Shown here one piece after another: positions 1 through 64,000 of a DNA stretch of 64,000 bases. The stretch covers positions 1 to 64,000 of the forward strand of contig JAUPTV010000149.1 of the NCBI GenBank assembly GCA_030917925.1, written 5' to 3'. Source of the stretch: Pseudomonadota bacterium (GTDB lineage: Bacteria; Pseudomonadota; Gammaproteobacteria; Competibacterales; Competibacteraceae). Numbering within the stretch: position 1 is the stretch's first letter; each line of letters begins with the position of its first letter. The notes below the pieces were generated by a model. That model did not search any database. It was not told the origin of the DNA and was given only the letters and a program-made list of their open reading frames with translations. The translations under genes and the position numbers were made by a program.

Positions 1-129
1 CCCGGCTTTCCACATCCGCCACGCCCCTCGGTACGACAAGCCTTGTGATTTTGCCCATACGCTGAGTTTCATGCCGTATATATTATGCTTTTATACCATG
101 TTATACAATAAAAATTTCAATAGTTGAAA

Positions 130-151
130 CCCCTCCTTGACCAAGGAGGGG
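130..151 (-). terminator. Intrinsic terminator-like hairpin after glgX
   Basis: A perfect 9-bp stem (CCCCTCCTT/AAGGAGGGG) with a 4-nt loop lies about 30 bases past the glgX stop. Read on the minus strand it is followed by TTT and an AT-rich stretch, so it probably ends glgX transcription. The T-run is short and interrupted, so efficiency is uncertain. Confidence 0.55.
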
Positions 152-181
152 GATCGCTGCGAGTGAAACTACAGGCTGCGC

Positions 182-2326
182 TTACCGAACTGACGCTTCG
201 TCGTTGAGAGCGAAGACGGTTACCGCGCGTGGTTCCATCTGAAAATCATCGCCATTGCGCAGCAGAAATTCGCCCGGCGCCAACTGCGGACGCGCCGTGT
301 CAAGCAGACAGCGCCACTGATTGGCACCGCGCACGGTCGGCATTTGCACCGGGATCGACGTGTGACCGGCATTGAAAAAGATGAGCAGCGTATCGTCCGT
401 CTCCGGATAGCCGTCGGGAGTGAAATACTCCCCCGCATCGCCGGCCAGCAACATGCCAATGCACCGCGCCTTGGGTTCCTGCCAGTGGTAATCCGCCATG
501 GCGCTGCCGCCGGGGCTGATCCATTCCACATCACGCAGCCCGTTGATTTTGGAAATCTGCAAGCCGTGGAGAAAACGGGTGCGGCGCAATACCGGATGTT
601 CCCGGCGCAGACTGATCAGTCGGCGGGTGAAATCCAGAAACTCCTGTTCCTCCGGGGGCAAGTCCTTCCAGTTCAGCCAGTTGATTTCATTATCCTGGCA
701 ATAGGCATTGTTATTGCCGCCCTGGCTACGGCCAAACTCATCACCGGCCAGCAACATCGGTGCGCCCTGAGCCAACAGCAGTGTCGCCAGCATATTGCGC
801 CGCTGTCGCAAACGGAGTTGCTGAATAGCCGGATCAGTGGTCGGTCCTTCAACGCCGTAGTTATTACTGAAATTGGAAGGATGACCGTCGCGATTGTTTT
901 CGCCATTGGCTTCATTATGGCGGTCGTTATAGCTGACCAGATCAGCCAGGGTGAAACCGTCGTGGCTGGCGACATAGTTCACGGAGGCCCAGGGCCGCCG
1001 ACAATCGTGTTCAAACAGATCGCTGGAAGCCAACAGATTCGGGGCCAACCGCGATAACATCCCGTCATGCCCACACCAGAAGCCGCGCACCGTGTCACGG
1101 AACCGGTCATTCCATTCGGCAGTCCCGGCAGGGAAACTACCGAGTTGATAGCCACCTGGTCCGATATCCCACGGTTCCGCAATGATTTTGACCCGCGACA
1201 TAGCCGGGTCTTGGCGGATCGCATCGAAAAAGCCGCCGCCCCGGTCATAACCATAATCTTCCCGGCCCAAGGTGACCGCCAGATCAAAGCGGAAGCCGTC
1301 AACATGCATCTCGTTGACCCAGTAGCGCAGGCTGTCCATGACCATCTGCAGAACGCGGGGGTGGATCAGATTCAGCGTATTACCGCAGCCAGTGTCATTG
1401 ATGTAATAGCGGCGGTCATCCGGTCGCAGTCGGTAATACGAAGCGTTATCGATGCCCTTGAAACTAAGCGTTGGCCCCATCTGATCGCCCTCAGCGGTGT
1501 GGTTATAGACCACATCCAGCAGCACCTCGATGCCGGCGTCATGCAGACGTTTGACCATGGTTTTGAATTCCGCCAGATCGCCGCCGCTCAGATAGCGCGT
1601 TTCCGGAGCGAAGAAGCACAGCGTGTTGTAGCCCCAGTAGTTGCGCAAACCCCGGTCGGTGAGAAACCGGTCATCGACAAAAGCGTGAACCGGCATCAGC
1701 TCCACAGCGGTAATGCCCAGCGATTGGAGATGTTTAATAATTTCTGGATGGGCCATCCCGGCGAAGGTGCCGCGCAGGTGGTGGGGGATGCCCTCATGCC
1801 GGATCGTAAAGCCGCGCACATGGTTTTCATAAATGAGAGTTTGCGTCCAGGGGATTTCCGGTTGCCGGTCGCCTTCCCAGTTAAAAGTGGTGTCCACTAC
1901 CGCGCACTTGAGCATATCCCGGGCGTTATCACGGGTATCGAACGACAAATCGGCGTTGCCATGACCGACCTGATAGCCGCAATGTTCATCGCGCAGATGC
2001 AGCGAACCATAGAATTGCTTGGCGTAAGGATCAAGCAACAACTTGTGGTGATTGAAGCGGTGGCCAATCTGGGGTTCGTAGGGACCGGAGACCCGGTAGC
2101 CATACAGTGCGCCTGGCCATAAACCGGGGACATAGCCATGCCAGATCTGATCGGTATGTTCGGGCAGCACCAGTCGCTCGATCTCACGCTGGCCCGAGGA
2201 ATCAAACAGGCATAATTCAACTTTTTCGGCATGAGCGGAGAACAGCGCAAAATTGACGCCTTTCCCATCCCAGGTAGCGCCGAGCGGATAGGATTTGCCT
2301 GGCCAGACGCGAGCGCGCAACGACAT
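182..2326 (-). CDS. glgX: Glycogen debranching enzyme GlgX (isoamylase type)
   Basis: 714-residue GH13 enzyme that hydrolyses alpha-1,6 branches left after phosphorylase trimming of glycogen. The N-terminal CBM48-like segment begins near KSYPLGATWDGKGVNFALFS. The catalytic barrel follows, with the nucleophile in DGFRFDLAVTL, the general acid in IIAEPWDIG and the transition-state Asp in YVASHDGFTL. Length is normal for GlgX. A purine-rich GGAGG-type ribosome site (palindromic CCTCCGGAGG) precedes the ATG. It is transcribed away from the other glycogen genes and ends at a terminator-like hairpin. In this setting it acts with GlgB, GlgC and MalQ in glycogen turnover. Confidence 0.95.
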   Translation of the reverse strand: MSLRARVWPGKSYPLGATWDGKGVNFALFSAHAEKVELCLFDSSGQREIERLVLPEHTDQIWHGYVPGLWPGALYGYRVSGPYEPQIGHRFNHHKLLLDPYAKQFYGSLHLRDEHCGYQVGHGNADLSFDTRDNARDMLKCAVVDTTFNWEGDRQPEIPWTQTLIYENHVRGFTIRHEGIPHHLRGTFAGMAHPEIIKHLQSLGITAVELMPVHAFVDDRFLTDRGLRNYWGYNTLCFFAPETRYLSGGDLAEFKTMVKRLHDAGIEVLLDVVYNHTAEGDQMGPTLSFKGIDNASYYRLRPDDRRYYINDTGCGNTLNLIHPRVLQMVMDSLRYWVNEMHVDGFRFDLAVTLGREDYGYDRGGGFFDAIRQDPAMSRVKIIAEPWDIGPGGYQLGSFPAGTAEWNDRFRDTVRGFWCGHDGMLSRLAPNLLASSDLFEHDCRRPWASVNYVASHDGFTLADLVSYNDRHNEANGENNRDGHPSNFSNNYGVEGPTTDPAIQQLRLRQRRNMLATLLLAQGAPMLLAGDEFGRSQGGNNNAYCQDNEINWLNWKDLPPEEQEFLDFTRRLISLRREHPVLRRTRFLHGLQISKINGLRDVEWISPGGSAMADYHWQEPKARCIGMLLAGDAGEYFTPDGYPETDDTLLIFFNAGHTSIPVQMPTVRGANQWRCLLDTARPQLAPGEFLLRNGDDFQMEPRAVTVFALNDEASVR

Positions 2327-2483
2327 AATGAAGCCTCCGGAGGTTCGAATAAAGGGTGATTATCGCCGGTCCGGCATCGCAGGATGCCCGTCCCGACGGT
2401 TCAGGATCAGTTCAATGATTTCAGGATAGCTGAAGGCGGGACAATATGGGGAACGCCCGTTGATTTTTGCTGTTTTTATACCA

Positions 2484-3401
2484 TCATCTTCTGCGAAAAG
2501 GCATTCGATAGCGATGAATACGCATCGCCGGAAGAAACGGCTCATCCTCAATCCGCACATCAGCGCGGCGCAGACGTGGATTCATCAGCAAGTCAGGCGC
2601 GGTCGGCACGAAATCCGGCAACGACTCGCCCGGTTGCAAAGGGATTAAAATCGGCAGCGGTGTTTGCATCAACCGACGCTCTACGCCAGAACCCTCGGGG
2701 ACGGCAAAGACAACATTCGCCCGCAGATGAGGGCAAACGCTACGCACCCGGGCCAGCATCTCATCCTCCGGAATCCCGGCCAGTCGCTGCAATTCCTGAT
2801 CAATCTCCGGGGTCTCGATCCGCTGTTCCAGCAAGCGCCGGGCATCGGCAACGCTCGTCCGCTGAATCACTCGGCCCTGTTTGGACCAGGTAAAGCCGAC
2901 TTTCAACGGACGCCGGTCGAGAAGGGGAATATGCCGATAGGCTTGCTTGAGATTCAGACGAGCAGCGCCCATTCGACGCATAGCGGCAGCAACAACTTCC
3001 TGACGGCGATGCAAGTCAGCCATCGCCGCCGTCGCCTCAGCGCGAGCCAGGGACTTTAAAGCCAATACCGCCGCCTTAAAGTCATCTTTAACCACATTAC
3101 ACGTCTGCGCCGCCGCCATCGTTTCAGGACTGGCACCGACCAGACCAGGGCAAGTCAGCGTTTCCCGACCATCCTGACCATCCTCATACCACAGCGCCCG
3201 ATAGAGTTGAATGGCCTTAAAACGCATATCCAACTGATCCAGAACTTCCGCATCGGTGCGTGAGACCCAGACCGGCAAAGCGGCGTCATGACGAACCGCC
3301 GTACAAAAATTATCGAGATGCGTTAAAAAAGCCTCGAAACTTTCCAGAAGCGCTACACGCAATGTCACTGATGAACAAGCCGTCAGCGGAACAGACATCA
3401 T
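2484..3401 (-). CDS. Tus/Ter-family DNA replication terminus site-binding-like protein
   Basis: 305-residue basic protein, close to the length of E. coli Tus (309). The middle segment LNLKQAYRHIPLLDRRPLKV and the following GFTWSKQGRVIQRTSVADAR align by eye with the Tus region containing NAYRTLTVLHDPATLRFGW. The C-terminal TPLPILIP...LPD also resembles Tus TPLIALIN...VPD. Tus binds Ter sites and blocks the replisome from one side. The stretch around Tus His144 does not align cleanly, so the fork-locking function may not be kept. I found no convincing Ter site in the 80 bases upstream. The gene lies between glgX and cysB with no functional link. Family call moderate, function uncertain. Confidence 0.6.
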   Translation of the reverse strand: MMSVPLTACSSVTLRVALLESFEAFLTHLDNFCTAVRHDAALPVWVSRTDAEVLDQLDMRFKAIQLYRALWYEDGQDGRETLTCPGLVGASPETMAAAQTCNVVKDDFKAAVLALKSLARAEATAAMADLHRRQEVVAAAMRRMGAARLNLKQAYRHIPLLDRRPLKVGFTWSKQGRVIQRTSVADARRLLEQRIETPEIDQELQRLAGIPEDEMLARVRSVCPHLRANVVFAVPEGSGVERRLMQTPLPILIPLQPGESLPDFVPTAPDLLMNPRLRRADVRIEDEPFLPAMRIHRYRMPFRRR

Positions 3402-3481
3402 AATTTCCTTTTTATATCATCATCTATATAATTACTTAAACCCACAGAATCTTCAACCTTTACTTCAAAACGAAAAAGATA

Positions 3482-4456
3482 TCAAAAAACCGGCAATTCC
3501 AATCCTGCAAACAACAATTCCACCTCCTCAAACGATCTCGCCTGTTCCACCTGCCGAACACGCTCACGAGTCAAATGTGGTGCAAAAAGCTGCATAAAGT
3601 CGTACATATAACAACGCAAAAAAGTACCATGCCGAAAACCAATCCGGGTCATATTAGCAGCAAACAGATGCCCAGCATCTATCCGCACTAAATCCTGATC
3701 ATAGTGAGCGTCATACGCCATCCGCGCCACAATACCCACCCCCACTCCCAGTCGAACATAAGTCTTAATAATATCAGCATCTGTCGCAGTAAAAACCACA
3801 TCAGGTTTTAATTGCGCATCACGAAAAGCTGCGTCCAATTGCGAACGACCCGTAAAGCCAAATACATAAGTCACCAACGGATATTGAGCAACATCCTGCA
3901 AAGTCACAAAATCCAGCGCTGCCAACGGATGATCCAGCGGTACCAAAACACAACGTTCCCAAAGATAACAAGGCAACATAACCAGATCCGTAAACAACTC
4001 CATAGCCTCAGTGGCAATCGCAAAATCAACCTCGCCCGACTGAACCAACTCCGCAATCTGCGCCGGCGAACCTTGATGAACTTGCAAAGTCACTGCGGGA
4101 TAACGTTCACGAAATTCCTTAATTACCGATGGCAATGCATAACGAGCTTGAGTGTGCGTCGTTGCTATTGACAAACTACCCCGACGATCATCACGATACT
4201 CTTCCGCCAAAATTTGAATATTATTCACTTCCCGCAGAATATTCTCCGCCTTAACAATAATTTGACGACCCACCGGTGTAACCTCAGTTAAATGCTTGCC
4301 ATTACGACTAAACAACTCTACTCCCAATTCCTCTTCCAATAGACGTAACTGCTTACTAATACCTGGCTGAGAAGTATAAAGCGCTTCAGCGGCAGCAGAA
4401 ATATTCAGATGATTGCGAACAATCGCGATCAAATAGCGTAATTGCTGTAGCTTCAC
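3482..4456 (-). CDS. cysB: CysB-type LysR family transcriptional regulator
   Basis: The N-terminal winged helix-turn-helix begins KLQQLRYLIAIVRNHLNISA and continues AAEALYTSQPGISKQLRLLE, the signature of CysB/Cbl rather than other LysR proteins. The C-terminal effector-binding domain includes ATTHTQARYALP, as in CysB, which senses N-acetylserine. I chose the GTG at 4456 because it gives a 324-residue protein beginning at the family's usual start; a GGAG lies about 10 bases upstream and the GTG directly follows the glgB stop. An in-frame ATG at 4495 would add 13 residues and overlap glgB. In E. coli CysB activates sulfate assimilation; co-transcription with glgB is odd and may be incidental. 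Confidence 0.85.
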   Translation of the reverse strand: MKLQQLRYLIAIVRNHLNISAAAEALYTSQPGISKQLRLLEEELGVELFSRNGKHLTEVTPVGRQIIVKAENILREVNNIQILAEEYRDDRRGSLSIATTHTQARYALPSVIKEFRERYPAVTLQVHQGSPAQIAELVQSGEVDFAIATEAMELFTDLVMLPCYLWERCVLVPLDHPLAALDFVTLQDVAQYPLVTYVFGFTGRSQLDAAFRDAQLKPDVVFTATDADIIKTYVRLGVGVGIVARMAYDAHYDQDLVRIDAGHLFAANMTRIGFRHGTFLRCYMYDFMQLFAPHLTRERVRQVEQARSFEEVELLFAGLELPVF

Positions 4457-4457
4457 C

Positions 4458-6716
4458 TCAATAAGACTCCACTTCAGTCGCCTCCCCCTGGACATGAAAA
4501 GGCGTGAGCACCAAACCTGTCAGTGGCGGCAGATCTACCAGCAACGAATAAGGCTGCCCCATGTGTGGAACAGAAAACGCCCGCAGATCCTGATTAATCA
4601 CCCCACCACCGGCATAACATCGCGCATCCGAATTCAGTATTTCACGATAAATACCGGAGGATGGCGCACCAACTCGATAACCCAAACGCGCCACCGCCGC
4701 AAAATTAAGAATCACCACTGCAGCATCACCCGTTTCCACAAGCCGCCGCAAATAAACCACCACCGAATGCGCCGCATCATGGCAGTCCAGCCACTCAAAA
4801 CCTTCCTGCGCAAATTCACAACCATGCAAGTACGACAATTCGCGGTAAAGACGATTCAAATCGCATACTAATCGCTGCAATCCGCTATGCTCCACCTTCG
4901 CCAACAAATCCCAATCCAGCACACCGGCATGATTCCATTCCCGTTCCTGACAAAATTCATTGCCCATGAACAAAAATTTCTTGCCCGGATAAGTCCACAT
5001 ATAAACGTAAAGCAATCGCAGATTCGCAAAGCGCTGAATACGATCTCCGGCCATCCGAGTCATCAACGAACCCTTACCATGCACTACCTCATCATGAGAG
5101 AGCGGCAGCATAAAGTTTTCGGTAAAAGCATACAGTAATCCAAAAGTCAGCAACTCATGATGATGGCGACGCAAACCCGGATCGAGCATAAGATACTCCA
5201 AAGTGTCATGCATCCAGCCCATATTCCACTTCATACCAAACCCCAGCCCTCCCATCCAGGCCGGACGAGTCACCAACGGCCAAGCCGTCGATTCCTCAGC
5301 AATCATTAATACCCCCGGATAACGCCGATGAATCACATCATTCATCTCACGCAGAAAAGCAATAGCCTCCAGATTCTCATTACCTCCAAAAGGATTGGGT
5401 ATCCATTCACCGGATTCCCGTGCGTAATCCAAGTAAAGCATTGAGGTCACAGCATCCACCCGCAAGCCATCCAGGTGACACTCTTCCAACCAGAAGCAAG
5501 CACTGGCCAGCAGAAAATTCTTCACCTGATTACAGCCATAATTAAAGACCAGCGTTCCCCAACTGCGATGCTCACGGCGGGCCGGATCGGCATATTCATA
5601 CAAATAGGAACCATCAAAACAGGCCAAACCGTGTGCATCCTTGGGAAAATGGCCAGGAACCCAATCCAGAATGACGCCAATACCAGCCTGATGACAATAA
5701 TCTACAAAACCGCAAAAATCCTTCAACGTCCCATGACGACTGGTGGGAGCAAAATAACCGGTTGGCTGATAACCCCAGGAAGCATCCAGAGGATGCTCAG
5801 TAATCGGCATCAACTCAATATGGGTAAAGCCCAGAGAACCAACATACGCGACCAACCGCCGCGCCAACTCCCCATAACTCAAGTAACCCCCATCAGCATT
5901 CTTCTGCCAGGAACCCAGATGGACCTCATAGACAGATAGCGGCGACTGTTCTGGACGCAAGCGCCGCCGCCGGGCCATCCAAACCTCATCGCGCCACGGA
6001 TAGGCGGCATGATCAACGACCAGCGAAGCCACATCCGGGCGGCGCTCAAAACCCCGACCATAAGGATCGCTTTTACGCAACAGCTCGCCAGTTTCCCGGG
6101 TACGAATTTCAAACTGATAACGCATCCCTGCGCCCACCTCCGGCATGAACAACTCCCAAACCGACCCTCGCCGCCGCAGCGGATGAGATCGGCCATCCCA
6201 ACCATTGAAGTCGCCGACCACACTGACGCGTTCAGCACTCGGTGCCCAAACCGAAAACAGCGTTCCCTCAATACCATCAATCTGACGCGAGTGTGCGCCC
6301 AGCACTCGATAGGCATGCAGATGTCGACCTTCATTAAACAAATGCAGATCGTACAAACTCAGTTGCGGAGCAAAACTGTAAGGATCATAACCAGCATATT
6401 CATCACCCTTAGCGTCAACCCATGCCAACCGATAATGCAACGGCAAAGCGTCCGTCACGCCGTTCCATTCAAACAAGTCCGTTTGAGCCAATCGCTGCAG
6501 GGGTTGGCCCAACTCGACAAGTTGGATCTGTTGAGCCCCCGGTATAAACACCCGAACAATGACGCGATCACCGTGACCATGGTGACCCAGCACTGCAAAC
6601 GGGTCAGAATGTCGTCCCTGCCACAGCAGAAGAGCGTCATGAATCAAACGATGATCCTCAGGCTGGGTCAAGTGATTATTATCAGAATTATCAAAGTAGG
6701 TCATCGGCGCATTCAA
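4458..6716 (-). CDS. glgB: 1,4-alpha-glucan branching enzyme GlgB
   Basis: 752-residue GH13 enzyme that cuts alpha-1,4 glucan and re-attaches it by alpha-1,6 bonds to branch glycogen. It has the N-terminal N1/CBM48 region (DPFAVLGHHGHGDRVIVRVF), a second CBM48-like segment (GTLFSVWAPSAERVSVVGDF) and a GH13 barrel with nucleophile in LDGLRVDAVTSMLY, acid in MIAEESTAWP and the LSHDEVVHGKGSL motif. Length is normal for a two-N-domain GlgB. It is divergent from glgC, with about 190 bp between their starts. This gene and cysB show an A/C-rich, G-poor plus strand and more A/T at third codon positions than glgX, glgC or malQ. Confidence 0.95.
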   Translation of the reverse strand: MNAPMTYFDNSDNNHLTQPEDHRLIHDALLLWQGRHSDPFAVLGHHGHGDRVIVRVFIPGAQQIQLVELGQPLQRLAQTDLFEWNGVTDALPLHYRLAWVDAKGDEYAGYDPYSFAPQLSLYDLHLFNEGRHLHAYRVLGAHSRQIDGIEGTLFSVWAPSAERVSVVGDFNGWDGRSHPLRRRGSVWELFMPEVGAGMRYQFEIRTRETGELLRKSDPYGRGFERRPDVASLVVDHAAYPWRDEVWMARRRRLRPEQSPLSVYEVHLGSWQKNADGGYLSYGELARRLVAYVGSLGFTHIELMPITEHPLDASWGYQPTGYFAPTSRHGTLKDFCGFVDYCHQAGIGVILDWVPGHFPKDAHGLACFDGSYLYEYADPARREHRSWGTLVFNYGCNQVKNFLLASACFWLEECHLDGLRVDAVTSMLYLDYARESGEWIPNPFGGNENLEAIAFLREMNDVIHRRYPGVLMIAEESTAWPLVTRPAWMGGLGFGMKWNMGWMHDTLEYLMLDPGLRRHHHELLTFGLLYAFTENFMLPLSHDEVVHGKGSLMTRMAGDRIQRFANLRLLYVYMWTYPGKKFLFMGNEFCQEREWNHAGVLDWDLLAKVEHSGLQRLVCDLNRLYRELSYLHGCEFAQEGFEWLDCHDAAHSVVVYLRRLVETGDAAVVILNFAAVARLGYRVGAPSSGIYREILNSDARCYAGGGVINQDLRAFSVPHMGQPYSLLVDLPPLTGLVLTPFHVQGEATEVESY

Positions 6717-6906
6717 TCATCCTGCCCTCCTACCCAGCGCTGGATCAGGCAAGATATTTCAAGTGACAGGAAACTACGTTCAGAAACGTCTATATTTAGA
6801 GGGTTCAGCAGTACACGGCTGCCCACACATTCGCCAATGGACGGCCTATCGCTACCGCATCAAACCCATTTATCCGAAAAGCATACCAAAGAGGGGAATA
6901 AAACGC

Positions 6907-8178
6907 ATGAGCGCCGCCATCACCTCACGCTTCGTCAGCCGCCTGACCCGGGAAACGCTGGCGCTGATTCTAGCCGGCGGCCGCGGCAGCCGGCTTAAAC
7001 AACTCACGCTGTGGCGAGCCAAACCGGCAACGCCCTTCGGCGGCAAGTATCGAATCATCGATTTTCCTCTATCCAACTGCCTGAACTCGGGCATTCGACG
7101 AGTTTGCGTACTGACCCAGTATAAAGCACATTCCCTCATTCAGCACATCCAGCGGGGATGGGGATTTTTACGCGGTGAATTTGGGGAATTTGTAGAATTG
7201 CTACCGGCTCAGCAGCGCCTCGACGAGGCTTCATGGTACAAAGGAACCGCCGATGCTGTATATCAAAATCTGGACATAATTCGCAATCATGCGCCGGAAT
7301 TTGTCCTCATCCTGGCGGGCGACCACATTTACAAAATGGACTACGGGCCGATGCTGGCGCACCATGTCGAAAGCAAGGCTGACGTGACCCTGGGCTGCAT
7401 TGAGGCTCCGCGTGAGCGGGCGCATGAATTCGGGGTCGTGACCGTCAATGAACGTGGCGAAATTACTCAATTTATCGAAAAACCGGAACACCCAGAGGGA
7501 CTACCCGGACGCAGCGACACCACGTTGGTCTCCATGGGTATCTATGTGTTTAATACGGCCTTCCTCTATCAACAACTGCTCGACGATGCCGCCCGCACCC
7601 ACTCTGACCATGACTTTAGCCGGGACATTTTGCCCATACTACTCGAACACTATCGCGTAGTCGCCTATCCTTTCCAGGATGTGCAGACCAAAACACAGAG
7701 CTATTGGCGGGATGTCGGCACGGTTGATGCCTTCTGGTCGGCCAACATGGAAATTGTCGGCATTGACCCGGAGTTGAATTTATACGACAGGAACTGGCCG
7801 ATCTGGACTTACCAGGATCAAGCGCCGCCCGCCAAATTCGTCTTCGATGATGATGGCCGACGCGGAATGGCGGTCGATTCCATGGTCGCGGATGGCTGCA
7901 TTGTGTCCGGCGGCTACGTCAATCATTCTTTACTGTTTCCCCAGGTGCAGGTTCATTCCTACGTCCACTTACGCGATGCCGTCGTGCTTCCAGAAGTCGA
8001 TGTTGGCCGTTACTGTCGGCTGCGCAAGGTCATCATTGACCGGGGTTGCGTCATTCCCCCCGGTACGGTGATTGGCGAGGATACCGAAGAAGATGCCCGA
8101 CGATTTTATCGGACCGAGCAAGGGGTGGTGCTGGTCACCCGCGAGATGCTCGGCCAAGAAGCGCACCACATTCGCTGA
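6907..8178 (+). CDS. glgC: Glucose-1-phosphate adenylyltransferase GlgC
   Basis: 423-residue ADP-glucose pyrophosphorylase, the committed step of glycogen synthesis (ATP + glucose-1-P to ADP-glucose + PPi). Nucleotide-binding motif [20 protein letters not shown], then [20 protein letters not shown], the substrate-site [13 protein letters not shown], and a C-terminal left-handed beta-helix with repeated V/I-rich turns ending in [10 protein letters not shown] chose the ATG at 6907 because a GAGGGG ribosome site lies just upstream and the family start is near; a longer frame from 6763 has no family-like extension. It is followed 39 bases later by malQ, probably in one operon. Confidence 0.95.
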
Positions 8179-8217
8179 TGTACCTTTCAAAAAACCACCC
8201 AACGAGGTTAATTCTTC

Positions 8218-9693
8218 ATGAGCATGGCTTCGCCACTTGAACGGCGCCGCGCAGGACTGCTATTACACCCAACTTCACTCCCCGGTCAGTACGACAATGG
8301 CGATCTGGGACCGAATGCCTATCGATTCATCGAATGGCTGGCGGCCTGTGGATTCACCGTCTGGCAAACCTTGCCGCTGGGGCCGCCCCATGACGACTTA
8401 TCCCCATACTCCGCACAATCCGCCCATGCCGGCAATCCGCGCCTGATTGCGCTGGAACCGCTCATCGAGGCGGGCTGGTTAGCGCCAGATGCGGGACCCC
8501 GTGCAGGGGAAGACGGCTGGGCTTACCGTCAGCGGCGCTTGTTGGAGGCGCACCAGGGTTTCCAGGAACGCGGTGGCGCTGAACGAGAGACTTATTCCGT
8601 ATTCCAGCGTCATCACGCACACTGGCTAGACGACTATGCGCTCTATCAAGCGATTCGAGCAACCCACCGGCAAAAAGCCTGGTTTGACTGGCCCCGCGAC
8701 CTTCGCGACCGGCGTCCGGAGGCACTGGCTAATGTACGCATCGATGCCGCTCCGGTCATCGATCAACGTAAATTTGAACAGTTTCTGTTTTTCCAGCAAT
8801 GGACGGCGCTCAAGCAGCATGCCAATGAGCACGGCATCCTGATCTTTGGCGATATTCCGTTATTCGTCGGTTATGACAGTGCTGATGTGTGGGCGGAGCG
8901 TGAAGCCTTTTTGCTGGACGCCGAAGGACGGCGCAAAGTGGTCGCTGGAGTGCCGCCGGATTACTTCTCAGCCACCGGCCAATTGTGGGGAAATCCGCAT
9001 TACGATTGGGTCGCCATGCAGGCTAATGATTTCCAGTGGTGGAAGGCGCGCATTCGCACCCAGTTTACGCAATTCGACCTGCTGCGCATTGACCATTTCC
9101 GAGGGCTGGAAGCGTACTGGGAAATTCCTGCCGAAGCGGAGACGGCGATTCATGGCCGCTGGCAGACGGCACCAGGTCAAGCGCTGCTCAGTGCGTTGCG
9201 GGAGGAATTCGGCAATCTGCCCCTGGTTGCCGAAGATTTGGGGATTATTACCCCCGAGGTCGAAGCGTTGCGCGATGAGAATGAGCTGCCGGGCATGAAG
9301 GTGCTGCATTTCGCGTTTGGCGGCGGGGCAGATAATCCCTATTTGCCGCATCATCATGTTCCCAATGCGGTCGCCTACACGGGTACGCATGATAACAACA
9401 CCACGATGGGTTGGTTCGATGAGCTGGATGCCGGAACCCGTCACCATTTGTTTGATTATCTGGGCGGAACAGCGGAAGGGATGCCGGAAGGACTGGTGAG
9501 AGCAGCCTTCGCCTCGGTCGCGCGACTGGCGATAGTGCCCATGCAGGATGTACTGGCGCTGGATGGCGAGCACCGGATGAATCTACCCGGCATTGCCAAC
9601 GGCAACTGGCGTTGGCGATTTGATTGGGAGCAGGTGAAACCGCACATCGCCGGGCATTACCGGCATTTGCTGGAATTGTATGGGCGAATTTAA
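8218..9693 (+). CDS. malQ: 4-alpha-glucanotransferase MalQ (amylomaltase)
   Basis: 491-residue GH77 enzyme that transfers maltooligosaccharides between glucan chains, recycling short dextrins made during glycogen breakdown. It starts AGLLLHPTSLPGQYDNGDLG, the usual GH77 opening. Catalytic signatures are DLLRIDHFRGLEAYW (nucleophile), LVAEDLGIITPEVEAL (acid/base) and YTGTHDNNTTMGW. Length matches the short bacterial amylomaltases. It is downstream of glgC on the same strand and completes the glycogen gene set. A second ATG two codons in is also possible as start. Confidence 0.95.
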   Translation: MSMASPLERRRAGLLLHPTSLPGQYDNGDLGPNAYRFIEWLAACGFTVWQTLPLGPPHDDLSPYSAQSAHAGNPRLIALEPLIEAGWLAPDAGPRAGEDGWAYRQRRLLEAHQGFQERGGAERETYSVFQRHHAHWLDDYALYQAIRATHRQKAWFDWPRDLRDRRPEALANVRIDAAPVIDQRKFEQFLFFQQWTALKQHANEHGILIFGDIPLFVGYDSADVWAEREAFLLDAEGRRKVVAGVPPDYFSATGQLWGNPHYDWVAMQANDFQWWKARIRTQFTQFDLLRIDHFRGLEAYWEIPAEAETAIHGRWQTAPGQALLSALREEFGNLPLVAEDLGIITPEVEALRDENELPGMKVLHFAFGGGADNPYLPHHHVPNAVAYTGTHDNNTTMGWFDELDAGTRHHLFDYLGGTAEGMPEGLVRAAFASVARLAIVPMQDVLALDGEHRMNLPGIANGNWRWRFDWEQVKPHIAGHYRHLLELYGRI

Positions 9694-9714
9694 GGAGGGA
9701 GCAGACCGGACGTT

Positions 9715-10785
9715 ATGCGCATCGAAGCTGATTTAAAACTGGGCTTTAAGGATGTGCTGATCCGCCCGAAACGCTCCACGTTGCACAGTCGGGCGCAGGT
9801 GAGTCTGGAGCGAACATTCCGCCTGCGCCATACCGGACAAACCTGGACCGGCATTCCCCTGATGGCGGCGAATATGGACACGGTGGGCACCTTCGCGATG
9901 GCCACCGAATTGGCGCGTCATCAGTTAGTCACCGCCGTGCATAAACACTATGCGCTGGAGGAGTGGACTGCGTTCGTAGCGGCAGCGCGCGACGCTGGCG
10001 TTGAAAGCTTGCCACAGGTAGCAATCAGCACCGGCATCCTGGATAACGATCTCGATAAGCTGGATCAGATTCTGGAGCGCTGTCCTGAACTGTTGTTGAT
10101 TTGCCTGGATGTCGCTAACGGTTATTCAGAACAGTTCGTGGCCTGCGTGAGTCGGGTGCGAGCACGGCATCCCGATAAAATCATTATCGCCGGTAATGTG
10201 GTCACCGGCGAAATGGTTGAGGAGTTGTTGCTGGCGGGCGCGGATATTATCAAAGTCGGGATTGGCCCTGGATCGGTTTGTACGACGCGGGTGAAGACCG
10301 GCGTGGGTTATCCCCAGTTGTCGGCCATCATCGAATGCGCCGACGCCGCCCATGGTTTATCCGGGCAGATTATCTCCGACGGGGGTTGCACCTGCGCCGG
10401 TGATGTCGCCAAGGCGTTTGGGGCGGGCGCGGATTTCGTCATGCTCGGTGGAATGCTGGCCGGGCATGATGAAGGCGGGGGCACGGTCATCGAACGGGAA
10501 GGGCGCTACTTCTGTGAGTTTTATGGCATGAGTTCGCAGACGGCGATGCAGAAGTACAGCGGTGGGGTCGCTGACTACCGGGCTTCGGAGGGCAAGACCG
10601 TCGTGGTGCCCTATCGGGGACCAGTGGCCGAAACGGTCCGGGATATTCTGGGTGGTCTGCGCTCTGCATGTACCTATGTCGGAGCCGCGTGTTTAAAGGA
10701 ACTGACCAAACGCACGACCTTTGTGCGCGTGACTGAACAGGAGAATCCGGTGTTTACCGAGCGAGATCGCCATGCAAGCCCATGA
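9715..10785 (+). CDS. guaC: GMP reductase
   Basis: 356-residue IMPDH/GMPR-family barrel that reduces GMP to IMP with NADPH. The N-terminus [19 protein letters not shown] is typical of GuaC. The active-site loop is [20 protein letters not shown] with the catalytic Cys, followed by [20 protein letters not shown] and [15 protein letters not shown]. There is no CBS pair, which separates it from IMP dehydrogenase. A GGAGGGAG ribosome site precedes the ATG. The 3' end overlaps thiM by 14 bases, indicating translational coupling although the two pathways are unrelated. Confidence 0.93.
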
Positions 10786-11590
10786 AGTCTGGAGCCGATT
10801 GATTGCCGTGCGTGAACAAGCGCCGCTGATCCACAACATCACCAATTTTGTAGTAATGAACAATACCGCCAATGCGTTGCTGGCCATTGGCGCATCGCCG
10901 GCCATGATTCATTCCACGGACGAAGTGGAGGATTTCGTTGCGGTCAGCAAGGCGTTGGTGGTGAATATCGGGACGCTGTATTCCGACCAGGTGGCGGCGT
11001 ACAAGTTGGCGGCGGCACAGGCGAAGCGTCTGGGCGTTCCCTGGGTTTTCGATCCAGTTGGCGCGGGCGCGACCCCCTATCGGCGGGTGGTAGCTGCATC
11101 CCTCCTGCGGTTGCAACCCAGCGTGATTCGTGGCAATGGTTCGGAAATTCTCACGCTGGCGCAACAATCCGGGGCGGGGCGGGGCGTGGATAGTCTGCAT
11201 GGTTCGGAAGCGGCGCTGGAGGGCGCGCACCGACTGGCCCGAGAGGGTAGTGCGGTTGTTGCCATTACCGGCGCGGTGGATTATGTGACCGATGGGGAGC
11301 GTGTCACCGAACTTCACAACGGTCATCCACTGATGGCGCGGGTGACCGGCCTGGGTTGTTCGGCAACAGCAGTGATTGGGGCGTTTCTGGCAGTCGAGCC
11401 GGATGCCTTTGCGGCAACCGTTGCTGCTCTGGCGGTCTTTAGCGTGGCCGGGGAAGTTGCCGCGGGTTGGGCAGCGGGACCGGGCAGTTTGCAAGTGGCC
11501 CTGCTGGATGCGCTGTATACGCTGGATGAGGCGACCTTGGCGGACAGGTTGAAGGTTAAAGCGCGGTCTGAGCCATTGCTGAAATGTTAG
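10772..11590 (+). CDS. thiM: Hydroxyethylthiazole kinase ThiM
   Basis: 272-residue ribokinase-fold kinase that phosphorylates 4-methyl-5-(2-hydroxyethyl)thiazole for thiamine salvage. Motifs: [20 protein letters not shown] near the N-terminus, [30 protein letters not shown] and the C-terminal [20 protein letters not shown] (ATP/anion-hole region). Its start lies inside the end of guaC, so it is probably expressed from that transcript. No other thi genes are in the window and no TPP riboswitch is evident. Confidence 0.93.
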
Positions 11591-11591
11591 A

Positions 11592-11614
11592 CCCTTTGAT
11601 TGATTATCAAAGGG
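11592..11614. terminator. Perfect 9-bp hairpin after thiM
   Basis: CCCTTTGAT and ATCAAAGGG flank a 5-nt loop immediately after the thiM stop codon. There is no T-run, so it may work as a factor-assisted terminator or mRNA-stabilising stem rather than a classical intrinsic terminator. Confidence 0.35.
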
Positions 11615-11663
11615 AAAGCGCTATCGACAGGCGCAAAACCACTCCGCTAGAGGACACTACACG

Positions 11664-11882
11664 ATGACCGCACTCCTGCAACTCACTGACCAAATCGAGG
11701 CCAGGATCAACGAACTTTACGATCAGGAAGAAGATTTTGAGAATCTGGTTCAAAACGGCTCGCGTGAGGAGGCGCTGAAAGCCGGGATCGACTTGGCGGT
11801 GGTGAAAGCCGGGCTACGGGAGCTAAATCGGGTGGCGGATTGGGTCTTCCGCCTCCAACATGGTCCGGAAACGGCGCTTTGA
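11664..11882 (+). CDS. Small hypothetical protein, helical
   Basis: 72-residue protein starting MTALLQLTDQIEARINELYD. It is rich in charged and Leu/Ala residues and predicted mostly alpha-helical, with no membrane segment. A ribosome site is plausible (AGAGGACACTACACG before ATG). I do not recognise the family. It sits alone after guaC-thiM and is convergent with the minus-strand gene at 11904. Codon use looks like the neighbours, supporting a real gene. Confidence 0.55.
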   Translation: MTALLQLTDQIEARINELYDQEEDFENLVQNGSREEALKAGIDLAVVKAGLRELNRVADWVFRLQHGPETAL

Positions 11883-11903
11883 CCATCCCTGCCGTCATTC
11901 ACT

Positions 11904-12278
11904 TCAGATCAGTTTCAACAAAATCACCCGCGAAATAGTTGCTTGATCACGCCCGGAACCGGTGAGGTAAGGTACGCAATCAGCGGGTTCAGTAAATGAA
12001 TCAGTGATTTGGAACCATCCTTGGTAAATCCAACGATTTGCGGCTTGCTTGATGAATATCGGAATCGGTGCGGTCTGCCGAGCGAGTAAATCCCCAGCCT
12101 GGCGGACACCAGGGCCGCTGCCGCATAGAATCTCAGTGGGCGCACGAGGATTGAGTTGTGCATCAAGGCAGGCGGCTACAACAATGCCGTCTTTGCGGGG
12201 CAGATAGCTTTGCAGGCTACCGCCGCATTCGGCGTGGATTACTTGGCGTGTGTAGGCAAATCCGAGGATAAAAGTCAT
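11904..12278 (-). CDS. Hypothetical protein, possibly SRA-like/McrA N-terminal-related
   Basis: About 124 residues starting MTFILGFAYTRQVIHAECGG. The pattern Y-T-R-x-x-I-H-x-x-x-G-G, followed by YLPRKDGIVVA, ILCGSGP, IPIFIKQAANRWIYQGWFQI, resembles the N-terminal SRA-like module of some restriction proteins, but I cannot confirm this by eye. The start is set by an ATGA overlap with the upstream gene, so the two are probably translated together. No nuclease motif is present in this short protein. Confidence 0.5.
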   Translation of the reverse strand: MTFILGFAYTRQVIHAECGGSLQSYLPRKDGIVVAACLDAQLNPRAPTEILCGSGPGVRQAGDLLARQTAPIPIFIKQAANRWIYQGWFQITDSFTEPADCVPYLTGSGRDQATISRVILLKLI

Positions 12279-12562
12279 TGCGCAGTCTGCCATTGCTTAA
12301 CCAAAGCCAGCACATACGAGGCATTAAAGGATAGATCGGCGTAGTCGCTCTTACGAAATGAACCCGTTTCCGTCAATTCATCTAACAAAGCTTTTATTTG
12401 ATCGTATCGTTCGCGGCGAGGTGCACGCGATGAAACTGGGATAAATTCCAGATCATCGCCGATGAGGTTGATATAAAAGGTTTTTTTTCGCCAGATCGTT
12501 TGCAAAGGTTCGCCTTTTAGCGCTCTGGCAAAAACCATAAGGGTTTCGATGTCAGGAATCAT
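12275..12562 (-). CDS. Hypothetical protein paired with the SRA-like gene
   Basis: 95-residue protein starting MIPDIETLMVFARALKGEPL. Its end overlaps the next gene by ATGA, implying translational coupling. It shows alternating helix and strand with no recognisable motif or membrane segment. It may be the partner of the downstream protein in a small defence or regulatory pair; this is inferred from coupling only. Confidence 0.5.
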   Translation of the reverse strand: MIPDIETLMVFARALKGEPLQTIWRKKTFYINLIGDDLEFIPVSSRAPRRERYDQIKALLDELTETGSFRKSDYADLSFNASYVLALVKQWQTAQ

Positions 12563-12584
12563 ACAGCACCAACCATCTGATTAA

Positions 12585-13049
12585 TCAGGTAATGTAGTCT
12601 CTTTTAGTGACCATCATAGTGGTCTGGTATTCGATGACCCGTTGATTCCGCTGGTTGTAGGCTTTGTTCTTGTAGATGAACAAGAACTTCTCCGGGTGTT
12701 TCGTTGGGCGCAGCTCAACGACTTCCGCATCCGCCTTGAGGGTATCCCCAAAGAGCACGGGAGAGGTGATCTTCATCTGGTCCACGCCGAGGTAAGCGTA
12801 GATTTCATAGCCGTCCTGGGCCAGCAGTTCAGCGATAGTGTCCGCATGATGGACCAGACCGTCCGCGACGGCAAAAATGATGGGACCGGCTAATGAGCGT
12901 TCCTTGAACCAAGTGCCTTTAGCGTACTCAGCGTTGCTATGCACCGCCATATTGAACCAGGTGAGTTGATGCAGGATGGAGAAATCGCCCACATCCAGTG
13001 TGCGGCATACCCGACAAGGAATTTTGGTGCCTGGAGTGACTTTATTCAT
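12585..13049 (-). CDS. MaoC-like hotdog-fold dehydratase family protein
   Basis: 154-residue single hotdog domain. The segment FSILHQLTWFNMAVHSNAEY followed by GPIIFAVADGLVHHAD resembles MaoC/FAS1-dehydratase family proteins, where a hydration motif and hotdog helix follow a short N-terminal strand; IYAYLGVDQMKITSPVLFGD and DTLKADAEVVELRPTKHPEK are the typical strands near the end. These proteins usually hydrate enoyl-CoA, for example toward 3-hydroxyacyl-CoA for PHA. The substrate is not predictable here, and no other beta-oxidation gene is adjacent. Confidence 0.75.
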   Translation of the reverse strand: MNKVTPGTKIPCRVCRTLDVGDFSILHQLTWFNMAVHSNAEYAKGTWFKERSLAGPIIFAVADGLVHHADTIAELLAQDGYEIYAYLGVDQMKITSPVLFGDTLKADAEVVELRPTKHPEKFLFIYKNKAYNQRNQRVIEYQTTMMVTKRDYIT

Positions 13050-13071
13050 ATATCCCTCTTTCAGTACCTAT

Positions 13072-13455
13072 TCATCGTGATTTAAAAACGCCCATTGCCA
13101 AACACCACCAACCCGCCAGTAATAGCGCCCCGCCGATAGGGGTGATCGCACCCAGCCATTTCACGCTGGTCATACTCAACATATACAGGCTACCCGAGAA
13201 CAACAGGGTTCCCACGACTAATAACCCGCCACCGACATTGATCAACTTGCTTTGCCACTGGGTACTCGCCCAACTAACACCCAGCAGCGCTAGTGCATGG
13301 TACATCTGGTAGCGCACACCAATTTCAAAGACGGCCAGCATTTCGGCATTGAGGTGATTTTTGAGGCCATGCGCACCAAAAGCGCCCGCCGCCACGGCAA
13401 TAAAAGCTGAACAGGCCGCTAGAATAAAAAATACTCGGGACATCGAGTTTTGCAC
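13072..13455 (-). CDS. DUF423 family membrane protein (YgdD-like)
   Basis: 127 residues with four hydrophobic segments: FFILAACSAFIAVAAGAFGA, the region around YHALALLGVSWAS, LINVGGGLLVVGTLLFSGSL and ITPIGGALLLAGWWCLAMGV. The AFGAHGLKNHL motif after the first helix and the RYQMYHALALL motif are characteristic of DUF423 inner-membrane proteins, whose function is unknown. It sits 9 bases downstream of the MOSC gene and may be co-transcribed with it. Confidence 0.88.
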   Translation of the reverse strand: MQNSMSRVFFILAACSAFIAVAAGAFGAHGLKNHLNAEMLAVFEIGVRYQMYHALALLGVSWASTQWQSKLINVGGGLLVVGTLLFSGSLYMLSMTSVKWLGAITPIGGALLLAGWWCLAMGVFKSR

Positions 13456-13464
13456 CGCGAATTC

Positions 13465-14040
13465 TCACCGATTTTTCAGCGTGGCCGTCTTAAAGAGATC
13501 AGTCATCAGCACTTGGCGTAAACCCGGTTTCAATTCAAAGGTTTGACCCGCAGCAAGACTACCGACCACATCAACCGCTAAATAAAACCCGCAACGGCCG
13601 GTTTGAACCATGGTCTTCGCAGCATAGCGATCACCCATGATGGAATTCAATTTGTAGCAGGGTTCACGCGGCTGCGTAACGCGCAAAACGCAATTTGGAA
13701 AGTGTAGTTCATCGCCTACAAATAAGGCTTCTTCGAGCAAACCCGACAAGGTTAGATTTTCACCGAAGCTTCCATAGGGTAAATTGGGCGATAATCCCCG
13801 TGATCTTCTTTGTTCCTGCCAGAATGCATAGTGTTCAGAGGGATAGGCATACACGGCTTTTGCAAGACCACCGTGTACGGTTAAATCCGCTTGCTCATCA
13901 CCGTCAATGCCCATTTTATGGACACTAACTACGCCTTCGACGGCCTGTTTTTTAATACCGCTCATAACACGCTTATTGTTAATTTGCAGCGGCTGAACAG
14001 TACCGGTTTGTATACTTAAAATTTTGTAATTTTGGCTCAT
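13465..14040 (-). CDS. MOSC domain-containing protein (YiiM-like)
   Basis: About 191 residues. The MOSC core shows GIDGDEQADLTVHGGLAKAV, YPSEHYAFW, PYGSFGENLTLSGLLEEALF and LRVTQPREPCYKLN, including the conserved Cys that binds molybdenum cofactor sulfur in this superfamily. YiiM-type proteins detoxify N-hydroxylated bases with Moco; that role is from the family, not shown here. I prefer the ATG at 14040 (MSQNYKILSIQTGTV); an in-frame ATG at 14070 adds a hydrophobic decapeptide. Neither has a clear ribosome site. Confidence 0.87.
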   Translation of the reverse strand: MSQNYKILSIQTGTVQPLQINNKRVMSGIKKQAVEGVVSVHKMGIDGDEQADLTVHGGLAKAVYAYPSEHYAFWQEQRRSRGLSPNLPYGSFGENLTLSGLLEEALFVGDELHFPNCVLRVTQPREPCYKLNSIMGDRYAAKTMVQTGRCGFYLAVDVVGSLAAGQTFELKPGLRQVLMTDLFKTATLKNR

Positions 14041-14111
14041 AAAAATAATATAGACTACTAATGTTAGCAAGAATAATATGCGGATAATGAGTATTAAAAA
14101 TATCTATGCCA

Positions 14112-14567
14112 TTAGAAAATATCGAGAAGCTCCCATTTGTTTAGCCATTGTTCTAATCGGCTTTCTTCGATGGCGTGGTGGCTAGAATTATCATTTTCTG
14201 CACGGTGTCCGTCGTGCTTTTGTAGGTATTTTTTGTGTGCTTCATGAATATCGTTACGAATCCATCTATCAGGCACAATCCAGTATTTAGGCGGTCCGCT
14301 AAAATCTACGAACACCCAATAACTGTTTATGTTAGTTAAATTTGATGGCACATTGGCGGGTTGGGCTTCATCGGTGGTTGTGTGCCAACGCCCCTTTTGT
14401 TTGGTCTTAATTCGGAGTTCAACTGTACGGTCGTTGCTCGAATTGGTCACGAGTAAATAAGTTTTTCGTGTTCCATATGAACTAGAAGTAACAGAGACTG
14501 CGCCTCGTCTCAGCAATTCTGCTTCAACATGCTGTCGGCCTTGGCGATTAAGTTCGTGGCTGTTCAT
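14112..14567 (-). CDS. Hypothetical protein, possible PD-(D/E)XK nuclease-like fold
   Basis: 151 residues starting MNSHELNRQGRQHVEAELLR. The order of an N-terminal helix, then TYLLVTNSSNDRTVELRIKT with E-x-x-x-K spacing, then YWVFVDFSGPPKYWIVPDRW resembles small PD-(D/E)XK or DUF4365-like endonuclease domains, but the catalytic Asp is not certain. The C-terminus is charged. It lies 9 bases from the upstream 90-residue gene, so the two probably form an operon. Function unknown. Confidence 0.5.
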   Translation of the reverse strand: MNSHELNRQGRQHVEAELLRRGAVSVTSSSYGTRKTYLLVTNSSNDRTVELRIKTKQKGRWHTTTDEAQPANVPSNLTNINSYWVFVDFSGPPKYWIVPDRWIRNDIHEAHKKYLQKHDGHRAENDNSSHHAIEESRLEQWLNKWELLDIF

Positions 14568-14576
14568 AGAAGCAAA

Positions 14577-14849
14577 CTAACCTGTTTTTCTAACAAGGTA
14601 CAAGCCTCGTTTAATTTTTTCAAAAATCGGTTCACCTTCACCGTGCAGCACACAAAAACATGAACCTTTATTTGTATGGTTAATACAATGATCTGATGGA
14701 TAAATAAACTGGGAATCATGCGTTAAATTTGGAGTATTAAAGGTAATTTTAGCGATTTCATGCGTTCTTAATTGCCTACCTTGATAAGGCTCCATTGCCA
14801 CCTTTAGATCGTTATGAAATCTGCTTACGGTTTTTGTCCATCCGTTCAT
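14577..14849 (-). CDS. Small hypothetical protein with PSDH-N-NKGSCFC motif
   Basis: 90 residues. A helical N-terminus (FHNDLKVAMEPYQGRQLRTH) is followed by IYPSDHCINHTNKGSCFCVL and a C-terminal strand region EPIFEKIKRGLYLVRKTG. The His/Cys-rich middle suggests metal or nucleic acid binding. Similar small proteins occur next to restriction-type genes, but I cannot name the family with confidence. The start overlaps the Uma2 gene end by 4 bases and the stop is 9 bases from the next gene, so three genes look co-transcribed. Confidence 0.55.
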   Translation of the reverse strand: MNGWTKTVSRFHNDLKVAMEPYQGRQLRTHEIAKITFNTPNLTHDSQFIYPSDHCINHTNKGSCFCVLHGEGEPIFEKIKRGLYLVRKTG

Positions 14850-15322
14850 TTAGTAATCTCCAAAGGAAAATCGGGGAACAGAGTTGAATGTTCCTTTTGA
14901 CTATCGCGACTAAAAAATGTGATCCGTCCTTCAGGATCGCAAAGCCAGACTTCCAGTGCGCCTTGCTCAAAATAAAGTTGCCGCTTGGTCCGCATTTCCC
15001 GTCCGATGTTGGCGGAGGACAGCACTTCAACACACACTTCCGGCGCGATGGAACATTCAGTTTCTGACCAAATCGTCGCTACCCGTTCCGGCGATGCCCA
15101 TGCGACATCAGCGACTTTAGTGCCTTTACGGGTCGCAATAGCGCATTCCACTATCGCTTTCCCGGTTGGAGCGAGCGTCTGCAACCGATAAGCCATGTCA
15201 CCTTGATAAATTGAATGGTAGACCTTGGTGGGTGCCATAATAATTTTCCCGGTTTCATCCAGTTCAATCTTGAAGGGCAGATTCTGCAACGCCGGGTGTT
15301 CACACACTTCTAGCCAGTTCAT
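14846..15322 (-). CDS. Uma2 family (DUF820) PD-(D/E)XK-like protein
   Basis: About 158 residues. Uma2 signatures are [34 protein letters not shown] (putative catalytic Asp), [14 protein letters not shown] (E-V-x-S) and the Y/W-rich [19 protein letters not shown]. The family has a PD-(D/E)XK nuclease fold and no settled function; copies are often mobile. I prefer the ATG at 15322 (MNWLEVCEH); an in-frame start at 15340 adds six residues. Confidence 0.85.
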
Positions 15323-15355
15323 AACGTTGCCTTTATTCATAATGTTAGCGCAAAA

Positions 15356-15382
15356 CCTCCCATCTTTAAAAAAGAGGGGAGG
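15356..15382 (-). terminator. Intrinsic terminator after gltBD
   Basis: On the minus strand CCTCCC pairs with GGGAGG around an A/T-rich loop with partial inner pairing, followed by TTTTG. It lies 13 bases past the gltD stop and should end the gltB-gltD transcript. Confidence 0.55.
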
Positions 15383-15394
15383 GGTGATTAGGTA

Positions 15395-16834
15395 TTACAC
15401 CGGTAATTCCGAATGGCCCATCAGGAACTCATCGACCGCATGGGCGCATTGCCGACCCTCGCGAATGGCCCAGACGATCAGTGATTGGCCCCGACGCATG
15501 TCGCCCGCCGTGAAAACCTTGTTGAGAGAAGTCTGGTAATCCTGGGTATCGGCGCGAATGTTGCCGCGTTCGTCCAGAGCGACGCCCAGTTCCTGCAACA
15601 GACCTTCGTGAATCGGGTGGACAAAGCCCATCGCCAGCAGGACCAGTTCGGCGGGAAGTTCCCACTCACTGTCGGGGACCTCAACCATAGTCTGTCGGCC
15701 ATTGACTGCACGCCATTCCAGTCGGGCAATCCGAAGGGCGGTTAATCGGCCCTCAGTGCCCACAAACGCCTTGGTCGTCACCGACCAGTCACGCTCACAG
15801 CCTTCTTCATGCGACGTTGAAGTGCGCAGTTTCAGCGGCCAGTTGGGCCAGGTCAGCAACTTGTTTTCATCGGCGGGTGGCTTGGGCATGATTTCCAGTT
15901 GCGTGACCGAACGTGCCCCTTGCCGAACCGAGGTGCCTACACAGTCGGAACCGGTATCGCCGCCGCCGATGACCACGACGTGCTTGTCGGTGGCGAGAAT
16001 GTCCTGTTCAGCCGGAATTTTCTGGCCCGCGATGCGCCGGTTTTGCTGCGTCAAAAACTCCATCGCGTAATGGACGCCCTGGAGTTCCCGTCCCGGCGCG
16101 GGCAAATCGCGGGGCTGTTCGGAACCGCCCGCCAGCACCACAGCATCGAATTCCGCCAGCAATCGCCGCGCCGGAATATCCGTGCCGACATGGCTGTTGG
16201 GACGGAATTCCACGCCTTCCGCCTGCATCTGCGCCAGTCGCCGGTCAATCAGCGAAGTCTCCAACTTGAAGTCGGGAATGCCGTAGCGCAACAGGCCGCC
16301 AATCCGGTCATTCTTCTCGAAGACCACAACCCAGTGACCCGCCCGCGCCAATTGTTGCGCACAGGCCAGCCCGGCCGGACCCGAACCGACGATGGCGACC
16401 CGTTTACCGGTGCGGCGGGCCGCGATCTGCGGCATGACCCAGCCTTCCGCCCAGCCCTTGTCAATAATGGCGCACTCAATGTCCTTGATCGTCACCGATT
16501 CGTCATTGAAATTGAGTGTGCAGGCGGCTTCGCACGGTGCGGGACAAATCCGCCCGGTGAATTCCGGGAAGTTGTTAGTGGAATGCAATACTTCCAGCGC
16601 CTCTCGCCAGTTGCCCCGATACACCAGATCATTCCAGTCGGGAATGATGTTATGCACCGGACAGCCGCGATGGCAGTAGGGGATGCCGCAATCCATGCAG
16701 CGGGCGGCCTGTTCACGAACGCCCGGTTCCGGTAGGGGAACCACGAAATCGCGAAAGTGCTTAACCCGCTCTTCAATCGGCGCGTAGCCGTGATCATGGC
16801 GGGTGATTTCCAGAAAACCAGTGGGCTTACCCAT
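15395..16834 (-). CDS. gltD: Glutamate synthase (NADPH) small subunit
   Basis: 479-residue beta subunit that passes electrons from NADPH through FAD and Fe-S clusters to the large subunit. The N-terminal Cys-rich cluster region is [20 protein letters not shown] with a second set at [15 protein letters not shown]-binding GXGXXG is [20 protein letters not shown] and the NADPH-binding site is [18 protein letters not shown]. It starts 23 bases after the gltB stop, in the order gltB-gltD found in many proteobacteria. Length is normal. Confidence 0.96.
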
Positions 16835-16857
16835 AACTCTTTAACCTTTAACCTTAA

Positions 16858-19800
16858 TTACGCCGCAACACTGGCTTGTTCAGCCGGAATGATGCACGCC
16901 TTGGCCTGTTGTTGCCGCAGATCCTGAAGGGCGCGTCGGTAATCAAGCGGCATGACTTTGACAAATTTTGGCAGCAGTTCGCGCCAGTGCTCCAGCACCC
17001 GTTTGGCGAGTTCGCTACCCGTGTAGACCGCATGGCGGGCGACCAGTATCTGGAGCCGTTGGGCGTCGTACCTTAAGCCGGCTTCAGGCAGTTCGGCGTT
17101 CGCCAGACCGCTCCAGTCATCGTGCAGGACGTGGACCTTCAGGGTGTCTTCCTGATCGCTCAACGCTTCCAGAGCGACCATCGCCTTATTCGCACGGAGG
17201 GCGAAATGGCCATCTTCATCCAATACATAGGCCACACCGCCGCTCATCCCCGCCGCGAAGTTGCGGCCCGTTGCGCCCAGTACGACCACCACGCCACCGG
17301 TCATGTATTCGCAGCCGTGATCGCCAGTGCCTTCGACGACTGCCAAGGCTCCGGAGTTGCGAACGCCAAAGCGTTCTCCGGCGACGCCACGGAAGTAGCA
17401 TTCGCCGGCAATGGCACCATACAGCACGGTGTTGCCGACAATGATATTCTCTTCGGCGCACAGGCGACTGACCGGGGAAGGGGTAATAATGATGCGACCG
17501 CCGGAAAGACCTTTGCCAACATAGTCATTGGCCTGGCCAGTCAAATCGAGCGTCACGCCCCGGGCCAGGAACGCGCCGAAGCTTTGCCCAGCGGTCCCGG
17601 TCAGATGGATATGAATCGTGTCGTCGGGTAACCCGGCATGGCCGTAACGCCGGGCTACCTGGCCGGATAGCATCGCGCCGGTGGTACGGTCGGTGTTGCA
17701 AATGGGCGTCTCGATCCGCACCGCCTGACCGGCATCCAGCGCGGGCCGGGCCTGGTCAATGAGTTGGTGATCCAGCGCACCGTCCAAACCGTGGTTCTGC
17801 TCTTCGCAGTGGTAGACCGCAACGCCGGGATCAGCCGGTGGGGTGGCCAACAGGCGACTGAAGTCGAGTCCACGGGCTTTCCAGTGGTGAATGGCGCGGC
17901 GCATATCCAGCTTGTCAGTACGGCCAATCATTTCATCAAAGGTGCGGAAGCCGAGTTGCGCCATCAGTTCCCGGACTTCCTCAATCAGGAAAGTGAAGAA
18001 GTTGATGACGTGGGCCGGTTGGCCGGGAAACCGCTTGCGCAGTTCCTCATCCTGGGTGGCGACGCCGACCGGGCAGGTGTTGAGGTGGCATTTGCGCATC
18101 ATGATGCAACCAGCGGCGATCAACGCCCCGGTGCCGAAGCCGAACTCGTCGGCCCCCAGCAACGCGCCAATGATGATGTCGCGGCCGGTCCGTAACCCAC
18201 CGTCCACCTGAACCGCAATGCGGCCCCGCAATAAATTACGCACCAGCGTCTGATGCGTTTCCGCCAGACCAATTTCCCAGGGCGAACCGGCGTTCTGGAT
18301 CGAAGTGATCGGGCTGGCACCGGTGCCGCCATCTTCGCCGGAAATGGTGACGTGATCGGCATGTGCTTTGGCGACGCCAGCGGCGACCGTGCCCACCCCG
18401 ATTTCCGAAACCAGTTTGACGCTGATCAGGGCTTTGGGATTGACGTTCTTCAGGTCGAAAATCAGTTGCGCCAGGTCTTCAATGGAGTAAATGTCATGAT
18501 GTGGTGGTGGGGAAATCAGGCCAACACCCGGAGTGGAATGGCGGACCTTGGCGATCCAGTCGTTGACCTTGTGACCGGGCAACTGGCCACCTTCGCCGGG
18601 CTTGGCACCCTGAGCCATCTTGATTTGCAGGATATCGGCGTTCACCAGATATTCCGCGGTCACGCCGAACCGGCCCGATGCGACCTGCTTGATCGCGGAA
18701 CGGGTGGAGTCGCCATTGTCCAGTGGCGTATAACGCACCGGGTCTTCGCCGCCTTCGCCGGTGTTGGATTTGGCACCCATCCGGTTCATGGCGATGGCCA
18801 GCGTGGTGTGCGCTTCCCAGGAGATCGAGCCAAAGGACATCGCGCCGGTGGCCAGGCGCCGCACGATGTCGCTGGCGGGTTCCACTTCATCGAGCGACAA
18901 CGGGTCATTCGCGAAGCGGAACTCAAACAGGCCGCGCAGATTGCGCAGATGATCGCGCTGGTCGTTCATGGTCCGGCTGTAGACCTTGAACTGTTCGTAG
19001 TCGCCGGAACGGACCGCGTGTTGCAGCAGGGCAATGGTTTCCGGGGTCCAGGCGTGTTCTTCGCCGCGCAGCCGGTAAGCCAGTTCGCCGCCGACATCCA
19101 GGTGATGGCGATAGATGGGCGCATCGCCGAACGCCTGCCGGTGGCGGCGCACCGTTTCCTGGGCGACTTCACCCAGACCGATGCCTTCGATGACGCCTTG
19201 CGTCCCGGTGAAATAGTGGTCGATAAACTCACTGGCCAAGCCAACTGCTTCAAAAATCTGGGCGCCACAGTAGGACTGATAGGTGGAGATGCCCATCTTG
19301 GACATCACTTTCAAAATGCCCTTGGAAATCGCCTTGGTGTAGTGTTCGTGAGCCTCGACCTCGGTCATCCGGGGCGTCAGGTGCGGCAGACTGGATGAAA
19401 TCGTGTCGAAGGCCAGCCATGGATTGATGGCTTCCGCGCCGTAACCGGCCAGCAGGCAGAAGTCGTGAACCCGCTTGGCTTCGCCGGTTTCCACGACCAG
19501 CCCGACTTCAGTGCGCAGACCGGTGCGGATGAGATGGTGGTGAACGGCAGCCGTGGCGAGCAGGGCGGGAATGGCGATATGGTCAGCGTCCATCGCCCGG
19601 TCGGAAAGAATCAGGATATTTTCGCCTTGCCGCACCACGTCGGCGGCTTCGCGGCATAAATCTTCCAGGGCGCGGGCCATACCTTCCGCGCCGCGTTCGA
19701 CCGGGTAACAGATACTCAGCGTGGCGGTGCGGAAGGCGCGGTCGACGTGGTATTCAATCCGGCGGATGCGCTCCAGGTCGATATTGTCGAGAATGGGGCG

Positions 19801-21507
19801 CTTTACCTCCAGCCGTTTGTGAGTCCCGCCGCTTTTCAAATCCAGCAGGTTGGGACGCGGGCCGATGAACGAGACCAGCGACATCACCAGTTCTTCGCGG
19901 ATCGGGTCAATCGGCGGGTTGGTGACCTGGGCGAATTTCTGCTTGAAATAGTCAGCCAGCAGTTTGGGGCGATTGGACAGCACCGCAGGCGGGGTGTCGC
20001 GGCCCATGGAACCAATCGGGTCTTCGCTGCTGATGGCCATGGGCGTCAGAAAGGCGCGCACGTCTTCCTGGGTATAGCCAAAGGCTTGCTGGCGATGCAA
20101 CAGGGTCTGCGGGTCGGGAGCCATGGGGCCGACTTCCGACGGCAAATCTTTCAAATGAATCTGCGTGGCGTCCAGCCAGGTCTGGTAGGGATGGGCGGAA
20201 GCGAGTTGATCCTTGATCTCGCTGTCGTCGATGATTCGTCCCTGCTCCAGATCGATCAGCAACATCTTGCCGGGTTGCAGCCGCCATTTTTTGACAATCT
20301 TCTCTTCGGGGATTGACAGCACGCCGCTTTCTGAGGCGAGAATCACCTGGTCATCGTCGGTTACCAGATAGCGGGCCGGACGCAGGCCATTGCGGTCAAG
20401 AGTGGCACCAATATAGCGCCCGTCGGTGAAGGCGACAGCGGCGGGACCATCCCAGGGTTCCATCAAAGCCGCGTGATATTCGTAGAAGGCGCGCCGGTTG
20501 GCGTCCATCAACGGGTTGTCGGACCAGGCTTCCGGGATCAGCATCATCATGGCATGAGGCAGGGAGTAGCCGCCAGCCAGCAACAGTTCCAGCGCATTGT
20601 CGAGGGTGGCGGAATCGGACGCGCCATCGCCGATCAAGGGCCATAATTTTTCCAGATCTGCGCCGAGCAGTTTGGACGCCATGTTATGCCGGCGGGCCAG
20701 CATCCAGTTGATATTGCCGCGCAGCGTGTTGATTTCGCCGTTATGGCACAGGTAGCGGAACGGATGCGCCAGCGCCCAGGAAGGAAATGTGTTGGTGGAG
20801 AAGCGCTGATGCACCAAAGCCAGCGCCGATTCCATCCGGGGGTCGCGCAATTCCGGGTAGTAGACGCCGATATTCCGGGCCAGAATCATGCCCTTGTAGA
20901 TGATCGTGCGGGCGGACAGGGAGGCCATGTAGAACTGTTCGCGACCGAGCAACTCGCGGTCCCAGATGGCGTGATGGGCTACTTTGCGGATGACGAACAG
21001 TTTACGCTCGAAGGCGTTGGTATCGGGGCAATTCGTACCGCGTTTGATGAAGGCCTGGCGAATAACCGGCTCGGAGGAGCGGACGCTGCGGCCCAGACAG
21101 GAGTTATCCGTGGCCACGTCGCGCCAGCCCAGCAGAATCTGTCCTTCGGCGGCGATGGCCTGCTCCAGGGCCGCCTCACTCTGGGCGCGGGCGTGTTGAT
21201 CGCGGGGCAGGAAGACCATCCCGACCGCGTAATCGCCAGGCGGCGGCAGTTCGATGCCCAGTTCGGCACATTCGGCGCGCAGGAATCCGTCGGGAATCTG
21301 GATCAGGACGCCTGCGCCGTCGCCAGCCAGTGGGTCAGCGCCAACCGCGCCGCGATGACTCAGATTAGCGAGGATTTCCAGACCCTGGCGGATCGGCTGA
21401 TGGCTTTTGCGGTTTTTGATATCAACGACGAAGCCGATGCCGCAGGCGTCATGTTCATTACGCGGGTCGTAGAGACCCTCGGCAGGGGGCAGGCAGGCAA
21501 TGCTCAT
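16858..21507 (-). CDS. gltB: Glutamate synthase (NADPH) large subunit
   Basis: 1549-residue alpha subunit that makes two glutamate from 2-oxoglutarate and glutamine. The N-terminal Ntn amidotransferase nucleophile is Cys22 in [11 protein letters not shown], later than usual, implying a short propeptide removed at maturation. The FMN/synthase domain contains [20 protein letters not shown], and the 3Fe-4S region lies at [20 protein letters not shown]. The C-terminal beta-helix has repeated G-x-x-G turns ([35 protein letters not shown]). Length is typical. Short CTTTAACCTTTAA-like repeats occur just upstream and just downstream of the gene. Confidence 0.97.
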
Positions 21508-21940
21508 AAACGGCGTTCCTCAAAATTTAAGGCTAGATGCTAAAGATTAAAGGTTAAAAGCCGAAGGTTAAAGGCTTAAAGCGCAGGGCGAGCGGTTTTT
21601 TGGCGGTAAGCCTTGAATCTTGAGCCAGGTATAGCAGCGTCGCCGGCGTTGTCGAACCGACCGGCCAGCGACGAAAGGGGCAATCGAAGACCACACAACG
21701 CACATTCCACCGCGCCGCTGGCAGACGCCACATGCTGTCAGCCAAACACTGACAGTAAATTCAGACAACTTCCGATACACACTGCTTTTTCATTAAGGTA
21801 AGTTGTCGTTGCTGTTTTGTAGAGCTGCATTTGAATAACGCCCGTGCCGGCTTGCATCCTGACACCCCATCACTTTTTGCCGGAATCCCACACGGGCATT
21901 TTTTTGCTACCGTGGACTTTCACCAGCGAGAAATCCCATT
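21508..21940. other. Intergenic region between gltB and recombinase
   Basis: 433 bases without a convincing gene. The left part has repeated TTAAAGGTTAAA-like motifs next to the gltB start. The right part carries a plus-strand terminator-like structure. Small open frames here lack family features. Confidence 0.5.
21840..21905 (+). terminator. Orphan plus-strand terminator-like stem with T-run
   Basis: GCCCGTG (21840-21846) pairs with CACGGGC (21891-21897), with an inner CCGGC/GCCGG pair and a seven-T run directly after. No annotated plus-strand gene lies upstream, so it may end an unannotated small RNA starting in the 21750-21830 region, or be a relic. The opposite strand has no T-run, so it does not serve the recombinase gene. 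Confidence 0.35.
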
Positions 21941-23110
21941 TCATTCCTTAAGCCGATGACGCTCCATCGCCTCATGCCAATCCTTCTCTTCAGCGTGTAA
22001 ATACAGGCCCGTCGTGTCAATCCGGGCATGGCGGGCGTTGCGCTGCAAGAATTGCAGGTCGATGCCCGCATCCGCTTGGTGAGTAATACTGGTATGGCGG
22101 AACCAGTGCGTTGATGCTTTCCGCAACTTGCCCGCCTGATACGGATCGGTCGGTTCCAACCGTGTCGCTGCCTTGGCCACCAAGTCCTTGATGATTCGGT
22201 AAATCATGTTGTCGCCAATCCCGCCGGTGCCTTTGAGGTTCATAATCAACGGGGTGGATTCTTCCGGAGCGGGCAGGGCGGGGAGACCGTAGAAGCGGCG
22301 ATAATCGCTCAGGGCATCGAGCATGTCCTGATTGACCGGCACCCGGGCTTCCTTGCGGCCCTTGCCAATCACTTGCCACCACCAGCGCCCGCGCACCCGG
22401 ACAAAACTGCCCATGGTGTGTTCAGCCACTTCGCTGACCCGGGGACCCATCAGATAAAGCAGGGCCACCAGATAGCGGGCGCGAGTGTAGTGCTGATGAT
22501 CCCGTTCGGTGTCACGAGGCAGTGCTTCCACCGCATCCAGCAAGGCTTGCCATTGATCGTGTTCCAGAAACCGCTCGACTTGGCGCAAAGGTTGTGCGCT
22601 GTGGACGCGCCGCCGAGCCAGTGACAGGGGATTGCCCGCTAAATAACCGGCCTTGACCAGATAGCTGAACAGGGAATTGATAATCAACATCGCCTGTTTG
22701 CGGCTGGTAGGTTGCAGCGGACCTAGAAACGGCCGCCACCGACCATCAAGGCGGGGAACGCGGGGTCCGCACCAGCGATCATGCGGTTGGGGATTGGCCA
22801 GGAAGGTTTCGTAGAGGATGCAATCTTCGCGGGTCAGGCTGGATAGCGGCTTGTCACGCTCCAGCAAGGCCCATAACAACAGACGCTCAGCTTCCTTGCG
22901 ATAATTGCGCAAGGTTTGCGGCGAATCATGGAACTCCGCCAGCCAGACGCGCACCGCGTCGAGGTCGTTATTGGCGGCGAGCTGACAAACCACCTCCGGG
23001 CCAGCGCGATTGCCACCAGTGCGACCGTCCAACACGTCCAGAGTCCGCAGGCGTTCCAGGGGAACAGGGTAGGGGAGGGAGATCGTCGGGGAGAGAGTGG
23101 TGCTGCTCAT
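21941..23110 (-). CDS. Tyrosine recombinase/integrase family protein
   Basis: 389 residues. An N-terminal SAM-like core-binding domain (LRNYRKEAERLLLWALLERD) precedes the catalytic domain. Catalytic residues visible are Arg in YLMGPRVSEVAEH, Lys in VIGKGRKEARVPV, His and Arg in HWFRHTSITHQA, the second His region ARHARIDTTGLYLH and the Tyr in GLYLH. The usual LGH is replaced by ARH. It resembles XerC/D-like integrases of mobile elements or chromosomal paralogues. No tRNA or clear attachment site is adjacent. Confidence 0.85.
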   Translation of the reverse strand: MSSTTLSPTISLPYPVPLERLRTLDVLDGRTGGNRAGPEVVCQLAANNDLDAVRVWLAEFHDSPQTLRNYRKEAERLLLWALLERDKPLSSLTREDCILYETFLANPQPHDRWCGPRVPRLDGRWRPFLGPLQPTSRKQAMLIINSLFSYLVKAGYLAGNPLSLARRRVHSAQPLRQVERFLEHDQWQALLDAVEALPRDTERDHQHYTRARYLVALLYLMGPRVSEVAEHTMGSFVRVRGRWWWQVIGKGRKEARVPVNQDMLDALSDYRRFYGLPALPAPEESTPLIMNLKGTGGIGDNMIYRIIKDLVAKAATRLEPTDPYQAGKLRKASTHWFRHTSITHQADAGIDLQFLQRNARHARIDTTGLYLHAEEKDWHEAMERHRLKE

Positions 23111-23257
23111 TGGGGAATCGGCATTCTCGCAGATGGGGGTTTAATCGCCTATGATTAGGCCAGTGCAGCCTGCCTTGGGTATGCTGTAGACAGTATAAAT
23201 CAGGGGTGAGTAGCCAGTCGCTAACTCATCACGCACTACGAATCACTGGAGAATGTG

Positions 23258-25894
23258 ATGGCGGCGATTGATGCACAGGTGAGTACGGGGCTGGTCGGTC
23301 TGGATCGGGTGTTCCGGGGCATCATGGCGGGCGATAATATCGTCTGGCAGGTCGATAGTATTGAGGATTATCGGCCCTTGGTCGAGCCATTTTGTCGATA
23401 TGCCGTTGAGAAGGGCCGCAAACTGGTGTACTTCCATTTTGGTCGCCACGCGGCGCTGGTGTTGGAAGGACCGGGGGTCGAGGTGCGTGTGCTGGACCCT
23501 GGCGAAGGGTTCGAGCCGTTTCTGGCGGCGATTCACCAGACCATCGAACAGACCGGACGTGGCGCTTACTATGTGTTCGATGGCCTGTCCGATCTGGTGG
23601 CGGACTGGTATAGCGACGAAATGCTCGGCAATTTCTTCATGCTGACTTGCCCCTATCTGTATGACCTGGAAACAGTGGCGTATTTCGCGCTGCTGCGCGG
23701 CCAACATTCCTTCCATGCGACCGGGCCAATTCTCGACACGACCCAATTATTCAATGACGTCTATCGCCATCAGGGCGAATTGTATGTGCGGCCACTGAAG
23801 GTCCAGCAACGCTATTCACCGACCATGTATCAACTGCATGTGTGGCGCGGCGAGGAATTTACACCAGTTACGGACAGCATCACGATTTCCCAAATCCTGA
23901 CCATATTTCCCTGGTCCGGATTGAAGGCCAACGATCCCCGGCTGGATATCTGGAATCGCACGTTCCTGGAAGCCGAGGAAGTCGTCGCGGCGGAACGCGA
24001 CCATGCCCATGTGGCCGATCTGGCCCGCGATTTACTGCAACATACGCTGCGGATGACGGTGTCGCGGGATGAGCGGGTGATGCGACTGGCCGAACAGTAT
24101 TTAACGTTGAGCGATGTGCTGGCGATTAAGCAGCGAATGATCGGCACCGGACTGATTGGCGGTAAAACGGTGGGCGTGCTGCTGGCGCGGGCGATTTTGA
24201 AGCGCACTCACTCGCGCTGGAACGAGTTGCTGGAAATCCATGATTCGTTCTTCATTGGTTCGGATGTGTTCTACAGCTATCTAGTGCGCAACGGCTGTTG
24301 GTGGGTGCGCGAGAAGCAGAAACATCCGGCGACCTTTCTGGATGGGGCAGAGACGGCGCGGCGGCGCATTCTGCGCGGTGATTTTCCCGACCATATCCTT
24401 AAGTCGTTCTCGGACATGCTGGATTACTTTGGCCAGTCGCCGATTATCGTGCGTTCCAGCAGCTTGCTGGAGGACAACTTCGGTAACGCCTTTGCCGGCA
24501 AATATGACAGCGTGTTCTGCGTCAATCAGGGGCCGCGCGAGAAGCGGCTGGAAGATTTATTGTCGGCGGTGCGCACCATCTACGCCAGCACGATGAGCGA
24601 GCGGGCGCTGATGTACCGGGCGCGGCGGGGAATTCTCGACCGGGATGAGCAGATGGGCTTGCTGGTGCAGCGGGTGTCCGGTTCGCAGCAGGGCCATTTG
24701 TTCTATCCGCATATTGCCGGGGTGGGGCTGTCGTTTAATCCGTATGTCTGGAGCGAACAGATTGATCCAGCAGCCGGGATGGTGCGGCTAGTGCTAGGTT
24801 TGGGGACGCGGGCGGTGGATCGGTCGGATGATGATTACACGCGGGTGGTGTCCTTGAGCGATCCGGAGCGGCGGCCGGAGAGCCACTTCGAGAGTGTGCG
24901 TCAGTATGCGCAGAAGCGTATCGACGTCCTGGATCTGGAGGATAACCAACTGACAACCAGGCAGTTCGCCGATATTGCCCAACTGAGCCAGAATCTGCCG
25001 CTGGCCATGGTGGCGTCGATGGATGACGAACTGGAGCAACGGGCGCGGGAACGCGGGACGAAAGATGTCTTCCCGTGGGTGCTGACCTTCGAATATCTGT
25101 TGCGGAATACGCCGTTCGTGGCCGACATGCGGGACATGTTGAAAACGCTGCAGCAAGCCTATGATTATCCGGTGGATGTCGAATTTACCGCCAATTTCAT
25201 CGACGATCTGCATTACCGGATCGATCTGGTGCAATGTCGGCCCTTCCAGGTGCGCGAGGCCGGTACAATTCCCAATCCGCCAGCGCATATCCCGCCCGAG
25301 CGGCTGGTCATGGAGGCGCATGGTGCGGTGATCGGCCATAGCCGCATTGGCATTATCGACCGGCTGGTTTATGTCGTTCCTGATGTTTATAGCCAGTTGC
25401 CGCTGAACGACCGGCATAAAATCGCCCGACTGGTCGGACAGATTACGCGGTTGCGCGAGTCTGGATCGACGAAAACGATGCTGCTGATCGGGCCAGGGCG
25501 TTGGGGAACCACGTCGCCGGAACTGGGTGTCCCGGTGCAGTTCACGGAAATTAATAACGCGGCGGTGTTGTGTGAGATGGTGGCCATGCACGATGGACTG
25601 GTGCCGGATGTGTCGCTGGGAACGCACTTTTTTAGCGATCTGGTGGAAACCGATATTCTGTATCTGGCGATTTTCCCGCAGCGGCAGGATAACCAGTTGA
25701 ATGAAGTGTTCTTCGATCAGCAACCCAACCGGTTAGCGGAATTGTTGCCGAATGCTGCCGAGTGGGCGGACTGTGTGCGGGTGATTGACCTGCCCAATGA
25801 TCAGTGCCAGGCCGTGCTGCGATTGAACGCGAATACATTGAAGCAGAATGTGTTCTGCTATCTCGATGCCTTCAGCGGCATATCAGGGTCGTAA
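23258..25894 (+). CDS. PEP synthase-like ATP-grasp protein with KaiC/RecA-like N-terminal domain
   Basis: 878 residues. The first ~240 resemble a KaiC/RecA-like fold (STGLVGLDRVFRGIMAGDNI, YYVFDGLSDLVADWYSDEML) but lack a usable Walker A lysine. Residues ~300-700 form a PPDK/PEP-synthase N-terminal ATP-grasp domain: GLIGGKTVGVLLARAIL, SPIIVRSSSLLEDNFGNAFA and QMGLLVQRVSGSQQG. The phosphohistidine swivelling domain and C-terminal TIM barrel of true PEP synthase are absent, so it is not a complete PpsA. I chose the ATG at 23258, seven bases after GGAGA. It may phosphorylate or sense an unknown substrate; a partner protein could supply the missing domains. Confidence 0.78.
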   Translation: MAAIDAQVSTGLVGLDRVFRGIMAGDNIVWQVDSIEDYRPLVEPFCRYAVEKGRKLVYFHFGRHAALVLEGPGVEVRVLDPGEGFEPFLAAIHQTIEQTGRGAYYVFDGLSDLVADWYSDEMLGNFFMLTCPYLYDLETVAYFALLRGQHSFHATGPILDTTQLFNDVYRHQGELYVRPLKVQQRYSPTMYQLHVWRGEEFTPVTDSITISQILTIFPWSGLKANDPRLDIWNRTFLEAEEVVAAERDHAHVADLARDLLQHTLRMTVSRDERVMRLAEQYLTLSDVLAIKQRMIGTGLIGGKTVGVLLARAILKRTHSRWNELLEIHDSFFIGSDVFYSYLVRNGCWWVREKQKHPATFLDGAETARRRILRGDFPDHILKSFSDMLDYFGQSPIIVRSSSLLEDNFGNAFAGKYDSVFCVNQGPREKRLEDLLSAVRTIYASTMSERALMYRARRGILDRDEQMGLLVQRVSGSQQGHLFYPHIAGVGLSFNPYVWSEQIDPAAGMVRLVLGLGTRAVDRSDDDYTRVVSLSDPERRPESHFESVRQYAQKRIDVLDLEDNQLTTRQFADIAQLSQNLPLAMVASMDDELEQRARERGTKDVFPWVLTFEYLLRNTPFVADMRDMLKTLQQAYDYPVDVEFTANFIDDLHYRIDLVQCRPFQVREAGTIPNPPAHIPPERLVMEAHGAVIGHSRIGIIDRLVYVVPDVYSQLPLNDRHKIARLVGQITRLRESGSTKTMLLIGPGRWGTTSPELGVPVQFTEINNAAVLCEMVAMHDGLVPDVSLGTHFFSDLVETDILYLAIFPQRQDNQLNEVFFDQQPNRLAELLPNAAEWADCVRVIDLPNDQCQAVLRLNANTLKQNVFCYLDAFSGISGS

Positions 25895-25924
25895 CCCGCC
25901 ATGAACCCCGCGCAGCGCCAAATC

Positions 25925-27157
25925 TCAGTGATCAGCGCTGGTTGACAGATCTGTTGGCACAGCAGGCGCGTTCGGTAATAATGCGAAGAATCGTTGCTCT
26001 ATCTGGGCTACGAACTGGTCGAAGTCCGCGAAATCAGATAATGAAAGATCGGTATAAACGTAACCGCGCTCTCGATTTTTCTGGTGGGCGTCAAGTTCAT
26101 CGAGACTGGCCAGGAAGTCAGGCGAGGGAGCCAATCCTAGCCTGGCGTAGATGACTTCTACCGTCTCCCGAATGTGTGTGAACAGGTATGCGTAAGAAAC
26201 CGGAATTTGCTGTTCGCTGGGGATGATGTTTCGGCACAGATCGACGAGTCGCAAGCTATCGCATTGCATTCTTTCGATAAAAGCCTCGGTCCATCCGGGA
26301 ATAGTGGTTGGGTCGATGCCGGTTTTGGAAGCTGTCGAGGCGCGCATCAACTCAAACAGCGAACCCATATAGTGGGCCGCGTTGCGTACCACCACGATAA
26401 ACCTGGCATCAGGATACAGGGCCAGCAATTCCGGGAACTTCGAGTGGCTGGTCACCTCTTTAGATAGATAGAAGGCATGGGGGCGATTGCGCAAGTAGGC
26501 GATCTTGCGGATGACCTGAAGATGGGTGTGGAGCATACGCTGGCGAACCGGTGCCGGGAGTTCCCGAAATTTGTCGACCAGTGGCAGAATTTCCGGGTAC
26601 GGGAACCGCAGGAAGAGGAAGAAATGATGAAGAAACCGTTCTTCGAAGAAGATCCCGTCCTCTTCCCAGTCTGCCATGGTGTTCGGGTGCATCCGCGCCG
26701 CCTGCCTTCCAATTTCGGTATCAGGCCAGTAATTGCGCTGCAGCAGATGCTGGGCGAACCGCGTAGCATTGAGGATTTTCTGCACGGTGAGGAAGGGATA
26801 GCGCCATTCGATATGGCGGATGGCGAAGAAAGTTCGGTCGTCGGCGGCAAGCGTCCGATGCAATAGCGTAGTACCGCTGCGTGGTTGGCCAATGATGAAT
26901 ATGGGATGTACTGGCGTCTGTCGATAGACTGGGAAAAAAAGCTCGTCGAGATACCAGAACAGCGTGTAAAATGGCGCAAATAGTGCATAACGAGTCAGAA
27001 ATAGTGCTTGCTTGCGCCTGGTCCGCCAGGGAATGCCTTGATGAGTGGCGTGAAGAACGCTACGCCACAGGAGGCGGTAGGTGGGCCAGTAGGGGAAAGG
27101 GGCTAGGATAGCGGTGAGAAAACCGACAATGATGAAGGCGGCTAAAAGAAGCTTCAT
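25925..27157 (-). CDS. Sulfotransferase family protein, membrane-anchored
   Basis: 410 residues. The N-terminal membrane anchor is MKLLLAAFIIVGFLTAILAP. PAPS 5'-phosphosulfate loop is FIIGQPRSGTTLLHRTLAAD and the 3'-phosphate site is FIVVVRNAAHYMGSLFELMR. These are hallmarks of PF13469/PF00685 sulfotransferases that move sulfate from PAPS to hydroxyl or amino groups. The ATG at 27157 is preferred because of a GGAAG ribosome site; an upstream in-frame start at 27295 adds a basic, unlikely segment. It is divergent from the TPR gene that leads into the NRPS locus, so it may or may not tailor that product. Confidence 0.82.
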   Translation of the reverse strand: MKLLLAAFIIVGFLTAILAPFPYWPTYRLLWRSVLHATHQGIPWRTRRKQALFLTRYALFAPFYTLFWYLDELFFPVYRQTPVHPIFIIGQPRSGTTLLHRTLAADDRTFFAIRHIEWRYPFLTVQKILNATRFAQHLLQRNYWPDTEIGRQAARMHPNTMADWEEDGIFFEERFLHHFFLFLRFPYPEILPLVDKFRELPAPVRQRMLHTHLQVIRKIAYLRNRPHAFYLSKEVTSHSKFPELLALYPDARFIVVVRNAAHYMGSLFELMRASTASKTGIDPTTIPGWTEAFIERMQCDSLRLVDLCRNIIPSEQQIPVSYAYLFTHIRETVEVIYARLGLAPSPDFLASLDELDAHQKNRERGYVYTDLSLSDFADFDQFVAQIEQRFFALLPNAPAVPTDLSTSADH

Positions 27158-27228
27158 GGCATTTCTTCCGGTGAATCGCCAACACCCGGCGGGATGCGCC
27201 AGAGGTCCAGCGAGTGTTTGGCGCGACC

Positions 27229-27250
27229 TTGCCCCGCAAGTTCGGGGCAA
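27229..27250. repeat. Perfect 8-bp inverted repeat in divergent intergenic region
   Basis: TTGCCCCG and CGGGGCAA flank a 6-base loop. The site lies upstream of the sulfotransferase start and could be an operator or an mRNA leader stem. No T-run follows. Confidence 0.35.
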
Positions 27251-27300
27251 AGGGGATACTGTATGGCAGTGGTTGAACTGGACTCGCAACCGCAATTAAC

Positions 27301-27342
27301 GATATACTTTATAGCTTAATTATAAATTATGCCAAGTATATC
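27301..27342. promoter_or_regulatory. Candidate operator: 9-bp inverted repeat before TPR gene
   Basis: GATATACTT (27301-27309) and AAGTATATC (27334-27342) are exact inverted copies separated by a 24-base AT-rich stretch, 33 bases upstream of the TPR gene start and between divergent genes. The spacing suits a dimeric regulator covering the promoter. The regulator is unknown. Confidence 0.4.
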
Positions 27343-27374
27343 CAAACTATTTAATCTTATCAGAGGAGTAAGCT

Positions 27375-28574
27375 ATGTCGCGGTGGAATGCCAAGGTCAA
27401 AGGAGCAAGCCCGGAATCGAGTCCGGAACGCCGCCCTGGCTTGCAATCCGGGCAACGACCTGCGCCGGTTAGCGCCGGTTTGGCCAGGGATCTGAAGGCA
27501 GCAATGGAAGGCGCACAGGAACTGATGAAAGCCGAGCGTTTTGACGAAGCACTAAAGGCGTATGAGGCCATCCTGGAAAAACATCCAGAAGCAGTCCCTG
27601 CTTATGTTGGTATAGGTAATATTCATGCCAGATCAGGTGATTATAACGGTGCTCTGGAGTATTACGCAGGAGCATTGCATATTCAGAAGGATTTTCCACC
27701 GGCACTCATTATGTCAGGCAATGTCTATGTCAAGCAGGGACTTCTTGATAAAGCGCTTGAAAAGTACAAGGAAGCCTTGGAAGTTAATCCGGGGCTGAAT
27801 ATTGCTCAATTGAGCGTAAGCCGCATCTACGCCAAGCTGGGCAAATTTAATGAAGCAATCGATGGCCTCAACCAGGCGTTGAAACATAATCCACAACTGG
27901 AAGAAGCTCGCTTGATACTGGCATCTATTTATCAGCGTATGGGTGATACTGATGCGGCTTTGAAAGAGTTGAGTGGGGTGGTAGCGCGTGCGCCCGATTT
28001 GCCACAAGCACAATTTCAGTATGCGCGGCTGCTGGTCGCATGCCGGGAGTTCAAACAGGCTATTGATGTATGCAAGAAAGCTATTGATGCCAAACCTGAC
28101 AGCGCTTTTCTGCATCAGTTGCTTGGTCGCGCTTATCGAGGCGTCGGTGAGTATGAACTGGCCTTGCGTGAGCATGTAAAGGCGCTGGACATTAATCCAG
28201 ACATGCAGATTGCAAAGGTCGGCATGGCCAGGGCTAATATAGAGCGCGGTAATTTTGTTGATGCCAAAAAATTATTGATTAGCATGACAAAGGGGATTAA
28301 GAACACGGGATTGGCACATCGATTGCTGGGCGATATTTTAATCCAGGAAGGCGCTTACCCAGAAGCTGTTGCAGAATTTCAAGCGGCGGTCCTCCATAGC
28401 AAGCAGTTGGTTGAAGCTCATCCGCATCTTCTGACTGTTCAAGCGGTTGACGGAGATGATCGGAAAACCGCTGAGGCTTACCAACGAGCTTTCGCGAAGA
28501 TTGACATCGACAGTACGTCTGACTTCGAAAATAGCAATGCAGATTCCGGTAATAATGGAGATTATCCAGTGTAA
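27375..28574 (+). CDS. TPR-repeat protein upstream of the NRPS locus
   Basis: 399 residues. After a disordered, proline-rich start, residues ~40-370 form about nine tetratricopeptide repeats, for example [60 protein letters not shown] and [20 protein letters not shown]. The C-terminus is acidic and Asn/Ser-rich. TPRs mediate protein-protein contact; no enzyme domain is visible. It is followed 119 bases later by panD and is probably part of the same locus. No signal peptide is seen. Confidence 0.85.
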
Positions 28575-28693
28575 AACCTTGGTTATTGTCTGTATTCTAT
28601 CTCCCTTTCACCCAGATCATTTTATTGCTCAGTCTGAAATCCATATTGAGCTTGTTTTACTTTGAAATCTTTGAATTTTTTTTGGAGTCTGCC

Positions 28694-29086
28694 ATGAAGC
28701 GTATTTTTCTCAATTCCAAGATCCACAGAGCTGTCGTAACAGGGGCAAATCTTAACTATGTTGGTTCCATATCTATTGATGGGCAGTTGTTGAAAGAATC
28801 GAATATTCTACCCTTCGAAAAAGTGTCGGTTGTTAATCTTAACAATGGACAACGATGGGAAACTTATGCTATTGCAGGCAAGCCTGGCAGTGGCGCTATT
28901 GAACTCAATGGCGGCGGTGCGCGACTGGTTAGTGTGGGTGATATAATTATTATTATGACTTATATTGAAATTGATGAACCGATCCCGGAATCCTGGAGAC
29001 CCCGTTTGGTTATGCTGAATGAGGAAAATAAGATTTCCGAAATTTTAGAAATGGATATTCATGGTTATTCTTTTCCACGTTCCTAG
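28694..29086 (+). CDS. panD: Aspartate 1-decarboxylase PanD
   Basis: 130-residue pyruvoyl enzyme making beta-alanine from L-aspartate. The self-cleavage site is Gly24-Ser25 in [11 protein letters not shown], exactly the conserved position. Other signatures are [12 protein letters not shown] and [20 protein letters not shown] (N-G-A-A/G-A-like). The ATG at 28694 has GGAG six bases upstream; a longer frame from 28586 is hydrophobic and unlikely. panC and panB are not adjacent. Its place before an NRPS whose first adenylation domain has a beta-alanine-type pocket suggests a pathway-dedicated copy. Two terminators follow. Confidence 0.93.
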
Positions 29087-29111
29087 TTCCTGAAAGTCTC
29101 TAGCTGAAAAC

Positions 29112-29132
29112 CCCATTGTATAATGGGTTTTT
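29112..29132 (+). terminator. Terminator hairpin 1 after panD
   Basis: CCCATT/AATGGG stem with a four-base loop and TTTTT, 26 bases past the panD stop. Confidence 0.7.
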
Positions 29133-29146
29133 CCCGCCGCTCAAAT

Positions 29147-29176
29147 GCCGACTTTGTGTTGCAAGTCGGCTTTTTT
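29147..29176 (+). terminator. Terminator hairpin 2 after panD
   Basis: GCCGACTT pairs with AAGTCGGC around a 7-base loop and is followed by six Ts. This is a strong intrinsic terminator. With the preceding hairpin it should insulate panD from the NRPS, so the NRPS likely has its own promoter in 29177-29255. Confidence 0.85.
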
Positions 29177-29255
29177 GGCGTAAGCATTCGCCTTTGCGCA
29201 GCTGCTTGTGCGATCCTCAATTTGTTCAAAAGATTTTATAGCAGGTTAATTTGTC

Positions 29256-32200
29256 GTGCATAAAAAAAATAAATCGTCTTTTTTATTCAAAAATGACGAT
29301 ATTGAAGACAGTTACGAGCTTTCCCCAACTCAGGAAGGTATGTTATTGCATACTCTTCGTGAACCCAAAGCGGCCCTGTTTTTTCAGCAAATAGTGATTC
29401 CTTTAAATAATCTTGATGTTTTATCGTTTCTGGAAGCATGGCAATCGGTTGTTGATCGTCACCCTGTTTTGAGAACATCTTTTCACTGGGAGCAACTTGA
29501 TCAGCCCATTCAGGTCGTTCATCGCCAAGTCCAATTGCCGGTTATACAACTGGATTGGCGTGGTCTAAGTAAAAATGAACAGCAGAAGAAAATGAAAATT
29601 TTCTTGCATGAAGACCGGCAACGTGGATGGATATTGAGCCAGGCTCCTTTGTTGCGCTTAGCTTTAATTCAACTGGATGAGACTCACTATGCATGTGTTA
29701 AAAGCCATCACCATCTTCTTTTGGATGCCTGGTCTGGCGCAATAGTATTAGAAGAGGTGAAGGAATCTTACCGAACACTGCGGCGTGGAAAGCATTTAAC
29801 TTTTTTGGAACCAAAGCCCTATCGTAATTATATTGCCTGGTTAAAAAGCCAGGATTTAGCTTTGGCAGAAGCTTTCTGGAAGAAACAACTGGCCGGTTTC
29901 ATGATTCCAACGCCGCCACCTGGTGAAGAAAAGTCTAGTGTTCATGCGCAGTCGGGCGCACGATTTATCAAGCATCAGATAGCGTTATCCGCAGATGCGA
30001 CGGTTGCTTTGCATTCCATTACGCAGCGTTGGCGGATAACGCCCAGTACAGTCATCCAGGGTATTTGGGCATTGTTGCTGTATTTTTGGAGTGGTGAGGA
30101 TGATGTCATTTTTGGCATGACTGTTTCCGGACGTCCCGCCAATTTGGTTGGCGTTGAAGGTATGGTTGGGTTATTTATCAATGCACTGCCTGTTCGGGTA
30201 AAATTGAAACCGGATTTATCTTTGGAAAAATGGCTAAATCATTTGCATAATCAGGCCAATCAGATGCGGGACTATGAGTATAGTCCTCCTGCCCAGATAC
30301 AGGAATGGAGCGAAATCCCGCGAGGAACGCCACTCTTCGAAACGTTAATAACTTTTAATAACCAAACGGTGTTAGGGAAATTGCATGATAATAAATCAAT
30401 TACACCTTTTTATAGGAGTAAAATATCTATAGATGCACAAAAAAGTTATGTACGCGATCTCCCCCTTAATCCGACTAATTATCCACTTTCGCTTGTGATT
30501 ACTGCTGATGAGGGGAAGCAATTTTTGATGGATTTAACGGCGGATGCGCGTCGATTTGATACAGGAATGCTGATTCGATTATTAGAGCAATTACGGATAT
30601 TGCTTGAGGGATTTATAGAAAATCCACAAGGGAATGTTGGCGAATTGTCAATAATGAGTTCATCAGAATGGCAACAATTAGTACATACCTGGAATCAGAC
30701 CGATGTCGACTACCCACGGGCCAGTTGTCTGCATCAATTATTTGAAATTACAGCTAACCGTACTCCTGATGCAGTAGCATTGATTATTGAAGATCAGTGT
30801 ATTACATATGCTGATCTAAACCAGCGCGCCAACCGGTTAGCACACTATCTGCGCGGTCAAGGTATTGGTCCCGAGGCCCTGGTGGGTTTGGCTGTCGAGC
30901 GTTCCCTGGAAATGGCGGTAGGGGTATTGGCGATTCTTAAAGCAGGGGGTGGTTATGTACCCTTGGATCCGGATTATCCGCCAGCACGATTGGCGTTTAT
31001 GATTCGGGATTCCAAAGTCGCCTTATTGCTTACTCAAGAGCGCTTTGTCGCCAGATGGTCAGATTGTGAAGCACCGTTGATCTGTGCGGATCGCGACCAG
31101 AGATTTTGGCTTGATTGTAGTACTGAAAATCCTGACTTGAACAGCTATCCGGAAAATCCGGCTTTTGTGATTTATACATCCGGGTCATCCGGAACGCCTA
31201 AAGGCGTCGTTGTACCGCATCGGGTTTGCGTGAATCGAATGCATGTAGAATCTGAACCCTTTCAGAAGGATGAGATTCTCTGCGTAAAAACTTCTCTGAA
31301 CTTTATCGATTCGGTCTGGGAAATGTTTTCTGCCTGGGCCAACGGTTTACCGACTCGACTCATTTCCAGTAAGCAGATGAAGGATGCTACTTTATTGATT
31401 GAGGCACTGGCCGAATCGCACGTTACGCGGCTGGTTTTGGTCCCTTCTTTGCTCCGTGCTATTCTTGAATCCGGGCAACCCTTGTTACAAAAGCTACCGT
31501 ATTTAAATCATTGGATCAGTAGTGGTGAGCCATTGTCCCGTGATTTATCCCAATCGTTTGCCCAACAACTGCCTGGACGTGTGCTGACTAATCTTTATGG
31601 GACCAGTGAAGTCTGGGATGCGACCCGTTGCGACTCGCGCCAACGTCACCCTGAAGAAGGATTACCGATGGGTCAGCCAATCGGGAATTGCCAGGTTTAT
31701 GTGTTGAACCCGCAATTACGGCCGGTACCTATAGGTGTTCCAGGTGAATTGTATGTGGGCGGCGAAGGGTTGGCGCGAGGCTATCATCACCGGCCAGATT
31801 TGACGGCTGAGCGTTTTTTACCTAATCCGTTCAGCAGCAAGCCGGGGGCACGTTTATATCGAACCGGGGATCGGGTCCGCTGGTTGTCGGATGGCCAACT
31901 GGACTACCTTGGCCGATTCGATCATCAACTCAAGCTGCGCGGATTTCGTGTTGAACCCAGTGAAGTTGAGGCGGTACTGCGTCGCCATCCTGGAATACAT
32001 CAGGCGGTCGTGGTTGCTACCGCCCAACAACAGTTAGCCGCTTATGTCGTATTTGCTGAGGGGTGCACGCCGACGAATGCGGAGTTGCGTGAGTTTTCTC
32101 GTCAGCATTTGCCGGAATATATGGTGCCAGCACTATTTTTACCCCTGGAAAAGTTGCCGATGACGCCTAGCGGCAAAGTCAATCGTCGGGCTTTACCTGC

Positions 32201-35200
32201 GCCGGTGGTGGACTCTCCGGATCAGTCCGGGCAATTGGCGCTGCCCCGTTCCGCAACGGAAATAACTATTGCAGCGGTATGGGCTGAAGTTTTGAAAATA
32301 CCGCAGATTGGCGTACAGGATAATTTTTTCAGTGCAGGGGGACATTCACTATTGGCTATGCAGGTGGTTTCGCGACTCCGTTCGGCATTTGAAATCAATG
32401 TGCCAGTTCAGACGTTATTCGAAGCGCCTACTATTGCCGGGTTAGCCGCATGGATAGAAAAAGCCCGACTGCATCCAGTCGATAGCGCCGTACTGGATTT
32501 AGCGCCAGCGAATAAAGTTGCTCCATCTGATGTTACTACCGGCGAAGTGCGGCGGGTGCCGCAGTCGTTTGCGCAACAACGGCTCTGGTTCTTGGCCCAA
32601 CTGGCACCGGGCAGTTCCCTGTACAATATGATAACGACGGTGCATCTTCAGGGAACGCTTGATCTTGAAGCACTAAAACGCGCTCTTAATGAGTTGGTGC
32701 GTCGCCATGAAACGTTGCGAACAACCTTTATCGCCTGGGATGGCGAACCGGTTCAAATTGTGGCTCCGCCAGCGCCTGTTTATTTGTCTGTCATTGATTT
32801 AAGCAACGTATTAGCGAGTCGTCGTCAAGCTGAATTGCAGCAGATTCGCCGACTGGAAATAGCCCAGCCTTTTGATCTGGCTCAAGGCCCTTTGATTCGT
32901 TTCAAGCTGGCGCAATTATCGGAGCAGCGGCATCTATTACTGTTGACAATGCATCATATTATCACCGATGGTTGGTCAACAATGATCTTGCGGCGTGAGT
33001 TGACCGCTCTTTACGACGCCTACCGGGCTGGCCAGGTTTCGCCACTTCAGGAATTGCCCATTCAGTATGCGGATTTCGCAATCTGGCAGCGGGCCTGGCT
33101 GAGTGGTGAGCGCTTGGCGCAGCAGATTGATTACTGGAAGGGAGCACTGGCAGGCGTTGAGCGTTTGCAGTTACCGACCGATCATCCACGTCCGGCCATG
33201 CCGCGTTACGCGAGCGCGTCCTGTTCGCTGACGCTCAATCCGGTGTTGACCTACCAGTTGCGCGAGTTGTGCCGGGTGGAGGGGGCAACGCCGTTTATGG
33301 GCCTGTTGGCTGCATTCCAGTTTATCCTTGGCGGCTATGCCGGCCAGGACGATGTGACGGCAGGCACGGTGGTCGCCAACCGGCAGCAACCAGAGCTGGA
33401 AGGTCTGATCGGCTTTTTCGCGAACACCCTGGTCCTGCGCACGGACCTGTCGGGGCATCCCACATTCCGTATTCTAATGCAGCGGGTCAAAAAAACCTGC
33501 CTGGCCGCTTTCGATCATCAGGATTTGCCCTTTGAGCGACTGATCGAGGAGATTGCACCACAGCGGAGTATCGGTGTACAGCCGCTGTTCCAGGTTTTGT
33601 TTGTGCTGCAGAACCTGTCGGCTAATGCGGTGGAGTCGGCGCATCGTTCTGCAGCCCCCCAGGCGGACGTGGACATGGCGGCATCCATCTTCTATGACCT
33701 AACCTTGTCGTTAATGGAATCGACGGATACCTTTTCAGGGACGCTGCATTACAACACTGATCTGTTCGATGCGGCTACCGCCGAGGGCATTGCCGGGCAT
33801 TTTGTCCTTTTGTTAACACGGGCGCTGGAACAGCCTGACCGTGTGTTGATGGGCGTTGATCTGCTGACGGCAAACGAGCGCCATTGGCTCTTTGCCGATG
33901 GGCGTCGAGAGGTGCCGCTGCCACTATGTGGCCTTCATGAATTATTCGAGGCGCGAGCTGTTAATCAACCCGATCATGTTGCGCTCGAGTGTACGGATGT
34001 CGTATTGACTTACCGTGAACTGGATCATTGCGCCAACCGCCTGGCGCATCGTTTGCGCCGCTTGGGCATTCGTCCTGAAACCAGCGTAGCCATGTATCTG
34101 GAGCGCAGCCCGGAGGCCATTATCGCCCTGCTGGGCATCCTGAAAGCGGGAGGAGTCTATACGCCGCTGGATACGGCGCTGCCGCCCGACCGTATCGCCC
34201 TGATTCTTGCGGACGCCCGGCCCGGAGTGGTACTCACACAGCAGGCGCTGCGGTCCAGTTTACCGGCTATTACAGGACAGATTTTGTGTCTGGATGAGGC
34301 AATGCCGAATCTGGCGCAGCAGGATATGGGGCCGTTTGAGACCGCGATCAATCCTGGCCATTTGGCCTATATTCTCTTTACCTCGGGTTCGACTGGCCGA
34401 CCGAAAGGGGTGATGGTCGAGCATCGAAATATTGTGCAAACCATTCTCAATCAGATCCCCGTATTTGGCTTGACGCCGGATTGCCGGGTGCTGATGACCC
34501 ATGCCCTGACTTTTGACGCCTCGCTTGGCGAGATTTTCCGCACACTGGTCTCGGGGGCAACTCTGTGCCTGGCACGTCGCGAAGAGTTATTGCCGGGTCC
34601 GGATCTGCTGACCTTATTGCGCGAGCGCCACATCAGCACCGTCACCTTGTCCGCGGTGCTGCTGGCGGCGCTGCCCTATGCTGATTTGCCGGAACTCAAG
34701 ACGCTGACGGTTGGAGGCAGCGCGCTGGCATCCGAGGTAGCGGAGCGTTGGGCGAAGGGCCGCCGCTTGCTGAATGGTTATGGACCGACCGAAGCCGCGA
34801 TTGGCGTGACCCTGGCCGATGGGTGGGTGTACGGGCGCAAGCCGCCACTGGGTCGAACCTTGCCCAATGTCCGGGCTTACGTCGTCAATGCCGCGATGCA
34901 GTTATTGCCTCCAGGTATGCCCGGCGAACTGTATCTGGGGGGACCTGGCCTGGCGCGGGGTTATCTCGACCGACCTGATTTGACCGCTGAGCGATTTGTG
35001 CCGGATCCATTCAGCGCCATTCCCGGAGCGCGACTGTATCGGACCGGAGATCGGGTGCGCTGGTTGGCGGATGGACAACTGGATTTTCTCGGACGCGTCG
35101 ATGAGCAGGTAAAAATTCGCGGCTATCGCATCGAACCTGGCGAAATTGCCGCCGCACTGCGCAGGCATTCTGCGATACATGATGTGGCGGTGCTGGCGCA

Positions 35201-36869
35201 ACCGGATCGCGCCGGGGAGTTGCGGCTGATTGCCTATATTGTTCCAGCCGCGATGGATGGTACACAGGACCACTCAATGAATCCGCTGATGGGCAAAGAG
35301 GCCGCCGATACAGCGATTGATCCGAGGCTGAATTTCGAGGGCTGGACCTGCAGTTTCACCGGCAAGCCCATGCCAGTTGATGAAATGTGCGACTGGGCCG
35401 ACGCGACACGAGCGCGCATCGCCAGTTATCGCCCGCAAGAAGTACTTGAGATGGTTGGACGCGGTGCGGGTTTGATGCTGTTTCGCCTGGCACCCCTGTG
35501 TCGCCGATATGTTGGCGTCGATTTTGCTGAGGGGGTGCTCGAATGGACGCGCCGCCATCTGCCGTTGCTTGATGATAGCGGGTGCAAAGTTGAGCTACAG
35601 CACCGTCGTGCTGATGAACTTGATGATTGGCCGGCAGCGTCGTTTGATTGCGTCGTGTTGAATTCGGTCGTGCAGCATTTCTCGGATGTCGATGATCTAT
35701 TGAAGATACTGCATTCGGTGGTCAGGCTGGTGCGGCCAGGCGGTCATGTCTTTGTCGGCGATGTGAGGAACTTCAAGTTACTGGAAGCGTTTCATGCATC
35801 CGTACAGTTGGCGCGCGCGGCGGCGACCACGACGGGAACGGCCTTGGCGCAGCGCGTGCGCCGTCACGTCGCTGCGGAGCGCGAGTTGACCATTGACCCG
35901 GCTTTGTTTGTCCGTCTGGCCCGGGAATGGCCATCGATTAGTCATGTGCAGGCGCTGCCCAAGTCCGGGCGGATTCACAACGAATTGAGTTCTTATCGCT
36001 ACGACGTTGTCCTGGATATTGCCGGAACGCCGCCAACCATACCAAGCGTGGATTGGGTGACGTGGAGTTGGCCAGCGCCCATCGCCGGGTTGACAGCGCT
36101 TCGTCATATTTTAATGGGTAGCCCGATGCAATATGGTATACGGGGCATCCCTAATGCGCGTACATTGGACGACGCTCAGTTACTGGTCTGGTTAAATGAG
36201 CAGCCTGAGTTATTGACGGCGGCGCAGTTGCGCGAGAATTTGGTGCACGTCAACTCAGGAGTAGAGCCTGATGATTTGGTAGACCTTGGGCGGGAACTGG
36301 GCTACAAGGTCGAGTTAAGCTGGCTGTGTAGCGATGTAGAAGGTCGGTTTGACGCTTTGTTTGTACGTGATGGTTTGGCCGTTGAATTTGTGTTTCCGGT
36401 TGAGGCCGATCCGGTTCGGGCCTGGGATACTCTGGCGAACAGTCCTGCATGGGAATCGGATAGTCGGAATTTGACGGTCGAACTTCGAGATTATCTGGCG
36501 CGGCAATTACCGGAATACATGATTCCGACCTCGTTCGTACTCATGGATCGATTACCGTTGACTGTGAATAACAAGCTGGATCGTCAAGCGTTACCCATAC
36601 CTACGGAAGAGGAAACATCCGCTAACTTGTCCGGCCGGTATGTAGCCCCACGGACGGTTACTGAGAAAGCCCTGGCCTCGATTTGGGCCGATCTGTTGCG
36701 ATTAGAGCGTGTGGGCATTCATGACAATTTCTTCGAATTAGGCGGTGACTCGATTCTGAGTATTCGGGTCATTGCCAGGGCAGGCGAGGCTGGACTTAAA
36801 TTAACAGCCCAGGATATGTATCGTTATCAAACGGTGGCCGAATTGGCGCTAATTAATGACCCTGAATAG
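29256..36869 (+). CDS. Two-module nonribosomal peptide synthetase with embedded methyltransferase
   Basis: 2537 residues, domain order C-A-T-C-A(MT)-T, no thioesterase. C1 (~17-450) has [11 protein letters not shown]1 (~490-990) has [15 protein letters not shown]; its pocket reads Ile235, Asp236, Trp239 ([11 protein letters not shown]), with ISSGE and [10 protein letters not shown], close to the beta-alanine archetype in which the Asp is shifted to position 236. T1 serine is in [12 protein letters not shown] (~1030). C2 has HHIITDGWS (~1232). A2 (~1560-2000) has DASLGEIF; specificity is unclear. A methyltransferase (~2040-2250) interrupts A2 between motifs A8 and A10, with [10 protein letters not shown] as SAM loop. 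T2 serine is in [11 protein letters not shown] (~2498). The N-terminal C domain implies an acyl or peptidyl donor from elsewhere. GTG start with an AGG-type site upstream. Confidence 0.95.
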
Positions 36870-36880
36870 GAGATACAAAA

Positions 36881-37879
36881 ATGAACGCAGATTTATCTAT
36901 TTACCGTAGCTTTTTTAGACATTCCAATAAATTTTGGCTAATACTGAAAGCTTTTTTGTTGGGATTTACCAGCCTATGGATAGCGAGTTTTCCACAACTG
37001 GTGGTTGCTTTTGATAGAATTGATATATCAGAGCCAGCAAGCCAGTGGGTTACCCAAGCGGTCAATATAGAACGCTTGGAACAAGGTTTTTTCTTCAGTA
37101 AGCTAGCCAAAAGCCGGGTTAGCTACCATATATACAAGCCAGAATCTTACGAAACTGAAACCAAGCGCCGTTTTCCAGTTATTTATTGGTTGCATGGGGT
37201 AGGGGGTGGATTGAAGGGGCTTTCCAAAGTCGCTAAATATTTCGACCTTGCGATTCAACAAAATAAGATACCCCCGGTGCTGATTGTCTTTCCTTATGGT
37301 ATGAATGTCAGTTTGTGGTCAGATTCCAAAGATGGAAGCATACCCATGGAGAGTGTGATTTTACGGGAATTGTTACCCCATATTGATGCGACTTTTCGTA
37401 CAGTTCCAGAACGAAAATCGCGGATGGTAGAAGGCTATAGTATGGGTGGCTATGGCGCTGCTCGCTTTGGCTTCAAATATCCTGAAATATTTGGGGCTAT
37501 TTCGATGATTGCTGCCGGTCCGTTGCAACAGGAGTTGGTCGCTGCGGATGGACCCGCTCAAAATGCTCAACTTCGCATGAACGTGTTGCGGACGGTATTT
37601 GGAAACGATCAAGGATATTTTAAATCAACAAGCCCATGGAAGTTAGTGGAGAGGAATGCCCATTTGCTGCGCAATAAAACTATACTTCGTATATTGGTAG
37701 GAGAACGCGATCAATTATTGCAAGCTAATATACGATTTTCTGAATATATTGATCACTTGGGGATTTCCCATGAATTTCGTATTGTACCAGGCGTTGATCA
37801 TAATGCGTTGGCAGTTTATCAGGGCATAGGGGAAGCAAACTGGGCATTTTATAGGAGTTTTTTTAAGGACAAGCTTTAA
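36881..37879 (+). CDS. Secreted alpha/beta-hydrolase esterase (esterase D/Ag85-like)
   Basis: 332 residues with a signal-anchor-like N-terminus (FWLILKAFLLGFTSLWIASF). The fold shows FPVIYWLHGVGGGLKGLSKV, the nucleophile elbow VEGYSMGGYGAARFGFKYPE with Ser near residue 187, an Asp in VGERDQL and the His in VPGVDHNALAVYQG. This matches PF00756 putative esterases. It begins 12 bases after the NRPS stop with an AGGAGA site, so it is in the NRPS operon. Because the NRPS lacks a thioesterase it might be suspected to release the product, but export signals argue for acting on the exported product instead. Confidence 0.85.
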   Translation: MNADLSIYRSFFRHSNKFWLILKAFLLGFTSLWIASFPQLVVAFDRIDISEPASQWVTQAVNIERLEQGFFFSKLAKSRVSYHIYKPESYETETKRRFPVIYWLHGVGGGLKGLSKVAKYFDLAIQQNKIPPVLIVFPYGMNVSLWSDSKDGSIPMESVILRELLPHIDATFRTVPERKSRMVEGYSMGGYGAARFGFKYPEIFGAISMIAAGPLQQELVAADGPAQNAQLRMNVLRTVFGNDQGYFKSTSPWKLVERNAHLLRNKTILRILVGERDQLLQANIRFSEYIDHLGISHEFRIVPGVDHNALAVYQGIGEANWAFYRSFFKDKL

Positions 37880-37936
37880 GCTTATTCATCCGGTTAATTG
37901 CACATTACCCAGGAACGCTTTTCAATTAATGTTTCC

Positions 37937-37980
37937 AGCATAGGTTGAAAGACTTCTTGAAAGACTTCCTAACCTATGCT
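37937..37980 (+). promoter_or_regulatory. Hairpin with tandem 12-mers enclosing a start codon
   Basis: AGCATAGGTT (37937-37946) and AACCTATGCT (37971-37980) are exact inverted copies. Between them two perfect tandem copies of TTGAAAGACTTC lie at 37945-37956 and 37957-37968. The ATG of the next gene (37976) is inside the right arm, so in mRNA the start codon would be paired. No ordinary ribosome site is seen. It may act as translational control. Confidence 0.5.
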
Positions 37981-40330
37981 CCAACTACGCAATGACCTCA
38001 TTTTGTCGCCAGCCAGGGAAGGCGAATGTCTTTTGGTGCGCGAGCCTGAATCCGGGGCGGTGTTCGAGTTTGGCGAGCAGGAAGCTTTTCTCATTGCTGC
38101 CCTGCGCAAACCTTATGATCCTGTCAAGCTGATGTCGGTGTTCAACGCCCGATTTGGCGTTAACGATGGCGTCCATGAGCTTCAGGAGTTTCTGGGCATT
38201 CTCGCAGATTGGGGGCTTTTGGAAGATCGACCCGGCAAGTCGGCATCCATGGACGGGAAGGACCAGCATCCGGATGCTTCGACTGATCATGCGTATGCCC
38301 GCGTGAAGCACGATGATCAGGACGACGATGACGCCGGGATTCAGCGCAACAATCGTTGGCATCTATTCCGGCCCGAGGGGCTGTTTGATGCACTCGATCA
38401 GGCTTTTTCCCCGCTGCGAAAACTGGTTTGGCTAATACCGGTTCTGGTTGTCTACAGTGTGATCGCAATATGGTTTAATCGCCATTTTATCGTCGATTCG
38501 ATGGCCACTGCCAATTTGCATTTTGGTTTAATCGGGCGATTTGTTTTTGTTGCCATTACGGTGAACCTTGTCGTTCAGTTATTTCGTGGAGTTGTCGCTC
38601 GACATTATGGAATGCGCGTTCCCAGTTTTGGCATGGTGCTGGCGTTTGGTCTGATTCCGCGTTTTAATACTCAAATACTTCCTCATTCAGAATGGGCGAA
38701 ATCCGAGAGACTTTGGTTCGCTTCTACGTCGCTATGGGTGCAGTTAGCCCTTTTCACGACGGGGGTCACGCTATGGCTTACCACAAGGCCATCAGGTAGT
38801 TTACTATCAACAGTCGGTGCTGAATTAGCCCTGGTTTCTGCAATAAGCTTTCTCCTCGTAGCGAATCCTCTTTGGGGAGGGGATGGCTACAACCTGCTGG
38901 CTGTCCAAATAGAATCGCCGAACCTCCGCCAACGAGCAAAAAACTCGTTAAAGGCCTTGTTTACTGGGCGTCCAAAAGTTATTGCTAAATATTCCAAGGA
39001 TTCGTGGACACTTGCTATTTTTGCTGTCGCATCGATTGCATTCCCTGTGGCATTATTTACCTTCATTGCCATCAGTGCTGCGCAACGGCTGGAATCAAAC
39101 TTTCAGGGTGCTGGAGTAGCCCTGTTTCTGGTTCTCCTGATTTATATGACGCGGCACACTTTGCGCAGCGTCAGATCCCGTAAGGAAGAAGCAACGCAAT
39201 GGGTGAGCAGGGGAGTTTTCACTCAAGGGCAAATTGCAACGCCGGCACCGGTCACGCTTGCTCAGAGAGCATCGGCCAAAACAGCAGAGCCAGTGACAAC
39301 AGACTTGGCCAGGAAAAGCCAGCGATTACGTTATCTGGTTGCGGTCTTGCTGATCGTTATTCTACTTCTGCCATATCCCTATGAAACGGGTGGCATAGCT
39401 CATATTTTTCCGGTGGCCCAGCATGAAGTTTATGCGGAAACCAATGGCATCATCGAGCAGGTTCATTATTCTGGCGGCGAATGGGTGACGCAAGGAACCG
39501 TCATCGCTGAAATGGCCAGTCACCGCCAAAGAAAAGACGTTATGATGACTCAAGCTACGATCCAGGCTAAACAGCGAGACATTGATCGTCTGCGCAGCAC
39601 GCCTTCTGCCGAATCAATTCGGCTTGTAGAAGAGCAACTGACGACAGCACGTCTGGATTTGCGTTACAGCCTCGAGGAAGCCAATCGATTTGAAAAACTG
39701 TTTACCAAGGGAATGGTGTCCGTGCAGTCCTATAATGACGTCAAGAAACAGCGCGATCTCCATCGTCAAATTGTCCAGGAAAAGCGCGCCAGTCTGGACG
39801 CCCTGAAAGTGCAGATTAACCCCAATGAGATTGCCTCTGCCGAAGCTGAATTGCAGAAACTGCGGGAGGATCTGATCTTTTATAACGAACAATTGCGCCG
39901 CACTCGGCTACAGATGCCGATTTTCGGGCGTATTGCGACTACCAAGCTACAAGATCTCCGCAATAAATACCTTGAAGAAGGGCAGCTTTTTTGCACGGTG
40001 GAGGATGCCCGTCAAGTCAGAGTGGAAATCGCTGTTCCAGAAGCGGAGATCTACGAAGTCACTATTGGTGATCGGGTGCGGCTTAAAACCTGGGCGGAAC
40101 CCACACGAATCTTTAGTGGTACGGTCGCTGAAATTGCCCCTCAAGCAACCCAGGAAACCTATGGGAATATCATCATGGTCATGGCCATACTCCCTAACGC
40201 TGATCTGACCCTGAGGACGGGAATGACGGGATATGCCAAGATTCAAGGTGAGAAAACCCTGATGGGCGCGGCTTTTACCAGAGCGCTGGTCAGATTTTTC
40301 CTCATTGAGGTCTGGTCGTGGCTGCCATAG
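37976..40330 (+). CDS. PqqD / M50-like membrane / HlyD-type fusion protein
   Basis: 784 residues. Residues 1-88 resemble PqqD/RRE ([36 protein letters not shown]). Residues ~90-125 are an acidic linker. Residues ~150-470 hold several membrane helices as in peptidase M50-like exporters, but the place where HExxH is expected reads [10 protein letters not shown] (203-212), so no zinc protease site remains. Residues ~470-780 are a HlyD-like adaptor with a biotinyl-lipoyl hairpin ([20 protein letters not shown]), coiled coil and the [13 protein letters not shown] beta-barrel end. It probably exports or handles the NRPS product together with unlinked components. Confidence 0.8.
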
Positions 40331-40367
40331 GCAATTGACTGATTTACAACCGAGTGAGAACTACGCT

Positions 40368-40595
40368 ATGGGATGGGATGAGGAAGAAGACCAGACGATC
40401 TATAAAGTCGTTATCAATCATGAGGAGCAATATTCGATTTGGCCGATTGAGCGAGAGAATCCTCTGGGCTGGACGGATGAGGGTAAAATCGGGTCCAGGC
40501 AGGATTGTCTGGAATATATTGCTCAGGTCTGGACTGATATGCGTCCGTTGAGTCTGCGTCAGCAAATGGATACGGCAACACCAAAGTCTGAATGA
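40368..40595 (+). CDS. MbtH-like NRPS accessory protein
   Basis: 75 residues starting [20 protein letters not shown]. The family pattern is clear: [15 protein letters not shown], then [20 protein letters not shown], with the three conserved Trp residues. MbtH-like proteins bind and activate NRPS adenylation domains. It is the last gene of the NRPS locus, 37 bases after the HlyD-type gene and just before a terminator. A longer in-frame start at 40305 would overlap the preceding gene and is unlikely. Confidence 0.92.
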
Positions 40596-40609
40596 CAGAA
40601 TGGTATTCA

Positions 40610-40631
40610 AGCCGCGTTTAGCGGCTTTTTT
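40610..40631 (+). terminator. Terminator of the NRPS operon
   Basis: GCCGC/GCGGC stem with loop GTTTA (plus one flanking A-T pair) followed by six Ts, 15 bases after the mbtH-like stop. A clear intrinsic terminator. Confidence 0.85.
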
Positions 40632-40643
40632 GATGGAAGCAGA

Positions 40644-40673
40644 AATTCAAGATAATCAGCATAATCTTGAATT
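40644..40673. promoter_or_regulatory. Candidate operator upstream of the kfrA-like gene
   Basis: AATTCAAGAT and ATCTTGAATT are perfect 10-bp inverted arms separated by 10 bases, 51 bases upstream of the -10 box at 40724. KfrA proteins are known to bind repeats in their own promoter regions; this is the best candidate here. Confidence 0.4.
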
Positions 40674-40700
40674 ATTCATAAAAATAATCATAAAAACACA

Positions 40701-40729
40701 TGTTATGTAATCATTTATTAAGATATAAT
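40701..40729 (+). promoter_or_regulatory. Candidate promoter of the kfrA-like gene
   Basis: A perfect -10 TATAAT lies at 40724-40729 with a weak -35 TGTTAT 17 bases earlier, in an AT-rich stretch 40 bases upstream of the ATG. Confidence 0.5.
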
Positions 40730-40768
40730 CCGTATCCAATCTCGATAATCACTCTCAGGAGTCCTGCC

Positions 40769-41803
40769 ATGGCCCGTTCTGGAATCCGTTATGAAGATGT
40801 CAAGGATGCTGCCGAAACCCTGCTCAGTCGCGGCCTCTCCCCCACCATCCAGCGCGTGCGCGAAGTGCTCGGCACCGGCAGCAACACCACGATCAGCGAA
40901 CATCTCAAGCATTGGCAGCAACGCCTGGCGGAAACGCCATTAGCCATCCTCCCGCCTGCAGTTCCCGAAGTCGTGATGGCCGCGCTCGATGCCTTCTGGA
41001 AGACTGCCGTGCAACAGGCAGAAACTGCCTTTGATGAACAGCGTGCAATAGCCCGGCAAACCGTTACGGCGGCTGAAGCGATTCGCGACCAGGCCATCGC
41101 CGAAGCCCGGCAGGCCCATGCCGAGGCCGCTGAAGTACGTCATGAGTGTGAAATGATGCAAACCACCACCCGTGAACTCGCTGACCGCCTGCTCGTGGAA
41201 CAGGAACGCCGCACACTTGCGGAGGCCGCGATTACGGCAGCAGAACAACGGGTCCAGGCGGCGCTGGCGACGGTCATCCAGATTCGCGCCGAGACGGAGG
41301 CCCGGGTCATGCAACTGGATACCGCCCTGCAACAACTGCGCATGGATATGGAGCAGCAACGACAGGAGGCGCAAGCGCGATTTACTGCGGAACGCCAGCG
41401 TGGCGAGGCCAATGAAGCCCGGTTAATGCAACAAATGGATCGGACTCGCCAGGAACAGCTTGCTGAACGGCAAACCTTCGCGGCTGAACGGCAGGACTGG
41501 AAAAATCGGGAAAATGTGGCACAGGAGCAGCGGGAGGCTCTGCGCCAGGAGAACGTCAAATTACAGACCACTTTGGCGGCAGTGGAGGGACACCGGAATG
41601 CTTTAATCAGTGAAATCGAACAGTTACGGACCACAATTCAGCAGGTGGAAATCCGTCATCTGGACGCGGTGCGCGATGCCGAAGTCCTGCGTGGTGAACT
41701 GAAAGCGGCGCTCGTAGAGCGGGAGCGATTGCAGCGTGAGCAGGTGCTTCACGAAACGGCCCTGCCCGCTCAGACGCCAACAACAAAATCGGATGACCAG
41801 TAA
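40769..41803 (+). CDS. KfrA-like DNA-binding coiled-coil protein
   Basis: 344 residues. The N-terminal KfrA_N-type DNA-binding domain is SGIRYEDVKDAAETLLSRGL followed by SPTIQRVREVLGTGSNTTIS and EHLKHWQQ. Residues ~95-335 are a long Glu/Gln/Arg/Ala-rich coiled coil. KfrA is a plasmid protein that binds its own promoter and helps partition or nucleoid-like organisation. The ATG at 40769 has AGGAG seven bases upstream; an earlier in-frame ATG at 40700 precedes the promoter and is unlikely. It stands directly before the CRISPR operon, so a role at the paired palindromes upstream of cas3 is worth considering. Confidence 0.85.
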   Translation: MARSGIRYEDVKDAAETLLSRGLSPTIQRVREVLGTGSNTTISEHLKHWQQRLAETPLAILPPAVPEVVMAALDAFWKTAVQQAETAFDEQRAIARQTVTAAEAIRDQAIAEARQAHAEAAEVRHECEMMQTTTRELADRLLVEQERRTLAEAAITAAEQRVQAALATVIQIRAETEARVMQLDTALQQLRMDMEQQRQEAQARFTAERQRGEANEARLMQQMDRTRQEQLAERQTFAAERQDWKNRENVAQEQREALRQENVKLQTTLAAVEGHRNALISEIEQLRTTIQQVEIRHLDAVRDAEVLRGELKAALVERERLQREQVLHETALPAQTPTTKSDDQ

Positions 41804-41830
41804 ACCGGTCATCTTGCAGATTCAATCAAC

Positions 41831-41932
41831 TCAGAGCAGATCAAAATCCTGCTCATCCTCAGCAAGGCCCACCTGCTCGAAGGTATCCGGACCTAATTCC
41901 GACACCACCTCGTCGGTGCAGGCGTGATCGTC
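41831..41932 (-). pseudogene. Possible C-terminal remnant of a minus-strand gene
   Basis: A 34-codon open stretch with no ATG, bounded by in-frame stops, reads toward an acidic tail ending GLAEDEQDFDLL. It looks like a natural protein C-terminus cut off from its body, as if the CRISPR locus or the kfrA-like gene displaced it. Too short to assign. Confidence 0.3.
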
Positions 41933-41944
41933 TCAGTCTAGTTT

Positions 41945-41990
41945 GTTTCAAATTGAAACGTGTGAAATATTTTATGTTTCAATTTGAAAC
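41945..41990. promoter_or_regulatory. Paired 15-bp palindromic operators upstream of cas3
   Basis: GTTTCAAATTGAAAC (41945-41959) and GTTTCAATTTGAAAC (41976-41990) are perfect palindromes apart from the central base. Their centres are 31 bp apart, about three helical turns, so two dimers would sit on the same face. TTGAAA in the second site, with TATTGT at 42006-42011 16 bp later, could be the -35 and -10 of the cas promoter, making this a repressor site. The regulator is not known; the adjacent KfrA-like protein is one candidate. Confidence 0.65.
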
Positions 41991-42069
41991 ATTAATCCCA
42001 GAAACTATTGTAAGGTATTGATTTAATAATCGTCATTTTTCGGCATAAAATTCGCTTTATCTGAAAGCT

Positions 42070-45000
42070 ATGCTCCACAGCCGCGCTGGCGGAACGTTTC
42101 ACCATGCCGGCATCGCAAACTTTGCCCACACCGATGCACTGGATTTCATGATCGATACCTTGGATGAAAACGACTGGCACACCGCTGAAGATATTCGCCT
42201 CCTGACCCGCCTCGCGGCCTTATTCCATGGCTTTGGTAAGGCTAATGACGCTTTTCAAAAGAAATTGGCCAGCAAAAAACCGGTAGCCGATGCCTACCGG
42301 CATGAATGGGTCTCCCTACGGTTGTTTGAAGCCTTTGTCGGACAAAGTACCGATCAAGAATGGCTGACTCGGCTGACGGGCTTACCCGATGACGTCAGCG
42401 CGGCTTGTCTCGACCAACTCCAGCGGATCTGCGATGGAGTGGGAAATCGGCGTATTGATAGCCCCTTCAAAAAATTGCCGCCTCTAGCGCAAGTCGTGGG
42501 TTGGCTGATGGTCAGTCATCATCGCCTGCCCACGCCGACGCAGGATATCGTCCTGAACAAGCGGCTCTTAGAGAAACTGCTGGAACAGATCGACCATCGC
42601 TGGTGTGGTAGTCGACCCGAAGAAGCCAGTGCTCCCGCGTGTTGGCAATTCAAGAATGGTCTACCCCTGGACAGCCAACACTGGCGTCAGCACACGGCCA
42701 AGGTGGCAAAGGCAATCTTGCAACGCTCGCGTCTGGTCGGCGAGGGAGAAGCGGTCAAGCTGCTGGAGAGTCCATTTATCCTGCATCTTTCGCGCATGGC
42801 CTTGATGCTGGCCGATCATTACTACTCGGCGCAAGACAGTCATGCGCGATATGGCGACAAACCGGGCAAAAAAGGCACGGTACTCTACGCCAATACCGGA
42901 ATTCAGAACGGCAAGCGTGAACTCAAACAGCGTCTGGACGAGCATTTAATCGGCGTGGAAGCCAGCGCTAGCCGGATCGTCAGGACCTTGCCACGTTTGG
43001 CCACTGCACTACCGCGTATCGCCCGACATAAGGGATTTCGTGAGCGTAGCAAAGGGTTGTTTCGCTGGCAGAATCAGGCCTTCGATCTCGCCGAAAGCCT
43101 ACGAGAGCGAGCGCTCCACCAAGGCTTCTTCGGCGTTAACCTGGCGTCTACCGGTTGTGGCAAGACGTTAGCCAATGGGCGCATTCTCTATGCCCTGGCG
43201 AATCCACAATTAGGGGCACGATTCACAGTGGCGCTGGGCTTGCGGACCCTCACGCTGCAAACCGGCGACGCCTATCGCCAGCGTTTGCATCTCGGCCCGG
43301 AAGATTTGGCGGTACTGGTCGGCGGCGTCGCCACACGCGCCCTGCATGACTACGCGCTCAGCCAACAGGAACAGGCGCAGGTGGATAACGGGTCCGAGTC
43401 CAGCGCGGCGCTATTGCCTGATCACAATCATGTGCATTACGAGGGTAGCCTGGAAAGCGGGCCGTTGAAGGAATGGTTGGGTCAGAGTGATGCCTTGCGC
43501 CTGCTCGATGCGCCGGTACTGGTCTGCACCATTGACCATCTGATGCCGGCGACCGAGGGCGTCCGGGGCGGACACCAGATTGCGCCCATGCTGCGGTTGA
43601 TGACCGCCGATTTGGTTCTGGATGAGCCGGATGACTTTGGCATTGAAGACTTGCCCGCGCTGACCCGATTGGTGCATTGGGCCGGTTTGCTCGGTAGTCG
43701 CGTTTTGCTGTCATCGGCTACCTTGCCGCCCGCGCTGGTGCAAGGCTTGTTTTTGGCGTATCGAGCCGGGCGGGTGGAATATCAACGCAACCGGGGCCGT
43801 CCAGACGCCCGTTCAGCGGTGTGCTGCGCCTGGTTCGATGAATTTGCCGTACAGGCTGACGATTACGATGAGGGGGTGCCCTACTTGGCCGCCCACCGCC
43901 AGTTTGTTGAGCAGCGCCTGACGCGACTGGCCAAAGCGGAAGTCCGCCGCCGGGCGCTGATCGTTGAGGTGCCCGTCACCGCTCAACAGTCGCGGGAAGT
44001 CATTTGTACCGAGTTGGCCGGGCCGTTGCGCCAACACCTGCATACCTTGCATCGCCAGCACCACAGCACCGATCCCCAAACGAGCCAACGGGTCAGCTTC
44101 GGCCTGATTCGTATGGCGAACATCGATCCATTGTTCGATGTGGCGCGGGAACTCTTTCGACAGGGCGCGGAAGTGGGCGGCCACATCCATCTGTGCGTCT
44201 ACCACTCGCGTCATCCGCTGCTGGTGCGGGCGGCGATTGAACGCACCCTGGATGCCGCCCTTCAGCGCAGCAAGCCCGATGATGTGTTCAAGCTCGAAGG
44301 TGTGCGCCAAGCGATCCATACCTCACCGGAGCAAGACCACATCTTTGTCGTGCTGGCCACCGCCGTCGCCGAAGTGGGGCGCGATCACGACTATGACTGG
44401 GCGATGGTTGAACCGTCATCCATGCGCTCAATCATTCAACTGGCCGGTCGCGTTCGCCGGCATCGGGCCGGAATGTGCGCAGTCGATCAACCGAATCTGT
44501 ACCTGCTGGATACCAACGTGGTTCATCTCGTTCAAGGAGGCAGCAAGCCGGCCTTTTTGCGTCCCGGTTTCGAGAGCAATAGCTTTCCACTCGCCAGCCA
44601 CCGTTTGACGGAAATTCTCACCCCTGAACAGTGGCAAGTGATCAACGCGGCGGCTCGAATCAAGGAACGCGATCCATTGATGCCGCAAAGCAATCTAGTT
44701 GATTTGGAACACGCCCGCCTGAAAGACCTGATGCTCGGTGCTAATGCCGGTGAAGTGCAAGTAGACGACCCGGTTCATCGGTGGTGGACCACCGGCGCTC
44801 ACCTGAGCGGCCACCTTCAGCGGCGTAAACCCTTTCGGGATGATCCCCTGGGACGGTCGCAGTACGCTCTGCTGCCGAATGACGATGAAGCCATCAATTT
44901 CTATCACCTGCCAGACGGTGATGAACCGCGACTCATGGGTCATCTTTGGCGGGAAATGCAGGACAGCGATGTACCGAACGGGCCACGCATCAGTGCATGG

Positions 45001-45159
45001 GCGGTACCTTGCTATCTGGAGGCGTTGCAAGCGTTGGCCGAGAACCAACAGATGGAATTGCGGGATTGCGCGTTGAAGTATGGAACGCTGGATTTGCCCG
45101 GCAAGAAGCCTGAACAGAGGTGGCGCTATCACTATGCGCTGGGGTTTAGCCGATATTGA
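42070..45159 (+). CDS. cas3: Type I-F Cas3 without Cas2 domain and with HD motif changed to HG
   Basis: 1029 residues. I-F Cas3 normally carries an N-terminal Cas2 domain of about 90 residues; here the protein begins close to the HD domain (WHTAEDIRLLTRLAALFHGF) and an in-frame stop at 42046 rules out extension. The nuclease HD motif is His53-Gly54 (codons CAT GGC), whereas the Asp is a metal ligand in active enzymes; other expected ligands remain (YRHEWVSLRL, MVSHHRLP, LADHYYS). Helicase motifs are intact: LASTGCGKTLANGRI (Walker A), LVLDEPDDFG (DEAD-like), LLSSATLPPALV and IQLAGRVRRHRAG. It should unwind DNA but may not cut it. Its TGA stop (45157-45159) lies inside a CRISPR repeat. Confidence 0.93.
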   Translation: MLHSRAGGTFHHAGIANFAHTDALDFMIDTLDENDWHTAEDIRLLTRLAALFHGFGKANDAFQKKLASKKPVADAYRHEWVSLRLFEAFVGQSTDQEWLTRLTGLPDDVSAACLDQLQRICDGVGNRRIDSPFKKLPPLAQVVGWLMVSHHRLPTPTQDIVLNKRLLEKLLEQIDHRWCGSRPEEASAPACWQFKNGLPLDSQHWRQHTAKVAKAILQRSRLVGEGEAVKLLESPFILHLSRMALMLADHYYSAQDSHARYGDKPGKKGTVLYANTGIQNGKRELKQRLDEHLIGVEASASRIVRTLPRLATALPRIARHKGFRERSKGLFRWQNQAFDLAESLRERALHQGFFGVNLASTGCGKTLANGRILYALANPQLGARFTVALGLRTLTLQTGDAYRQRLHLGPEDLAVLVGGVATRALHDYALSQQEQAQVDNGSESSAALLPDHNHVHYEGSLESGPLKEWLGQSDALRLLDAPVLVCTIDHLMPATEGVRGGHQIAPMLRLMTADLVLDEPDDFGIEDLPALTRLVHWAGLLGSRVLLSSATLPPALVQGLFLAYRAGRVEYQRNRGRPDARSAVCCAWFDEFAVQADDYDEGVPYLAAHRQFVEQRLTRLAKAEVRRRALIVEVPVTAQQSREVICTELAGPLRQHLHTLHRQHHSTDPQTSQRVSFGLIRMANIDPLFDVARELFRQGAEVGGHIHLCVYHSRHPLLVRAAIERTLDAALQRSKPDDVFKLEGVRQAIHTSPEQDHIFVVLATAVAEVGRDHDYDWAMVEPSSMRSIIQLAGRVRRHRAGMCAVDQPNLYLLDTNVVHLVQGGSKPAFLRPGFESNSFPLASHRLTEILTPEQWQVINAAARIKERDPLMPQSNLVDLEHARLKDLMLGANAGEVQVDDPVHRWWTTGAHLSGHLQRRKPFRDDPLGRSQYALLPNDDEAINFYHLPDGDEPRLMGHLWREMQDSDVPNGPRISAWAVPCYLEALQALAENQQMELRDCALKYGTLDLPGKKPEQRWRYHYALGFSRY

Positions 45160-45242
45160 CTGCCGCATAGGCAGCTTAGAAATTGAGTTTATCCAGCTTC
45201 GGTTGGAGACGTTCGATTACTGCCGAATAGGCAGCTCAGAAA
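45155..45242 (+). CRISPR. One-spacer mini-array between cas3 and csy1
   Basis: Two 28-nt repeats (45155-45182 and 45215-45242) frame one 32-nt spacer (45183-45214). The period is exactly 60, as in the main array. Repeat 1 matches main-array repeat 1 at 25 of 28 positions and repeat 2 matches the TTTACTG type at 24 of 28. Both keep the Cas6f stem CTGCC/GGCAG, and repeat 1 keeps the full CTTAGAAA 5' handle. Repeat 1 contains the cas3 stop codon; repeat 2 ends 6 bases before the AAGGAG of csy1. Cas6f should cut here, splitting the operon mRNA and releasing one crRNA. Confidence 0.9.
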
Positions 45243-45261
45243 AACTTCAAGGAGTTCTATT

Positions 45262-46569
45262 GTGGTCTCATCAGAAATTTCCATACAGGATGTTGCTGCC
45301 CACATCCGAAGTGCTATCGCCGCATTTCTGCAAGACCGCCTCAAACCGAAGCTGGACAAAATCAAAGAGGACGATCACGCCACACGGCAAAAGCTGCTGG
45401 ACGCGCATGAGCCGCAGACCTGGATTGCCAATGCGGCGCACCGGGTTAGTCACATTCAGCAAGTGACTCACGCACTAAAATTCAGCCATCCCGACGCCAA
45501 AGGTTCCAATCTAACCAGTTTAGGTAATCCACACGCGGGTGAACTCACCGTGGGTTCCCATGCTTTGGCGAATACGTTGCCACCCGACATAGTGGGCAAT
45601 GCGGCGGACCTCGATGTGTACAAGTTTTTGCGCCTTGAAGTGAATGGTCAATCCCTGCTGGATCGGGCCATCGCCCAAGACCCTGCACTGGTTGCGGCTC
45701 TTTCTGATAATGCTGACTTGGCTCGCCAGTGGATGGCGGCTTTTGCGACGCTGCCCGAACCCAACGGCAAGCTGTCTACCCACAAATTAGCCAAACAGGT
45801 TTATTGGCCGCTGGGTGACGGGCGCTATCACCTGTTGGCTCCGCTGTTTCCGACCGCTTTGACGCATAGAGTTTGGGAGCGCATCCGCGAGGATCGTTTT
45901 TCCGATGAAGCCAAAGCGGCACGGGAAGCCAAACGGGAGCATCGCGCTCACCCCCACGGCTATCGCGAATATCCGAATCTGGCAATCCAGAAGTTTGGGG
46001 GCACCAACCGGCAAAATATTAGCCAGCTTAATGTCGAACGTTATGGCGAAAACTGGCTGTTGCCCTCGCTCCCGCCGACTTGGCAGTCCGATTCGATACG
46101 TCCGCCATTTTTCACCGATAGCGTATTGAGTCGCCGTTTCGGCAGCCGTCCTGAAGTCAGACGCCTCACGCAAACCTTGCGCGAGTTTCTGAAAAAAGTG
46201 GCGAAGATTGATAGCAATATCCGGATTCGCGACAAACGGGCGGAACGGGTGGGTGATCTTCGCGATGAGTTACTCCAGTTTGCCGCTGAACTGCATGAAC
46301 TCGATGCCGGTTGGACGCAGAGCGAAAAATGCCGTCTCAACGCGGCGGAACAATGCTGGCTGGATCCCAAACGCGCTGAGATTGACGAGGAGTTTGCCAC
46401 GCGCTGGCAACGTGGCGACTGGCAAGATGAGGTCTGTTTGCGTTTTGGCAACTGGCTCAATGCGGCGATCAGCAGTGAACAAACGCCGATGGGGCAAGTG
46501 GAGTCCGAAGCGTGGCAAACCGTATTGGACGACGAGTTGCGGATGATTCGCCTGGAGCTGGCTCCATGA
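45262..46569 (+). CDS. csy1: Type I-F Cascade subunit Csy1 (Cas8f)
   Basis: 435-residue large subunit of the I-F surveillance complex, which with Csy2 holds the crRNA 5' end and reads the PAM. Family landmarks: LDKIKEDDHATRQKLLDAHE, IANAAHRVSHIQQVTHALKF, HPDAKGSNLTSLGNPHAGEL, YPNLAIQKFGGTNRQNISQL and ENWLLPSLPPTW. The GTG at 45262 has AAGGAG (45249-45254) seven bases upstream. The end overlaps csy2 by ATGA. Codons 25-35 are complementary to the mini-array spacer just upstream. Confidence 0.95.
   Translation: MVSSEISIQDVAAHIRSAIAAFLQDRLKPKLDKIKEDDHATRQKLLDAHEPQTWIANAAHRVSHIQQVTHALKFSHPDAKGSNLTSLGNPHAGELTVGSHALANTLPPDIVGNAADLDVYKFLRLEVNGQSLLDRAIAQDPALVAALSDNADLARQWMAAFATLPEPNGKLSTHKLAKQVYWPLGDGRYHLLAPLFPTALTHRVWERIREDRFSDEAKAAREAKREHRAHPHGYREYPNLAIQKFGGTNRQNISQLNVERYGENWLLPSLPPTWQSDSIRPPFFTDSVLSRRFGSRPEVRRLTQTLREFLKKVAKIDSNIRIRDKRAERVGDLRDELLQFAAELHELDAGWTQSEKCRLNAAEQCWLDPKRAEIDEEFATRWQRGDWQDEVCLRFGNWLNAAISSEQTPMGQVESEAWQTVLDDELRMIRLELAP
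45334..45365 (+). other. csy1 segment complementary to the mini-array spacer
   Basis: The reverse complement of spacer 45183-45214 aligns without gaps to this stretch at 27 of 32 positions, including 13 consecutive matches (45344-45356). Mismatches are at spacer positions 5, 9, 23, 27 and 30, corresponding to 45361, 45357, 45343, 45339 and 45336. On the protospacer strand the two bases 5' of position 1 are CT, not the usual I-F CC PAM. In the mRNA the spacer and this stretch could pair, with the csy1 ribosome site and start codon in the loop between them. Confidence 0.88.
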
Positions 46570-47564
46570 CGCACCGATTGATCGACGCCGGGGGTCTGCT
46601 GATCCTGCCACGCTTGCAGGTGCAAAATGCTAACGCCATTTCTGGCCCGCTGACCTGGGGGTTTCCATCGCCGACCGCCTTTACCGGCTTTGCCCATGCC
46701 CTGGAGCGCCGCTTGCGTGACGCGGCAGGCGACTTGAAACAAGGGTTTGGCGGAGTCGGTATCATCTGCCACCGCTTTGAACCCCAGGTTTCCCAGCCTG
46801 CCGGGCGGCGCACTCAGGTTTTCTGCCTGACGCGCAATCCGGTCGGCAAGGATGGGGGTTCAACGGCTCTGGTAGAAGAAGGCCGCGCTCATCTGGAAAT
46901 CAGCTTAGTTATCGCTGTGCAGGATGGATTTAGTGAAGCTGACGGCAACGACTGGGCAAAGATCGCTCACCATACGGCCCAAGGAATGCGTTTGGCGGGC
47001 GGCAGCCTCCTGCCCGCTCGGAACGGTGAACGCTATGAGGCCCGGTGGCAAGTCTTGCCTGATTCCCTTAATTTGCAACAGGAATTATTCAAAAAGATGC
47101 GCCGGCGCTGGTTGCCGGGTTTTGCCCTGGTGCAACGGGAAGACCTGCTGGCGGAACGCTTGGCCGAACTCCGTGTTGCTCAACCTGATGCGACCGCTCT
47201 CGATGCCTTGCTCGACCTGTCCCGGCTCAATATCGAACCCACAGTCCTTAATCCAGACCCGCCGGAAGCGGTGACTTGGCAAGTGCGTAAGCGTCCGGGC
47301 TGGATCGTGCCGTTGCCGGTCGGTTATGCCGGAATCTCGCCTCTCTATGAGGCCCGCGACGTTGAAAACACGCGTGATGGCCTCACGCCCTTCCGTTTTG
47401 TGGAATGCCTGTATTCCGTGGGCCAATGGATCAGTCCCCATCGGTTGGACGATCTCCACGCACTGTTCTGGCATACCGAAGCGGACCTTGAAAAGGGCAT
47501 TTACCGTTGTATCAACCTCTATTCCGAAACCCTCCCCTCTATCGCCCCTGGTAATATCGCATAA
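46566..47564 (+). CDS. csy2: Type I-F Cascade subunit Csy2 (Cas5f)
   Basis: 332 residues. The opening LIDAGGLLILPRLQVQNANA and SGPLTWGFPSPTAFTGFAHA is typical of Csy2, which pairs with Csy1 at the crRNA 5' handle. Later landmarks are PAGRRTQVFCLTRNP, LRLAGGSLLP-type segment RLAGGSLLPARNG and the C-terminal CLYSVGQWISPHRL. The ATG overlaps the csy1 stop as ATGA, so translation is coupled; a longer frame from 46512 would run into csy1 and is not needed. Confidence 0.94.
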   Translation: MTHRLIDAGGLLILPRLQVQNANAISGPLTWGFPSPTAFTGFAHALERRLRDAAGDLKQGFGGVGIICHRFEPQVSQPAGRRTQVFCLTRNPVGKDGGSTALVEEGRAHLEISLVIAVQDGFSEADGNDWAKIAHHTAQGMRLAGGSLLPARNGERYEARWQVLPDSLNLQQELFKKMRRRWLPGFALVQREDLLAERLAELRVAQPDATALDALLDLSRLNIEPTVLNPDPPEAVTWQVRKRPGWIVPLPVGYAGISPLYEARDVENTRDGLTPFRFVECLYSVGQWISPHRLDDLHALFWHTEADLEKGIYRCINLYSETLPSIAPGNIA

Positions 47565-47576
47565 GGAAGTAATGAC

Positions 47577-48623
47577 GTGGCTAAAACTGACCTGAAAACG
47601 GCCTCTGTATTGGCCTTTGAACGCAAACTGGACCCCTCAGATGCGCTGTTTAGCGCCGGGCGTTGGAACGAACGAGGGAATGGCGACCGCTGGCCGACTT
47701 TGGGGGTGCGGGAAAAATCGGTGCGGGGCACCATCTCCAACCGACTGGCTGATAAAGATCAGAACAACGCTGCCAAACTGGATGCTTCGATTCAGTCGCC
47801 CAACCTGCAAACGGTGGATGTGGCCACGCTGCCCAATGATGCGGATACCTTGCGTGTCCGTTTCACGCTGCGCGTCCTGGGTGGGGCCGGTACCCCGTCG
47901 GCCTGCAATAATGCCGACTATCAGCAAAAATTACAGAGTACCGTCAAGCAGTATGTGGACCAGACAGGCTTTGCCGAACCGGCCCGCCGTTACGCCTTCA
48001 ACTTGGCCAATGGCCGATCACTGTGGCGCAATCGCATCGGTGCAGAACAAATTGAAGTACAGGTCCGCTATTTGAAGCAGGGCGAAACCGCTCAGGTCTG
48101 GACCTTCAACGCGCATGACTTTTCCCTGCGGGATTTTGTAGAAAAACCGGCTCACGCCCAAGCCCATCTACCCGCGCTGGCGGCGGTGATTGAACAAGGT
48201 TTGGCGGGTAAGGACTATGTGCTGCTGGAAGTGGTAGCTTATGCGCGGGTCGGTGATGGGCAGGGAGTCTATCCCTCACAAGAGCTGATTCTCGATAAGG
48301 GCGACAAGAAGGGCCAGAAGAGCAAGACCCTTTACACGGTGGGCGACATCGCAGCGATTCACAGCCAGAAGATTGGCAATGCCTTGCGAACGATTGATAC
48401 TTGGTACCCTCACGAGGAAGGCACGGACATCGGCCCGATTGCCGTGGAGCCTTATGGATCGGTCACTTCGCAAGGCAAGGCGTATCGCCAACCCAAAGAC
48501 AAAGTGGATTTCTATAGCCTGCTCGACAATTGGGTGCTGAAAGACAAAGCGCCGGATATCGGCGGTCAGCATTATGTAATGGCTACGTTGATCCGGGGTG
48601 GCGTCTTTGGTGAGAAGGATTGA
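47577..48623 (+). CDS. csy3: Type I-F Cascade backbone subunit Csy3 (Cas7f)
   Basis: 348 residues. Cas7f forms the six-subunit backbone along the spacer. Landmarks: [20 protein letters not shown], the [11 protein letters not shown] segment, [20 protein letters not shown] and [23 protein letters not shown] start with AAGGAAG seven bases upstream. It sits 12 bases after csy2 and 3 bases before cas6f. Length matches the family, with no sign of damage. Confidence 0.95.
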
Positions 48624-48626
48624 TGA

Positions 48627-49190
48627 ATGGATGCTTACCTTGAAATCAGGCTGCGATCTGATCCCGAGTTCATGTCCACCACATTGATGAATGCTCTGTT
48701 TAGCAAGCTGCACCGTGGACTCGTCGCGCATGGCGGGCAAAATATTGGCGTGAGCTTTCCCGATGTGGGGAAAAATAGCCGGTCTCTGGGTGAGCGCCTG
48801 CGTCTCCACGGCAGCAAAGCGGACTTGGAACAGTTGATGGCTTTGAACTGGATGGTGGGGATGCAAGATCACGCAATGGTGAGTGCGATTATGGAGATTC
48901 CCGCCCACACCAAATCAAGGGTGGTTCGGCGCGTTCAGGCTAAAAGCAACCCCGAACGACAACGGCGTCGGTTGATCAGCCGTAAGGGCATCAGCCCGGA
49001 GCAGGCGATACAGGCGATCCCGGACGATGCAGCGGAAATGTTGAAGCTACCTTACTTGGTTTTGGCCAGCCAAAGTACCGGCCAGCAATTTCGCCTGTTC
49101 GTCGAGCATTTGGTCGTTCAGGAACGAGCTGTCATTGGACGGTTTAGCACATACGGTCTGAGTCCAACGGCGACGGTTCCCTGGTTCTAA
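48627..49190 (+). CDS. cas6f: CRISPR RNA endonuclease Cas6f (Csy4)
   Basis: 187 residues. It cuts pre-crRNA at the base of the repeat stem and stays bound to the 3' hairpin. The catalytic His29 is present (SKLHRGL), as are the arginine-rich RNA-binding helix VQAKSNPERQRRRLISRKGI, the LASQSTGQQFRLFVEH strand with the catalytic Ser region and the C-terminal STYGLSP...VPWF. All appear intact, so the main array and the mini-array inside the operon should both be processed. ATG directly follows the csy3 stop. Confidence 0.95.
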   Translation: MDAYLEIRLRSDPEFMSTTLMNALFSKLHRGLVAHGGQNIGVSFPDVGKNSRSLGERLRLHGSKADLEQLMALNWMVGMQDHAMVSAIMEIPAHTKSRVVRRVQAKSNPERQRRRLISRKGISPEQAIQAIPDDAAEMLKLPYLVLASQSTGQQFRLFVEHLVVQERAVIGRFSTYGLSPTATVPWF

Positions 49191-49264
49191 AACCCTTTTT
49201 TTCGGCCTTCAAAGCGGGTTAAATAAATCAAGCACTTGGAAAGGTTGCTCTGATTTGGGTTTTC

Positions 49265-49285
49265 GGGCGCAGTTGCGCCCTTTTT
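49265..49285 (+). terminator. Terminator between cas6f and the CRISPR array
   Basis: GGGCGC/GCGCCC stem with loop AGTT and a five-T run. It should stop read-through from the cas operon, leaving the array to its own short leader (49286-49321). Confidence 0.85.
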
Positions 49286-49321
49286 CTTTAACAACCAAGA
49301 TATTATTTGGGTTAAACTCTA

Positions 49322-49769
49322 CTTCACTGCCGGATAGGCAGCTTAGAAAAAGTCGATTGCCTGGGACTACCTCAAGCATTTCTTTACTGCCGGATAGGCA
49401 GCTTAGAAAACGCGATGAATGAGCGGACAGCCGTCACTCATCTTTACTGCCGGATAGGCAGCTTAGAAAAACAGGGCGAAACGTGGTGGGATATTCCCGA
49501 CCTTTACTGCCGGATAGGCAGCTTAGAAAGCAATCGCGGCGTTCAATGGACTATTGCCATGCTTCACTGCCGGACAGGCAGCTTAGAAATCCATCAGGCG
49601 CAGGGCGCTTAGGATGTACCACTTCACTGCCGGACAGGCAGCTTATAAAGTAGTGATTGCCACTATTTGATACTCCGTTTTCTTCACTGCCGGACAGGCA
49701 GCTTAGAAAGCCCTGGTTGCAGAGATTCAGCGGCAGGAACACTTCACTGCCGGACAGGCAGCTTAGAAA
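49322..49769 (+). CRISPR. Type I-F CRISPR array, 8 repeats and 7 spacers
   Basis: Repeats of 28 nt start at 49322 and every 60 bases to 49742; spacers are all 32 nt. Every repeat keeps the CTGCC/GGCAG stem. Repeats 2-4 begin CTTTACTG and have GGATAGG in the loop side; repeats 5-8 begin CTTCACTG with GGACAGG; repeat 1 mixes the two. Repeat 6 has GCTTATAAA instead of GCTTAGAAA, which alters that handle. Orientation matches cas genes, with the leader side next to cas6f. No cas1 or cas2 is present to add spacers. Confidence 0.97.
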
Positions 49770-49770
49770 T

Positions 49771-49869
49771 CTATGCCAACCTGGTGGCCGGAACCCGTAA
49801 CGCCGTCGCCAACGCGTTGACGCTCAACCCCAGTGGCTTCAAAAAATCCTCGCGCAGAGTGGGTTTGCC
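49771..49869 (-). pseudogene. higA-like antitoxin fragment at the array end
   Basis: Read on the minus strand, this segment gives TLREDFLKPLGLSVNALATA followed by LRVPATRLA and a TAG stop two bases past the last repeat. LREDFL-x-PLGLS-x-x-ALA-x-AL-x-VP-x-x-R is the hallmark of HigA-type Xre antitoxins. The N-terminal HPGE and start codon, and all residues after the recognition helix, are missing. It is a decayed fragment truncated where the array begins. No higB partner is seen. Confidence 0.6.
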
Positions 49870-50012
49870 CAAGTGCCACCACCAGTGGGTGAAAGGGTGC
49901 AGATCATCCAGCGCCTTGCGGAGTTCCCGATGAATGGATTTCCCCGCCCTCTCCCTGTTTATCAGCGATAAGAGTCGCTACACTTCATCAACTTGCTAAC
50001 GACAATTGGAAA

Positions 50013-51899
50013 ATGAGGTTCAAATTAGCTATGAATGCCGTGGTTTACGCCAAGGCGGCCAGCCGTCATTTACTATCGGGTAACGAAGCGGTCGCCCGCG
50101 CCGCCTGGGAAGCTGGCGCTCGGGTCGCCGCCGCCTATCCAGGTACCCCCGCCACCGAAATTCTCGAATATATCGCCACTTACCCCGACATCTATTCCGA
50201 ATGGTCGGTCAACGAGAAAGTTGCCGTTGAAGTCGCTATCGGCGCTTCACTGGCCGGTTCGCGGGCGCTGGCGGCGATGAAACACGTCGGCATGAACGTC
50301 GCCTCGGACGCCTTCATGACCCAATCGCTGGCGGGCGTGGTCGGCGGTCTGGTCATCGTCGTCGCCGATGATGTGGGTCTGTCGTCCTCCCAGAATGAAC
50401 AGGATTCCCGCTACTGGGGCCGGTTTGGCCACATGCCGATTCTGGAGCCGGCGGACTCGCAGGAAGCCTACATGATGGTCAAACAAGCCTTTGACCTGTC
50501 GGAAGAATATGAAGTCCCGGTCATCGTGCGCATGACCACCCGCGTCTGCCACGTCAAAGCCATGGTCGAATTCACTGGCGAACGCATTGAACGCCGCGCC
50601 CCCGGCTTCCAGAAAAATCCCCAGCGCTGGGTGATGACTCCCGCCAACGCCAAACCGCGCCTGCCGCTGATGCACGAGCGCGATCAAACCTTGCGCCAAG
50701 TCGCCGAAGCCAGTGACCTCAACGAAACTTTCAAAGGCAGTGATCGGCGCATCGGCTTTGTCACCTCCGGCCCGGCCTTCATGCACGTCCGCGAGACCTT
50801 CCCCAACGCGCCCGTCCTCAAACTTGGCTTCACCTGCCCTGCCCCCATCGACCAAATCCGCACGTTCGCAGGGACGGTGGATACGCTAGTCGTCGTTGAA
50901 GAAACCGAACCGCTGCTGGAAACCGAAATTCGCGCTGCCGGTATCGCGGTCCGGGGCAAGGATGTCTTACCGCGCTTTGGCGAACTGGCCCCCAGCGTCC
51001 TCCGCCCGGCGATCAAACCGCTGCTCAATGAACCTTATGCCGTCCCGAACCGCGCCCAGACCGACGTGTTCCCGCGCCCACCGACCATGTGCGCCTCCTG
51101 CCCACATCTTGGCCCCTACTTCGCCCTCTCCCACATCCGCAACCTCAACATCATTGGCGACATTGGTTGCTATACGCTCGGCGCGGGCCATCCGTGGAAT
51201 GCGCTGGATACCTGCACCTGCATGGGCGCATCGTTGAGCATGGCGCACGGCATGGACAAGGGACGTGGCGAATCCGACGAGAAAAAGCACATGGTCGCGG
51301 TCATCGGCGATTCCACCTTCCTGCACATGGGTATGCAGGGTCTCTTGAACATGGTCTACAACCGGGGCAACGTGACCGTGCTGCTGCTGGATAACCGCTC
51401 AGTCGGCATGACCGGCGGTCAGGAAAATCCCGGCACCGGCGAAGATTTGCACGGTCTGGCCGCCCCCCGCGTCGATTTCGCCAAACTGGTCGAGGCTTTG
51501 GGTGTGCGTCCCGAACGCATCCGTATGGTCGATCCCTACGAACTGCCCACCATGGTCAAACTGGTGCGGGAAGAAACCAAAATGGAGGAGCCGTCGGTCA
51601 TCATCACCAACCGCCCCTGCTCCCTGACCGACCGTTTCGAGAAGTTCCGCGCCTACTCGGTCATTGATGAAAAATGCACCGGCTGCGGTAACTGCATTGA
51701 TCTCGGCTGCCCGGCCATTTTCGTTGATCGCCGGGAGACCGTGACGGCCAAGAACGGCAAAAACAAGGAACTGGTATTCGCCCGCATCGACGCCAATGCC
51801 TGCACCGGCTGCCACATGTGCGTCGAAACCTGCGCCCCGGAAGCCATTGTGCAACCGCCGCTTTCCAACCGCGTGATTCGGATTCAACCCCATGCTTGA
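50013..51899 (+). CDS. iorA: Indolepyruvate ferredoxin oxidoreductase, alpha subunit
   Basis: 628 residues. It oxidatively decarboxylates aryl pyruvates to aryl-acetyl-CoA with ferredoxin. N-terminal pyrimidine-domain begins LLSGNEAVARAAWEAGARVA with AAYPGTPATEI; the TPP domain has CASCPHLGP and NIIGDIGCYTLGAGHPWNAL; two C-terminal 4Fe-4S motifs are CTGCGNCIDLGCP and CTGCHMCVETCAP. The end overlaps iorB by 8 bases. A start six codons later at 50031 is possible. It opens an operon-like run with liv transport genes and paaK, pointing to aromatic amino acid breakdown. Confidence 0.93.
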   Translation: MRFKLAMNAVVYAKAASRHLLSGNEAVARAAWEAGARVAAAYPGTPATEILEYIATYPDIYSEWSVNEKVAVEVAIGASLAGSRALAAMKHVGMNVASDAFMTQSLAGVVGGLVIVVADDVGLSSSQNEQDSRYWGRFGHMPILEPADSQEAYMMVKQAFDLSEEYEVPVIVRMTTRVCHVKAMVEFTGERIERRAPGFQKNPQRWVMTPANAKPRLPLMHERDQTLRQVAEASDLNETFKGSDRRIGFVTSGPAFMHVRETFPNAPVLKLGFTCPAPIDQIRTFAGTVDTLVVVEETEPLLETEIRAAGIAVRGKDVLPRFGELAPSVLRPAIKPLLNEPYAVPNRAQTDVFPRPPTMCASCPHLGPYFALSHIRNLNIIGDIGCYTLGAGHPWNALDTCTCMGASLSMAHGMDKGRGESDEKKHMVAVIGDSTFLHMGMQGLLNMVYNRGNVTVLLLDNRSVGMTGGQENPGTGEDLHGLAAPRVDFAKLVEALGVRPERIRMVDPYELPTMVKLVREETKMEEPSVIITNRPCSLTDRFEKFRAYSVIDEKCTGCGNCIDLGCPAIFVDRRETVTAKNGKNKELVFARIDANACTGCHMCVETCAPEAIVQPPLSNRVIRIQPHA

Positions 51900-52488
51900 T
51901 CGCATTACCAACATCCTGGTCGTCGGCATTGGCGGTCAGGGCGTGATGACCGCCGCCGAAATGCTGGCTCGCACTGCCATGAGTCAGGGCTACGATGTCA
52001 AAAAAACCGAAGTCGCCGGCATGGCCCAGCGTGGCGGCGTGGTGTCCTCACACGTCCGTTTCGGACCCAAAGTTTACTCCCCGCAGATCGACGCTGGCGA
52101 AGCGGATCTGCTGATTGGCTTTGAAGCCGCTGAAGCGTTGCGCTGGCTGCCCTGGCTGCGCCCGATCGGCGTTGCCATGGTCAACACCCTGCGTATTGCC
52201 CCGCCCATCGTGTCCGCCGGTTTGTATGATTACCCCGCCGACCCGATTGGCGCACTGGCCACGTTCGGGATCGAAGCCCATGCGTTCGACGCGGGTGCCA
52301 TCGCGGATGAACTGGGCAATGCCAAGTTGGTGAACACCATCATGCTGGGCGCTATCAGCGACTGCCTGCCCTTCCCCGCCGACGCACTGAAAGCGTGCAT
52401 TGTCGAAGGCTTTCGCGCCTACAAGCCGAAACTGGCCGAAATCAACGCCCAGGCGTTCGATGCGGGACGACAAGCGGGACACGCCTGA
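51892..52488 (+). CDS. iorB: Indolepyruvate ferredoxin oxidoreductase, beta subunit
   Basis: 198-residue gamma/beta-type subunit. Landmarks: ITNILVVGIGGQGVMTAAEM, KKTEVAGMAQRGGVVSSHVR and EADLLIGFEAAEALRWLPWL, the conserved glycine-rich and AQRGG segments of the POR gamma domain. It pairs with IorA; the genes overlap by 8 bases. Length is normal. Confidence 0.92.
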   Translation: MLDRITNILVVGIGGQGVMTAAEMLARTAMSQGYDVKKTEVAGMAQRGGVVSSHVRFGPKVYSPQIDAGEADLLIGFEAAEALRWLPWLRPIGVAMVNTLRIAPPIVSAGLYDYPADPIGALATFGIEAHAFDAGAIADELGNAKLVNTIMLGAISDCLPFPADALKACIVEGFRAYKPKLAEINAQAFDAGRQAGHA

Positions 52489-52547
52489 TCAGGCATTTCG
52501 AACAACAATAATAATCATTCCCAACCCCAAAAAGGAGAGAAAACCTG

Positions 52548-53693
52548 ATGAAAAACCGACTGATGAAAAACCTGCTGGCGGCAACCCTGCTGCTGACCGG
52601 CAGTCATCTGGTCAACGCCGCTGATGATCCCATCAAAATCGGCTCCTTCCTGACCGTGACGGGTCCCGCTTCCTTTCTCGGCGATCCCGAACTGAAAACC
52701 CTGCAAATGGTGATTGAAGACCTCAACGCCAAGGGCGGTCTGCTGGGCCGGAAAGTGGAACTGGTTCACTACGACACCGGCGGCAACGCCAAGGAAGCGG
52801 TCAACTTCGTTAAGCGCCTCATCAAAAGCGATAACGTCGATATCATCGTCGGTGGGACGACCACCGGCGACACCATGGCCGTGATTCCCGATGTGGAAAA
52901 GGAAGGCATTACCCTGATTTCGCTGGCGGGCGCGGTGGACATCGTGGAACCCGTGAAAAAGTGGGTCTTCAAGGTCGCGCACACCGACCGTATGGCCGCC
53001 GCCAAGATTTACCAGGATCTGCGCAAGCAGAATTTGACCAAAGTGGCGCTGATCACCGGCGATGGCGGTTTCGACAAATCCGGACGTGAACAACTGCGCA
53101 CGCTGGCCCCGGAATACGGTATGACTATCGTTGTGGACGAGTCCTATGGCAACAAGGACACGGACATGACTACCCAGTTAACCAAAATCCGGGCGACCGA
53201 CGCGCAGGCCATCATCAACTTCGGCTTCGGCCAGGCTCCGGCGATTGTCACCAAGAACATCAAACAACTGGGCATCCAGTTGCCGGTCTACCAGTCCCAC
53301 GGCGTCGCCTCCAAGACCTTCATCGATTTGGCTGGCGAAGCGGGGGAAGGGGTGCGTTTACCGGCGGCAGCGCTGGTCGTAGCCGAACAATTGCCGGACA
53401 CCGATCCCCAAAAGCCGGTGTTATTGGCATATAAGAAAGACTACGAAGCCAAACACGGCCCGGTATCGACCTTCGGCGGTCATGGTTATGACGGCGTTAT
53501 GATCGCCATCGAAGCCATCAAGCGAGCGGGCAGCGTGGACAAAGCCAAGGTTCGTGACGAAGTGGAGAACACCAAGGGCTTCATCGGCACCGCCGGCATC
53601 TTCAACATGACGCCCCAGGATCACATGGGCCTGACACTGGACGCCTTCAAGATGGTGGAAATCCGCAACGGCGGATGGAAGATTGTTGATTAA
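52548..53693 (+). CDS. livK: Branched-chain/aromatic amino acid ABC transporter, substrate-binding protein
   Basis: 381 residues with a signal peptide (MKNLLAATLLLTGSHLVNA, cleavage after VNA). The mature protein has the Leu/Ile/Val-binding fold: IKIGSFLTVTGPASFLGDPE, LKTLQMVIEDLNAKGGLLGR, VDIIVGGTTTGDTMAVIP and FGGHGYDGVMIAIEAIKRAG. A strong AAGGAGAG site precedes the ATG. Next to iorAB and paaK it could import aromatic acids or amino acids; the ligand is not readable from sequence. Confidence 0.88.
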   Translation: MKNRLMKNLLAATLLLTGSHLVNAADDPIKIGSFLTVTGPASFLGDPELKTLQMVIEDLNAKGGLLGRKVELVHYDTGGNAKEAVNFVKRLIKSDNVDIIVGGTTTGDTMAVIPDVEKEGITLISLAGAVDIVEPVKKWVFKVAHTDRMAAAKIYQDLRKQNLTKVALITGDGGFDKSGREQLRTLAPEYGMTIVVDESYGNKDTDMTTQLTKIRATDAQAIINFGFGQAPAIVTKNIKQLGIQLPVYQSHGVASKTFIDLAGEAGEGVRLPAAALVVAEQLPDTDPQKPVLLAYKKDYEAKHGPVSTFGGHGYDGVMIAIEAIKRAGSVDKAKVRDEVENTKGFIGTAGIFNMTPQDHMGLTLDAFKMVEIRNGGWKIVD

Positions 53694-54569
53694 ATGCCTG
53701 AACAAATCTTCCAGTTCCTGGTAACAGGCATTACCGTTGGTGCCCTTTACGCCCTGGTCGGACTCGGCTTCGCGCTGATCTACAACGCCTCCGACGTCGT
53801 AAACTTCGCCCAGGGTGAATTTGTGATGTTGGGCGCGATGACCGCTATCGCCCTGGTGGCTGCGGGTTGGCCGTTGGCGCTGGCGGCTATCGTGGCGACG
53901 GCCCTGACCGTGGTGGTCGGCTTGCTGTTGGAACGATTCGCTATTGAACCGGCCTGGGGTGCCTCGGTCGTCGCCACCATCATCATTACCATCGGCGCGG
54001 CCATCTTCCTGCGCGGCGTTGCACTCCTGCTCTGGGGCAAGGACTTCCACGCCCTCCCCCCTTTTTCCGGCGATACGCCCCTTCACCTGGGCAGCGCAAC
54101 GTTGTTGCCCCAAAGCCTGTGGGTACTCGGCGGCGCGGCGGCGCTGGTGACGCTGGTTCATCTCTTTCTCAACCGCACGCTGATCGGCAAGGCGCTACTG
54201 GCCTGTTCCTTCAACCGCGCCGCTGCGCAGTTGGTTGGAATTAACGTGAACGTCATGTTGCGGTTGGCCTACGGACTGTCAGCGGGCCTGGGCGCCATTG
54301 CCGGAATCCTCATCGCCCCGATTACCTTCAGTTCCTACGAAGCCGGGATCATGCTGGGCCTCAAAGGCTTCTCCGCCGCGATTGTCGGCGGCATCGGCAA
54401 TCCCATGGGCGCGGTGGCGGGCGGTCTGCTGTTGGGGGTATTGGAAGCGCTCGGCGCAGGGCTGATTTCCTCCGGGTACAAAGACGCCATTGCTTTTATG
54501 TTTGTGCTCATGGTGCTGTTTTTTGAACCGACCGGCTTGTTCGGCCATAAAGTCGCGGAGCGGGTTTAA
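53694..54569 (+). CDS. livH: Branched-chain amino acid ABC transporter permease LivH
   Basis: 291-residue permease with about eight membrane helices. It opens FLVTGITVGALYALVGLGFA and LIYNASDVVNFAQGEFVMLG, the LivH signature, and has the EAA-like loop region AGIMLGLKGFSAAIVGGIGN. Its ATG directly abuts the livK stop (TAAATG), so it is coupled. It pairs with LivM to form the channel. Confidence 0.93.
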   Translation: MPEQIFQFLVTGITVGALYALVGLGFALIYNASDVVNFAQGEFVMLGAMTAIALVAAGWPLALAAIVATALTVVVGLLLERFAIEPAWGASVVATIIITIGAAIFLRGVALLLWGKDFHALPPFSGDTPLHLGSATLLPQSLWVLGGAAALVTLVHLFLNRTLIGKALLACSFNRAAAQLVGINVNVMLRLAYGLSAGLGAIAGILIAPITFSSYEAGIMLGLKGFSAAIVGGIGNPMGAVAGGLLLGVLEALGAGLISSGYKDAIAFMFVLMVLFFEPTGLFGHKVAERV

Positions 54570-54581
54570 CATGTCCATGAC

Positions 54582-54619
54582 CCTCGCCCCCGGCCCCTCT
54601 CCCACCTGTGGGCGAGGGG
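54582..54619. repeat. REP-like palindrome between livH and livM
   Basis: CCCTCGCCC and GGGCGAGGG are exact inverted arms around a C-rich 20-base loop that also contains CCCCTCTCCC. Such elements are common dispersed repeats in proteobacteria and often stabilise upstream mRNA. No T-run follows. Confidence 0.6.
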
Positions 54620-54630
54620 AGGATTAAATC

Positions 54631-55569
54631 ATGCGCCTCGCTGGCTTCTACCTCTTTGCCGTTTTCGCCGCGTTACTGCCGATACTGTTCCCGGATAACT
54701 ACTTCGTCATCGTCATTGGCGCTTCGGCGGGCCTGAACGTCATGCTGGCAGTCGGCCTCAATCTGCTGATCGGTTACGCGGGCCAGATTTCCCTGGGTCA
54801 TGCCGCCTTTTTTGGCATGGGTGCCTACGCCTCAGCGATTTTGACCACCCGCTTTGCCTGGCCGGGATTGTTGGCCATGGCGGCAGGCTTACTGGTTGCC
54901 GGCAGCATCGCCTGGCTGTTCGCCCGCCCGATTCTGCGCCTGCGTGGTCACTATTTAGCCATGGCTACGCTCGGCTTCGGGATCATCATTCACGTCATCA
55001 TGGTTCAGGCCAACCATTGGACGGGTGGTCCGGATGGACTGTCCGGCATTCCGCCGCTGAATCTGCTGGGTTGGACAGTCGATGGCGACCGGCAATGGTA
55101 CGGCGTGATTGCCGCTGCTGCGCTGCTCACCATCTGGCTGTCCCTGAACATCGTGGATTCGCGGATCGGTCGCGCCCTGCGGGCGGTCCGGGGTTCGGAA
55201 TTCGCCGCGCAAATGATGGGCGTTGACACGGCCAGCGCCAAAACGCAGATCTTTGTGGTCTCCGCCCTGTTTGCTGCTTTCGCCGGTAGCCTGTTTGCTC
55301 ATCAACAGGCTTTTGTCAGTCCGGACTCATTTAACCTGCTGATCTCCGTAGAACTGGTGACCATGGTCGTGCTGGGCGGCATGGCGTCAACCTTTGGCGC
55401 GGCCTGCGGAGCGATTGCCCTTACGTTACTGCATCAGGGGCTGGTGGTGTTCGAAGATTACGAAATGCTGATCCACGGTGGGCTGTTGATGGCCGTTATG
55501 ATTTTCATGCCACAGGGGCTGTTTGTGGGATTAAGTCAGGCCGTGCGTCGGTTGAAAAATGAAATTTGA
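54631..55569 (+). CDS. livM: Branched-chain amino acid ABC transporter permease LivM
   Basis: 312-residue permease. Landmarks: LNVMLAVGLNLLIGYAGQIS, LGHAAFFGMGAYASAILTTR, GHYLAMATLGFGIIIHVIMV and the cytoplasmic loop SRIGRALRAVRGSEFAAQMM. GGAGG lies nine bases upstream of the ATG. Its end overlaps the BrnT toxin gene by 11 bases, so the inserted pair is fused to this operon. Confidence 0.93.
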   Translation: MRLAGFYLFAVFAALLPILFPDNYFVIVIGASAGLNVMLAVGLNLLIGYAGQISLGHAAFFGMGAYASAILTTRFAWPGLLAMAAGLLVAGSIAWLFARPILRLRGHYLAMATLGFGIIIHVIMVQANHWTGGPDGLSGIPPLNLLGWTVDGDRQWYGVIAAAALLTIWLSLNIVDSRIGRALRAVRGSEFAAQMMGVDTASAKTQIFVVSALFAAFAGSLFAHQQAFVSPDSFNLLISVELVTMVVLGGMASTFGAACGAIALTLLHQGLVVFEDYEMLIHGGLLMAVMIFMPQGLFVGLSQAVRRLKNEI

Positions 55570-55825
55570 ATGGGACGAGCGCAAACGGCAAATCAACCTG
55601 CGTCGTCATCATATCGAACTGGCTGATGCTGTAGCGGTTTTTTCCGACCCTTACGCCTTAACTCGGGAAGACTTCGATCATGATGAACAGCGGTTTGTGA
55701 CCTTGGGACGAGATGCACTGGGCCGGTTGCTGGTTGCGGCTTACACTTACCGGGAACCTCAAACGATCCGCCTGATTTCGGCCCGCAAGGCTGAACCGCA
55801 TGAACGCAAACAGTACGAGGGTTAA
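55559..55825 (+). CDS. brnT: BrnT family toxin
   Basis: 88-residue ribonuclease toxin. The pattern MKFEWDERKRQINLRRHHIE, LADAVAVFSDPYA, EQRFVTLGRDALGRLLVAAY and RLISARKAEPHERKQYE is the BrnT family (RelE-like fold). It overlaps the livM end by 11 bases and is followed 3 bases later by the antitoxin. It interrupts the otherwise standard livKHMGF order. Confidence 0.92.
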   Translation: MKFEWDERKRQINLRRHHIELADAVAVFSDPYALTREDFDHDEQRFVTLGRDALGRLLVAAYTYREPQTIRLISARKAEPHERKQYEG

Positions 55826-55828
55826 GTT

Positions 55829-56083
55829 ATGAAAAAACCGTATGATTTCAGTAGCGCCCACCGAGGTCCGGTTGTTCCCCCGGAATCTGGCACTACCGCC
55901 ATCACACTCCGTATTGATGACGAAGTCCTAATGTGGTTTCGTGAGCAAGTTAACCGCTCTGGGGGGGGCGATTATCTGAAACTCATTAACAACGCCCTGC
56001 GTGAACATGTCCGCCAGCAATCCGAACCCATCGAAGAGGTCTTGCGCCGGGTAGTCCGGGAAGAAATGCGCCGTGCGGCCTGA
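55829..56083 (+). CDS. brnA: BrnA family antitoxin
   Basis: 84 residues. It has the disordered toxin-binding N-terminus (KKPYDFSSAHRGPVVPPESG) and a ribbon-helix-helix DNA-binding segment TAITLRIDDEVLMWFREQVN followed by YLKLINNALREHV. BrnA normally neutralises BrnT and represses the pair. It precedes livG by 32 bases. The C-terminal tail (IEEVLRRVVREEMRRA) is helical and charged. Confidence 0.88.
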   Translation: MKKPYDFSSAHRGPVVPPESGTTAITLRIDDEVLMWFREQVNRSGGGDYLKLINNALREHVRQQSEPIEEVLRRVVREEMRRAA

Positions 56084-56115
56084 TAGCAACCCAACAAGAC
56101 GGTATTCGCACGCCC

Positions 56116-56898
56116 GTGCAAGACACTAATCTACTCACTGTCGAAGGTCTGGAACAAAGTTTCGGCGGCGTCATGGCCTTGGCCGGCGTCAGTTTCCACA
56201 CCCCGGAAAACCTGATCTACGCCATTATCGGCCCCAATGGTGCCGGTAAAACGACGCTGTTCAACGTTTTGTGCGGCTTCTACCAACCCGCGTCCGGTTC
56301 CCTGCGCTTCAACGGTCAGGAATTACGTGGACGACCACCGCATCGCATCGCCGCTCTGGGCATCGCCCGCACTTTTCAGAACCTGCAACTGTTCTTCAAC
56401 ATGACCGTGCTGGAAAACGTCATGGTGGGCGGTCACTTGCGCGCTAAAACCGGACTTCTGGCCGCAGCCCTGCGTTTGCCCCAGGTGCGGCATGAAGAAC
56501 AGCAATTACGCGAATGGGCCAGAGAAGCGCTGGAACTGTGCGAACTGACCGACCATGCCGAACATCCGGCAGGTGCCCTCCCCTACGGCCTGATGAAGCG
56601 CGTGGAAATGGCCCGCGCCCTGGCGGCCAAACCCCGCTTGCTCCTGCTCGATGAACCCGCCGCCGGTCTGAACGATACCGAAACCATGGCCTTACGCGAT
56701 TTAATTCAACGCATCCGCGCATCCGGCGTCACCGTACTCCTGGTGGAACACCACATGCCACTGGTGATGAGCGTCTCGGATCGACTGTTGGTGCTCGATT
56801 ATGGCAGTGTACTGGCGGAGGGCACGCCAGCGGAGATTCAAGCCAATCCCCGCGTGATTGCCGCTTACCTTGGGGGAGCCGTGCAATATGCCATCTAA
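56116..56898 (+). CDS. livG: Branched-chain amino acid ABC transporter ATP-binding protein LivG
   Basis: 260-residue ATPase. Walker A is IIGPNGAGKTTLFNVLCGFY, the LivG Q-loop region is IARTFQNLQLFFNMTVLENV, the signature PYGLMKRVEMARALAAKPRL departs from LSGG (reads LPYGLMK), and Walker B is LLLLDEPAAGLN. GTG start at 56116 without a clear ribosome site, after the BrnTA insertion. The 3' end overlaps livF by 11 bases. Confidence 0.92.
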   Translation: MQDTNLLTVEGLEQSFGGVMALAGVSFHTPENLIYAIIGPNGAGKTTLFNVLCGFYQPASGSLRFNGQELRGRPPHRIAALGIARTFQNLQLFFNMTVLENVMVGGHLRAKTGLLAAALRLPQVRHEEQQLREWAREALELCELTDHAEHPAGALPYGLMKRVEMARALAAKPRLLLLDEPAAGLNDTETMALRDLIQRIRASGVTVLLVEHHMPLVMSVSDRLLVLDYGSVLAEGTPAEIQANPRVIAAYLGGAVQYAI

Positions 56899-57628
56899 TG
56901 CCCCCCACTCTTCCAACCCTCTGCTGGAAATCGCCGGTCTGAACAGCCACTATGGCCCGGTGCAAGTAGTTCACAACGCCAGCCTGAGCGTTCACGCCGG
57001 CGAACTGGTCGCCCTGGTCGGCGGCAACGGTGCCGGTAAAACCACCCTGCTCCATACCCTGTCCGGCCTGCATCGGCCCAGCGCCGGCTCCATCCATTTC
57101 GATGGCCAGGACATCACCCACTGGCCAACGCACCGCATCGTCGCCGCCGGTGTCTGCCAGGTGCCGGAAGGGCGGCAGGTCTTCGCCCCGCTGAGCGTCG
57201 AGGACAATCTGAAACTGGGCGCTTACCGCCAGTATCGGAATCACGGTTGGGTCAGCCAGGAAATGGAGCGTGTTTACACCCTGTTCCCCATCCTTCAGGA
57301 ACGTCGTCAGCAACTGGCCGGCACACTGTCCGGCGGGCAGCAACAAATGCTGGCGATTGGCCGTGCCCTCCTGGGTCATCCACGTTTGCTGCTACTGGAC
57401 GAACCTTCCATGGGGCTGGCACCACTCCTGGTCGAAGAAATCTTCCGGGTGATCGTCGAACTCAATAGCCAGGGCGTGACCATTTTGCTGGTGGAACAAA
57501 ACGCTCGCGCCGCGCTCGCCATTGCCGGACGCGGCTATATTCTGGAAACCGGGCGGATTACCAAAACCGCTCCAGCCGCTGATTTACTCGCCGACGACGA
57601 TGTGCGCCGGGCTTATTTGGGATACTGA
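56888..57628 (+). CDS. livF: Branched-chain amino acid ABC transporter ATP-binding protein LivF
   Basis: About 246 residues. Walker A VGGNGAGKTTLLHTLSGLHR, signature LSGGQQQMLAIGRALLGHPR, Walker B LLLLDEPSMGLAPLLVEEIF and the LVEQNARAALAIAGRGYILE end typical of LivF. The ATG at 56888 lies inside the livG end and has GGGGGAG about ten bases upstream; an in-frame ATG at 56858 is possible. It completes the transporter. Confidence 0.93.
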   Translation: MPSNAPHSSNPLLEIAGLNSHYGPVQVVHNASLSVHAGELVALVGGNGAGKTTLLHTLSGLHRPSAGSIHFDGQDITHWPTHRIVAAGVCQVPEGRQVFAPLSVEDNLKLGAYRQYRNHGWVSQEMERVYTLFPILQERRQQLAGTLSGGQQQMLAIGRALLGHPRLLLLDEPSMGLAPLLVEEIFRVIVELNSQGVTILLVEQNARAALAIAGRGYILETGRITKTAPAADLLADDDVRRAYLGY

Positions 57629-57641
57629 ACGGGAGATCACC

Positions 57642-58310
57642 ATGTATGTAGACCGAATCATGACCCGCGAGGTGTTGCAGGTCGCTGAAGAAACCCGCCT
57701 GCCACAACTGGCCGCTTTAATGCGCGACCACCATATCCACCATCTGCCGGTCGTGCGCGACGGGCGACTGGTGGGGCTGATTACCTCCCACGATCTGGAG
57801 CGGGTCGCGCCCTCCTCCATCACGACCCTCTCGGTCGGCGAAGCTAACTATCTGCTGGGCAAGCTCACTGCGGCCAAAATCATGAGCGCCAAGGTCATGA
57901 CCTGCACTCCTGACACATTAGTTGAGGAAGCCGCTCGCCTGTTGCGTCAGGAAAACATCGGCTGTCTGCCCGTGGTGGATAGTGGCGGTCATCTGGTGGG
58001 GATGCTGACGCATGAGGATTTACTCGATTTCTTCCTCGACATCACCGGCTGTCTGATGGAAGACACCACGCGCATTGCCGTGCATTTACCCGACACCATC
58101 GGCCAACTGGGCCGACTGTTGGAGGTGATCAATGAAGCAGGCGGCTATATCGCCACCGTCGTCTCCCCGCTGCACCCCGATCAGACCGGCCTGCGCATCG
58201 CCGTGGTTCGCTACCGTGCGGCTGAACCCCATGCCTTGAATCACCACCTGCGTGATCTAGGCTATGAACTGTTGACCGAAACCTTTCCCGATCAGGCTGA
58301 GCATCCCTGA
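57642..58310 (+). CDS. CBS-pair protein with ACT-like C-terminus
   Basis: 222 residues. Two CBS motifs: YVDRIMTREVLQVAEETRLP with HHLPVVRDGRLVGLITSHDL, and IMSAKVMTCTPDTLVEEAAR with IGCLPVVDSGGHLVGMLTHE. A C-terminal ACT-like region (GQLGRLLEVINEAGGYIATV) may bind a small ligand. This is the layout of AcuB-like proteins that sense adenine nucleotides. GGGAGA precedes the ATG. It lies between livF and paaK and may regulate the pathway in response to energy state. Confidence 0.85.
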   Translation: MYVDRIMTREVLQVAEETRLPQLAALMRDHHIHHLPVVRDGRLVGLITSHDLERVAPSSITTLSVGEANYLLGKLTAAKIMSAKVMTCTPDTLVEEAARLLRQENIGCLPVVDSGGHLVGMLTHEDLLDFFLDITGCLMEDTTRIAVHLPDTIGQLGRLLEVINEAGGYIATVVSPLHPDQTGLRIAVVRYRAAEPHALNHHLRDLGYELLTETFPDQAEHP

Positions 58311-58346
58311 CGCCTGACGCCTCTGAACCTGACAGGAACTCTCTCG

Positions 58347-59654
58347 ATGATTCTGGATATTGAACAGGAAACCCTGCCCCGCGAAGAACTCCAGGCACTG
58401 CAAGTCCGCCGGTTGCGCTCGACGGTGGAACGCTGCTACCAGACCGTCAAATATTACCGCGAGGCGATGGATGAACTCGGCGTCAAGCCGCAGCACATCA
58501 AGTCGGTCGCCGATGTGCGCTTGCTACCCTTCACCAAAAAAGAAAACCTGCGCCAAAATTATCCTTTCGGCATGTTCGCCGTGCCGACTGACCAAGTGGT
58601 GCGCATCCACGCTTCCAGCGGCACCACCGGCAAACCCACAGTGGTCGGCTACACCCGTCGCGATGTCCGCACCTGGGCGCGAGTCATGGCTCGCAGTCTG
58701 GCCGCTGCCGGTCTGCGTCCCGGCGACCGCTTGCATAACGCTTATGGCTACGGTCTGTTCACGGGCGGGCTGGGCCTACATTATGGCGCGGAAGAACTGG
58801 GCGTCATGGTCACGCCGATTTCCGGCGGCCAGACCCAGCGTCAAATCATGTTAATCCGCGATTTTGAACCTACCGGCCTGTCCTGCACGCCCTCCTACGC
58901 GCTCAACATCGCTGAAACCGCCGAGGACATGAATGTTGACCTGCGCAAGTTGTCCCTGAAAATCGGCATTTTCGGCGCGGAACCCTGGACCGAGGAAATG
59001 CGCTATGAACTGGAATCCCGACTAGGCATCGACGCTATCGACATTTATGGCCTGTCCGAAGTCATCGGACCCGGCGTCGGCATCGAATGCATCGAGGCGA
59101 AAAATGGCCTGCATGTTTTTGAAGACCACTTCCTGATTGAAACGGTGGATGTCGATACCGGCCTGCCGATTCCTTACGGCGAATCCGGGGAAATTGTCAT
59201 CACCTCGCTGACCAAAGAAGCTTTCCCGGTCATCCGCTATCGCACCCGCGACATCTCCATTCTCGACCCATCACCCTGCCGTTGTGGCCGCACCCATGTC
59301 CGCATGAAGCGGATCACCGGCCGCACCGATGACATGCTGATTATTCGCGGTGTCAATGTCTTCCCCTCACAGGTCGAAGCGATCCTGATGCAGACCGAAA
59401 CACTGTCGCCGTTTTACCAACTGGAAATTACCCGTGAGGGCAACCTCGATCTGCTGACAGTCAATGTCGAAGGCAGCCCGCCGCTGGTGGCTCAAGGCCA
59501 GGAAGCCATGAACCGGGTAGGTCATAAGGCGCAGAAGGATATTAAGGATTTTATCGGTGTCACGGCCAAGGTCATTGTCAGGAAAGTCGGCGATCTGCCG
59601 CGCTCCGAAGGGAAAGCCGTGCGCGTCATTGATCATCGTAAATCAGGGAAATAG
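58347..59654 (+). CDS. paaK: Phenylacetate-CoA ligase
   Basis: 435-residue AMP-forming ligase that activates phenylacetate (and related arylacetates). Landmarks: [20 protein letters not shown] (P-loop), [51 protein letters not shown] and [20 protein letters not shown]. Length is typical of PaaK. Together with IorAB, which makes arylacetyl-CoA from arylpyruvates, it gives a route for Phe/Tyr/Trp products. A terminator follows. Confidence 0.94.
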
Positions 59655-59659
59655 CGAGT

Positions 59660-59695
59660 AGCGAGTAGCGATTCAATCCGGTTTCGCTACTCGCT
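59660..59695 (+). terminator. 12-bp perfect hairpin after paaK
   Basis: AGCGAGTAGCGA and TCGCTACTCGCT pair around a 12-base loop, followed by AATTTTGT. It lies just past the paaK stop and separates it from phaC. Confidence 0.65.
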
Positions 59696-59753
59696 AATTT
59701 TGTATTCCCGGCGCTGTCCAATTTTCCATACCGTTTGCCGGAGGCGCACAACC

Positions 59754-61676
59754 ATGTCCAACCGTAAAGAATCCATCCCCACCCCGCAGCCACCGGTTGA
59801 CTCGATACCGATAGAGCCGTTGTCTGCCGAAGCCGCCGCCCCTGCTCCAGCGCCTCCGCTCAAAGCATCAGTCCGGCTACAGCGAAGCCGGGCTGGCGAT
59901 AAATCAGAGACTTATCGTCCCTATCACATTGAACGGTCGCTGCTCGGCTCCCACATTCCCGAAACCATTGACCGCATGGTGAACGCCAATCTGGCGCGTG
60001 GCACGGCCGGCATTTCGCCGATTGTGCTGTCCATGGCTTATCTTGACTGGTTGATGCATCTCGGTCTCGCGCCCGGCAAGCAGGCGCTGCTGAATGAAAA
60101 AGCGGTCCGTAAAATGGTGCGGATGACGCTGTATGCGATTAAATCCACGGCAAATCCCAATACGCCGCCCTGTATTGAACCGCTCCCGCAGGATCACCGT
60201 TTCGATGCCGAAGGCTGGCGGCAATGGCCTTATAACCTGATTTACCAGTCCTTTCTGCTTACCCAGCAATGGTGGTACAACGCCACCACCCGCACTCGGG
60301 GCGTGGATAAACGTAACGACGCCATCGTTTCTTTCGTCACCCGGCAAATTCTCGACATGTATTCCCCGTCGAATTCGCTGCTGACCAACCCGGAAATTCT
60401 CAAGGCTACCATGGATGAAGGCGGCCAGAATCTGGTGCGTGGCTGGGCCAACTTTATGGCGGATATGGAGAAACTCATCGCTGGAAAGCGGTTGACCGAG
60501 GATGAAGAGCATTTCGTCGTCGGTCGCGATGTAGCGGTCACTCCCGGCAAGGTCATCTTTCGCAACCACCTGATTGAACTGATCCAGTATCAGCCGACAA
60601 CGCCGACGGTTTATGCTGAACCGATCCTGATCGTTCCTGCCTGGATCATGAAGTACTACATCCTCGACCTGTCGCCGCATAACTCCATGGTCCGCTATCT
60701 GGTGGAACAAGGGCATACGGTCTTCATGATTTCCTGGATCAACCCCATTGCTGCGGATCGCGACATTGGGATGGACGACTACCAGCAGGATGGGGTCATC
60801 GCGGCGCTGGACGCAGTGACCGCGATTTTGCCCGGACGCAAGGTGCATAGCGTGGGTTATTGCCTCGGCGGCACCCTGCTAACGATCACTGCCGCCGCTT
60901 TGGCGCGGGATGGCGATCATCGCCTGAAGACCGTCACCCTGTTCGCGGCGCAAACCGACTTCTCCGAAGCTGGGGAATTGCTGCTGTTTATCAACGAAAG
61001 TCAGGTCGCGTTCCTGGAAGATATGATGTGGGATCAGGGCTACCTGGATGCAGGTCAGATGGTCGGCGCTTTCCAGTTGCTGCGTTCCAATGACCTGATC
61101 TGGTCGCGCATGGTCCATGACTATCTACTAGGCCAACGTCAACCGCTCAACGACCTGATGGCCTGGAACGCCGATCAAACCCGGATGCCGTTCCGGATGC
61201 ACTCCGAGTATCTGCGCCACATTTTCCTGGGCAACGAACTGGCGACCGGTCACTACAAGGTTCGCGGTCGTCCGATCGCGATGACGGACATTCGCTCCCC
61301 CATTTTTACCGTCGCCACCGAACAGGATCACGTTGCGCCCTGGCGGTCGGTTTACAAAATCAATCTATTGGCCGATGCGGATCAAGTGACCTTCCTGCTC
61401 ACCAGTGGCGGCCACAATGCCGGGATTGTCAGCGAACCTGGCCACGGGCGGCGCAGCTATCAGATGGCCAGCCGCACCGATCAGGATCGCTACATCGACC
61501 CGGATACCTGGCAGGCCACGACGCCGAAACAGTCCGGTTCCTGGTGGCCCGCCTGGCAAGCCTGGCTGGTCAAACATTCCGCTGAGCGGCAAGTCGCGCC
61601 GCCACCGACCGGAGCGCCAGAGAAAGGCTTGTACCCGATTGAGGAAGCGCCGGGAACATATGTGTTGCAAAAATGA
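59754..61676 (+). CDS. phaC: Poly(3-hydroxyalkanoate) synthase PhaC
   Basis: 640-residue synthase that polymerises hydroxyacyl-CoA into PHA granules. After a Pro-rich N-terminus comes the PhaC N domain (NLIYQSFLLTQQWWYNATTR) and the alpha/beta core with lipase-like box GYCLGG, Cys near residue 369. The Asp is in ATEQDHVAPW and the His in SGGHNAGIVSEPG. Also LIVPAWIMKYYILDLSPHNS, typical of class I-like enzymes. ATG at 59754 follows GGAGG. No phaA/B or phasin is adjacent. With the glycogen genes it supports a storage-polymer lifestyle. Confidence 0.92.
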   Translation: MSNRKESIPTPQPPVDSIPIEPLSAEAAAPAPAPPLKASVRLQRSRAGDKSETYRPYHIERSLLGSHIPETIDRMVNANLARGTAGISPIVLSMAYLDWLMHLGLAPGKQALLNEKAVRKMVRMTLYAIKSTANPNTPPCIEPLPQDHRFDAEGWRQWPYNLIYQSFLLTQQWWYNATTRTRGVDKRNDAIVSFVTRQILDMYSPSNSLLTNPEILKATMDEGGQNLVRGWANFMADMEKLIAGKRLTEDEEHFVVGRDVAVTPGKVIFRNHLIELIQYQPTTPTVYAEPILIVPAWIMKYYILDLSPHNSMVRYLVEQGHTVFMISWINPIAADRDIGMDDYQQDGVIAALDAVTAILPGRKVHSVGYCLGGTLLTITAAALARDGDHRLKTVTLFAAQTDFSEAGELLLFINESQVAFLEDMMWDQGYLDAGQMVGAFQLLRSNDLIWSRMVHDYLLGQRQPLNDLMAWNADQTRMPFRMHSEYLRHIFLGNELATGHYKVRGRPIAMTDIRSPIFTVATEQDHVAPWRSVYKINLLADADQVTFLLTSGGHNAGIVSEPGHGRRSYQMASRTDQDRYIDPDTWQATTPKQSGSWWPAWQAWLVKHSAERQVAPPPTGAPEKGLYPIEEAPGTYVLQK

Positions 61677-62368
61677 ATAGAAATCTCCAGACGCCCGTCC
61701 CCTCCAGTGCGCAGGACGTCGCGGCATTTCTGCGGCAAGCTGCCCGTGTTCCCACGGTGGCGACTGCGCAAGGTCGGCTGATGTTCGCCATGGACGCTAC
61801 CGCCAGTCGGCAACCCACCTGGGATCAAGCCTGCCAACTGCAAGGCGATATGTTCGCCGCCGTTGCGGAACGGGGCGGGCTGGCTCTGCAACTGGTCTGG
61901 TATCGGGGCTATGGCGAGTTTTATGTGGAACCGTGGTTGACCGCTGCGACTGAACTCCAGCGGCGCATGGCCTCGGTGCAATGCCGGGGCGGTTTGACCC
62001 AAATCCACCGGGTTCTGAAACACGCCATTGATGAAACGCAACGCCATCGCCTGAATGCTCTGGTGCTGGTCGGTGACTGTCTGGAGGAAGCGGTAGACCC
62101 ACTGTGCCATCAGGCCGGCCAACTCGGGGTTCTGGGCGTCCCGGCCTTCGTCTTTCAGGAAGGTCAGGATGCGGATGCCGCCCAAGGTTTTCGAGAAATT
62201 GCCCGGCTGACCCGTGGCGCTTATTGCGCGTTTGATGCCCGTAGCGCCAGCCAGTTACGGGATTTGCTCAAAGCCGTCGCGATCTATGCGACCGGCGGCC
62301 GCCAGGCGCTTGAAGCCTTTGGTCGACGTCAGGGCGGTCTGATTCCACAACTCACCCGTCAGATTTGA
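61673..62368 (+). CDS. VWA-like domain protein next to phaC
   Basis: 231 residues. RLMFAMDATASRQPTWDQAC carries a D-x-T-x-S MIDAS-like motif of von Willebrand A domains, and later segments ALVLVGDCLEEAVDPL and GVLGVPAFVFQEGQ fit the fold. No signal peptide or membrane segment. The start overlaps the phaC end by 4 bases and it precedes the J-domain gene by 6 bases, so the three are likely co-transcribed. A role in granule or protein assembly is possible but not shown. Confidence 0.7.
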   Translation: MNRNLQTPVPSSAQDVAAFLRQAARVPTVATAQGRLMFAMDATASRQPTWDQACQLQGDMFAAVAERGGLALQLVWYRGYGEFYVEPWLTAATELQRRMASVQCRGGLTQIHRVLKHAIDETQRHRLNALVLVGDCLEEAVDPLCHQAGQLGVLGVPAFVFQEGQDADAAQGFREIARLTRGAYCAFDARSASQLRDLLKAVAIYATGGRQALEAFGRRQGGLIPQLTRQI

Positions 62369-62374
62369 AGGCCC

Positions 62375-63073
62375 ATGCTGGCGCGCGCCCTGCTCATTGT
62401 TGCGGCCCTGATTGGGCTGTATTTACTCTTCCGCTGGCTGCGCCGCTCCCCGTGGCGTCTCTGGGCGGGACGGGCGGCCATCACGGTTGGAATCACTGGT
62501 TTTCTGCTATTGCTCACCGTGCGCGGTGGGGCTGAAGTCGCCCTGCCGATGCTGGTTGGACTGGCTCCATTACTGATCCGCTGGCTGAATGCCCGCCGTC
62601 CATCCTTCCCAAACGACACGGATGCGCCGAGCCAATCTACCGTGACGACCCGTTTCCTGAACATGACGCTGGATCATCGGACGGGCGCTATGCAGGGCCA
62701 AATTCTGGAAGGCCGTTTTGCCGGACGCTCGCTTGGAGAGTTGTCCCTTCAAGAACTATTAGCGCTCCGGCAGGAGTGTCTGGGGGACCCGCAATCGCAG
62801 GCGGTGCTGGAAACCTATCTGGATCGCCATGCCGAACCCGGTTGGCGTGATGAAGCGCAACACCACGACTCCCAAACCCGGTCTAATGCCGCTTCCGCCG
62901 CGATGAGCCACGCCGAGGCTTTGCAGGTTCTCGGCATCGCGCCTGACGCGACTCGCCAGGAGATTGAAGCGGCTTACCGGCGGCTGATTCAGAAATTGCA
63001 CCCGGATCATGGTGGGTCAGCCTATCTGGCCACTCAGTTGAACCGGGCGCGGGATGTGCTGCTGCGTTCCTAA
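62375..63073 (+). CDS. Membrane-anchored J-domain protein
   Basis: 232 residues. Residues 1-60 hold two or three hydrophobic segments (ALLIVAALIGLYLLFRWLRR, AITVGITGFLLLLTV). The C-terminus (~178-232) is a J-domain: EALQVLGIAPDATRQEIEAA, YRRLIQKLHPDHGGSAYLAT with HPD at about residue 208. The layout recalls membrane J-proteins such as DjlA/TIM14-like co-chaperones that recruit Hsp70. The middle is charged and likely disordered. Confidence 0.85.
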   Translation: MLARALLIVAALIGLYLLFRWLRRSPWRLWAGRAAITVGITGFLLLLTVRGGAEVALPMLVGLAPLLIRWLNARRPSFPNDTDAPSQSTVTTRFLNMTLDHRTGAMQGQILEGRFAGRSLGELSLQELLALRQECLGDPQSQAVLETYLDRHAEPGWRDEAQHHDSQTRSNAASAAMSHAEALQVLGIAPDATRQEIEAAYRRLIQKLHPDHGGSAYLATQLNRARDVLLRS

Positions 63074-63133
63074 AGAGGGGACTCACGCAAACCCGCTTCC
63101 CGTTCTCCCATCATCAACGCGGTATCAATAAAT

Positions 63134-63412
63134 TTAACACTCTTTCAATTTTTGACTGACTTTTCGGCATAAAGCCTTTCCAAAATTCCAAGTCTCTTCA
63201 TTAGACTTTTCATCACTAAATTCCAAAAATTTAATGATCTTTCGTTTTTCTATTAAGCCTTCCTTGATAATATCCAAGAGTATATCACCCTTGACGTATC
63301 CAACGTGTTTATGGCGAGTGCTTGTATGGCGATTTTCAATAGATGAGCAAGGGTTCCGGCTAGAAAACGAAGTATTTTCTAAAAACGCTGTATTCTGCAT
63401 GACCATCTCCAC
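63134..63412 (-). CDS. Small hypothetical protein in AT-rich region
   Basis: 92 residues starting MEMVMQNTAFLENTSFSSRN, with a Lys/Glu-rich second half (KGDILLDIIKEGLIEKRKII). It lies in an AT-rich stretch (about 63100-63650) unlike the flanking genes. No family recognised and no good ribosome site; it may not be a gene. Confidence 0.3.
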   Translation of the reverse strand: MEMVMQNTAFLENTSFSSRNPCSSIENRHTSTRHKHVGYVKGDILLDIIKEGLIEKRKIIKFLEFSDEKSNEETWNFGKALCRKVSQKLKEC

Positions 63413-63655
63413 CGATTTTTGCAGCTCTCTTGAATCTGGGTAGCGGCAATATCGTTTCTATCAATCGCTTTACTCGTACTTGGCAAGTGCGTATCCAGGT
63501 AAAACCTTCGTAATACGACTTGATAATGGAAGGTTAACCAAAAAATAAATCGTAGTCTGTACGATTGCGTACATAAGATAAAAAGTGGTCATTATCTAAC
63601 TAAAGGGGTAGCCTCAAAAAAGTCATATTGCTCGTCTTAACCGGGAAATCCCCGA

Positions 63656-64000
63656 TTATTCCCCCAGCAATTCTGCAACCGGTTGCAACGGCTCAACATG
63701 CTCAGACACTACTTTGATAATGACCACAAGCGGAACGCTGAGCAACATCCCCCAAACGCCCCAGAGCCAACCCCAGAATAACAGCGAGATAAAAACGGCT
63801 GCTGAATTCATTTTAGCGATTCTCCCGGTCATCCAGGTTGTGACAAAAGTACCGACGAAGATAGCGATCATGAGCCATACTCCAGAGACTAATAGCGCCA
63901 TTGGAAACGAGTCAAACTGCATAAAAGCCACCATCCCGGTAGTGATGGCTATGAGACCAGGACCCAGGTAAGGAATGACATGCAGCAGACCTGCCGCAAC
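63656..64000 (-). CDS. AI-2E family transporter, C-terminal part (cut by window edge)
   Basis: The frame stays open to the window end, so the 5' part lies beyond 64000. Visible residues include LLHVIPYLGPGLIAITTGMV, VAFMQFDSFPMALLVSGVWL and FWGWLWGVWGMLLSVPLVVI, the conserved HVIPYLGP and WGxxWGxxGMLLSVPL segments of PF01594 permeases. At least three membrane helices are visible. Substrate unknown; members export AI-2 or act in Na+/H+ exchange. Confidence 0.88.
   Translation of the reverse strand, partial: VAAGLLHVIPYLGPGLIAITTGMVAFMQFDSFPMALLVSGVWLMIAIFVGTFVTTWMTGRIAKMNSAAVFISLLFWGWLWGVWGMLLSVPLVVIIKVVSEHVEPLQPVAELLGE

Follow-up and report, generated by a model that had tools for sequence, protein, structure and literature searches.

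A putative sigma54 enhancer in front of a type I-F CRISPR-Cas operon and other anti-phage systems of the Competibacteraceae

Paired enhancers of the NtrC type are a well-known feature of sigma54 promoters, glnA being one example, and a bend by IHF or by other means between enhancer and promoter is common, albeit not obligatory. The general enhancer-promoter layout proposed here is covered by a review of the sigma54 mechanism (PMC7057263), and the element that we describe, found upstream of cas3f, resembles such enhancers in possessing palindromes paired on the same helix face some 100-150 bp upstream, with IHF between and a -24/-12 promoter. It differs from them in its palindrome, GTTTCANNNTGAAAC, and in its targets, which are defence and envelope operons and not nitrogen genes.

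As to the control of immunity, one example is the KinB/AlgB pair of Pseudomonas aeruginosa, a histidine kinase and an NtrC-family response regulator that affect I-F immunity and tie it to surface polysaccharide, phospho-AlgB lowering CRISPR activity indirectly, via AlgU/AlgR/AmrZ (PMC10013973). A kinase and an NtrC-family response regulator are likewise proposed here for I-F control, but through a direct sigma54 enhancer before cas3, predicted to be activating. Another example is Gac/Rsm, which coordinates many defence systems in Pseudomonas (PMC11888443), while Rsm controls CRISPR in Serratia (PMC8450108). The likeness lies in one pathway serving unlinked defence systems; however, Gac/Rsm acts post-transcriptionally, through RsmA, and involves no shared DNA enhancer or sigma54 promoter. 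A third is the AprX/RpoN3-XrpA system of Cereibacter, in which a sigma54 activator drives the gene of an XRE-family regulator and the two co-occur (PMC11999139), a co-occurrence also seen here, whereas its target is flagellar, and neither a kinase/response-regulator pair nor a defence regulon is described there (PMC11999139). The transcriptional coordination of many unlinked anti-phage systems is largely an open question (PMC11888443), and no report of a sigma54 enhancer common to CRISPR, BREX, and DISARM was found in the non-subscription literature searched. Sigma54 enhancers as such are familiar; that one should serve as a portable switch common to many defence systems appears to be new.

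Paired palindromes and a sigma54-type promoter upstream of cas3f

The window (the whole 64,000-nucleotide stretch analyzed) contains, in front of the I-F operon, a distal site, UAS1 (GTTTCAAATTGAAAC, 41945-41959), which is a perfect copy of GTTTCANNNTGAAAC aligned with 32 other elements, and a proximal site, UAS2 (GTTTCAATTTGAAAC, 41976-41990), neither being assigned a strand. As GTTTCAATTTGAAAC is the reverse complement of GTTTCAAATTGAAAC, these are the same site on opposite strands. They lie 31 bp apart, start to start, upstream of cas3f, and two perfect copies so near each other are far above chance expectation. A first-pass annotation had reported identical palindromes three helical turns apart before cas3, and both 15-mers are exactly as it placed them. 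It had missed an extra half-site, GTGAAAT (41962-41968, plus strand), about one helical turn past the right half of UAS1, as well as the IHF match and the sigma54-type promoter described below. The half-site, CGTGAAAC, is strongly kept between the palindromes in the class of elements with 32-bp spacing (e.g., L016, L018, L021, L023, L024, and L092) and partly kept in the 31-bp class. The element is a composite: a palindrome, a half-site TGAAAC one helical turn on, and a second palindrome.

Sigma54-type promoters were sought as TGGCAYR-N4-WTGCW with GG-N10-GC spacing, at a threshold of at least 10 bits. In the window, the predicted promoter CGGCATAAAATTCGCT (42041-42056, plus strand; 10.5 bits; -24 GG at 42042-42043 and -12 GC at 42054-42055) begins 50 bp past UAS2, with a box off consensus (CGGCAT...TTCGCT), and a match to the IHF consensus WATCAANNNNTTR with 0 mismatches, AATCAATACCTTA (42011-42023, minus strand), lies between the two. 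The predicted start is only ~3 nt before the annotated ATG of cas3f at 42070, and translation may begin instead at a later in-frame ATG, 42148. From UAS1 through -12, the cas3f promoter can be aligned, column for column, with those of DISARM and DrmD_b in the same genome, TTTGGCATGGGATTCGCT. This alignment took four other same-genome promoters (DISARM drmD/drmMI, the DrmD_b-type helicase, and two with no matching gene beside them), and it reveals that palindromes, IHF match, and -24/-12 element alike are conserved.

Across the elements, a sigma54-type promoter of at least 10 bits is found downstream of 27 of 33, versus 7.4% of random positions (Fisher p=5e-25), on counts that are not fully independent since homologous copies occur among the elements; such a sequence is found in 4.4% of the ORF-upstream windows of the same loci and on the opposite strand of none of the 33 elements. 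The spacing within the pairs is 31 bp in 23, 32 bp in eight, 30 bp in one, and 33 bp in one (n=33), and in further genomes the best partner site lies 20-22 or 30-31 bp away, with one exception, pointing to helical phasing. Of 30 UAS-promoter intervals, five contain perfect IHF matches (p=1.5e-4; expectation 0.33), though four of these, that of the window included, are homologous promoters; most other intervals possess no perfect match, and matches with at most one mismatch number 13 in the 30 intervals, versus 4.4 expected.

A dispersed motif and the genes behind it

A whole-genome count of GTTTCANNNTGAAAC, two mismatches being allowed, gives 40 occurrences versus five for the reversed control, and the paired pattern gives 10 versus none. 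The window pair is one of about 13 elements in its own genome, and the exact GTTTCAAWTTGAAAC is found at three other loci, each with a second, slightly weaker copy 31-32 bp off. Eleven of 39 Competibacteraceae genomes possess the strict pair, and all 365 gammaproteobacterial genomes from outside the family lack it; reversed controls are zero throughout both sets. The assignment of the family to the Competibacteraceae follows named relatives of the response regulator described below, Ca. Contendobacter among them. Elsewhere in the family, I-F cas3 loci mostly do not carry the element, so it is the regulon that is conserved and not the link to cas3. The site proposed earlier as dedicated to the I-F operon thus belongs to a dispersed regulon. 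By the test that the first-pass annotation itself had set, the lack of the palindromes before most related cas3 genes formally counts against its reading, while the site is kept upstream of other defence genes. In one genome (G024, locus L130), a degenerate pair, GTTTTATATTGAAAC and GTTCCAAAATGGAAC, 31 bp apart with ATGAAAC in the middle, lies ~40 bp before cas1, too near the gene for the usual promoter placement.

Six of the 13 element targets (first genes or operons) in the own genome match PADLOC models at E<=1e-30, versus at most four of 67 other proteins (p=8.5e-4). The targets include the I-F cas3f of the window, DISARM drmD with drmMI (L017), a DrmD_b-like helicase (L021), BREX-3 brxF-brxC (L024), a truncated BPTD_3080 restriction gene followed by a MkoC-like helicase-nuclease (L016), and a probably truncated GmrSD_N protein (L018), the remaining ones being TRAP dctP, a GGDEF/EAL protein, an Lcl_C secreted protein, an XRE gene, a small membrane ORF, and two remnants. 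In other genera, the elements precede DISARM (L092, G019), Bunzi BnzA/BnzB with a LeoA-like dynamin (L091, G024; its sigma54 score is weak, yet the promoter aligns with the others), a type I-E cas3 (L270, G029; sigma54 score 18.3), a DruE-like helicase (L274, G024), and an HNH nuclease (L255), along with many envelope and signalling genes (NlpC/P60, C92 amidases, a TPS adhesin, an MCP, an undecaprenyl sugar transferase, and PspA). Many of the targets, such as the TPS adhesin, C92 amidase, MCP, sugar transferase, PspA, and dctP genes, fall outside defence. As a separate observation, the genes at L024 161-3493, which adjoin the BREX-3 element on its upstream side, resemble CRISPR proteins of the Cmr1/Csx/Cas6 type, judged by their translations.

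A second class of cassette places the same UAS-promoter stretch before BPTD_3080 restriction, BREX-3, DISARM, Bunzi, and the DruE-like gene, and ~130 bp of enhancer-promoter DNA is homologous before restriction (L016), BREX-3 (L024), Bunzi (L091), and DISARM (L092), in three genomes. Judged by its sequence, this stretch is a portable promoter cassette set before unrelated defence systems. The presence of the same switch before unrelated anti-phage systems (I-F, I-E, DISARM, BREX, Bunzi, and Druantia-like) suggests that they may be activated jointly by one signal. We lean, by a little, toward a sigma54 'immune regulon,' in which an envelope-sensing CHASE2 kinase and an NtrC-type regulator would act on a portable enhancer-IHF-promoter cassette reused before newly acquired systems, the unlinked systems in question being CRISPR I-F and I-E, DISARM, BREX-3, Bunzi, and DruE-like. 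A shared, recognizable enhancer leads to testable predictions, of which systems are co-induced and by which regulator, and it suggests a domestication of foreign defence systems through placement behind a resident promoter cassette.

The candidate activator and competing readings

The palindromes are probably paired upstream activating sequences for a sigma54 activator (bEBP), most likely the NtrC-type response regulator encoded on C35, which would arm the defence systems. The site pairs and their spacing, the sigma54-type promoters, the IHF matches, the target genes, and the conservation beside the response-regulator gene are seen directly, and it is from this anatomy and conservation that we infer the identity of the binder, activation instead of repression, and the signal. 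The own genome encodes 16 strong bEBPs. The candidate (G000:C35; L027:5042-6427, minus strand) is a 461-aa protein of receiver-AAA+-HTH architecture that contains GAFTGA, an ortholog of it possessing the receiver PF00072, Sigma54_activat PF00158, and HTH_8 PF02954; the gene for a CHASE2 membrane histidine kinase is just upstream, and an element directly follows the response-regulator gene. An ortholog is present in 26 of 39 family genomes, and in 17 of these 26 the stop codon of its gene is overlapped or closely followed by a site of no more than one mismatch, the stop-codon site GTTTCAAAATGAAAC encoding V-S-K-stop. A sigma54 promoter is generally next, often followed by an XRE gene, and in G011 this promoter precedes a Pycsar-cyclase-like gene, with BREX-3 brxF-brxC 2 kb further. 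The conserved site beside its gene is the main reason for naming this response regulator as the activator. Its presence correlates weakly with site number over all genomes (p=0.03), and at p=0.001 once three fragmented assemblies and G019 are left out, an exclusion picked after the data were seen. No ortholog was detected in G001, G002, G003, and G019, all of which possess pairs (three of these assemblies are fragmented, that of G019 is not), and no convincing paired sites were found close to the remote relatives that the response regulator has beyond the family. Assignment to the PEP-CTERM regulator PrsR (TIGR02915) was rejected, the score of 348.5 bits being under the curated cut-off of 502.6.

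On the favoured reading, a signal would lead the CHASE2 kinase to phosphorylate the NtrC-type response regulator, whose dimers would bind the paired sites three helical turns apart, then oligomerize and, across a linker bent by IHF, contact RNA polymerase-sigma54 on the -24/-12 element (42041-42056), and ATP-driven opening of this complex would lead to transcription of cas3f-csy1-csy2-csy3-csy4. The site would be a member of a Competibacteraceae regulon including other anti-phage systems and envelope genes, and, with a CHASE2 kinase in control, several defence systems would be armed at once by a signal from the periplasm or envelope.

The first-pass annotation had instead proposed a cooperative repressor site, the second palindrome overlapping a -35 box, with the nearby KfrA-like protein as the nearest candidate regulator. 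A cooperative-looking pair of transcription factor sites on one helix face before the I-F operon is indeed present, while the repressor part is not supported, as the pairs sit at a distance upstream of sigma54 -24/-12 promoters, not over a core promoter, which is the layout of an activator enhancer. The -35 match exists and overlaps UAS2 (TTGAAA 41984-41989, 16-bp spacer, TATTGT), but it is weak (9/12), and with no good -35/-10 overlap an operator over a sigma70 promoter lacks support. The KfrA-like gene (KfrA_N, 88 bits) ends at 41803, 141 bp before UAS1, and among the loci inspected a KfrA gene adjoins the element in the window only, so this protein was dropped as the regulator. An XRE protein encoded next to the response regulator is the other candidate for such a repressor: 15-bp palindromes fit XRE dimers, in several genera an XRE gene is found past the element that adjoins the response-regulator gene, and its presence correlates with site number about as well as that of the response regulator. 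However, G011 possesses no XRE ortholog, yet carries a degenerate pair and a strong sigma54 box after its response-regulator gene, while G007, G023, and G031 possess XRE orthologs and no perfect site. An XRE protein is thus disfavoured as the binder, and a repressor operator of either origin is quite unlikely.

CARF regulators are linked to defence, and the enhancer may be real with its activator being another of the 16 bEBPs, such as the CARF-domain RtcR-type protein encoded on C73 (L052), a CARF_AAA_HTH match of 675 bits in PADLOC. The four genomes in which pairs occur while the favoured response regulator has no detected ortholog are consistent with another bEBP. The L052 ortholog, however, is present in only five of 39 genomes, is absent from the site-rich G025 and G029, and occurs in G008 and G020, which have zero and one site; its distribution across the 39 genomes fails to track site number, and the site is kept beside the gene of the favoured response regulator. 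L052 was rejected on this distribution, and we consider another bEBP unlikely. Of separate note, L052 (G000:C73:39694-41283) is a CARF-domain activator of the RtcR/PspF2 type, whose orthologs in G020, G006, and G035 contain an in-frame TGA. As to a dispersed REP/MITE-like repeat or a centromere-like (parS) element with no promoter function, the element is dispersed and palindromic, and the half-site GTTTCA resembles that of parS, whose ParB-bound core is the 16-bp TGTTTCACGTGAAACA with a CG centre. The sites here are 15 bp long with a variable N3 centre, on which ParB parS was rejected, and with the one-sided sigma54 promoters, helical spacing, IHF sites, and conservation confined to functional blocks this reading is highly improbable.

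The I-F operon and its arrays

The operon downstream of the element starts with cas3f (42070-45159; TIGR02562, 1045 bits over model positions 100-1109; also matched as Cas23f/Cas3f) and continues with csy1 (cas8f, 45262-46569; TIGR02564, 391 bits), csy2 (cas5f, 46566-47564; TIGR02565, 294 bits), csy3 (cas7f, 47577-48623; TIGR02566, 426 bits), and csy4 (cas6f, 48627-49190; TIGR02563, 181 bits), followed by a CRISPR array (49323-49770) of eight repeats with a 60-bp period, all on the plus strand. The Cas2 domain (model positions 1-99) is missing from Cas3f, and there is no cas1 ahead of its gene, so that the system looks interference-only.

A one-spacer mini-array of two I-F repeats, also with a 60-bp period, lies between cas3f and csy1 (45155-45242). 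Its 36-nt spacer agrees at 27 of 36 bases with the start region of csy1 (45330-45365, minus strand), which is reminiscent of the Cas-regulating crRNAs (CreR), and it has no match in the cas3 promoter; the dinucleotide flanking the csy1 match is CT, versus the CC PAM. Likewise, in a relative (L135, G032), a short array (1478-1625) is found just before cas3, and one of its spacers translates as RILDQFAERR, in agreement with the N-terminus conserved among the Cas2-Cas3 proteins of family members. Together, the two arrays suggest that these I-F loci may carry self-directed mini-arrays.
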